Assembly (NCBI GenBank): GCA_024405875.1
Contig: JAKSOA010000021.1
Location: forward strand, 1-34,438
DNA length: 34,438 nt
Direction: 5' to 3'
Origin: Paludibacteraceae bacterium
Lineage (GTDB): Bacteria > Bacteroidota > Bacteroidia > Bacteroidales > Paludibacteraceae
In this document: piece after piece, positions 1 to 34,438 of the stretch
How the letters are laid out: each line of letters opens with the position of its first letter
How positions within the stretch are numbered: position 1 is the stretch's first letter
The notes under the pieces: model-generated
Databases searched by the model: none
Seen by the model: the letters and a program-made list of their open reading frames with translations, nothing else
What the model was told of the DNA's origin: nothing
Position numbers and translations under genes: made by a program

Positions 1-62
1 GGACTCGAACCCGCGACCCTCGGCTTGGGAAGCCAATGCTCTACCAACTGAGCCATTACCGC
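1..62 (-). tRNA. tRNA-Gly (anticodon CCC), partial at window edge
   Basis: Read on the minus strand, the tRNA starts at 62 with the acceptor strand GCGGTAA. It continues with a GCTC/GAGC D stem, an anticodon stem TTGGC/GCCGA enclosing the loop TTCCCAA, and a GCGGG T-stem strand followed by TTCGAGT. The anticodon is CCC, which reads glycine GGG. About 11 bases of the 3' side and any CCA lie outside the window. The first 7 bases (56-62) overlap the end of ribH, so tRNA and ribH are probably on one transcript. Identity is clear; the 3' half cannot be checked here. Confidence 0.93.
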
Positions 63-541
63 AAACTTGCCATTCTTATGGCGGTTATTGCACCTTCAAC
101 GCCTTTATTTCCTAATTTTCCACCCGCACGGTCAAGCGCCTGTTGCAAATTCAATGTTGTAAGCAACCCGAATATGACGGGGCAGTAACCTTCAACTGCA
201 TTAAGGGTTGCAACCCCTTGAGTGACTCCGCTGCACACATAATCAAAATGTGGCGTGTCTCCTTGTATTACACATCCAAGAACTATTATTGCACTGTAGC
301 CGCCCTCCATCTGCAATTTTTTAGCGGCGTAAGTGAGTTCAAAAGCACCAGGAACGTGAACTACTGTTATATCTTTTGCTCCATTCTCTTCAAGTGCGAT
401 GACTGCACCTTCAAGCAATTTGTAAGTCACCTGTGAGTTCCAATCAGCAACTATAACTCCGTATTTCTGCTTTGCCACTACATCTTTTGGAGGTAGGGCA
501 TCGGGGTTATAACTTGAGAGATTTTGAAGTTTACTTGCCAT
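56..541 (-). CDS. ribH: 6,7-dimethyl-8-ribityllumazine synthase (riboflavin biosynthesis)
   Basis: This 161-residue cytosolic enzyme condenses 5-amino-6-ribitylaminouracil with 3,4-dihydroxy-2-butanone 4-phosphate to give 6,7-dimethyl-8-ribityllumazine, the penultimate step to riboflavin. Length is normal for RibH. Visible family features are the substrate-loop segment VPGAFELT (about 63-70), the GCVIQGDTPHFDYV stretch (89-102) containing the catalytic-type His98, and the late LTTLNLQQALDRAGG segment. The start ATG lies inside the end of the upstream TPR gene: the 11-base overlap ATGGCAAGTAA holds both the ribH start and the TPR stop, so the two are translationally coupled. The stop TAA is inside the acceptor stem of the downstream tRNA-Gly. 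No other riboflavin genes are in the window. Confidence 0.96.
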   Translation of the reverse strand: MASKLQNLSSYNPDALPPKDVVAKQKYGVIVADWNSQVTYKLLEGAVIALEENGAKDITVVHVPGAFELTYAAKKLQMEGGYSAIIVLGCVIQGDTPHFDYVCSGVTQGVATLNAVEGYCPVIFGLLTTLNLQQALDRAGGKLGNKGVEGAITAIRMASLR

Positions 542-1238
542 TCTTTAAAGTGGCTGATGTTATGTATTTGTCAATATCATCAACTTCAGGAATGCCACGT
601 TGTGACGCTGAGGCGTCTGCTTTTACCTCATTATAGAGTTTGAGCGCCTTGTCATACTCTCCAAGTGACTCGTATGCAAGACCAGCCTTCACCTTATATA
701 CGGGCTGAATAAGCATATTGTCTGCCTTTGCCGCATCAAGGAAATAGTTTATGGCTGATTTTGCGTCACCTTTTTGAACATAGCAGTCACCAATTGTACC
801 CGCTACTGTATATTTCAAAACGGCATCTTTTCCGCTGTAATCCTTAAGGTACTCTAGGGCTGAGTCATAGTCACCCAACTTGTAGTAGGAGAGACCTATA
901 TACGCCGCCGCAAGTTTTCCGCTCTTTGTGAGACCGTAGTTCTCATTAATGTAGAGCAGACCGTCAAAATCCACTGAATCACCGTTAAGGGCAACCTCAT
1001 AGTTCTCTGCGGCAAAGAGTTCCTGACCCTTTGAGAGCATCTCAGCAGCCTCTTGCTCACGTGGCTCAATGTAGAGGTTCTGTATAAGCAGCCAAGCCGC
1101 AATTACCACTATTATAACTCCTAAAATAATTGAGAGCAGTTTCTGGTTCTTCTCAATGAATGACTCTGTTGATGATAGCGCATTCTGGAAATTCTCCAGG
1201 TTTTGCTCTTGCTCTTGAAAATTCTCTTTCTTAGCCAT
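531..1238 (-). CDS. tetratricopeptide-repeat protein with one membrane anchor
   Basis: A 235-residue protein with a charged N-terminus (residues 1-32, rich in Glu, Gln and Asn), one hydrophobic segment at about 34-54 (LLSIILGVIIVVIAAWLL), and a long helical region with TPR character (for example LAAAYIGLSYYKLGDYDSAL and AGLAYESLGEYDKALKLYNE). Topology is probably N-in with the TPR domain in the periplasm, like the YfgM/TPR_21 group of inner-membrane TPR proteins. Its role here is unknown; such proteins usually scaffold envelope complexes. It is the first gene of a unit that continues into ribH (11-base overlap) and tRNA-Gly. A -7 box lies 39 bases upstream of the start. Confidence 0.85.
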   Translation of the reverse strand: MAKKENFQEQEQNLENFQNALSSTESFIEKNQKLLSIILGVIIVVIAAWLLIQNLYIEPREQEAAEMLSKGQELFAAENYEVALNGDSVDFDGLLYINENYGLTKSGKLAAAYIGLSYYKLGDYDSALEYLKDYSGKDAVLKYTVAGTIGDCYVQKGDAKSAINYFLDAAKADNMLIQPVYKVKAGLAYESLGEYDKALKLYNEVKADASASQRGIPEVDDIDKYITSATLKNGK

Positions 1239-1276
1239 ATTTAAAATTGTTAATTATCTTGTTAAAATTTGAGTTG

Positions 1277-1308
1277 CAAATTTACTCTTTTTTATTGAAT
1301 TACCGCTC
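1277..1308 (-). promoter_or_regulatory. probable promoter of the TPR-ribH-tRNA-Gly unit
   Basis: On the minus strand, TAAATTTG (1277-1284) matches the Bacteroidota -7 consensus TAnnTTTG exactly. The -33 region (about 1304-1308) has no clear TTTG. The site is 39 bases from the start codon, in an AT-rich stretch. The -7 match is observed; the promoter call is an inference. Confidence 0.5.
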
Positions 1309-1342
1309 ATATTTAAAACTTTTTTAAAAAAATGGTTATTTG

Positions 1343-1374
1343 TTGCTTTGGTTAGGAATATTTCACTATCTTTG
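1343..1374 (+). promoter_or_regulatory. promoter of tRNA-Cys
   Basis: TATCTTTG at 1367-1374 is an exact TAnnTTTG -7 box. A -33 TTG lies at 1343-1345 (spacing 21), with an alternative TTTG at 1347-1350 (spacing 16). Transcription would begin near 1381, about 10 bases before the mature tRNA. Confidence 0.7.
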
Positions 1375-1390
1375 CACCGCAAACAGCTAT

Positions 1391-1464
1391 GGTACCTTGG
1401 CCGAGTGGTTAGGCAACGGTCTGCAAAACCGTGTACAGCGGTTCGAATCTGCTAGGTACCTCCA
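1391..1464 (+). tRNA. tRNA-Cys (anticodon GCA), CCA encoded
   Basis: The acceptor strands are GGTACCT (1391-1397) and AGGTACC (1454-1460), with U73 as discriminator, as expected for tRNA-Cys, and CCA encoded at 1462-1464. The anticodon stem is CGGT/ACCG around the loop containing GCA. The T arm contains GGTTCGAATC. Both acceptor strands contain the self-complementary hexamer GGTACC. The 3' strand also pairs with a third copy downstream at 1503-1509 (see terminator entry). Confidence 0.96.
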
Positions 1465-1510
1465 AGCAAAGGCTTCCCGAAAGGAAGCCTTTTTTGCTTG
1501 GAGGTACCTA
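1453..1510 (+). terminator. rho-independent terminator whose stem extends into tRNA-Cys
   Basis: The core is GGCTTCC (1471-1477), loop CGAAA (1478-1482), GGAAGCC (1483-1489), then six T (1490-1495). That alone is a normal intrinsic terminator. The pairing does not stop there: bases 1453-1470 are complementary to 1493-1510, so the left arm takes in the 3' acceptor strand, discriminator and CCA of tRNA-Cys. The only interruption is three extra T in the right arm, giving arms of about 25 bp. It can also act on transcripts arriving from the minus-strand gene at 1574. Confidence 0.88.
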
Positions 1511-1516
1511 TTTCCT

Positions 1517-1570
1517 TTTTTATTGGGGACACCCCAAACCCCGCGTGCTTGGCTTCGCCGTACGCTAACC
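1517..1570. repeat. GC-rich hairpin element, left copy of an imperfect direct repeat
   Basis: TTTTATTGGGGA at 1517-1528 is followed by an AACCCC box and small hairpins such as GGCTTCGCC. The same 12-base motif, again followed by an AACCCC box and hairpins, occurs at 2453-2507 in the same orientation. The two copies bracket the accessory stretch with the winged-helix fragments. Whether they are remnants of a mobile unit or a dispersed intergenic repeat is not decided by this window. Confidence 0.4.
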
Positions 1571-1573
1571 TTG

Positions 1574-1876
1574 CTAAAGCAGTTGCCATTCACCTTTCAC
1601 CTTTGAGTGTTCTGGGTTGATGTAACCATTTTCTTTGAGCCAGGCTACAGCACGCCAGATAGAACTCTCGTCGACACCAAGATTGTCTTCCATCTGAGAG
1701 TATTTGATTTTTTTATTGAGTTTGATTAGTTCGTATACATTGCGAATCATCAATGTCGGAAAATCAGGACTTAACGTCTGCTTTTCTTCATTTTCCCTCA
1801 TTTTTGAGGGTTTTTCAACAGTTTCACCCATATTTTCCCTCATTTTTGAGGGTTTTTCGCTATTTTCTGCCATCAT
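1574..1876 (-). CDS. winged-helix DNA-binding protein, possibly a C-terminal remnant
   Basis: A 100-residue reading frame. Residues 1-33 are a low-complexity hydrophilic linker with the nonapeptide EKPSKMREN twice (start-to-start 14 residues), encoded by a 26-bp direct repeat. Residues about 40-100 form a winged helix: helices around RNVYELIKLN, YSQMEDNLGVDESSIWRAVAWLKENGY, then the wing ending KGEWQLL. In Bacteroidota this kind of repeat linker followed by a winged helix is typical of the C-terminus of AlbA_2/RecG-like (divergent AAA) proteins. The frame stays open for about 17 codons upstream of the first ATG, with no ATPase domain, so a truncated gene is likely. A small stand-alone regulator remains possible. 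Confidence 0.5.
   Translation of the reverse strand: MMAENSEKPSKMRENMGETVEKPSKMRENEEKQTLSPDFPTLMIRNVYELIKLNKKIKYSQMEDNLGVDESSIWRAVAWLKENGYINPEHSKVKGEWQLL
1791..1858. repeat. two copies of a 26-bp repeat, each containing a palindrome, inside the coding frame
   Basis: The hairpin CCCTCATTTTTGAGGG occurs at 1795-1810 and again at 1837-1852, within a longer 26-bp direct repeat (1791-1816 and 1833-1858). The start-to-start distance is 42 bases, a multiple of three, so each copy encodes the same peptide EKPSKMREN in the minus-strand frame. Confidence 0.8.
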
Positions 1877-2139
1877 ATAGCCTTGCTCAATGGCACTATA
1901 AGTGAAACAGTAGAATAGTGATGGCTGTTATGTGAAAAGTGTTAATTCAGCAATTTACAGGGATTTTATCCTACTTTTTGACCATTAACCCCAAAATGTT
2001 GGATATCACCTTAAATGCTAAAAGTGATAAATGGGTCAAAACAAGGGATAAAATCTATCTGATAGAAGTGAAGGAGACAAAAAGGACAGACGATATACTC
2101 TATCTTGACATTTCCTACCTTCGTCTGGCATTATTTTGA

Positions 2140-2427
2140 GCGGAACCAGAATGGTCTGTAACAGATTTTGATGTAACAATTACATTCTGGCGTAACGGTA
2201 ATTGCCCAAAAGATTGCCCAAAAGGTTGCCCAAAAGAACTAACTGAAAGACAGAAGATTGTACTCTCAGTGATAGAAGAAGACAATACCATAACTTCCCA
2301 AAAGATTGCCCAAAAGATTCCAGTTGCACAAAGAACAATTAAGACTGAATTGTCTGCTCTTCAGCAAATGGGAGTTATAAGGCGTGAAGGTGGCAGAAAA
2401 CAAGGTCATTGGGTAATATTACAATAG
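2140..2427 (+). pseudogene. C-terminal fragment of an AlbA_2/RecG-like (AAA_4 family) ATP-binding protein
   Basis: An open frame without a plausible start codon runs from just after an in-frame TGA (2137-2139) to TAG (2425-2427). It encodes 95 residues: AEPEWSVTDF, then a strand ending TFWRNG, a tandem linker (CPKDCPKGCPKE) and a winged helix (LTERQKIVLSVI ... VAQRTIKTELSALQQMGVI ... GHWVILQ). This order of a PEPEW-like segment, ITFWRNG strand, short repeat linker and winged helix is the usual end of Bacteroidota AlbA_2 or divergent-AAA helicase-like proteins of 450-550 residues. The N-terminal domains are missing. The preceding bases in the same frame do not resemble the family, which suggests a deletion or recombination junction near 2139. 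Confidence 0.7.
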
Positions 2428-2452
2428 AAAGGATTGTCTGCAATTTGCTATG

Positions 2453-2507
2453 TTTTATTGGGGAGTACCTCGAACCCCCTACGCTTCGCGGCACGCTGTC
2501 GCGTGCT
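2453..2507. repeat. GC-rich hairpin element, right copy of the imperfect direct repeat
   Basis: TTTTATTGGGGA (2453-2464) is followed by GAACCCC and the hairpins CGCTTCGCG and GCACGC/GCGTGC. It matches the element at 1517 in order and orientation, with an exact 12-base core. It directly abuts the stop codon of the flavin reductase gene (2506-2508, minus strand), for which the hairpins may also serve as a terminator or 3'-end stabiliser; there is no clear U tract. Confidence 0.4.
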
Positions 2508-3015
2508 ACTTATACACATTCTCAATCTCCACTACATAGACTGAGTGCAGTGAGCCGCCGGGATTTGAGTTGTACCAGCGGGTAAGCACATCTTTGTCTA
2601 TGAAGTTGCTCTCTTTCATATCTGACTTGAACAGTTTGCGGCATTCAAGTGTGAGCCGTGCCTCTGCAAAGGTGACTGAGCCATTATCTGTGGCAACAGG
2701 TGTAAGCCCTGTCTCTTTTACCTTATCTATGTCACGCCCTGATTTTGTGCCGCACAGGTTAAGTGCCGGGCGGAACTTCTGGTCATAGAATGAGAGTGTG
2801 AGGTGATTGCTTGCCTCAATGAACTGATGGGTGTAGCGCTCTGGACGTACAAATATAAATGCCACAGGCTTGTTCCATAGCCATCCAAATCCTCCCCACG
2901 ATGCCGTCATTGTGTTTAGTTTCTCTAATGTTCCTGCTGTAATGAGCATCCACTGCTTGCCAATAAGGTCAAATTGGTTCTCTGAAGCCAATGCTTCAAT
3001 TGTTGTCTTTGTCAT
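2506..3015 (-). CDS. flavin reductase family protein (FMN-binding split barrel)
   Basis: This 169-residue protein has the split-barrel flavin reductase pattern: an early KQWMLITAG strand, NTMTASWGGFGWLWNKPVAFIFVRPERYTH typical of the FMN-phosphate binding region (about 34-63), and the later LTLSFYD ... LNLCGTKSGRDIDK segment. Members of this family bind FMN or FAD and reduce flavin with NAD(P)H, though many have unknown substrates. It follows the aldo/keto reductase with 13 bases between stop and start, so the two are probably cotranscribed and may act in a shared redox step; that link is inferred only from position. Confidence 0.85.
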   Translation of the reverse strand: MTKTTIEALASENQFDLIGKQWMLITAGTLEKLNTMTASWGGFGWLWNKPVAFIFVRPERYTHQFIEASNHLTLSFYDQKFRPALNLCGTKSGRDIDKVKETGLTPVATDNGSVTFAEARLTLECRKLFKSDMKESNFIDKDVLTRWYNSNPGGSLHSVYVVEIENVYK

Positions 3016-3028
3016 ATATTATAATGTT

Positions 3029-3952
3029 TTATGGTAATATGTGTCCTGCTTTTAAGTATAGGGAGTACCACTCCTCACGAGTAATGGTTATATCGGCACT
3101 GTTAATAATCTCACGCATACGGTTAATTGATGTGGTGCCTGCAATAACTTGCATATTTGCAGGGTGTCTTAATATCCACGCTGTGGCTATGCCTGTAGGG
3201 GTAACGGAGTATTTTGCGGCAAGATTTTCAAGTTCAATGTTGAGTTCTCTGAATTTGTCATAATTCCCTACAAAAGGTCCCTCAAAAAATCCGTACTGCA
3301 GTGGAGACCAAGCCTGAATGGTTATGTCATTAAGACGACAATAATCAAGAACGCTGCCGTTACGGTCAAGTGAGCCCGCTGTCTCCATATTAACCTCCAT
3401 ACCTACCGCTATAAGGTTGCTTGAAGGTATGCTCAGTTGCAACTGATTGAATTCCAACGGTACTGTCACATATTTTTTCAGAAGTTCTATCTGCATAGTG
3501 CTGTGGTTGGAGACTCCGAAATGGCGAACCTTGCCTGTGGCTTTCAATATCTCAAATGCCTCTGCCACCTCTTCCGGCTCAACCAAGGCATCGGGGCGAT
3601 GGAGTAGTAGAGAGTCAAGGTAATCACACTTTAGACGGCTTAATATTCCATCAACAGCATCAAGAATATACTGTTTTGACATATTGTACATAACGCCAGG
3701 CACAATGGAACACTTAGACTGAATGAAAATGCTGTCACGGCTGGCAGAAAGGTTTTTCAAAGCCTCTCCAAACTTTCTCTCGCATTCTCCGCCTCCGTAT
3801 ATGTCAGCGTGGTCAAAATAGGTGACTCCGTTTTCAACGCAAAATTGAATGTAATCTGCAATCTCAGGAACATTTTTATGAGCTATACGCATACAACCGG
3901 CAACAATTGATGGCACAGTTGTGTTTGTTTGAGTAAGTCTTACGCTTTTCAT
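3029..3952 (-). CDS. aldo/keto reductase (YdhF-like)
   Basis: A 307-residue NAD(P)H-dependent oxidoreductase of the (beta/alpha)8 barrel type. The aldo/keto reductase tetrad is visible: Asp47 and Tyr52 in FDHADIYGGGECE, Lys80 in IQSKC, and His118 in LLLHRPD. The FGVSNH segment and the C-terminal AWILRHPAN ... IAGTTSINRM nucleotide-binding region are also present. Length and the LLLHRPD motif fit the E. coli YdhF subgroup. The natural substrate is unknown. It is first in a two-gene unit with the flavin reductase. No exact TAnnTTTG box was found upstream; near matches are TAACTTAG and ATTATTTG on the minus strand. Confidence 0.93.
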   Translation of the reverse strand: MKSVRLTQTNTTVPSIVAGCMRIAHKNVPEIADYIQFCVENGVTYFDHADIYGGGECERKFGEALKNLSASRDSIFIQSKCSIVPGVMYNMSKQYILDAVDGILSRLKCDYLDSLLLHRPDALVEPEEVAEAFEILKATGKVRHFGVSNHSTMQIELLKKYVTVPLEFNQLQLSIPSSNLIAVGMEVNMETAGSLDRNGSVLDYCRLNDITIQAWSPLQYGFFEGPFVGNYDKFRELNIELENLAAKYSVTPTGIATAWILRHPANMQVIAGTTSINRMREIINSADITITREEWYSLYLKAGHILP

Positions 3953-3973
3953 ATTTAATAAATTTGTGCTAAG

Positions 3974-4005
3974 TTAGCAAAAATCAAATAATAAATGTAT
4001 ATTTG
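3974..4005 (+). promoter_or_regulatory. probable promoter of the CBM48-phosphatase gene
   Basis: TATATTTG at 3998-4005 is an exact TAnnTTTG -7 box, 30 bases upstream of the start codon. The -33 region has only GTTAG near 3973-3977 (spacing about 20), a weak match. Confidence 0.55.
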
Positions 4006-4035
4006 CCATTAAATAATAACCTAAAATAATACTAT

Positions 4036-5337
4036 ATGAAAATACGTGCTATTGTTCTTGCGTTATTGCTGCCTGTCTCAGGGTGCCTGCTGGCGGAAAC
4101 TATGCTTGCGGTTAATCTGAAGGACGCCACAGATCTGTATGTAGCCAGTGATGTGGACTCCATCTCATTTTTTGATGATGAATTAATAGAGTTGTCAGAT
4201 AGCAAGAAATGTTACAAGGAGGACCCATATAAGAAGACCATTACGTTTTTGTTTGACTCACTTCTTTGGAGAAAATGGAAGCCTACCAACATTGAGGTAA
4301 GGGGCTCATTTAATGATTGGGGAGATGAGACCAAATATTTTCTTCAAAGAGTGGATACGGCTAAAGTGCGTCCTATGTGGGCATTGACTCTTCCGTATTC
4401 AGCAGTTAAGTTTCCCGGTAACAGTGGTCAGCCTGAATTCAAGTTTGTAATAAACGGTTCCTGGCAGGAACCGCCATCGTGGCTGACACCTGGGTATAAA
4501 TTCAGTGGAACAAGCAATAACCAGATAATAGTCTATTCCACAGATAATCTTGAAGAGATTAAGGCTAAGAATAAAATAGCAAGTACCAAGAAGACACTAA
4601 GTGCCTTTGACCTTACCACGCAACAAGGTCGTGAGGATATTTCAAATGTGAGAATTGTTCCGGGAACCAAGTGTCTTATGCGTTGCTACCATCCGTTTAA
4701 ATACACTACATCGGACCGCAATAGCACTGAGTTTGAGCGTGTCAAGCAGGTTAAGATGTTCTTTGAGGAGTATGGCATAAAGACAGATATATGCCTCTCA
4801 AAGAATCAAACCAATGACCTTGTGAAGGTTACAATAGGCGGCGTCTCCAAAACAGAAGAGATTTCAGAGTATTACCAGAATCTTATTGATAATGACAAGG
4901 TTGTATATATAGGTTACCCTGATAGTGAGACAGATTACTATGACTGCTATCATAATCCTCGCAGTGCCAAGGTTGGCGGATGGGTAGGTCAGGTTATTGA
5001 CGCTATTGTTGATGACAACCACGATGTCCCCATCTCAATCCACTGCCGCATAGGAACAGACCGTACTGGTTTCTTCTGTGCTCTTATAGGGGTTATGTGC
5101 GGAGCCTCATTTGAAGAGGTTACTGCAGATTATCAACGCAGTAATAATATGTATATAAAGGAGTACCGAGACGCCAAGATGATGAAGGTGGCGTTTGAGG
5201 GACTGCTTGATGTAGAGGACGTCTCAAAAGTTTCTGACCTTAAAAGTGCGGTAATCAATTATTTTGTTAATGGCGGATATACAACGCAGGAAAAAGTTGA
5301 CAAAATGATTGAAAAACTGAACAGTTCAATAAAATAA
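4036..5337 (+). CDS. exported protein: CBM48-like glycan-binding domain plus Cys-based phosphatase domain
   Basis: 433 residues. Signal peptide at about 1-20; PVSGC (Cys17) fits a lipobox, but cleavage after LLA20 by signal peptidase I is also possible. Residues 27-46 carry the ...VASDVDSISFFD motif often seen near the N-terminus of Bacteroidota exported proteins. Residues about 84-168 look like a CBM48/AMPK-beta glycogen-binding domain: VRGSFNDWG (Trp95), EFKFVINGSW (Lys136, Trp143) and SNNQIIVYS (Asn161/162) line up with the glucan-contacting W100, K126, W133 and N150 of AMPK beta1. Residues about 200-410 hold a tyrosine/dual-specificity phosphatase domain with the loop HCRIGTDRTG (nucleophile Cys337, Arg343). 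I infer dephosphorylation of a glycan, or glycan-directed anchoring of a phosphatase. The loop is not the CxAGxGR signature of laforin/SEX4 and looks more like the Y_phosphatase3 type. Confidence 0.78.
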   Translation: MKIRAIVLALLLPVSGCLLAETMLAVNLKDATDLYVASDVDSISFFDDELIELSDSKKCYKEDPYKKTITFLFDSLLWRKWKPTNIEVRGSFNDWGDETKYFLQRVDTAKVRPMWALTLPYSAVKFPGNSGQPEFKFVINGSWQEPPSWLTPGYKFSGTSNNQIIVYSTDNLEEIKAKNKIASTKKTLSAFDLTTQQGREDISNVRIVPGTKCLMRCYHPFKYTTSDRNSTEFERVKQVKMFFEEYGIKTDICLSKNQTNDLVKVTIGGVSKTEEISEYYQNLIDNDKVVYIGYPDSETDYYDCYHNPRSAKVGGWVGQVIDAIVDDNHDVPISIHCRIGTDRTGFFCALIGVMCGASFEEVTADYQRSNNMYIKEYRDAKMMKVAFEGLLDVEDVSKVSDLKSAVINYFVNGGYTTQEKVDKMIEKLNSSIK

Positions 5338-5361
5338 AGTGGTGGTTTTTATGGGAAAAGA

Positions 5362-5396
5362 AGAGGACGAACCATTTGGTTCGTCCTCTCTTTTTT
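5362..5396. terminator. bidirectional intrinsic terminator between convergent genes
   Basis: A perfect 13-bp stem, AGAGGACGAACCA (5362-5374) with TGGTTCGTCCTCT (5377-5389) and a two-base tip, is followed on the plus strand by TCTTTTTT. It lies between the phosphatase gene (ends 5337) and the convergent Hc1-like gene (ends 5412). The minus-strand side is followed by TCTTTTCC, so it can serve both. Confidence 0.9.
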
Positions 5397-5411
5397 ATCT
5401 CTATTCAATTC

Positions 5412-5585
5412 TTACTTTGCAGCGTTGATAGAAGATTTACGGAACTCCTTAAGAAGTTTCTCAAGTTCCAAAGATGCCTTACGAGCACGTGCGCCAGCAG
5501 CCTTGTTACCTTTGTTTACTTGATCAGCAGCATTGTCAGCAAAGAACTGAAGTTTCTCTTGGATAGAAGCAAATAATTTTTCCAT
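5412..5585 (-). CDS. small histone-H1-like (Hc1 family) DNA-binding protein
   Basis: A 57-residue gene that length cut-offs easily miss. The protein starts MEKLFASIQEKLQFFADNA, continues with VNKGNKAAGARARKASLELE and ends LLKEFRKSSINAAK. The KGNKAAG.RARKASLE.EKL.KEFRK pattern is the conserved core of the Bacteroidota histone-H1-like (Hc1) proteins, which are small, basic, helical and presumed to bind DNA. It stands alone on the minus strand with its own strong promoter at 5654-5684, a 5' leader of about 60 bases and a terminator just downstream. Codon use (GCT, CGT, AAC) looks like that of a highly expressed gene. Confidence 0.88.
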   Translation of the reverse strand: MEKLFASIQEKLQFFADNAADQVNKGNKAAGARARKASLELEKLLKEFRKSSINAAK

Positions 5586-5653
5586 AATAAATAAATGTTA
5601 AAAGTTTGATAAAATGGTTTAATAAAACTTGTTGATTTTTACTTTGATACTCA

Positions 5654-5684
5654 CAAAGATAGATGAATTTTTTTATTATGCAAA
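5654..5684 (-). promoter_or_regulatory. strong consensus promoter of the Hc1-like gene
   Basis: On the minus strand, TTTG (5681-5684) and TATCTTTG (5654-5661) are separated by 19 bases, matching the Bacteroidota -33/-7 consensus in both boxes and in spacing. The predicted start near 5648 leaves a leader of about 60 bases. Confidence 0.85.
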
Positions 5685-5726
5685 GAAAAAACAGAAAAAT
5701 TAAATAAAATTCATCCTTTTTTTCAA

Positions 5727-7004
5727 TTATTTCCCTTTTCTAATGGTTACAGCGTATTTATGAGCATGTAAAAACTCATTTTCAGCCATAGTTTCAATGG
5801 TTTTTCCAAGACCGTCCAAGCCTTCACGCGTTATCTCCTGGAACGTTATCTTTTTTATAAAACTATCCATATTCACTCCGCTGTACGCTTTTGCGTATCC
5901 GCTTGTAGGAAGTGTGTGATTTGTTCCCGATGCGTAGTCTCCTGCACTTTCAGGTGTGTAATAGCCTAAAAATACAGAGCCTGCATTGCGTATGCGTTCC
6001 GCAATATCCCCATAATTCTTACAAGATATAATAAGGTGCTCAGGAGCATAGGAATTGCACATATCAACAACCTCGTTCATTGAACTCAGAACAAAAATCT
6101 TACTATTGTCAAGTGATGGCTCAATGAACTGACGGCGTGGAGATGCGTTGCACTGCTTCTCCGCCTCAGCCTTGACTTGCTCAGCAAATGAAGCGTCGGT
6201 GGTGAATACCATTGACTGGCTTGTGGTTCCGTGCTCAGCCTGTGAAAGCATATCAGCCGCCACTATCTCCGCCCTTTGGGAGTCATCGGCAATTATTGCA
6301 ATTTCAGAGGGTCCAGCCGGCATATCAATAGCCACATCCTTAACACTTACAATCTGTTTTGCAGTGGTTACAAACGGATTGCCCGGACCGAAAATCTTAT
6401 AGACCTTAGGCACGCTCTCTGTTCCGTATGCCATTGCCCCGATGGCTTGTACACCACCTATTTTATATATACTTGTAGTTCCTGCTTGAGAGGCGGCGTA
6501 AAGAATAGCGGGATTAACCTTGCCCTCAGCGTTTGGCGGGGTGCAGAGCACTATCTCAGAGCAACCTGCTATTTTTGCCGGTACAGCAAGCATCAGCACG
6601 GTTGAGAATAGTGGAGCGGTGCCTCCGGGAATGTACAGTCCCACTTTCTCAATGGCAACTGCCTTCTGCCAGCACTTGACACCCTTACAAGTCTCAATTA
6701 CAGGCAAATCCCTGAGTTGGGCACTGTGGAATTTTGATATATTGCTTATAGCCTGTGCTATGGCATCTTTTAAATCCTGACTGACTAGCATTGATGCCTC
6801 CTCAATCTCCTCTTTTGAGACAAGAAGTTCTGAGAGTTCAGCCTTGTCAAACTTCTTCTCATACTCACGCACGGCAGCATCACCACGGCTACGCACATCA
6901 TCAAGCACACTCTGTACCGTGTTCATAATGGCCGAATTATCAGCCACCGGACGGCTTAGCAGTTCAGCCCAATTCTTCTTATCAGGATTGATATATATTT
7001 GCAT
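5727..7004 (-). CDS. hisD: histidinol dehydrogenase
   Basis: 425 residues, the usual length. HisD oxidises L-histidinol to L-histidine in two NAD-dependent steps, ending histidine synthesis. Zinc ligands of the family are visible: Gln255 and His258 in DMLSQAEHG, Asp356 in ESAGDYASG and His415 in FLHAHKYAV. The catalytic pair Glu322-His323 is in YAPEHLI. The NAD-binding FGPGNPFV and DMPAGPSE segments are present. It follows hisG on the same strand after 142 bases of repeat-rich spacer. The usual Bacteroidota partners hisC and hisB do not follow; the next gene downstream is the independently promoted Hc1-like gene. Confidence 0.97.
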   Translation of the reverse strand: MQIYINPDKKNWAELLSRPVADNSAIMNTVQSVLDDVRSRGDAAVREYEKKFDKAELSELLVSKEEIEEASMLVSQDLKDAIAQAISNISKFHSAQLRDLPVIETCKGVKCWQKAVAIEKVGLYIPGGTAPLFSTVLMLAVPAKIAGCSEIVLCTPPNAEGKVNPAILYAASQAGTTSIYKIGGVQAIGAMAYGTESVPKVYKIFGPGNPFVTTAKQIVSVKDVAIDMPAGPSEIAIIADDSQRAEIVAADMLSQAEHGTTSQSMVFTTDASFAEQVKAEAEKQCNASPRRQFIEPSLDNSKIFVLSSMNEVVDMCNSYAPEHLIISCKNYGDIAERIRNAGSVFLGYYTPESAGDYASGTNHTLPTSGYAKAYSGVNMDSFIKKITFQEITREGLDGLGKTIETMAENEFLHAHKYAVTIRKGK

Positions 7005-7012
7005 TTTTTTTG

Positions 7013-7146
7013 GTGATTCGGTGATTACTCGCTTCGCTCGTGATTAACGGCTTCGCCTCAGCATAATCAAAATAAATTTTGCTTCTGCGTTCGGCTTGCA
7101 CGTTAATTCGGTGAATTCTTAATTTTTAATTCTTAATTACTAATTG
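7013..7146. repeat. hisG-hisD spacer with tandem short repeats
   Basis: Next to the hisG stop codon are four heptamers of TTAATTN type (7119-7146, plus-strand sense: TTAATTT, TTAATTC, TTAATTA, CTAATTG). At the hisD end are two GTGATTCG-like octamers (7013-7028), the same unit as at 18441-18471. The middle holds GC-rich pieces such as CTCGCTTCGCTCG. No gene and no -7 consensus were found in it. Confidence 0.65.
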
Positions 7147-7998
7147 TCACAGTATCATCTTCTCAATCGGAATAATAAGTATCCCCTCCGCTCCAAGAGC
7201 CTTGAGGCGGCTTATGATTTCCCAGAATGTCTTTTCCTCTATAACAGAGTGCATCGCAGACCAACCCTCAGTGGCAAGTGGAATGATGCTTGGAGCCTTC
7301 ATACCCGGAAGCAACTCACAAGCGGCTTGAATCTTGTCATTAGGTATGTTAAGGATAATGTATTTCTTATTCTCAGCCCTCTTGTATGAGTTGAAACGGA
7401 AGAGAAGTTCTTTAAGAATATCCTTTTTCTCCTGACTCAGATTCTTGTTCCCAATCATTAGAGCCTCTGATTTGAGAACCACCTCAACCTCCTTAAGGTT
7501 ATTGCTTACAAGGGTGCTGCCTGAACTTACAATGTCAAATATACAGTCGGCAAGACCAATGCCGGGGGCAATCTCAACTGAGCCTGTAATTACATGAATA
7601 TCGGCCTTAATCTTATTTTTATCAAGGAAATCCTGAAGAATGCGCGGATATGATGTGGCAATCTTTTTGCCGTTGAACCAACTCAGTCCATTGTACTCCT
7701 CTGCCTTTGGAATGGCAAGTGAGAGACGGCACTTTGAGAAGTTGAGTCGCTGGACTATCTCCGCGTCCTCATTACGCTCAACATACTCATTCTCTCCTAC
7801 AACACCAACATCGGCAATGCCTGTGGCAACTGCCTGTGGAATGTCATCATCACGTAGAAACAGCACCTCAACAGGAAAGTTTGGTGACTGCATAAGCAGC
7901 AGACGCTTGCTTGTCTCTATCTTGATGCTTGACTCCTCAAACATCTTCATTGTCTCCTCGTGTAGCCTACCTTTGGCTTGAACAGCAATTCTTAACAT
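7147..7998 (-). CDS. hisG: ATP phosphoribosyltransferase, long form
   Basis: 283 residues, the long (HisG_L) form with a C-terminal ACT-like regulatory domain, which works as a homohexamer without HisZ. It catalyses the first, histidine-inhibited step of histidine synthesis, joining ATP and PRPP. Visible segments are LRIAVQAKGRLHEET at the N-terminus, ATGIADVGVVGENEY (about 59-73), the PRPP-loop-like CIFDIVSSGSTLVSNN (about 151-166), and the regulatory tail LLPGMKAPSIIPLATEGW ... GAEGILIIPIEKMIL. It is first in the unit with hisD. The upstream region is shared with the divergent ABC ATPase gene; on this strand only a near match (ATTATTTG) to the -7 box is seen. Confidence 0.97.
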   Translation of the reverse strand: MLRIAVQAKGRLHEETMKMFEESSIKIETSKRLLLMQSPNFPVEVLFLRDDDIPQAVATGIADVGVVGENEYVERNEDAEIVQRLNFSKCRLSLAIPKAEEYNGLSWFNGKKIATSYPRILQDFLDKNKIKADIHVITGSVEIAPGIGLADCIFDIVSSGSTLVSNNLKEVEVVLKSEALMIGNKNLSQEKKDILKELLFRFNSYKRAENKKYIILNIPNDKIQAACELLPGMKAPSIIPLATEGWSAMHSVIEEKTFWEIISRLKALGAEGILIIPIEKMIL

Positions 7999-8059
7999 AT
8001 TCTATGGTTTTCAAATAATGTGCGAAGTTAAAAAAAATAACTGATATTCGGAATATTTT

Positions 8060-8087
8060 TTTGCTTGGTAAATTTTAGGTAATTTTG
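8060..8087 (+). promoter_or_regulatory. probable promoter of the ABC ATPase gene
   Basis: TAATTTTG at 8080-8087 matches TAnnTTTG. TTTG at 8060-8063 may be the -33 element, with a rather short spacing of 16. It lies 29 bases upstream of the start codon. Confidence 0.55.
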
Positions 8088-8116
8088 CATAACTCAAAAA
8101 AGTATGGATTGATACT

Positions 8117-9556
8117 ATGTTTCTGAAAGTTGAGAATGTGTTGCCCAGAGTGCCTGGAGTGGAGTTTAAGACTCCTTTTAATTTTAATTTGAATGATGGT
8201 GAGTGCTGGACTCTGTACGGAGGGAATGGCTGTGGCAAGACACTGCTCGCACAGGTTCTTAAGGGTATGTACGGCATTAAGAGCGGTAATGTTGACTACT
8301 GCTTTATGGATGAGGAACGCCGGCGTGCTGATGGTTTCATATATCCGTCACAATTTATACGCATTATTGCCTTTGAGGCGGCGTACTCAATGGGTTCATT
8401 CCGTGACGCTTATTATCAACAGCGTTTCTCCGCAATGGAGATTGACTGGTATCCTACAATCCGTGAGTTGCTCCCTGATACTGAATATGCCCGGCATATA
8501 ATAGAACTGCTTAACTTAAAACCACTTCTAGACAGTAGGCTTATAACTCTCTCAAGCGGACAGTTGCGGCGTCTGCTTATAGCAAAGGCAATGCTTGAGA
8601 AACCTCGTATGCTTATATTTGACAACCCTTTCATAGGGCTTGACGTTGAGTCACGCGCCTTGCTTGACAGAGTTTTTGAGAGTTTGCGTAAAGATGGTGT
8701 CCAATTAATGTTTCTTGTTCCTACAATAAGGGATATTCCAAAAATAACAACAAATGTTCTCTGGCTTGATAAACTTGAGTGCAGGTTTTGCGGTCTAAAA
8801 TCTGAGTTTGACAAGTTGCAGGTGAGTGAGAACGCTCCAAGTGTGGTTCCGTTTAATTTCAAGAGCCTCACACCAAAGACAAATGCTTTTGACGTGGCGG
8901 TAAAGATGGAGAATCTTGATATTAACTACGGCGATGTCATATATCAGAAGGGTATTGATTGGACTATACTTAAAGGGGAGAAGTGGGCTCTGCTAGGTCC
9001 TAACGGCAGCGGAAAATCAACATTGCTAAGTTATATTTTCGCTGATAATCCGCAGGCATACAGCAAGCCGCTCACACTTTTTGACCGTAAAAGAGGAACA
9101 GGGGAGAGCATCTGGGAGATAAAGAGCCACATTGGTTTCACATCATCAGAGATGCACCTATATTATATGGAGAATGTTCCGTGTCACAGTGTTGTGGAGT
9201 CTGGTTTTTTTGACAGCGTGGGGCTCTACCGCAAGCCATCGGGGGGACAGATTGCCTACGCAAGGCAATTGATGGAACATTTAGGAGTGGAGCACCTTGC
9301 TGAAAAGGGATTTTTGAAGGTCTCAAGCGGAGAGCAGAGATTATTGCTGTTTGCCCGTGCAATAGTCAAGAACCCTGATTTGCTTATTCTTGATGAGCCG
9401 TTTCACGGAATTGATTACAAACACAAAATGCTGTGCCTCAATCTTATAGACCAATTTTTGAAACAAAGGGAGAAATCCATTATATTTGTAACACACTACA
9501 GGGAGGAGATTCCGGCGTTAGTGGACAGGGTTAAAGAGTTAAGAATTAGTAATTAG
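8117..9556 (+). CDS. tandem ABC ATPase (ModF/PhrA-like)
   Basis: 479 residues with two ABC nucleotide-binding domains and no membrane segment. Domain 1: Walker A GGNGCGKT (35-42), signature LSSGQ (145-149), Walker B MLIFD (165-169) followed by Asn170 where the catalytic Glu is expected; the His switch is also absent (FLVPTIRD). Domain 2: Walker A GPNGSGKS (294-301), signature VSSGEQ (402-407), Walker B LLILDEPF and His460 in VTHYREE. Site 1 therefore looks degenerate. The architecture matches E. coli ModF, a soluble double-ABC protein of poorly known role; there is no transporter partner nearby. The last residues and the stop codon fall inside a TAATTAG tandem repeat, so the extreme C-terminus is repeat-derived. 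Confidence 0.85.
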   Translation: MFLKVENVLPRVPGVEFKTPFNFNLNDGECWTLYGGNGCGKTLLAQVLKGMYGIKSGNVDYCFMDEERRRADGFIYPSQFIRIIAFEAAYSMGSFRDAYYQQRFSAMEIDWYPTIRELLPDTEYARHIIELLNLKPLLDSRLITLSSGQLRRLLIAKAMLEKPRMLIFDNPFIGLDVESRALLDRVFESLRKDGVQLMFLVPTIRDIPKITTNVLWLDKLECRFCGLKSEFDKLQVSENAPSVVPFNFKSLTPKTNAFDVAVKMENLDINYGDVIYQKGIDWTILKGEKWALLGPNGSGKSTLLSYIFADNPQAYSKPLTLFDRKRGTGESIWEIKSHIGFTSSEMHLYYMENVPCHSVVESGFFDSVGLYRKPSGGQIAYARQLMEHLGVEHLAEKGFLKVSSGEQRLLLFARAIVKNPDLLILDEPFHGIDYKHKMLCLNLIDQFLKQREKSIIFVTHYREEIPALVDRVKELRISN

Positions 9557-9571
9557 TAATTAATAATTAAT
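9544..9571. repeat. four tandem AATTAGT/AATTAAT heptamers at a stop codon
   Basis: AATTAGT twice (9544-9557) and AATTAAT twice (9558-9571) occur in tandem. The TAG stop of the ABC gene (9554-9556) is part of the second unit. Read in the direction of transcription, the hisG stop at 7147 is followed by a related array. Confidence 0.75.
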
Positions 9572-9591
9572 ATTTGACGGGGGATTTTTGT

Positions 9592-12500
9592 ATGAAGAGA
9601 ATTTTGATTTTCACTCTATGTATTTCGCTAATTTCAGGAGTTATAGTTATGGCAACCACTTTAGATACAAAAGAGGTTAAGGAGAGCATAGAGGCTCTGC
9701 GTAAGGCGTATGAGATTGACGCAGACTCACTATTCATACATCTTGATAAGATGGAGGAGTCTGCCGTTAAATCAAGTGACCCTGTGGAGAAGAGCGTCTA
9801 TTACTCATATCTTGCCGATATTTATCAAGAGTACTATCAACATAACCGCTTCTTCATAGATGACCGTACTGATATAGAGGGTGACGCTCCTGAAGACCGT
9901 AATGAGTGGAGCAAACAGAACTTCCACGATGCCGTGCGCCGTTATTTGGAACTATCCGTAAAAGAGCGTGACGCCTTGCTCAAGGCGGACATATCAGATT
10001 ATAGAGAGTTGATTTCAGCGGGCACTGACTCTGTTCTAAGACCAACAATGTATGATATTCTAATGCACAGGGCTATTGATATAATGAGTTATGACACGGC
10101 GTTTGTATGTGACTCATATCAGCAACTGATTGACGCTCACATTGATGAGCCGCTTGTGCGTGACGCTGTCAAACTTGATTTCGCCGCCTATAAGCACAGT
10201 TTTGACAACAACCAGTATGCCAATGATTTTGCGGAGCAGTACAAGGGTTCTGACCTTTATGTCTATGCTAAGGCGCTGGAGATTGAGAATAATATTAAAA
10301 ACCCAAAAGAGAGGCATCAAGCGTGTGAGGCCGTTATTAATGAGTTCCCCGATAACCCTTACATTAACTCAGTGAAATCCATTATGTATGAGGTGGAACG
10401 TAAGTTTATCTCAATATCCAACCAAGACGGTTCATCATCAATTCTTCTCTATCCGGGTAAAGATGAGACTTTTACAATAACATACGCCAACACTGATTCA
10501 GTTAAAGTTGAGATTTTCAAAATAAATCTAAGTGCGGCGGAGTATGCCGGAATAGGTTGGTACTCACTAAAGGAGAAACACTTGAAACTTGTTAGTTCAG
10601 AGATTGTAAATCTGCCCGCATTTGATGATTTTGAGCGACACACAGTACCGTATGTGGTTAAAGAGCCGCAGTGTGGCATCTATCTTCTGAAAATATCAGA
10701 CTGCGGAAATCCAGATGAATTGCAGGCGGAAACAGAGTTCTATGTCACAAAATATATGACCTGCTCAAGGTTGTCACACAACGGAACAGGGGAGGTTTAT
10801 GTGGTTGACCGTCTTTCAGGAGAGCCTCAAAAGGGTGTCACCCTGCATTGCAAAAATGATAAGGGGAAGGAGATTGATGTTAAGAGCGGAGATTACGGAA
10901 TAGCGGTTATCCCTGATGGTTTTGGCAGACGGGTGAGGTACACTTTGGAATCGGGGAGAGATAAGTTTTATCCTGAGAATGACCTGAATTGTTACAAATA
11001 CGGTGAAGATTTGTCAAAGCACTATAATGTCTCATTCTTCCTTGACCGAGGTGTCTATCGTCCCGGTCAGAAGGTTATGGCAAAGGGTATTCTCTATACA
11101 CGAGAGGGTAATAACTATAACCTTGTGACGGAGCAGGAACTTGTTATAACACTAAAAGACGCCAATGGCACGGATATAAAGTCACAAAAGGTGACTGCCA
11201 ACGCATACGGTTCTTTCTACACTGAGTTTGAGATACCCACAGGTCTGCTCAGCGGTAATTTCTCCATCTACAGCAAATATGGTGGCAAGTCATTCAAAGT
11301 GGAGGAGTACAAGCGTCCCACATTTGAGGTGAGCGTGGATAGTGTTAAGGCGAACACAATATATGACCCCATTACGGTAAAAGGTAACAGCCGTTACTAT
11401 CGTGGTACAGGCACTGGAGAGGCGAAGGTAAGTTACTCTGTCTCATCAGCACCTGTCTATTTCTGTAATTGGATTATGCCTCAGATTAAGAGCCACGTTG
11501 GTTCAGGTGAGTCGGTTTGTGACCACGATGGCAATTTCATTTTCTCATTCACACCTGATATTGCCGTTGAGAACACTCATCCGTTCTACCGTCTTTTAAT
11601 AACAGTTAATGTCACTGATGCCTCTGGTGAGACGCAAAGTGCAACTCACACCCTTATGATAGGTGAGACAAGTTTCTCTCTGGTGTTCCCTTTGTCGGGG
11701 CTGACAGACCGTGACAAACTTACCGATACGGCTCCAAAGGCATACGATACCGCAGGCAATGCCATTAAATTGAGTGGCAAGTATGTTATTTCAGACATCT
11801 CTGACACTGAGGTGGCATCTGGTGATTTCACTACTGGGACAAATATTGACCTCAGCCGCCTTGAGAGTGGAAAATATGATATTAGAATGACCGCCAAAGA
11901 TGAAAAGGGCAGGCAGATTGACTACAAATCCACTTTCACCCTCTATTCTATAGATGACAAGAAACCCGCTGAAGAGTCTCTGCTGTGGCTTATCCCTCTG
12001 AAAACGGAGTGCGGTAGCAATGAGAACGCAGAGTTTGTATTGGGCTCATCATTTGACAGCCACATACTTATGGAGGTCTATGACCAGCAGGTGCTTGTTG
12101 AACGTAGTATAGTTGATGTAAAATCAAAATGCTCCCGCTTCAGAGTTAAGTACAAGGGGTCATCCTCTGACCGCATATATATAAAGTTCCTTGCTGTTAA
12201 GAACGGCAAGGTGGAGGCTAAGGAACTTGCTATAAGCCGTATTCAGAAACCACGGAATCTGAAGATGGAACTTACGCATATAAAACAGGTTTATGCTCCT
12301 GGTGACAAGGATAAGTGGAGTGTGCGCATAACAGATGTGGACGGTAACCCCATAACCGCAGAACTGCTTGCCTCAATGTATGACCTCAGTCTTGACGCCA
12401 TTTGCGGCAACCAATGGTCATTTGACCCCGTTCAGATATACTATAAGCAGCCTAATGGTTGGAATTTCAGATGGTACACATCAAATATATATTGCGGAGA

Positions 12501-14952
12501 TGACTATTCTGAAAGAGTTACATCGTGGTACTCATTCTCATATCCAACATTGAATATGTTCGGCTTTAACATATTCTACAGCCGTTATTACACATACGGA
12601 ATGCGTCAGGGTCTTGGTGTTATGGAGAAGTCTATGGCTGTGAACTCTATGATGGCTGACGCTACGGCTGATAACTTTGCAGAAACAGAGGAGTCTGCTG
12701 ATATGATTCCATCTCCTGATTCTGATGAAACCGCTGTCTTACGTTCAAACTTTGCTGAGACAGCCTTCTTCTATCCTCAGATAAATGCTGAGAATGGCTC
12801 TGCTGAAATTGAATTCACCGCACCTGATGCTCTCACAAGTTGGAAGATAATGCTCCTCGCACATAATAAGGAGTTGCGCACGGCTCTCTTTACTGACACT
12901 ATAATTACACAGAAAAAACTCTCTGTAAATACAAATCTGCCACGCTTTGTCCGCACTTCAGACTCACTGACACTTGCCGCGACTATTGACAATCTGTCAG
13001 AGTCAGCGGTTGTCACAGATGTGAAGTGGAGTGTTGTTGACGCCTTGACAAATGAGGTTGTGGCGTCAAGTTCAAGCAGTGTTGATGTTAAAGCCGGGTC
13101 GCAGGGGGTTACAAAATGTAGCGTAAAAGTACCTATGACGGCATCGTTGCTAAAACTGACGGTGACGGCTAAAGGCGGTGACTATACTGATGGGGTGGAG
13201 GCTCTTATTCCCGTCCTCTCATCACAGACTCTTGTTACGGAGAGTATGCCAATTGTCATTAGCACAGAGGGCGAGTTCAACTACAACTTTGAGTCTATGG
13301 CAACCAACAATTCACAGACTCTTATAAATCGTGGTTATTCTATTTCCATCACCCCCGATGCCGCGACAATGGCTCTTCAATCGCTGCCGTATGTTGGTGA
13401 GCCTCAGTATGAGAATGCTGTTGATTACGCTGTAGCGTACTATGTAAACTGGCTTTCAGAGAAGTCTGTTTCCGGGAATCTGCAACTTGCCTCATATCTT
13501 AGAAGGCTCAAGGAGGGGCTGCAAGATGTGAACTTTCCGCTTGAGGCTAATCAGGAACTTAAGAACATACTGCTTCAGGAGTCCCCTTGGGTTATGGACG
13601 CCAAATTTGAGACTGAACGCAACCGTTCACTCGTAGAGTTGCTTGATAGTAAGGCGCAGGAGGGCAGACGCGAGCAGTGGTTGAGAAAACTGCTTAAATT
13701 GCAAAATTCAGACGGCGGTTTCTCTTGGTTCCCTGAGGGCAAGTCATCATCTTATATAACCCTGTTTGTGGTGGAGCAGTTCAAAAAGACAGGTTGCTCA
13801 CGTTCTGAGTTCAAGAAGGCTGTCAAGTATCTTGTATCTGAGATGGAAAATGCTTATCAATCTATTTTGAAGCAGAAGGGCAAACCTGCGGCGTCTATGT
13901 ATGATATGAAGGTTATGATGCTTGCCGGGAAACTCTCAAATGAGTCATCGGAGTACTACTATAAACAGGTGAAGAGGGATTGGAAATCATACACACTGCC
14001 AGAGCAGGCTGTTATAGCCAAATTGTTCCAAACATACGGTGATACGGCTGAGGCTAATAAGGTTATTGATAACATACGAGGGTTCTCCGTTTTCAAACCT
14101 ACATTAGGCATCTATTGGCCTAACACTTCAAATATCTATACTCAGTCAGAGTATATAAAGGCGTTTGCCGCTGTTGACCCCGATGCCGCTGAACTTGCAA
14201 AGATGAAGATGTGGCTGCTCTTCAACAAGCAGGCTAATATGTGGGGTAACTCCATTGCTACGGCTGATGCCATTGATGCTTTGGTTAATGCGGGCAACGC
14301 TGTGGGACAGACAGGCAGTCACATAGTTGTAAAGGTGGGCGATGTGACTCTTGACAGTGACTCGGCACAATGGGCTGCCTCTATTGACCATAATTTCACA
14401 CAATCTGAGGTTGATAAGAGGCTTGCAGAGGTCTCAGTCTCAAAGAGTGGTAATGCTCTGACTCTTGGCGCCGCATATTGGCAATATACTGAGGATATTG
14501 ACAAGGTGCGGAAGCACACAGACAGCCGCCTCTCACTAAAGAAAGAGTATTATGTTGAGTCGGGCGGTGTGCTTAAACCTGTTGATATAAACGGTGGAGA
14601 GATAAAGGTTGGAGAGATTGTAACAGTGCGTCTGGTGGTGACGGCAGACCGTGAGATGAGTTTTGTGCATCTTAGGGATTTGCGTCCTGCTGGTCTTGAA
14701 CCTGCACAGCAAGTCTCTCGCCGTGTTGTTATGAGTGGTCTTATATACTATTTAAGTTCAAAAGATTGCTCTACAGACCTCTTCTTTGATTATATGCCTA
14801 AAGGCACATACATTTTTGAATATCAGTTGAAAGCAAACGGAGCGGGTGATTTTGCGGCAGGTTTCGCCACAATTGAGAGTATGTACTCCAATGACGTTAA
14901 GTCACAAAGTGATGGCTGCAGAATGGTAATTTCTCCTTTCTCCTTTAATTAA
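9592..14952 (+). CDS. alpha-2-macroglobulin family protein, thioester motif absent
   Basis: The ATG at 9592 is preferred over an in-frame TTG at 9574 because it opens directly on a signal peptide (MKRILIFTLCISLISGVIVMA), giving 1786 residues. The protein is exported, without a lipobox. N-terminal helical repeats (about 25-270) precede MG-type beta domains; an MG2-like stretch near VYRPGQKVMAKGILY is followed by EVEEYKRP-like segments. The alpha-2-macroglobulin core begins near residue 1050 (RSNFAETAFFYPQI ... APDALTSWKIMLLAHN) and a helical thioester-like domain near 1260-1560. Where homologues have C-x-E-Q, this protein has N1275-A-V-D1278 after PQYE, so no thioester can form. Bacterial homologues are thought to trap proteases; this one would have to work without covalent capture. 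rimM starts 4 bases after its stop. Confidence 0.9.
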   Translation: MKRILIFTLCISLISGVIVMATTLDTKEVKESIEALRKAYEIDADSLFIHLDKMEESAVKSSDPVEKSVYYSYLADIYQEYYQHNRFFIDDRTDIEGDAPEDRNEWSKQNFHDAVRRYLELSVKERDALLKADISDYRELISAGTDSVLRPTMYDILMHRAIDIMSYDTAFVCDSYQQLIDAHIDEPLVRDAVKLDFAAYKHSFDNNQYANDFAEQYKGSDLYVYAKALEIENNIKNPKERHQACEAVINEFPDNPYINSVKSIMYEVERKFISISNQDGSSSILLYPGKDETFTITYANTDSVKVEIFKINLSAAEYAGIGWYSLKEKHLKLVSSEIVNLPAFDDFERHTVPYVVKEPQCGIYLLKISDCGNPDELQAETEFYVTKYMTCSRLSHNGTGEVYVVDRLSGEPQKGVTLHCKNDKGKEIDVKSGDYGIAVIPDGFGRRVRYTLESGRDKFYPENDLNCYKYGEDLSKHYNVSFFLDRGVYRPGQKVMAKGILYTREGNNYNLVTEQELVITLKDANGTDIKSQKVTANAYGSFYTEFEIPTGLLSGNFSIYSKYGGKSFKVEEYKRPTFEVSVDSVKANTIYDPITVKGNSRYYRGTGTGEAKVSYSVSSAPVYFCNWIMPQIKSHVGSGESVCDHDGNFIFSFTPDIAVENTHPFYRLLITVNVTDASGETQSATHTLMIGETSFSLVFPLSGLTDRDKLTDTAPKAYDTAGNAIKLSGKYVISDISDTEVASGDFTTGTNIDLSRLESGKYDIRMTAKDEKGRQIDYKSTFTLYSIDDKKPAEESLLWLIPLKTECGSNENAEFVLGSSFDSHILMEVYDQQVLVERSIVDVKSKCSRFRVKYKGSSSDRIYIKFLAVKNGKVEAKELAISRIQKPRNLKMELTHIKQVYAPGDKDKWSVRITDVDGNPITAELLASMYDLSLDAICGNQWSFDPVQIYYKQPNGWNFRWYTSNIYCGDDYSERVTSWYSFSYPTLNMFGFNIFYSRYYTYGMRQGLGVMEKSMAVNSMMADATADNFAETEESADMIPSPDSDETAVLRSNFAETAFFYPQINAENGSAEIEFTAPDALTSWKIMLLAHNKELRTALFTDTIITQKKLSVNTNLPRFVRTSDSLTLAATIDNLSESAVVTDVKWSVVDALTNEVVASSSSSVDVKAGSQGVTKCSVKVPMTASLLKLTVTAKGGDYTDGVEALIPVLSSQTLVTESMPIVISTEGEFNYNFESMATNNSQTLINRGYSISITPDAATMALQSLPYVGEPQYENAVDYAVAYYVNWLSEKSVSGNLQLASYLRRLKEGLQDVNFPLEANQELKNILLQESPWVMDAKFETERNRSLVELLDSKAQEGRREQWLRKLLKLQNSDGGFSWFPEGKSSSYITLFVVEQFKKTGCSRSEFKKAVKYLVSEMENAYQSILKQKGKPAASMYDMKVMMLAGKLSNESSEYYYKQVKRDWKSYTLPEQAVIAKLFQTYGDTAEANKVIDNIRGFSVFKPTLGIYWPNTSNIYTQSEYIKAFAAVDPDAAELAKMKMWLLFNKQANMWGNSIATADAIDALVNAGNAVGQTGSHIVVKVGDVTLDSDSAQWAASIDHNFTQSEVDKRLAEVSVSKSGNALTLGAAYWQYTEDIDKVRKHTDSRLSLKKEYYVESGGVLKPVDINGGEIKVGEIVTVRLVVTADREMSFVHLRDLRPAGLEPAQQVSRRVVMSGLIYYLSSKDCSTDLFFDYMPKGTYIFEYQLKANGAGDFAAGFATIESMYSNDVKSQSDGCRMVISPFSFN

Positions 14953-14956
14953 GCGT

Positions 14957-15457
14957 ATGATTAGCGATAATATTATAAAAGTCGGTCGGATTCTGAAGAA
15001 TCACGGTGTTAAGGGGGAGGTGACTCTCTCTGTAGATAATGACGCCTTGTTTGAGGCGGAGTGTATAATTGTGGAGTTGGACGGACTCTATGTGCCGTTC
15101 TATATTGAGAGCCGTCGCAGGAAGTCTGATACCGTTGATTTAATTAAGATTGACGGAGTGGATTCAGAGGCTGACGCGGCTCCGTTGTTGGGGGCTCCCG
15201 TATTTCTTAAAATAGATGAGATAGCGGAATCTGATGATGAGTGGGGTGGCCTTGAGGGCTACAAACTATATAATGGAGACATCGAGGTAGGTGTTATAAC
15301 AGCCATTGATGACCAGACGGAGAACCAATTGTTCATAGTAGAGGCGGCATCGGGTGAGGTGCTTATACCAATAGTTGATGAGTGGGTTAATGAGGTTGAT
15401 GATGAGGCAAAAGTTATAAGAATGACACTTCCAGAAGGACTTGTTGATATAAATTAA
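14957..15457 (+). CDS. rimM: ribosome maturation factor RimM
   Basis: 166 residues. RimM assists maturation of the 30S head by binding ribosomal protein S19 and helping 16S rRNA processing. The N-terminal RimM barrel runs about 5-88 (IKVGRILKNHGVKGEVTL at the start), and a PRC barrel about 95-162 (LEGYKLYNGDIEVGVITAI ... GEVLIPIVDEWVNEVDDEAKVIRM). The HGVKGE segment is the family signature near the N-terminus. It begins four bases after the large alpha-2-macroglobulin-like gene, so translation is probably coupled to an unrelated exported protein. Confidence 0.95.
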   Translation: MISDNIIKVGRILKNHGVKGEVTLSVDNDALFEAECIIVELDGLYVPFYIESRRRKSDTVDLIKIDGVDSEADAAPLLGAPVFLKIDEIAESDDEWGGLEGYKLYNGDIEVGVITAIDDQTENQLFIVEAASGEVLIPIVDEWVNEVDDEAKVIRMTLPEGLVDIN

Positions 15458-15465
15458 GCCGCAAA

Positions 15466-15497
15466 TGTTAAAATTTGGAAAAAAATGTCTATTTTTG
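15466..15497 (+). promoter_or_regulatory. probable promoter of spt
   Basis: TATTTTTG at 15490-15497 matches the -7 consensus; TGTTA at 15466-15470 lies 19 bases upstream as a weak -33 element. The start codon follows 29 bases downstream. The box lies just past the rimM stop codon, so spt can be transcribed separately. Confidence 0.6.
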
Positions 15498-15526
15498 TAG
15501 TTGTTAATTAACAATTACAAATACTT

Positions 15527-16714
15527 ATGAGTCTACTTAGTGAGCGTTTAGCTCTTTATGATGCCCCTCAAAAAGCAAAAGCTTTGGGCGTTTATCCTTA
15601 TTTCAGACCAATATCTTCTGACCAGGATACTGTAGTTACAATCCACGGTAAACCTGTAATGATGTTTGGTTCAAACAGTTACCTCGGACTGACAAACCAC
15701 CCGCGCATTAAGGAGGGGGCTATAAAGGCTACTGAAAAATATGGCACAGGTTGTGCCGGCTCACGTTTCCTTAACGGTACGCTTGACATTCATCTTCAAC
15801 TTGAGGAACGCCTTGCACGCCTTGTCGGCAAAGATGAGGCTATGGTTTACGCTACAGGGTTCACTGTAAACTCAGGCGTGGTCCCTTGTCTTGGCGGACG
15901 TGAGGATTACCTGCTTCTTGACCGTCTTAACCACGCATCTATAATTGAGGGTTCCCGCCTCAGCATAGCCCAGCAGATGAAGTATAAGCATAATGATATG
16001 GAGGCTCTTGAGAATTGCCTGAAGAGATGTGAGCCTGATAAGATTAAAGCCATAGTTTCTGACGGCGTCTTCAGTATGGAGGGTGATGTGTGCAAACTTC
16101 CGGAGATGGTTAAACTTGCCAAAAAGTATAACGCCTCCATTATGATTGATGAGGCTCACTCACTCGGATTCTTCGGAGAGCACGGCGGTGGTGTTTGTGA
16201 GCACTTCGGGCTTCAAGATGATGTTGAACTTATTATGGGTACTTTCTCTAAGTCCCTTGCCACTATAGGCGGTTTCGTAGCCTCTAACCACGATGTCATA
16301 AACTATCTTCGTCATAACTCACGCACATTCATATTCAGTGCAAGTATAACCCCTGCCGCTACAGGCGCCGTCCTTGCCGCTCTTGATGTTATGCAGGAGG
16401 AGACTTGGCGTCCAAAGCAGTTGTGGGCTAATACTCACCGTATGATTGAGGCGTTCAAGAAAGAGGGCTTTGAGATAGGTCACACAACTACACCTATAAT
16501 TCCACTCTTCATTCGTGATAATGAGAAGACATTCCGCATTACTCAAATGTTGCTTGAAGACGGTGTGTTTGTAAATCCTGTGGTTTCACCTGCAGTACCA
16601 TCAGAAGATACACTTATACGTATCTCCCTTATGGCAACACACACATTTGAACAGATAGATGAGGCGGTAGCCAAAATCACCAAGAACGCAAAACTGCTTG
16701 GGCTGCTGAAATAG
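15527..16714 (+). CDS. spt: serine palmitoyltransferase (sphingolipid synthesis)
   Basis: 395 residues, a PLP enzyme of the alpha-oxoamine synthase family. It condenses serine with a long-chain acyl-CoA or acyl-ACP to form 3-ketosphinganine, the entry to Bacteroidota sphingolipids. Evidence: a start resembling Bacteroides Spt (LLSERLALYDAPQKAKALGVYPYF), GSNSYLGLTNHP (48-59), KYGTGCAGSRFLNGT (71-85), His136 in LNHASI (ring stacking), Asp208/His211 in IDEAH, and PLP Lys242 in GTFSKSLATIGG. 2-amino-3-ketobutyrate CoA ligase is the main alternative, but the N-terminus and the RFLNGTLDIH context favour Spt. The gene ends with TAG directly against the stop of the convergent glnS. Confidence 0.9.
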   Translation: MSLLSERLALYDAPQKAKALGVYPYFRPISSDQDTVVTIHGKPVMMFGSNSYLGLTNHPRIKEGAIKATEKYGTGCAGSRFLNGTLDIHLQLEERLARLVGKDEAMVYATGFTVNSGVVPCLGGREDYLLLDRLNHASIIEGSRLSIAQQMKYKHNDMEALENCLKRCEPDKIKAIVSDGVFSMEGDVCKLPEMVKLAKKYNASIMIDEAHSLGFFGEHGGGVCEHFGLQDDVELIMGTFSKSLATIGGFVASNHDVINYLRHNSRTFIFSASITPAATGAVLAALDVMQEETWRPKQLWANTHRMIEAFKKEGFEIGHTTTPIIPLFIRDNEKTFRITQMLLEDGVFVNPVVSPAVPSEDTLIRISLMATHTFEQIDEAVAKITKNAKLLGLLK

Positions 16715-18382
16715 TTATTTCTTAGCCCAATTATCTTTCAGTGATACTGTGCGGTTGAAAATCAGATGCTCCGGTGTTGAGTCTTTGTCTGCTGTAAAGT
16801 AGCCTTGCTTGAGGAATTGGAAGTGGTCAAGCGGTTTGGCGGCGGCAAGTGACTTTTCAACTATGCAGTTATTGAGAACTTTAAGTGAATCCGGGTTCAG
16901 AAGTTCACGGAAATCTTGCTCTGATGCAGACGGATTCTCAACTGAGAAGAGGCGGTCATAAAGGCGTACCTCCGCAGTGGCGGCGTTATTGCAATCCACC
17001 CAGCAGATTGTACTCTTAACCTTGCGGTTACCTCCTTCTGAGCCACTCTTTGAGTCGGGGTCGTATGTGCAGTGCACTGCCGTAATGTTGCCATTGGCAT
17101 CTTTATCACAGCCTGTGCATTGTATAATGTAGGCACTCTTCAAACGCACCTCACGCCCGCCAGGGGTAAGACGATAGAAATCTTTAGGTGCATCTTCCAT
17201 AAAGTCTCCACGCTCAATGTAAACCTCTTTTGAAAGGGTAATCTCACGTGTGCCGGCATTCTCATTATCAGGGTTGTTCTCCGTAACAAGAGTCTCAGAA
17301 CTACCTTCCGGATAGTTGTCTATAATCAGTTTAATAGGGTCAAAAATGGCGCACATACGGTTGGCACGTGCCTTCAAATCTTCACGAACCGACGCCTCAA
17401 GCATAGATACATCAATGGTAGCCTCATATTTAGTGTAGCCTATGCGGCTTATGAAGTTCTTTATTGCCTCTGGTGTGTAACCACGACGACGCAGACCGCA
17501 GATTGTAGGCATACGTGGGTCATCCCAACCCGCTACAAGTCCTTCTTGCACAAGTTGAAGCATCTTACGCTTGCTCATAACCGTGTAGGTTATGTTAAGG
17601 CGGTTGAACTCATATTGGTGCGGACGATAGTCCGTATCAGCGAATTGGTCTATGAACCAATCATATAACGGACGATGCACTACAAACTCAAGTGTGCAGA
17701 TGGAGTGGGTTACACCCTCAAAGTAGTCTGATTGCCCGTGGGCAAAGTCATACATAGGGTATGCCTTCCAAGTATAGCCTGTCTTATGGTGTGGGTGGTC
17801 TGTTATGACACGGTACATAATAGGGTCACGGAAGTGCATATTTGGTGAAGCCATATCAATTTTTGCACGCAAAACCATTGTGCCGTCCTTAATCTCACCC
17901 TTGTTCATCTTATAGAAGAGGTCAAGGTTCTCCTCTATGGGACGGTCACGGAACGGACTGTTCTGACCAGGCTCTGTAGGAGTGCCTTTCTGTGCGGCAA
18001 TTGTCTCCGCAGACTGCTCGTCAATGTATGCCTTGCCCTCCTTAATCATCTTAACGGCAAGATCCCATAGTTGCTGGAAATAGTCAGATGCGTAGTATAT
18101 GTTCCCCCATTTGAAGCCGAGCCACTTGATATCCTCTTGAATGGAATCAACATACTCAACATCTTCTTTTGTAGGGTTTGTGTCATCAAAACGCAGATTG
18201 CATACGCCACCATACTTTTGTGCTATGCCAAAATCCATACAGATGGCTTTAGCGTGTCCTATATGCAGGTATCCGTTTGGTTCAGGCGGGAAACGGGTTT
18301 GAATTCTGCCGTTGTTCTTACCTTCTTGTAAATCCTTCTCTACAATCTCTTCAATAAAGTTCAAAGATTTTTCCGCTTCCAT
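16715..18382 (-). CDS. glnS: glutaminyl-tRNA synthetase
   Basis: 555 residues, class I synthetase charging tRNA-Gln. The first signature is HIGH (40-43) in FPPEPNGYLHIGHAKAI, and the second is MSKRK (269-273) in TVMSKRKMLQLV. The FPPEPNGYLHIGH form and the GlnRS-type C-terminal anticodon-binding beta barrels (IERGDFMEDAPKDFYRLTPGGREVRLK) distinguish it from GluRS. It is the last gene of the lpx unit. Its start follows an octamer repeat array by only about 11 bases, so the array forms its immediate 5' leader. Its stop abuts that of spt with no base between. Confidence 0.97.
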   Translation of the reverse strand: MEAEKSLNFIEEIVEKDLQEGKNNGRIQTRFPPEPNGYLHIGHAKAICMDFGIAQKYGGVCNLRFDDTNPTKEDVEYVDSIQEDIKWLGFKWGNIYYASDYFQQLWDLAVKMIKEGKAYIDEQSAETIAAQKGTPTEPGQNSPFRDRPIEENLDLFYKMNKGEIKDGTMVLRAKIDMASPNMHFRDPIMYRVITDHPHHKTGYTWKAYPMYDFAHGQSDYFEGVTHSICTLEFVVHRPLYDWFIDQFADTDYRPHQYEFNRLNITYTVMSKRKMLQLVQEGLVAGWDDPRMPTICGLRRRGYTPEAIKNFISRIGYTKYEATIDVSMLEASVREDLKARANRMCAIFDPIKLIIDNYPEGSSETLVTENNPDNENAGTREITLSKEVYIERGDFMEDAPKDFYRLTPGGREVRLKSAYIIQCTGCDKDANGNITAVHCTYDPDSKSGSEGGNRKVKSTICWVDCNNAATAEVRLYDRLFSVENPSASEQDFRELLNPDSLKVLNNCIVEKSLAAAKPLDHFQFLKQGYFTADKDSTPEHLIFNRTVSLKDNWAKK

Positions 18383-18393
18383 AAAAATATATT

Positions 18394-18472
18394 GGTTATG
18401 CGGTTATGCGGTTATGCGGTTATGCGGTTATGTTATATCAAATCACCGAATCACCGAATCACCGAATCACCA
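18394..18472. repeat. two-arm octamer repeat between lpxA and glnS
   Basis: In plus-strand order: five GGTTATGC units (18394-18432, last one cut short), eight bases, then four AATCACCG units (18441-18471). In transcription sense this is GTGATTCG-type units just after the lpxA stop and CATAACCG-type units just before the glnS start. The two unit types are complementary at 6 of 8 positions, so the RNA could form an imperfect hairpin. Confidence 0.9.
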
Positions 18473-18474
18473 TA

Positions 18475-19257
18475 TTATACATTGATTCCTTTAATAATTC
18501 CTCTTGCCGCACCCTCCTTAATAAATGAGACTATGTAGTCACGTTCAGGTGATGATGGTATCTCCGCCTCAATTTTCTCAAGAGCGTGGCTTACGTTCAG
18601 TGCTGACTGGTATATGAATCTGTAGCACTCTTGAATTGTTTGTATTTGTTCTGCTGTAAAGTTACGGCGGCGAAGTCCTATAAGGTTAAGTCCTGCGAAA
18701 GCCAACGGTTCACGACCCGCAGTCACGTATGGAGGAACATCTTTGCTTGTTCTGGAGCCTCCCTGCATCATAACGTGGCCGCCTATGTGTACAAATTGGT
18801 GTACAAGGTTACCACCGCCAAGAATGGCGAAATCATCAATGACTACCTCTCCGGCAATCTGTGATGCGTTACCAATTATACAGTTGTTGCCTATCACACA
18901 GTCATGAGCCACGTGTGAGTATGCCATAATAAGACAGTTGCTGCCGACTATTGATGTGCCTTTTGATGCAGTACCTCTGTTTACGGTAACACATTCACGT
19001 ATGGTGGTGTTATCCCCGATGACAGCGGTGGTCTCCTCTCCTCTGAACTTCAAATCCTGCGGAATGCCGGCTATTACGGCACCAGGGAATATGCGGCAGT
19101 TCCTACCAATTCTTGCACCGCTTAAAACAGTGGCGTGAGAGAATAGGTGCGTGCCGTCTCCTATCTCAACATTGTCATCAACATAAACAAAAGGGTCAAT
19201 AATTACATCTTTGCCTATTTTGGCGTTTGGGTGAACGTATGCGTTTGTGTATTCCAT
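18475..19257 (-). CDS. lpxA: UDP-N-acetylglucosamine O-acyltransferase (lipid A step 1)
   Basis: 260 residues. LpxA moves a 3-hydroxyacyl chain from ACP to the 3-OH of UDP-GlcNAc. The left-handed beta helix of hexapeptide repeats (for example AKIGKD, VEIGDG, ARIGRN, CVIGNN) fills about 1-185, and a helical C-terminus follows (FTAEQIQTIQECYRFIYQSALN). The catalytic-type His118 is in AYSHVAHDC, with His115 before it. IPQDLKFRGE is a typical LpxA segment. It follows lpxC after 12 bases and precedes glnS. Confidence 0.97.
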   Translation of the reverse strand: MEYTNAYVHPNAKIGKDVIIDPFVYVDDNVEIGDGTHLFSHATVLSGARIGRNCRIFPGAVIAGIPQDLKFRGEETTAVIGDNTTIRECVTVNRGTASKGTSIVGSNCLIMAYSHVAHDCVIGNNCIIGNASQIAGEVVIDDFAILGGGNLVHQFVHIGGHVMMQGGSRTSKDVPPYVTAGREPLAFAGLNLIGLRRRNFTAEQIQTIQECYRFIYQSALNVSHALEKIEAEIPSSPERDYIVSFIKEGAARGIIKGINV

Positions 19258-19269
19258 TTGGTTTTTACG

Positions 19270-20169
19270 TTATTTTTGTTCAAAAAGTGCTTTTGCTACC
19301 TGTGTGTTTACTCCGTGACCTGGCTTGTATGCCACAATTTTACCTTTGATGGGCATTCCAACTAAAGCCAAATCTCCTATGATATCAAGAAGTTTATGAC
19401 GTGCCGGCTCATTATCCCAAGCAAGCGGGCGTTTGTTCAGATAGCCGAGGCTCTCTGTATTTACATCTTTCACGCCAAGCAGATTGGTAAGGTTGTTTAT
19501 TGCCTCCTGAGGCATTGGCTGGTCATATATTACAATGGCGTTGTCAAGGTCTCCGCCTTTTATGAGCCCCATCTGAAGAAGCGGGGCAATCTCTCTGACA
19601 AATACAAATGTACGTGCTGACGCTATCTCACTGTCAAACACCTCAATATTGTCAAGTGTGGCGGTCTGTTTTTTCAGTATTTCAGAATTGAAATCAACTG
19701 TGGATTCAATGCTGAATTTCTCTGCTGGAAAAACCGCAATCTCAGAACCGTTAGGGAACTTGAAGTATTGCGTTCTCTTTATTTCATAGAAACTGCGTTC
19801 CGCATTCTGCTCCTCTATACCTGCATTCAGAATAGCCTTAGATATCAGAATGGCACTGCCGTCAAGAATAGGAACCTCTGGGGCGTTGACCTCTATGGTG
19901 CAGTTGTCAATGCCGTGTGCCATAAGAGCCGCCATAGTGTGCTCAATGGTGCTTACGGAGGCGTCACCCTTCTTAACCACTGTCCCCCTCTCCGTGGCTG
20001 CCACATTGCACGCAAGTGCCTCAATTGTAGGTTTCCCATCTAAATCAACACGTACAAACTTAATGCCACTGTCAGGTGTGGAAGGTAGAAATGTGGCTGT
20101 TATTTGCATTCCCGTATGAAGTCCCTTGCCTTCAAGGGTGAATGTTTTTTGTATGGTGTGTTGATTCAT
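19270..20169 (-). CDS. lpxC: UDP-3-O-acyl-N-acetylglucosamine deacetylase, monofunctional (lipid A step 2)
   Basis: 299 residues. LpxC is the zinc enzyme that commits to lipid A by removing the 2-acetyl group. Metal ligands are His77 (STIEHTMAAL), His258 and Asp262 (EPARHKLLD); His285 in KPGHGVNT is the catalytic base. In most Bacteroidota, LpxC is fused to the dehydratase FabZ (about 460 residues). Here the protein ends 14 residues after His285, and only 12 bases separate it from lpxA, so no FabZ domain is present and none lies elsewhere in the window. The frame ends cleanly with TAA; I see no frameshifted FabZ remnant. Confidence 0.96.
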   Translation of the reverse strand: MNQHTIQKTFTLEGKGLHTGMQITATFLPSTPDSGIKFVRVDLDGKPTIEALACNVAATERGTVVKKGDASVSTIEHTMAALMAHGIDNCTIEVNAPEVPILDGSAILISKAILNAGIEEQNAERSFYEIKRTQYFKFPNGSEIAVFPAEKFSIESTVDFNSEILKKQTATLDNIEVFDSEIASARTFVFVREIAPLLQMGLIKGGDLDNAIVIYDQPMPQEAINNLTNLLGVKDVNTESLGYLNKRPLAWDNEPARHKLLDIIGDLALVGMPIKGKIVAYKPGHGVNTQVAKALFEQK

Positions 20170-20178
20170 AATGTTTTT

Positions 20179-21225
20179 TTATTTGAGTTTCTCTTCAAGT
20201 TCGGCAATCTTCTTCTCAAGTTCCATAACCTGCTCCCTAAGTTCAGGTAGATTTCTGTATACGGCAAGACTTCTACGAGCTTTCATTATTGGCAATACAG
20301 GTGAGCCCAACAATACCTGTCCTGGCTCCTTTATTGTACCCGTTACATTTGAGTCTGCGGCGATGGTTGTGTTGTCTGCAACAGTCAGATGACCAACAAT
20401 ACCAACTTTACCTGCAATTATGCAGTTTTTGCCGATTTTAGCGGAGCCTGCCACGCCTGAGCAAGCAGCCATAGCGGTGTTCTCCCCAATTTCAACATTA
20501 TGCGCAATCTGAATCTGATTGTCAAGTTTAACTCCGTCCGCTATCTTTGTAGGACCCATACTACCACGGTCAATTGTAGTTGAGGCTCCAACCTCAACAT
20601 TGTTGCCAATAATAACATTGCCGTTCTGAGGCATTTTGACATAGACCCCGTTCTCATCTTTGGCGAAACCAAAGCCGTCAGCACCTATGACCGATGTGGC
20701 GTGAATGATGCAGTTGTCTCCAATCTGACAACCTTGATAAACCACAACTGAGTTGTACATAATGGTGTTTTTACCTATGAAGACATTATCATTTATGGCA
20801 CAGTGTGAGTATACTTGGGTGTTGTCTCCAATAATTGCATTATCACCGATGTAAACAAAAGGACCTATGTAACAATCTTTGCCAATTTTTGCGCTTTTTG
20901 AGATGCGTGCGGTCTTGTCAACTCCTGTCTTAACCTTTTTTAAGTTTGCCTCAGCAAGTTTTAACAGTGTGGCGAGTGCCATATAGGCATCTTTAACACG
21001 TATCATCGTGGCTTTTACACTCTCTTTTGGAACAAAATCTTTGTTTACAAGGACTATGCTTGCGTCTGTTGTATATAAGTATTGCTCATATTTCAGGTTT
21101 GATAGAAATGATATTGTGCCAGGACGCCCCTCCTCAATCTTTGAATATGTGCTGACAGTTACATTCTCATCACCCTCAATCTCTCCTTTGAGTAATACTG
21201 CAAGTTGTTTAGCGGAAAATTCCAT
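20179..21225 (-). CDS. lpxD: UDP-3-O-acylglucosamine N-acyltransferase (lipid A step 3)
   Basis: 348 residues. LpxD adds the second 3-hydroxyacyl chain to UDP-3-O-acyl-GlcN. An N-terminal uridine-binding domain (MEFSAKQLAVLLKGEIEGDE ... ISFLSNLKYEQYLYTT, about 1-98) precedes a hexapeptide beta helix (about 105-300). Catalytic-type His242 is in IQIAHNVEIGENTA, and GADGFGFAKD is a family motif. The C-terminus is a coiled-coil-like helix (LPELREQVMELEKKIAELEEKLK region). lpxC follows after 9 bases. A -7 box lies in the short gap upstream, so the lpx genes can be transcribed apart from the HD gene. Confidence 0.97.
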   Translation of the reverse strand: MEFSAKQLAVLLKGEIEGDENVTVSTYSKIEEGRPGTISFLSNLKYEQYLYTTDASIVLVNKDFVPKESVKATMIRVKDAYMALATLLKLAEANLKKVKTGVDKTARISKSAKIGKDCYIGPFVYIGDNAIIGDNTQVYSHCAINDNVFIGKNTIMYNSVVVYQGCQIGDNCIIHATSVIGADGFGFAKDENGVYVKMPQNGNVIIGNNVEVGASTTIDRGSMGPTKIADGVKLDNQIQIAHNVEIGENTAMAACSGVAGSAKIGKNCIIAGKVGIVGHLTVADNTTIAADSNVTGTIKEPGQVLLGSPVLPIMKARRSLAVYRNLPELREQVMELEKKIAELEEKLK

Positions 21226-21247
21226 ACGTTTTGCTTATTTTATCTCG

Positions 21248-21279
21248 CAAATTTACGAAAAAAAAAGCAAAAATGTTAA
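21248..21279 (-). promoter_or_regulatory. probable internal promoter in front of lpxD
   Basis: On the minus strand, TAAATTTG (21248-21255) matches TAnnTTTG exactly, 22 bases upstream of the lpxD start. The -33 region is AT-rich with no clear TTTG at the proper distance (TTTG at 21268-21271 is too close). Confidence 0.5.
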
Positions 21280-21282
21280 AAT

Positions 21283-22494
21283 TTAATCAACCTTGTAGTA
21301 ACTTAAGTAATATTTTGTTATTTCACGGGACAGAACGTCCATATTAAACATATCAGAAGCCTCTGAAATGCTCTTTGTTGAGCCATCGGAGTAGAGAATT
21401 TCAATGGCGGTCTCACCACCGTTGTACAGATGATTTGAGACTCTGTTTTCAGAGATAAGATATTGAGCCTCATCAGCAGTTATGTCAAAAGCCTTGCAAA
21501 GTCTTTCAATCCTTGCCCCGATATCTGATTTGCTGAACTCTGTGTTGGATATTTCAAGATGGAAGAGGTGGCGGTTCACAATACCGTCACTCAGTATCCG
21601 CAGCACCTTGTCTGTTGATTTCGCCCAGGCTTTCAAAGCCACCCAGATGTCAGAGTCATCAAGTGCCATAAAACGTTCAATTGTTGTGTCGTCCAATTTT
21701 GAGGCGGGCTGCTTGAGAAAACACTTGAATGCGTCACTTGCAAAAAGGTCACCGCCGTTACGCTCCACAAACCTTGCGCGCTTCAGTGTCTGATATAGCA
21801 TAAGGTCAGAGGCGTATGCTGTCTTATGGTAATAGACCTGCCAATACATAAGGCGGCGGCTCATCAGAAAGTTCTCAATGGAGTATATTCCCTTTGCCTC
21901 CACCACAAGTTTGCCATCTTTAATGTTGAGCATCTTTATTATGCGTGCCGAGCCTATGTTCCCCTCTGATACACCTGAGAAGAAACTATCACGGCGCAGA
22001 TAGTCAAGACGGTCCATATCAAGTTGCCCCGATACAAGAGAGTGCAGATAGTGCTTTGGGTATGTGTCTTGAAGAATGGCGATAGTCTTCTCCAGTTTGC
22101 CGCCAAACTCACTGTTCATATATTTGAGGGCTGCAATACCTACCTTTTCGTGAGAAATGTTGTCAAAGAAAAAGTGCTCCAGCCCGTGTGAGAATGGCCC
22201 GTGACCTATATCGTGGAGAAGAATAGCGGCATATACTGCATCAGCCTCCTCATCAGTTATCTCATTGCCTTTCTGACGCAGTGTGTTCACAGCCTCAGTC
22301 ATAAGGTGCATAGCACCAAGTGAGTGCTGAAATCTTGTATGTTGTGTGCCAGGATAGACATAAGATGTCAGTCCTAACTGCTTTATGCGGGTCAGTCTAT
22401 GAACAAAAGGGTGTTGCATCAAATCATAAATGAAATCTGATGGCAATGTTATAAACCCGAAAACGGGGTCGTTGATTATTTTCTTTTTGTTCAT
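21283..22494 (-). CDS. HD-domain phosphohydrolase (dNTPase-like)
   Basis: 403 residues when started at the ATG at 22492-22494 (MNKKKIINDPVFGFITLPSDF). The frame stays open 78 bases further upstream, but that part is a translation of the repeat array and is excluded. The HD metal site is visible: His in RFQHSLGAMHL, the His-Asp pair in AILLHDIGHGPFSHGLEH, and Asp in SGQLDMDRLDYLRRD. This is the SAMHD1/dGTPase-like group; the substrate is probably a nucleotide but is not determined. It lies between pyrF and lpxD, an order I know from other Bacteroidales. Confidence 0.9.
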   Translation of the reverse strand: MNKKKIINDPVFGFITLPSDFIYDLMQHPFVHRLTRIKQLGLTSYVYPGTQHTRFQHSLGAMHLMTEAVNTLRQKGNEITDEEADAVYAAILLHDIGHGPFSHGLEHFFFDNISHEKVGIAALKYMNSEFGGKLEKTIAILQDTYPKHYLHSLVSGQLDMDRLDYLRRDSFFSGVSEGNIGSARIIKMLNIKDGKLVVEAKGIYSIENFLMSRRLMYWQVYYHKTAYASDLMLYQTLKRARFVERNGGDLFASDAFKCFLKQPASKLDDTTIERFMALDDSDIWVALKAWAKSTDKVLRILSDGIVNRHLFHLEISNTEFSKSDIGARIERLCKAFDITADEAQYLISENRVSNHLYNGGETAIEILYSDGSTKSISEASDMFNMDVLSREITKYYLSYYKVD

Positions 22495-22507
22495 AAAACA
22501 ACATACA

Positions 22508-22581
22508 AGTTGACAGTTGACAATTGACAGTTGACAGCGTATAGTAATCATTGTCCACTGTCCACTATCCACTGTCCACTA
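22508..22581. repeat. two-arm heptamer repeat, pyrF-HD junction
   Basis: In plus-strand order: four AGTTGAC-type units (22508-22535; third unit AATTGAC), a short spacer, then four TGTCCAC-type units (22552-22579; third unit TATCCAC). Units of the two arms are complementary at 6 of 7 positions. The pyrF stop codon TAG (22579-22581) is made by the array itself. The other arm ends 13 bases before the HD start codon. Confidence 0.93.
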
Positions 22582-23412
22582 ATTAAGACCACTATCCGCT
22601 AATAAATTCTCCATTTCTTGTTGCACCTTCTTTGCCGCTTCTCTTGCTTTCTCTGCAAAGTCCTCGCCGTCAGAGGCGTAGATAATTGCTCTTGAAGAGT
22701 TTACAAGCAGACCGCATTGACTGTTCATACCATTATTTGCAACCTCTTGCAGGCTTCCGCCTTGAGCCCCGATACCTGGAACAAGCAGGAAGTGGTCTGG
22801 AATTATAGCCCTGATATCTTTAAGCATATCAGCCTTTGTGGCACCTACCACATACATCATATTGTCTGCGTTGCCCCATTTCTGTGAGGTTTCAAGCACC
22901 TTTTCAAATAGTCTCTTGCCTGACTCCTTATCTTCCATAAATTGGAAGTCAAATGCACCCTTGTTAGATGTAAGAGCAAGCAGTGTAACCCATTTGCCCT
23001 CGTATGTGAGGAACGGTGACACACTGTCCTCTCCCATATAAGGAGCCACAGTTACGCTGTCAAAATCCATATTTCCAAAGAATGCACGGGCATACATAGC
23101 AGACGTGTTGCCTATATCGCCACGCTTTGCATCAGCAATAATGAATTGGTCAGGATAGTTTGTTCTAATGTATTCAACAGTGCGTTCAAGTACGTCCCAT
23201 CCTTCCAATCCCATACTCTCATAAAAAGCAATATTAGGTTTATAAGCCACGCAAAGGTCAGCCGTTGCGTCAATAATCGCCTTGTTGAAACGGAACATTG
23301 CGTCCTCTTCATCAAATAAAAACTCAGGGATTTTCTGAATGTCAGTATCCAGTCCCACACAAAGGAAAGATTTTTTCCTCTTAATGTTCTCAAATAATTG
23401 CTCTCGTGTCAT
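22579..23412 (-). CDS. pyrF: orotidine 5'-phosphate decarboxylase
   Basis: 277 residues, the longer type-2 PyrF form. It decarboxylates OMP to UMP, the last step of de novo pyrimidine synthesis. The catalytic motif DAKRGD is at 94-99 (Lys96 and Asp99); CVGLDTD near the N-terminus and [11 protein letters not shown] near the C-terminus are phosphate and base-binding segments. The start overlaps the prfA stop by 4 bases (ATGA), so the genes are translationally coupled. The stop codon lies in a heptamer repeat. Confidence 0.96.
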
Positions 23413-24515
23413 AACTCACTCTCTTTAAGTCTCTCCGCATTCTCAGCAACAATCAGGTGGTCTATGCAGTCCTGAATATCGCCGTTCATAAATGCGTCAA
23501 GGTTATAAATTGTATATCCTATTCTATGGTCAGTAATTCTTCCTTGCGGGAAGTTGTATGTTCTGATTTTTGCACTACGGTCACCAGTTGAGACCATAGT
23601 CTTACGCCTTGATGCTATATCATCAATGTATTTCTGATGCTCTCGGTCATAAATCATTGTGCGTAAGCGTGATAAAGCCCTCTCTCTGTTCTTTGGCTGG
23701 TCTCTTGTCTCTGTACACTCAATAAGAATCTCCTCCACATTGCCGTTTACAGGATTTTTCCACATATATCTGAGTCTTACACCAGATTCCACCTTGTTTA
23801 CATTCTGACCGCCAGCACCACTGCTACGGAAAGTATCCCACTTAATCTCCCCCTCATTTATATGTACCTCAAATTCATCGGCTTCAGGCAGTACAGCCAC
23901 TGTAGCCGCCGATGTATGTACACGCCCTTGGGTTTCAGTTGCCGGCACACGCTGAACACGGTGCACGCCTGATTCATATTTCAGTATGCCATAAACACCT
24001 TCACCTGATACATTAAATATAATCTCTTTAAATCCACCTACGGCACCCTCAGTGCAACTGCTCACCTGTACGCTCCAACCCTTGCTTTCACAATACTTGC
24101 AGTACATTTTATACAAATCGCCAGCAAATAGAGCAGCCTCATCACCACCAGTTCCGCCACGAATCTCCATTACAACATTCTTACCGTCCTCAGGGTCAGC
24201 AGGAATAAGCAACAACTTGATTTCCTCTTCCAGAGTTGCTACTTGTGGCTCAAGTTCTGCAAGTTCATCCTTAGCCATCTCACGCATCTCAATATCTTGC
24301 TCATTGTCAAGTATTTGCTTTGCTTCATCAATGCTATTTAAACATTGTATATACTTATCTCTAACCTTCATCAAGGCACTCAAATCCTTATACTCCTTGG
24401 TAAGTTTTGCATACCTTTTTTGGTCTGCAATAACCCCAGGGTCAGTAATAAGCGTTGATACCTCCTCAAATCTGGATACAACACCTTCAATTCTATTTAG
24501 AATACTGTTGTTCAT
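23409..24515 (-). CDS. prfA: peptide chain release factor 1
   Basis: 368 residues. RF1 recognises UAA and UAG and triggers peptide release. The GGQ motif is at 235-237 ([15 protein letters not shown]) and the stop-codon-reading P-x-T motif is PAT at 191-193 ([14 protein letters not shown]). The N-terminal coiled-coil domain and the [15 protein letters not shown] segment (120-134) are typical. It ends in a 4-base overlap with pyrF. Between its start and the upstream purM-like gene lies the most rearranged copy of the heptamer repeat. Confidence 0.97.
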
Positions 24516-24522
24516 AAAAATT

Positions 24523-24626
24523 CAGTTGACAGTTGAAAGATCTTTCGCTACGCTCAAGATGACGGGATGGGAGCACTGTCCACTGTCCACTATCCACTGT
24601 CCACTCATTAAGTTCACTGTCCACTA
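24523..24626. repeat. two-arm heptamer repeat with a nested element, purM-like/prfA junction
   Basis: Here the AGTTGAC arm is reduced to two units (24524-24537). The TGTCCAC arm is extended: four units at 24577-24604 (third TATCCAC) and a further unit at 24618-24624 that supplies the TAG stop of the purM-like gene. Between the arms sits an inserted stretch, about 24538-24573, with the palindrome GAAAGATCTTTC (24535-24546) and an imperfect hairpin ATCTT ... AAGAT. Confidence 0.9.
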
Positions 24627-25790
24627 GTATTTAAATGTTCCAAACTCACTGTTAATTGTTAAATGTGTATGGTCTGAGGCTTCAACTCTGCCAATGATTT
24701 GTGCGTCAATGCCAAATGACTGTGCCACATCTATAACTTTTTGTGCATTCTCTGCATCAAGGTAAACCTCAAGACGGTGTCCCATATTAAACACCTTGTA
24801 CATCTCAGCCCAATCTGTGCCGCTTTGCTCCTTAATAGTCTTGAACAGTGGAGGAACAGGGAACAGGTTATCCTTAATAACGTGTACGTTCTCCACAAAG
24901 TGCAGTACCTTGGTTTGTGCTCCGCCTGAGCAGTGAACCATTCCGTGAATATCCTTACGCATAACATCAAGCAGTTTCTTGACTACAGGTGCGTATGTAC
25001 GGGTAGGGGAGAGAACCAACTTTCCGGCGTCAAGAGGCGAATCCTTTACGCTGTCTGTAAGTTTCAAACCGCCTGAATAGACTAACTCATCGGGTACAGC
25101 GGCATCATAACTTTCAGGATATTTCTGTGCAAGATACTTTGCAAATACATCGTGGCGGGCGGATGTAAGACCGTTACTTCCCATACCGCCGTTGTACTCC
25201 TTCTCATACGTTGCCTTTCCATACGATGCAAGCCCCACGATTACATCACCAGCCTTTATGTTAGCGTTGTTTATGACATCGGAGCGTTTCATACGGCAGG
25301 TTACAGTGCTATCTACAATTATGGTACGCACTAAATCACCTACATCGGCAGTCTCGCCACCTGTGGCATATACACCTATACCCATTTCACGCAGTTCTGC
25401 AAGCAACTCATCTGTGCCGTTTATTATGGCGGAGATAACCTCTCCTGGTACTAACAGTTTGTTTCTGCCTATGGTAGAGGATACCAAAATGTTATCAACC
25501 GCACCTACGCAGATAAGGTCATCAATGTTCATTATAAGAGCATCTTGGGCAATGCCTTTCCAAACGGATAGGTCTCCCGTCTCTTTCCAATAGAGGTAGG
25601 CGAGCGATGATTTTGTGCCAGCCCCATCAGCGTGCATAATGTTGCAATACTCCGGGTCTCCACCCAAAATGTCAGGGATTATTTTACAGAATGCCTTTGG
25701 GTAAAGTCCCTTGTCAATGTTCTTAATGGCGTTATGCACGTCTTCTTTTGATGCGGACACGCCACGCATAATATACCTTGAATCGTTCAT
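24624..25790 (-). CDS. AIR synthase (PurM)-like protein
   Basis: 388 residues. PurM converts FGAM to AIR in purine synthesis using ATP. The sequence has ASKEDVHNAIKNIDKGLYPKAF, IMHADGAGTKSSLAYLYW (about 52-69), a metal and ATP-binding-type AQDALIMNIDDLICVGA, and GVYATGGETADVGD. This is the longer Bacteroidota version, often labelled AIR synthase-related; the first two segments fit true PurM activity but the exact substrate should not be assumed. It heads the purM-like/prfA/pyrF/HD/lpx series. The stop codon is supplied by the heptamer repeat. Confidence 0.85.
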   Translation of the reverse strand: MNDSRYIMRGVSASKEDVHNAIKNIDKGLYPKAFCKIIPDILGGDPEYCNIMHADGAGTKSSLAYLYWKETGDLSVWKGIAQDALIMNIDDLICVGAVDNILVSSTIGRNKLLVPGEVISAIINGTDELLAELREMGIGVYATGGETADVGDLVRTIIVDSTVTCRMKRSDVINNANIKAGDVIVGLASYGKATYEKEYNGGMGSNGLTSARHDVFAKYLAQKYPESYDAAVPDELVYSGGLKLTDSVKDSPLDAGKLVLSPTRTYAPVVKKLLDVMRKDIHGMVHCSGGAQTKVLHFVENVHVIKDNLFPVPPLFKTIKEQSGTDWAEMYKVFNMGHRLEVYLDAENAQKVIDVAQSFGIDAQIIGRVEASDHTHLTINSEFGTFKY

Positions 25791-25852
25791 AATCTACTTG
25801 ATAAATGAGAAAGGAGAAATCACTTTTCATTTTTCACTTGTTCCTTGTCCCA

Positions 25853-26686
25853 TTAATTTAATAAGTATTTATAAGTTATGGTTCCCACTTGAATGTTATT
25901 CTCAGTGGTTCCGGTGAATTTTGTCTTGAATGCGGTTTGCTCCGCTAATTTACGCATAGTGGCGTCACCTATGGTAGTGCCTTTTGCCCCGGCACGAGCG
26001 CTGATGACCTTGCCTTGCGGATTCACCTCAATCTCAACCACTATATAGCCGTCAATATTCTGATTATACGGTGGCTTTTGAGGGTTTAACGCCTTACGCC
26101 CGCCAAGGCTGTAACTTATTCCGTCAACAGAGCCGCTAACACTTCCTTGGTTTCCTTGTCCGCCTGCTATTCCCTGACCTTTAGCGGTCTCATCTGAACC
26201 TGTTCCGCCAAATCCCTTAAAGGCGTTTTTAGTTGTGGATGATGCCTTTTGTGCTCTTGCCTCCAATGCCTTGCGAGCCTCTTCCTCCTGACGACGTTTC
26301 TCCAGTTCTATCTGACGTTGGCGTCTCTCTTCGGCAAGTCTCTCCTGCTCCTTTTTGCGTTCAGCCTCTCTTTGCCTCTTAACCTCAATAGACTCTTCTG
26401 TCTCCTGTGCCACCATCTCCTGGTTTGACGGCGATGAAATATCTGGCACAGACGCCTCTTCTGATGATGTCTGGTCAAGTTCTTGCTGAATGTCACTTAA
26501 AGGTGCCGGCTCAAACAGTCCCTCTCCTGTGTAACCATCGCCGTAATTAATAGTTATTCCGTCCTCTTCGGGTGGAATAACGCTGCTAAGCCCGAAGAAG
26601 TATATGGCAAGCAAAAGAAGCAGGTGGACAAGAACTGTTCCAACCACTCCGTAAGCCTTACCTCTATTGTCTTTCTTGTTATTCAT
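25853..26686 (-). CDS. TonB-like energy transducer
   Basis: 277 residues from the ATG at 26686; a TTG 21 bases upstream is in frame but unlikely. A short cytoplasmic N-terminus is followed by one membrane segment (about 12-31, VVGTVLVHLLLLLAIYFF), an acidic periplasmic part, a long Glu/Arg/Lys-rich helical stretch (about 95-140), a Gly-rich linker and a C-terminal TonB-type domain (YIVVEIEVNPQGKVISARAG ... FTGTTENNIQVGTITYKYLLN). TonB transmits proton-motive energy to outer-membrane transporters. It overlaps exbD by 8 bases, as expected for an exbB-exbD-tonB unit. TolA is an alternative because of the charged helix, but no pal or tolB is present. Confidence 0.85.
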   Translation of the reverse strand: MNNKKDNRGKAYGVVGTVLVHLLLLLAIYFFGLSSVIPPEEDGITINYGDGYTGEGLFEPAPLSDIQQELDQTSSEEASVPDISSPSNQEMVAQETEESIEVKRQREAERKKEQERLAEERRQRQIELEKRRQEEEARKALEARAQKASSTTKNAFKGFGGTGSDETAKGQGIAGGQGNQGSVSGSVDGISYSLGGRKALNPQKPPYNQNIDGYIVVEIEVNPQGKVISARAGAKGTTIGDATMRKLAEQTAFKTKFTGTTENNIQVGTITYKYLLN

Positions 26687-27095
26687 TCTTTGCCGGCCTT
26701 GTAGCAATAACCAGTTTGAACTTGTTTTTGTTTGCTATGTCAAGTACGCGTACTACCTCTCTATAGGGGACATTCTCATCAGCGTAAAGTGCTATGTACA
26801 TTTCAGGCTCTTCTGCCACAACGCTTTGCAGGAACGGCTCTATCTCCTCAAACATAACCTGACGCTCCTTATCCTTGCCTGTGGCTACATAAAAGTTTAT
26901 CTGCTCATCAATGAAAACCCTTGTGATAGGTTTTGCCGCCGCCTGACTGCTGCTCTTTGGAAGTAACAGTTTTATGGCACTCGGCGTTACAACAGTTGAT
27001 GTTATCATAAAGAAAACCAGCAGCAGGAACACCAAGTCTGTCATTGATGACATACTGAATGATGCGTTTACCTTATTTCTTCTCTTAATTGCCAT
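26679..27095 (-). CDS. exbD: ExbD/TolR family biopolymer transport protein
   Basis: 138 residues with one N-terminal membrane segment (about 20-40) and a periplasmic domain. The essential membrane Asp20 is in SSMTDLVFLLLVFFMITS. ExbD works with ExbB as the stator that drives TonB by proton flow. Its start is one base after the exbB stop and its end overlaps the tonB-like start. Confidence 0.93.
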   Translation of the reverse strand: MAIKRRNKVNASFSMSSMTDLVFLLLVFFMITSTVVTPSAIKLLLPKSSSQAAAKPITRVFIDEQINFYVATGKDKERQVMFEEIEPFLQSVVAEEPEMYIALYADENVPYREVVRVLDIANKNKFKLVIATRPAKNE

Positions 27096-27096
27096 A

Positions 27097-27804
27097 TTAC
27101 ATAGGTTCGTTAAGAAGATCCATAAACTCCATTGTCTTCAGTTCCATCTTTTGAACCACATTGTCAAGTTTTGAAACCAGATAGTTGTATGCGAAGTATG
27201 CCACGATACCCACGATAAGACCAGCCACTGTTGTAATCATAGCGGTGTAGATACCGTTTGAGAGCACTGTTATATCAACATTATTTCCAGCGTTAGCCAT
27301 ATCAAAGAAAGCCTGTACCATACCAATCACTGTTCCAAGGAATCCGAGCATAGGGGCTCCTCCGGAAATTGTGGCAAGCATTGTGAATCCCTTCTCAAGT
27401 TTGTTGGTCTCAATGTTACCCACGTTCTCAATGGCTACCAGGACATCATTCATTGGCTTGCCCAAACGTGAGATTCCCTTCTCAATCATTCTTGATGAAG
27501 GAGTGTTGACGCTTTGGCATAGGGTGGTGGCTGCCTCTATCTTGCCATCTGTGATATAGTCTTTTATGCGGTCCATAAAGTCCTTATCCTCTTTTGATGC
27601 CTTGTGAATAACCACAAGCCTCTCAATAAAGATATATACGGCTATTATTGAGAGCAGAAGAAGCGGTATCATAATAACAGGACCACCTTTCATAGCCATA
27701 TCAAGGTAGTTCATTTCAACAACTTGCGGAGCCTCTTGTGCTACTGCGGTTGCAAGAGTGTCTGCCGTCTGTGACAGAGTGTCGGTAATGATTTGTAGTA
27801 ACAT
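27097..27804 (-). CDS. exbB: ExbB/MotA/TolQ family proton channel
   Basis: 235 residues from the ATG at 27802-27804 (MLLQIITDTLSQTADTL). The frame remains open 78 bases upstream, but that extension is translated heptamer repeat and is excluded. Three membrane segments are visible: about 34-56 (GGPVIMIPLLLLSIIAVYIFIE), then the pair around MLATISGGAPMLGFLGTVIGMVQAFFDM and IYTAMITTVAGLIVGIVAYFAYNYL, which are the conserved ExbB/TolQ helices. It forms the inner-membrane channel with ExbD. Confidence 0.93.
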   Translation of the reverse strand: MLLQIITDTLSQTADTLATAVAQEAPQVVEMNYLDMAMKGGPVIMIPLLLLSIIAVYIFIERLVVIHKASKEDKDFMDRIKDYITDGKIEAATTLCQSVNTPSSRMIEKGISRLGKPMNDVLVAIENVGNIETNKLEKGFTMLATISGGAPMLGFLGTVIGMVQAFFDMANAGNNVDITVLSNGIYTAMITTVAGLIVGIVAYFAYNYLVSKLDNVVQKMELKTMEFMDLLNEPM

Positions 27805-27813
27805 AATATAGAT

Positions 27814-27891
27814 AGTTGACAGTTGACAGTTGATAGTTGACAGTTGATAGTGATAATTCATTGTCCACTGTCCACTCTCCACTGTCCACTA
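27814..27891. repeat. two-arm heptamer repeat, pdxJ-exbB junction
   Basis: In plus-strand order: five AGTTGAC-type units (27814-27848; third and fifth AGTTGAT), a 13-base spacer, then four TGTCCAC-type units (27862-27889; third TCTCCAC). The pdxJ stop TAG (27889-27891) is supplied by the array, and the other arm ends 9 bases before the exbB start codon. Confidence 0.93.
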
Positions 27892-28602
27892 AGTTAATTG
27901 GTTTAAGTATTGTTTAATAGTCTCTTTTAATCCTAAATATAGTGCGTCTGAAATTAACGCGTGTCCTATGGATACCTCTGCAAGCGGTTTTACATTCTGT
28001 GCAAACCAAGCAAGGTTTACAAGGCTTAAATCATGCCCTGCGTTTACTTCAAGTCCGCACCCCGATGCCACCTTTGCGGCTTCCGCAAAATTCTTGACAG
28101 CAGCCTCTCTTCCGTTAAGATAGGCACTTGCGTATGGCTCTGTATATAGTTCTATACGGTTTGTCCCAGTCTTAGCGGCAGCCTCAATTATCTCACGACG
28201 TGTATCGGTGAAAATAGATGTGCGTATGCCTGCGTTTTGGAACTCTTTTACAATCTCAGTAAGGAACTCCTTGTTCTTTATTGTGTCCCATCCGGCATTT
28301 GATGTAAGCGCCTCCGGTGGGTCCGGGACAAGTGTCACCTGCGTTGGTTTAACCTCTAACACCAAATCAATGAATGATTTGCAAGGGTAACCCTCTATGT
28401 TGAACTCAGTGGTTATGTTACGCTTCAGTTCACGTACGTCTGAGTACCTGATGTGACGCTCATCGGGGCGGGGGTGAACGGTAATACCCTCAGCGCCAAA
28501 CTTCTCACAATCAAGCGCAACTTGCAGCACATTAGGCACATTACCGCCTCTTGCGTTACGCAGGGTTGCCACTTTGTTTATATTTACGCTTAACTTTGTC
28601 AT
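27889..28602 (-). CDS. pdxJ: pyridoxine 5'-phosphate synthase
   Basis: 237 residues. PdxJ condenses 1-deoxyxylulose 5-phosphate with 3-amino-2-oxopropyl phosphate to pyridoxine 5'-phosphate in the DXP-dependent vitamin B6 route. Family segments are [17 protein letters not shown] (start), [14 protein letters not shown] (about 39-52), FNIEGYPC (about 68-75) and [16 protein letters not shown] (near the end). It is first in the unit leading to exbB-exbD-tonB and is divergent from nadK. Confidence 0.96.
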
Positions 28603-28633
28603 TTTTTAAGAAAAAATCGCTTACTTTGCGTAG

Positions 28634-28661
28634 CAAATATATTAACGGACAAATTTACAAA
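28634..28661 (-). promoter_or_regulatory. probable promoter of the pdxJ-exbBD-tonB unit
   Basis: On the minus strand, TATATTTG (28634-28641) is an exact -7 box. A second TATATTTG (28658-28665) supplies a TTTG at 28658-28661, 16 bases upstream, as a possible -33. The plus strand has TTACTTTG at 28621-28628, a near -7 match for nadK, next to the inverted repeat TTTGC/GCAAA (28625-28637). The two promoters would overlap. Confidence 0.5.
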
Positions 28662-28686
28662 TATATTGCGTAAAAACTCAGAATTT

Positions 28687-29580
28687 ATGGCAGAAAGTTA
28701 TTCACAAATCAAGAGTGTGGCTGTTTACGGGAGTATTATGAAACCTGGCTTTACAAAAGCGGCTGATGAACTTTTCCAAACGCTCAGGAAACACAATATA
28801 ACCATATACCTTGCACCAAAGGTCTCCGCTTTCATAGCGTCACAGGATAGTAAAGTTGTAGAGAATTGTAAAATACTGAGTGACAAGGATTTATTAAATG
28901 TTGATATGGTGTTGAGCCTTGGAGGTGACGGTACTTTCCTAAAGACTGCTCAGGCTGTCGGTGCTATTGAGTTGCCCATTCTTGGCATAAATCTTGGAAA
29001 TTTGGGATTCCTTGTTGATATAAGCGGTGGTGAGATTACCGCAGGCATTGAGGATATTCTAAAAAACGGGTTCTCAACTGAGTGCCGCTCACAACTTATG
29101 ATTCAGCCTATAGGACAGGTAACAGACCCAGGGCAGTGCATTGCTCTTAATGAGATTGCGGTTCTTAAAACAGAGACATCGTCAATGATAAAGGTTAGTG
29201 CGTATGTTAATGGAGAGTTTCTGTGTACCTATAAGTCAGACGGCCTTGTCATATCCACGCCTACAGGCTCTACCGCATACGCTATGAGCGTGGGAGCTTC
29301 CATCTTAGAACCTGAGAGTAAAGATATTCTGCTTGCTCCTGTTGCACCTCACTCACTTAACCAGCGTCCTATTGTAATCCCTGATGATAAGGTGATGGAA
29401 CTTGAGGTTGATGGTAGGAGTGATAACTTTTTGATTTCACTTGACGGACGTTCATACCACTGCAAGACAGGTTCTAAAATCAAAATTTCAAAAGCGCCGT
29501 TCTCTGTTTATGTGGCGAAACGCAAAGGGCATACATACTTTCAAACCCTACGTAATAAACTTATGTGGGGAGTAAATTGA
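28687..29580 (+). CDS. nadK: NAD kinase
   Basis: 297 residues from the ATG at 28687; an in-frame TTG 21 bases earlier is less likely because family similarity begins at MAESYSQIKSVAVYG. NadK phosphorylates NAD to NADP. The GGDGTFLK motif is at 79-86, the NEIAVLK segment and the PTGSTAYAMSVGA motif follow, then the C-terminal sheet with SLDGRSYHCKTGSKI. It is divergent from pdxJ and overlaps ruvC by one base (TGATG). Confidence 0.96.
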   Translation: MAESYSQIKSVAVYGSIMKPGFTKAADELFQTLRKHNITIYLAPKVSAFIASQDSKVVENCKILSDKDLLNVDMVLSLGGDGTFLKTAQAVGAIELPILGINLGNLGFLVDISGGEITAGIEDILKNGFSTECRSQLMIQPIGQVTDPGQCIALNEIAVLKTETSSMIKVSAYVNGEFLCTYKSDGLVISTPTGSTAYAMSVGASILEPESKDILLAPVAPHSLNQRPIVIPDDKVMELEVDGRSDNFLISLDGRSYHCKTGSKIKISKAPFSVYVAKRKGHTYFQTLRNKLMWGVN

Positions 29581-30146
29581 TGCATAATTGTAAGATATTG
29601 GGGATTGACCCCGGCACCACGGTAATGGGGCTTGGATTAATAGAGGTTTTAAGTGGAAAAGCCTCTCTTATTGCTATGTCCACCATAGATTTTAAGGATT
29701 GCAAGACTCACTATGAGAAGCTGTCAAAGATTTTCATACACGTAACAGAGGTGATTGACGCCTATCAGCCACAGGAACTTGCAATTGAAGCCCCGTTCTT
29801 TGGAAAAAACGTGCAATCAATGCTAAAACTTGGCAGGGCACAGGGGGTTGCCATCGCCGTGGCAATAAGCAAGGGACTTAACGTAACAGAATATCCTCCT
29901 CTAAAGATAAAGATGGCAATTACAGGAAACGGTGCCGCCAGTAAGGAGCAGGTGGCAGGTATGCTTGCCCGGTTCCTGAATATAAATGATGACCGTATGA
30001 ACGTCAAACTTGATGCCACAGATGCCTTAGCGGCCGCATATTGCCACTATCTTCAACTTAGCGTGCCTGTCACTAAGGCGGTGCACTATAAATCCTGGAA
30101 AGATTTTGTAAACAGGAACAGCGGCAGAGTAGAGAAGACTCAATAA
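29580..30146 (+). CDS. ruvC: Holliday junction resolvase RuvC
   Basis: 188 residues from the ATG at 29580, whose A is the last base of the nadK stop; an in-frame GTG at 29565 is less likely. RuvC is the endonuclease that cuts Holliday junctions with RuvAB. The acidic active site is visible in ILGIDPGTT, in LAIEAPFFGKNVQSMLKLGRAQG and in DATDALAAAYCH. It is translationally coupled to nadK. Its TAA is one base from the stop of convergent yebC. Confidence 0.96.
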   Translation: MHNCKILGIDPGTTVMGLGLIEVLSGKASLIAMSTIDFKDCKTHYEKLSKIFIHVTEVIDAYQPQELAIEAPFFGKNVQSMLKLGRAQGVAIAVAISKGLNVTEYPPLKIKMAITGNGAASKEQVAGMLARFLNINDDRMNVKLDATDALAAAYCHYLQLSVPVTKAVHYKSWKDFVNRNSGRVEKTQ

Positions 30147-30147
30147 A

Positions 30148-30870
30148 TTACTCTTCCGGAGCCATATTGGTATAGACGTTCTGAACGTCGTCGTCTTCCT
30201 CTATCTTATCTATGAGTTTTTGAACTGACTCACGTTGCTCTGGTGTGACGCTCTTATAGTCATTAGGAATACGCTCAAATTCAGCGCTGTTAATCTCAAA
30301 ACCGTTCTCCTCAAGATATTTTTGAATGCCTGAATAACTTTGGAAATCACCGCAGATTATAAGGTTTCCGTTCTCATCTGTGTCAATCTCCTCAACACCA
30401 AAATCAATAAGCTCAAGTTCAAGGTCATCCATTGATATGCCCTCTTTTGGAGTTACATTGAATATGCACTTGTGGTCAAAGAGGAATTGCAGACAGCCTT
30501 GTGTTCCAAGTGAGCCGCCGTGCTTTGTAAAGTAACTGCGTATGTTTGCCACCGTACGCATATTGTTGTCTGTCGCTGTCTCTACAAAGATGGCTATTCC
30601 GTGAGGACCGTAGCCTTCATAGTTAAGTTCCTTGTAATCAGCCTCATCTTTTGAAAAGGCTTTCTTGATTGCACGCTCAACATTCTCCTTAGGCATATTC
30701 TCTTTCTTAGCCTGTTGGCAAAGTACCCTAAGTCTTGGGTTCAAGTCAGGGTCACCGCCGCCTTCACGTGCCGCAATAGTGATTTGTTTACCAAGTTTTG
30801 TAAATACGCGGGCCATATTTCCCCAGCGTTTCAGCTTTGTAGCTTTTCTGTATTCAAATGCTCTTCCCAT
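30148..30870 (-). CDS. yebC: YebC/PmpR (TACO1) family protein
   Basis: 240 residues. Members were described as DNA-binding regulators and more recently as translation factors helping ribosomes through proline-rich stretches. The N-terminus MGRAFEYRKATKLKRWGNMARVFTK is the Bacteroidota form of the family start, followed by GGGDPDLNPRLRVLCQQAKKENMPKENVERAIKKA and the YEGYGPHGIAIFVE motif. It is downstream of pheT, with the heptamer repeat between, and convergent with ruvC. Confidence 0.94.
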   Translation of the reverse strand: MGRAFEYRKATKLKRWGNMARVFTKLGKQITIAAREGGGDPDLNPRLRVLCQQAKKENMPKENVERAIKKAFSKDEADYKELNYEGYGPHGIAIFVETATDNNMRTVANIRSYFTKHGGSLGTQGCLQFLFDHKCIFNVTPKEGISMDDLELELIDFGVEEIDTDENGNLIICGDFQSYSGIQKYLEENGFEINSAEFERIPNDYKSVTPEQRESVQKLIDKIEEDDDVQNVYTNMAPEE

Positions 30871-30878
30871 AATTATTT

Positions 30879-30945
30879 AATTGACAGTTGACAATTGACA
30901 GTTGACAGTGTTTATTGTCCACTGTCCACTATCCACTGTCCACTA
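30879..30945. repeat. two-arm heptamer repeat, pheT-yebC junction
   Basis: In plus-strand order: four units of A(A/G)TTGAC type (30879-30906; first and third AATTGAC), a short spacer, then four TGTCCAC-type units (30916-30943; third TATCCAC). In this copy the array starts 6 bases after the pheT stop (30952-30954) instead of forming it, and ends 8 bases before the yebC start codon. Confidence 0.93.
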
Positions 30946-30951
30946 ATTTTA

Positions 30952-33396
30952 CTATCTTATCGTTGCTCCAAGTTTTTCTGTGAACGCTTTCATAAGGCGT
31001 TGCATAATGTTATCAATCTGCTTGTCTTCAAGTGTCTTCTCCGCATCTTGCAGGGTGAAGTTTACCGCATATGACTTTTTGCCAGCCTCAATATTCTTTC
31101 CTTCATAGACATCAAACAATACTACTTTTTTAAGCAGTTTGCGCTCAATTTGATATGCTATGCTCTCTATCTGCTCAAATTCAACACCCTTGTCAAGCAG
31201 CAGGGCGAGGTCACGTTTAACTTCAGGGAACTTAGGCAGGTCAGAGTAAGTTATAGTGTTGCTCTTAATCTGACGCAGAATCTTGTTCCAGAGGAAGTCC
31301 GCATAAAAGACATCGGCGTCAATATCAAAGTTTTTCAACTCTCTTTTTGCCACGATGCCAAGTTCCACAAGAGTTTGTCCGCTACGAGTCTCTATCTTTA
31401 TTGCCTGTGAGTAAATGTCGCTCTCAAACGGTTTTGCCACAAATGTCTCACTCTTGATGCCCAGACGACGCAGGCAGTTAAGTACGTGTGCCTTAAGGTC
31501 AAAGAATGTTAGCGGGCGCTCACTGTCTGTCCAACTCTGCTCATAGCGGTTTCCGCTCAGCCACATACCAAGATGTAACTCCTCAGAGTATGGCGCTAAT
31601 GGATTTTCAGGATTAATTTTATCCTTATTATAGTGGTAGCACTCGCCAAACTCATAGAACTTAAGGTTGGTACGCTTACGGTTACGGTTGCGTGAAATGC
31701 TCTCCAGACCGCCGAACAGCAGTGTCTGACGCATAACGCTAAGGTCAGAGCCGAGTGGGTTCATTATCTTTACGGCATTCTCAACAGGGAATGAGGTGAG
31801 CCCGTTATAGTAGGAAATTTTTGTAAGAGAGTTGTTAAGAATCTCACTGAATCCGGCACCTGTAAGGTGGCGTGCCACACTGTTTTGCAATTTTATGGAA
31901 TCGGGGAAAGATGAGTAACTTACTGATGCTTTAAGTGATTCCCCTGGCATAACATTGTTATACCCATAGACTCTCAGAATATCCTCAATAACATCTACAT
32001 CACGTTTCACATCGGCACGGTATGGGGGTACCAGAAGTGTCATACCTTCCGCTGTCTCGCTTGCAATCCTAATTTCAAGACCGCTGAGTATTGACTTTAT
32101 TGTATTCTTGTCTATCTCTTTACCTATGAGACTGTTAATCTTATCAAATGTAATTTCAACCTTGCTATCCTCAATTGGGTTAGGGTAGATGTCCACAATA
32201 TCACTTGAAATCTTGCCGCCTGCAACCTCTTGTATAAGAAGTGCCGCACGTTTAAGAGCGTAAATGGTTATGTTAGGGTCACAGCCACGCTCATAACGGA
32301 ACGATGCGTCAGTGTTCAGACCTTGACGGCGGGCCGTCTTTCTAACCCATACAGGATTGAAATATGCGCTCTCAATAAAGACATTCTTAGTGCCGTCTGT
32401 AACACCTGACTCCAGACCTCCGAACACACCTGCTATACACATAGGCTCTTGAGCGTTACAAATCATAAGGTCAGTGTCTGTGAGTGTGCGTTCAGTCTCA
32501 TCAAGAGTAGTGAATTTTGTCCCCGATGCCACAGTCTGCACACGAATCTCATCACCTTTAATCTTATCTGCGTCAAAAGAGTGGAGTGGTTGTCCTATCT
32601 CATTGATTATGAAATTGGTAACATCTACTATATTGTTAATAGGACGTACCCCGATGGAGGTCAGTCTCTTCTTTAACCAGTCAGGAGACTCTTTTACCGT
32701 GACCCCTGAAATTGATACGCCGCTATATCTTGGACAAGCCTCGTTGTTTGCGACTGTAACCTTGATGGGGCGTGAGTTGTCATCAACCTTGAATGCGTCA
32801 ACGCTTGGCCACTTGACCTGCTTGCCTGTCGCTGCCGCGAGGTCACGGGCGCAACCAATGTGGGATATTGCGTCAGAACGGTTTGGTGTTATGTCCACCT
32901 CTATAAGAGTGTCATTCTCAATCTTATAATAATCTTTTGCGGGGGTTCCTATAACGGCATCTTCGGGCAGTTCTATTATGCCATCGTGGCTTGCCCCTAT
33001 ACCAATCTCATCTTCGGCACAGAGCATACCGAATGACTCCACACCACGGATTTTTGACTTTTTAATCACAAACTCCTTGTCGCCATCGTAGAGTTTTGTA
33101 TTCAGCGTAGCCATAATGGTCTTGAGACCGGCACGGCAGTTTGGCGCTCCGCAGACAACCTGAATGAGTTCTCCGCTCCCGTTGTCAACCTTAGTGATGT
33201 GCAGGTGGTCAGAGTCAGGGTGCTCAACACATTCAACAACTTTTGCCACTACCAGACCCTCAAGTCCGCCTTTAATGCTCTCAACACTCTCTACAGTGCC
33301 TACTTCAAGCCCTAAAGATGTAAGTTTCTTTGCTGTCTCCTCAGCGTCAAGACTTAAATCAATATACTGTTTTAACCAATTGAAAGATATATTCAT
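30952..33396 (-). CDS. pheT: phenylalanyl-tRNA synthetase beta subunit
   Basis: 814 residues, standard for bacterial PheT. With PheS (not in the window) it charges tRNA-Phe. Domain order: short N-terminal part (FNWLKQYI), a tRNA-binding OB domain (about 42-150; VAKVVECVEHPDSDHLHITKVDNG), the B3/B4 editing region, B5 (TFDKINSLIGKEIDKNTIKSILSGLEI), a catalytic-like core, and the C-terminal ferredoxin-fold anticodon-binding domain (about 720-814; YSDLPKFPEVKRDLALLLDKG ... MKAFTEKLGATIR). It begins 8 bases after the PepSY-like gene, so both are probably cotranscribed from the promoter at 33890. Confidence 0.98.
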   Translation of the reverse strand: MNISFNWLKQYIDLSLDAEETAKKLTSLGLEVGTVESVESIKGGLEGLVVAKVVECVEHPDSDHLHITKVDNGSGELIQVVCGAPNCRAGLKTIMATLNTKLYDGDKEFVIKKSKIRGVESFGMLCAEDEIGIGASHDGIIELPEDAVIGTPAKDYYKIENDTLIEVDITPNRSDAISHIGCARDLAAATGKQVKWPSVDAFKVDDNSRPIKVTVANNEACPRYSGVSISGVTVKESPDWLKKRLTSIGVRPINNIVDVTNFIINEIGQPLHSFDADKIKGDEIRVQTVASGTKFTTLDETERTLTDTDLMICNAQEPMCIAGVFGGLESGVTDGTKNVFIESAYFNPVWVRKTARRQGLNTDASFRYERGCDPNITIYALKRAALLIQEVAGGKISSDIVDIYPNPIEDSKVEITFDKINSLIGKEIDKNTIKSILSGLEIRIASETAEGMTLLVPPYRADVKRDVDVIEDILRVYGYNNVMPGESLKASVSYSSFPDSIKLQNSVARHLTGAGFSEILNNSLTKISYYNGLTSFPVENAVKIMNPLGSDLSVMRQTLLFGGLESISRNRNRKRTNLKFYEFGECYHYNKDKINPENPLAPYSEELHLGMWLSGNRYEQSWTDSERPLTFFDLKAHVLNCLRRLGIKSETFVAKPFESDIYSQAIKIETRSGQTLVELGIVAKRELKNFDIDADVFYADFLWNKILRQIKSNTITYSDLPKFPEVKRDLALLLDKGVEFEQIESIAYQIERKLLKKVVLFDVYEGKNIEAGKKSYAVNFTLQDAEKTLEDKQIDNIMQRLMKAFTEKLGATIR

Positions 33397-33404
33397 AATT
33401 GAGT

Positions 33405-33863
33405 TTAATCATCAATGTCAATTTCCATAATATTGCCCTTGAGGTCAAACTTGGCTTCAATCATATTACTTAGTTTTATCTCAATGTCACGGGAATCCTT
33501 GTCAATCTTAATAATTTGTGCGCCAGGATAACTCTGTGCAACCCAAGCCTTTATGTTGGCTGGAATTATCTCTTCAGGAACTGGGACGGTGCGTCCGTCA
33601 AACTCTTTCCAAGCACCTTTTGATGTAAATGTAACCTTATCTCCTGTGAGGAACATAACTGTATAAGGGTCTTCATCAAACCACTCTATCTCTTTTGTTA
33701 CTATAGGGTTTTGGAATGCTTGATTTGCACTTGCTGGAAAATATTTGTGTACAAATGCCTGTGCGGCGGCTGGTAACTTAGTAAACGCTATAGGTCTGTC
33801 ATCAGCATAACTTGAGCAAAAACCTACCAGAATGGCGGCTAATAAGAAAACAGTCTTCTTCAT
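33405..33863 (-). CDS. exported PepSY-like domain protein
   Basis: 152 residues: a signal peptide (about 1-20, MKKTVFLLAAILVGFCSSYA), then two PepSY-like halves. Half one has FTKLPAAAQAFVHKYFPASANQ and KEIEWFDEDPYTVMFLTGDKVTF; half two has VPEEIIPANIKAWVAQSYPGAQIIKIDKDSRDIEIKLSNMIEAKFDLKG. This is the small periplasmic PepSY_like (formerly DUF2874) group common in Bacteroidota, of unknown function. It carries the promoter for pheT, an odd pairing of an exported protein with a synthetase subunit. Confidence 0.85.
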   Translation of the reverse strand: MKKTVFLLAAILVGFCSSYADDRPIAFTKLPAAAQAFVHKYFPASANQAFQNPIVTKEIEWFDEDPYTVMFLTGDKVTFTSKGAWKEFDGRTVPVPEEIIPANIKAWVAQSYPGAQIIKIDKDSRDIEIKLSNMIEAKFDLKGNIMEIDIDD

Positions 33864-33889
33864 AAAACTAAAATTTTTCTAACAAAGTG

Positions 33890-33923
33890 CAAAGATAACT
33901 CTTTTTCTAAAATATACACCAAA
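33890..33923 (-). promoter_or_regulatory. promoter of the PepSY-pheT(-yebC) unit
   Basis: On the minus strand, TATCTTTG (33890-33897) is an exact -7 box, with TTTG at 33920-33923 (spacing 22) just downstream of the ispF stop. The predicted transcription start is near 33883, 20 bases before the start codon. Confidence 0.75.
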
Positions 33924-33929
33924 AAGTGT

Positions 33930-34406
33930 CTATTTTTGAATAAGAACTACTGCGTAGGCGGAGATGCCCTCTTTGCGTCCTGTAAAGCCTAATTTCTCAG
34001 TGGTGGTGGCTTTAATTGAGACATTGTCAATGTCAGTGGAGAGCACCGAAGCAAGGGTTTGACGCATCTGCTCTATATGCGGGTTCAGTTTCGGTTGCTC
34101 CGCACAGACTGTGGCGTCTATGTTTGAGAGTTCCCAACCCTTTGAACGCACGAGGTCAATTGTGCGTTTGAGTAGTATTTTACTGTCAATGTTTTTGTAT
34201 GTGTTGTCTGTGTCAGGGAAGTTGTAACCTATGTCACGGAGCGATGCCGCACCAAGCAGAGCGTCACAGATGGAGTGTATCAGTACATCAGCGTCAGAAT
34301 GACCTAAAAGCCCCGCTGTATAGGGTATTTTAACACCGCCAAGCCACAACTCTCTATCTGCGGCAAAGCGGTGCACATCATATCCAAAACCAATTTTAAT
34401 ATTCAT
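33930..34406 (-). CDS. ispF: 2-C-methyl-D-erythritol 2,4-cyclodiphosphate synthase
   Basis: 158 residues from the ATG at 34404-34406; an in-frame GTG two codons earlier is less likely. IspF cyclises the CDP-methylerythritol phosphate intermediate of the MEP isoprenoid pathway. Metal ligands Asp10 and His12 are in GFGYDVHRF, and His44 in GHSDADVLIHSICDALLGA. The C-terminal KATTTEKLGFTGRKEGISAYAVVLI is the family's CDP-binding signature. Only 32 bases upstream are in the window and no -7 box is visible there. Confidence 0.97.
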   Translation of the reverse strand: MNIKIGFGYDVHRFAADRELWLGGVKIPYTAGLLGHSDADVLIHSICDALLGAASLRDIGYNFPDTDNTYKNIDSKILLKRTIDLVRSKGWELSNIDATVCAEQPKLNPHIEQMRQTLASVLSTDIDNVSIKATTTEKLGFTGRKEGISAYAVVLIQK

Positions 34407-34438
34407 AAACACATATATTTTTCTACATTATTATAAAA

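Follow-up and report, generated by a model that had tools for sequence, protein, structure and literature searches.

A gene in the genome of a Paludibacteraceae bacterium encodes a protein in which a CBM48-like module is joined to a Cys-phosphatase of the Y_phosphatase3 type, and this protein belongs to a family of 21 loci in 18 Bacteroidales genomes, with one Photobacterium homologue that has both parts. From sequence comparisons, we put the probability that these proteins are bacterial alpha-glucan phosphatases, convergent with laforin and SEX4, at about one half, and speak of convergence because the catalytic lineage is different. The sequences are most simply read as those of a phosphatase whose substrate would be phosphorylated alpha-glucans or a compound that these carry. 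To our knowledge, the known alpha-glucan phosphatases are eukaryotic. Laforin consists of a CBM20 followed by a DSP domain, SEX4 of a DSP domain followed by a CBM48, and LSF2 has surface binding sites in place of a CBM, while the glucan-phosphatase loop reads CxAGxGR.

In the available text of PMC6243121, SEX4 is likewise described as DSP plus CBM48, and a mutant of this CBM48 lost 95% of its amylopectin affinity; all glucan phosphatases known so far are DSPs according to the accessible part of PMC13011383. Among the titles and abstract openings listed in the literature searched, none pointed to a glucan phosphatase from bacteria or to a fusion of a CBM with a phosphatase. The word "laforin" does not occur in the available portion of a 2024 review of prokaryotic alpha-glucan enzymes (PMC11046441), where the 12 listed of the 18 places with "phosphatase" all concern trehalose- or sucrose-phosphate phosphatases or HAD enzymes.

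In the mechanism we propose, the N-terminal CBM48-like module would dock outside the cell on starch, glycogen or maltodextrin, and the C-terminal Y_phosphatase3 domain would remove phosphate monoesters, presumably from phospho-glucan. Cys337 would be the nucleophile, Arg343 would bind the phosphate, and Asp342 in the loop may serve as general acid, by analogy with MptpB. Removal of phosphate could then clear a block to amylases and pullulanases and so benefit degradation. If this is correct, glucan dephosphorylation arose at least twice, and gut bacteria own a tool for phospho-starch.

The window gene and its protein

The open reading frame lies at positions 4036 to 5337 on the forward strand of the window (the whole stretch of 34,438 nucleotides analysed here), as the sequence-only reading had it, and its product is 433 amino acids long. 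By sequence comparison the gene is real, because its product is 78% identical to each of two orthologues and dN/dS is low, and purifying selection on it is strong. Nei-Gojobori dN/dS was 0.063 in the CBM part; the phosphatase part gave values of 0.026 and 0.056, and dS, at 1.4 to 2.9, was near saturation. A search of NCBIfam with the protein gave no match.

The first 53 residues (4036 to 4194, forward strand) form a signal region and a leader that diverges from the orthologues: identity is 37% to 40% over 35 aligned residues, compared with 80% and 88% for the two domains. Weak matches to this leader occur at three further sites of the same genome (E 0.04 to 0.09). The orthologues have lipoprotein-like leaders with acidic and proline linkers, which the first 53 residues of the window protein do not resemble. 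The protein had been proposed to be exported, and this is indeed probable from its hydrophobic N-terminus, which by eye includes a possible lipobox, VSGC. Four other members (L003, L004, L007 and L008) also have lipoprotein-like N-termini.

On one side the gene is flanked by genes for an aldo/keto reductase and a flavin reductase, and on the other by those for histidinol dehydrogenase and HisG; a Pfam scan of the ORFs within the window found no glucan-related gene beside it. The window also contains a 1792-aa ORF (9574 to 14952, forward strand) that follows an ABC-ATPase gene. Elsewhere in the same genome, a long-form paralogue (L002, G000:C9:23943-25103) is interrupted by one in-frame TAA, and intact relatives of it are found in two other genomes (G007 and G137).

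The phosphatase domain and its loop

The Cys-phosphatase domain spans residues 188 to 430 (4597 to 5325, forward strand). Y_phosphatase3 (PF13350) matched the window protein at E 4.7e-12, with 46.8 bits against a cut-off of 22.2; no other phosphatase family exceeded its cut-off there. Among the 19 aligned members of the family, PF13350 matched every one at E <= 1; it was above cut-off in all 18 with scores shown, and the match in L035 was at E <= 1. An hhalign comparison with canonical Y_phosphatase3 covered 76 columns surrounding the loop and gave E 2.7e-11. The DSPc family matched 4 of the 19 members, at 12.1 to 14.7 bits against a cut-off of 33.5, and one member (L013) was also just past the cut-off of Y_phosphatase (PF00102; 21.0 versus 20.9).

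The P-loop HCRIGTDRTG occupies residues 336 to 345 (5041 to 5070, forward strand), and by alignment it contains the nucleophile Cys337, the probable general acid Asp342, and Arg343. Cys337 and Arg343, the residues named earlier in the phosphatase loop, are invariant in all 19 aligned members, together with H336, G340, D342, T344 and G345 of the loop and R216, H219, D251 and R378. The family loop reads HC[RAS][ILV]G[TSA]DRTG throughout (19/19), which bears out the earlier remark that it is not of the CxAGxGR type. Set beside alpha-glucan phosphatases, all 19 members have the CX5R signature, and the DSP domain and the CxAGxGR loop are lacking.

A search with the family profile hit MptpB (1ywf) with E 1.4e-4. 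According to the available text of PMC3091653, the MptpB family is a phosphatase domain only, its loop Asp is catalytic, and its loop Lys is important for phosphoinositide binding; the accessible part of a paper on one PTP (PMC5779698) puts the catalytic Asp of PTPs some 30 residues upstream of their loop. Like MptpB-type lipid phosphatases (HCXXGKDR[TA]G), the family keeps the loop Cys, Asp and Arg, but it carries a fused CBM-like module and has Thr, Ser or Ala in place of the loop Lys in 19 of 19 members, a Lys shared by all seven canonical Y_phosphatase3 proteins compared from the phylum. With the loop Asp kept and the Lys absent, the family is thus without the MptpB lipid-binding mark, and by its loop sequence it belongs neither to the DSP glucan phosphatases nor to the Lys-bearing MptpB group. 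An unrooted tree placed the family together with the Photobacterium protein on one side of a branch of 99/99 support and eight canonical proteins on the other.

The CBM48-like module

Residues 78 to 168 (4267 to 4539, forward strand) form a CBM48/AMPK-beta-like module, identified by a sub-threshold Pfam match, by a profile compared with the PDB and by hhalign. AMPK1_CBM (PF16561) covers exactly these residues at E 0.0053 with 17.4 bits, below its cut-off of 26.8 bits. At E <= 1 it matches 8 of the 19 aligned members and fails to match the other 11, and the sole member past the cut-off is L008 (31.6 bits, E 2e-7). A profile of nine member CBM sequences found as its best PDB matches the GH13 amylase entries 8dl1 and 8dge (E 2.8e-4), with the AMPK beta CBMs at E of about 0.01. 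No publication for PDB 8dhi was found in the literature searched. Aligned by hhalign with five CBM-type domains of related genomes, two of which pass AMPK1_CBM, two of which are sub-threshold and one of which was picked by eye, the profile gave E 4.1e-9 over 62 columns. The PDB, hhalign and 18-genome comparisons (the last described below) all derive from this one nine-sequence profile.

The architecture first suggested, a CBM-like part with a Cys-phosphatase, is supported, with PF16561 below and PF13350 above its cut-off, and so is the architectural likeness to laforin and SEX4. As in these enzymes, one polypeptide combines a CX5R phosphatase with what is, to judge from sequence profiles, a probable CBM of the starch type; its order, CBM first, is that of laforin, and the probable CBM type, CBM48, is that of SEX4. 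It differs from both in its catalytic domain, which is Y_phosphatase3 with a loop Asp (HCxxGxDRTG) rather than DSP, in being bacterial, and in being probably exported in Bacteroidales.

The glucan-contacting residues proposed from the window sequence, Trp95, Lys136, Trp143 and Asn161/162, were numbered correctly, as were the two loop residues, and are kept to differing degrees. Trp95 (4318 to 4320) and Asn162 (4519 to 4521), both on the forward strand, are widely kept, in 18 and 17 of the 19 members, but Lys136 (4441 to 4443, forward strand) is found in 10, Trp143 (4462 to 4464, forward strand) in 7 in the alignment used, and Asn161 in 5. The long members, of about 590 aa, carry an extra N-terminal domain that we call A3, and the pattern of Lys136 follows it: the residue is present in 10 of the 11 members without A3, the exception being L020, which has lost Trp95 as well, and in none of the 8 with A3. 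Trp143 is also absent from all eight A3-bearing members. The loss of Lys136 in these members may represent a single event, because the eight are close kin. The CBM part also contains GNSG at residues 128 to 131 (4417 to 4428, forward strand), an instance of the family motif GN[SC]G that is replaced by ANSG in L011 and is found in the Photobacterium protein too.

Distribution of the family

Within the same GTDB family, 36 of 200 genomes match the window protein at E <= 1e-3. Seventeen of these have an extended relative (E < 1e-30), and the other 19, which have a short match near the loop alone, were excluded from the family members. In the genus of the window the family is present in 8 of 16 genomes. 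It occurs in 3 of 393 genomes sampled across the order, one of them outside the GTDB family. In a sample of the phylum, 3 of 395 genomes match at E <= 1e-8, namely the window's own genome and two with short near-loop matches. A scan of contigs returned two records with names, each of them a Paludibacteraceae MAG obtained from horse faeces. The alignment used throughout comprises 19 of the 21 loci, omitting L002 with its in-frame stop and G070:C2; L003 and L004 represent G141 and G137 in it.

Among 72,556 plasmid records, three were matched by the window protein: one extended match, in Photobacterium, and two in Sphingopyxis that cover 15% of the query around the loop. The phage search gave no match and the viral contigs contained no relative. 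A mobile or phage origin of the gene was rejected on these results, with phages and viral contigs empty and a single extended match among plasmids.

Modules shared with GH13 enzymes

Searched against the 18 family-bearing genomes at E <= 0.05, the CBM profile gave 57 matches, of which 21 are family members and 36 lie outside the family. The strongest eight of these 36 are frames of 892 to 936 aa, one in each of the eight genomes of genus g1, with E from 7e-9 to 4e-7. In the four of these frames that were read, the N-terminus is of export type by eye; two (L119 and L122) have CBM_48 and Alpha-amylase domains downstream in Pfam and are pullulanase-like by eye. In a BLASTP search of the 19 family proteins with the N-terminal 150 aa of L119, L010 was matched with 34% identity over 115 aa (E 4e-7). 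Of the remaining non-family matches, 13 or more adjoin a GH13 match, among the GH13 matches listed.

The A3 domain, searched in 24 genomes at E <= 0.01, gave 20 matches, nine in phosphatases and eleven in other proteins. The best of the latter (L080, E 1.3e-40) has an export-type N-terminus and a Pfam Alpha-amylase domain, and is 45% identical to the phosphatase L015 over 148 aa (E 9e-37). The second, L084 (E 4.6e-36), is a 1766-aa frame in which no GH13 part was seen by eye in the stretch read. Among the weaker matches are L086, which has a PKD-like domain, and L087, which has a CotH kinase domain. From these comparisons A3 is not exclusive to starch enzymes, because it also occurs in other large proteins with no GH13 part evident in what was read of them and, weakly, in a CotH-kinase protein. 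A3 itself has no PDB match below E 0.27 and, in the members scanned, no Pfam match above cut-off.

The GH13 enzymes L119 to L122, L080 and L051 resemble the phosphatases in related N-terminal modules (CBM48-like, or A3 in L080) or in a C-terminal tail (L051), and differ from them in that the catalytic domain is GH13 and not a phosphatase (by Pfam in L080, L051, L119 and L122). On sequence evidence, related binding modules accompany GH13 domains in some proteins and phosphatase domains in others, within the same bacteria or their relatives.

Gene neighbourhoods in Bacteroidales

Contexts were compared from the ORFs of 19 Bacteroidales loci (the two G137 loci omitted), with Pfam scans of 20 selected neighbours and of the window's own. 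They are diverse. An alpha-amylase gene (in L051) follows the phosphatase gene L015 by about 40 bp on the same strand, and a pullulanase gene (in L048) is divergent to L012 at a distance of about 180 bp. An adjacent GH13 gene was thus found in 2 of 19 contexts. The probability of at least 2 in 40 adjacent genes, a slight overcount, is about 0.02 for an approximate background of about 0.58% GH13 per gene (201 matches, gene number estimated), which is an upper bound since it counts match pieces. The orthologue context L058 has as neighbours an iron alcohol dehydrogenase and a choloylglycine-hydrolase-like protein, with no glucan link.

Richness in GH13 was not retained as an argument for glucan use. 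In the GTDB family as a whole, 15 of 16 family-bearing genomes have at least 6 GH13 matches, against 76 of 183 others (G000 omitted, at most 7 candidates scored per genome). This difference was set aside as confounded by descent, because the association is significant across the GTDB family and not within genera g1 (P 0.26) or g21 (P 0.69).

The Photobacterium homologue

The extended plasmid-collection match is in Photobacterium sp. DA100 (tblastn E 3e-7, 24.5% identity, 56% of the query). The 368-aa homologue, at 2737 to 3843 of L091 (region L091 and L092), has no listed feature. In a single-pair BLASTP it aligns with residues 82 to 391 of the window protein at E 3e-15; it keeps FTNW, GNSG, RSYHP and HCRLGSDRTG, and it is a Y_phosphatase3 protein in Pfam at E 1.2e-16. 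Its CBM part has no match to AMPK1_CBM or any other Pfam family at E <= 0.1, the equivalent of Lys136 is not Lys, and by eye there is no signal peptide.

The gene is flanked by a GH13 gene, glucosidase-like by eye, and by a debranching-like CBM48-GH13 gene that has a GlgX_C match below cut-off. Within 12 kb lie two LamB porins, MalM, a further GH13, a solute-binding protein that is MalE-like by eye, and an amylo-alpha-1,6-glucosidase. The homologue was not chosen for this context, because it was the sole extended match in the plasmid collection. It is also the only homologue outside Bacteroidales found here, a sample of one, and has a long branch in the tree. With the Photobacterium protein as query, the search found that protein itself and a Paenibacillus match over 50%; the latter was rejected as a two-part relative, its 276-aa ORF beginning near the phosphatase domain with no room for a CBM part.

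The earlier alpha-glucan reading of the window protein gains from the GH13-related modules, the amylase neighbour and the Photobacterium region, but the window gene itself has no glucan neighbour, and of the proposed contacts Trp95 and Asn162 alone are widely kept. Also counting against it are the loss of Lys136 and Trp143 in the A3-bearing members, the members with no AMPK1_CBM match, the presence of A3 in other proteins, and the failure of two CE1-linked CBM48s, described below, to bind glycans. We hold more tentatively, at somewhat less than even odds, that this is a separate bacterial alpha-glucan phosphatase family that acts on extracellular dietary or host phospho-glucan in Bacteroidales and on intracellular glycogen or maltodextrin in Photobacterium. 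Were this so in Photobacterium, some bacterial glycogen would carry phosphate that needs removal, and the region would make bacterial glycogen phosphate directly testable.

Alternative substrates

The alternative that survives best, though we consider it unlikely, is a phosphatase tethered by its CBM to starch or plant material that cuts another phosphoester, such as phytate or sugar or maltodextrin phosphates, for phosphate scavenging. The CBM evidence tells of the location of the enzyme and not of its substrate, and the loop differs from that of known glucan phosphatases, both of which such a function would accommodate. The loop with its Asp is also unlike that of PTP-like phytases, since these have HCxxGxGRT loops, and a Photobacterium homologue that by eye lacks a signal peptide and lies in a maltodextrin/glycogen region is a better fit to a glucan-linked substrate than to scavenging.

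Next, and also improbable in our view, is an exported enzyme that dephosphorylates proteins or lipids and might, for instance, counteract CotH-type extracellular kinases, with the CBM-like module as a spacer, as has been considered for a CE1 esterase. Two Y_phosphatase3 proteins elsewhere in the phylum (L065 and L062) have export-type N-termini by eye, which is consistent with this function. So is the arrangement in G198, where a CotH-kinase gene (9799 to 11202 of L056, reverse strand) converges on the phosphatase gene and, by a mechanical ORF call, the two reading frames overlap by some 60 bp; the kinase and phosphatase are possibly a pair outside the cell. In G150, the CotH-kinase protein L087 (13 to 1908, reverse strand) has a weak A3-like match (E 1.7e-4), which points the same way.

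The spacer role draws on the CBM48-CE1 esterases of Bacteroidota, which, like the present family in the function proposed for it, are exported enzymes pairing a CBM48-type module with a domain that strips a decoration from polysaccharide, but which are esterases of a xylan locus. In the available text of PMC8040265, the CBM48s of DmCE1A and DmCE1B, two Dysgonomonas CE1 esterases, bound no glycan tested, potato starch included; the CE1-linked PDB entries named in that text are absent among the 27 sequences listed for the family CBM profile. Against a phosphoprotein or lipid substrate, the Lys to which the same accessible part of PMC3091653 ascribes phosphoinositide binding in MptpB is missing from 19 of 19 members, the best non-family matches of the CBM profile are GH13-type enzymes, and the Photobacterium gene stands in a maltodextrin/glycogen context.

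That residues 78 to 168 resemble CBM48 by chance is very improbable: the window protein falls below the Pfam cut-off and 11 of 19 members have no match at E <= 1, but L008 is above cut-off, purifying selection is strong, and the PDB, hhalign and 18-genome comparisons, which share one nine-sequence profile, agree.

C-terminal regions

The alpha-glucan phosphatase reading aside, the C-terminal regions of some members vary. In L011, residues of about 405 to 742, the C-terminal half, have no Pfam match below E 0.2 and no NCBIfam match, and are CBM26-like by eye only. A short C-terminal tail of the LYIQRGNEIYNAQGQ type is common to the amylase L051 (10303 to 12612) and the long-form phosphatases L015 and L016, the tail of L051 matching L016 at E 1e-5 and L015 at E 3e-4; it is possibly a sorting tail. 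The short forms L009, L010 and L034 carry a Por_Secre_tail in place of the LYIQRGNEIYNAQGQ-type tail.
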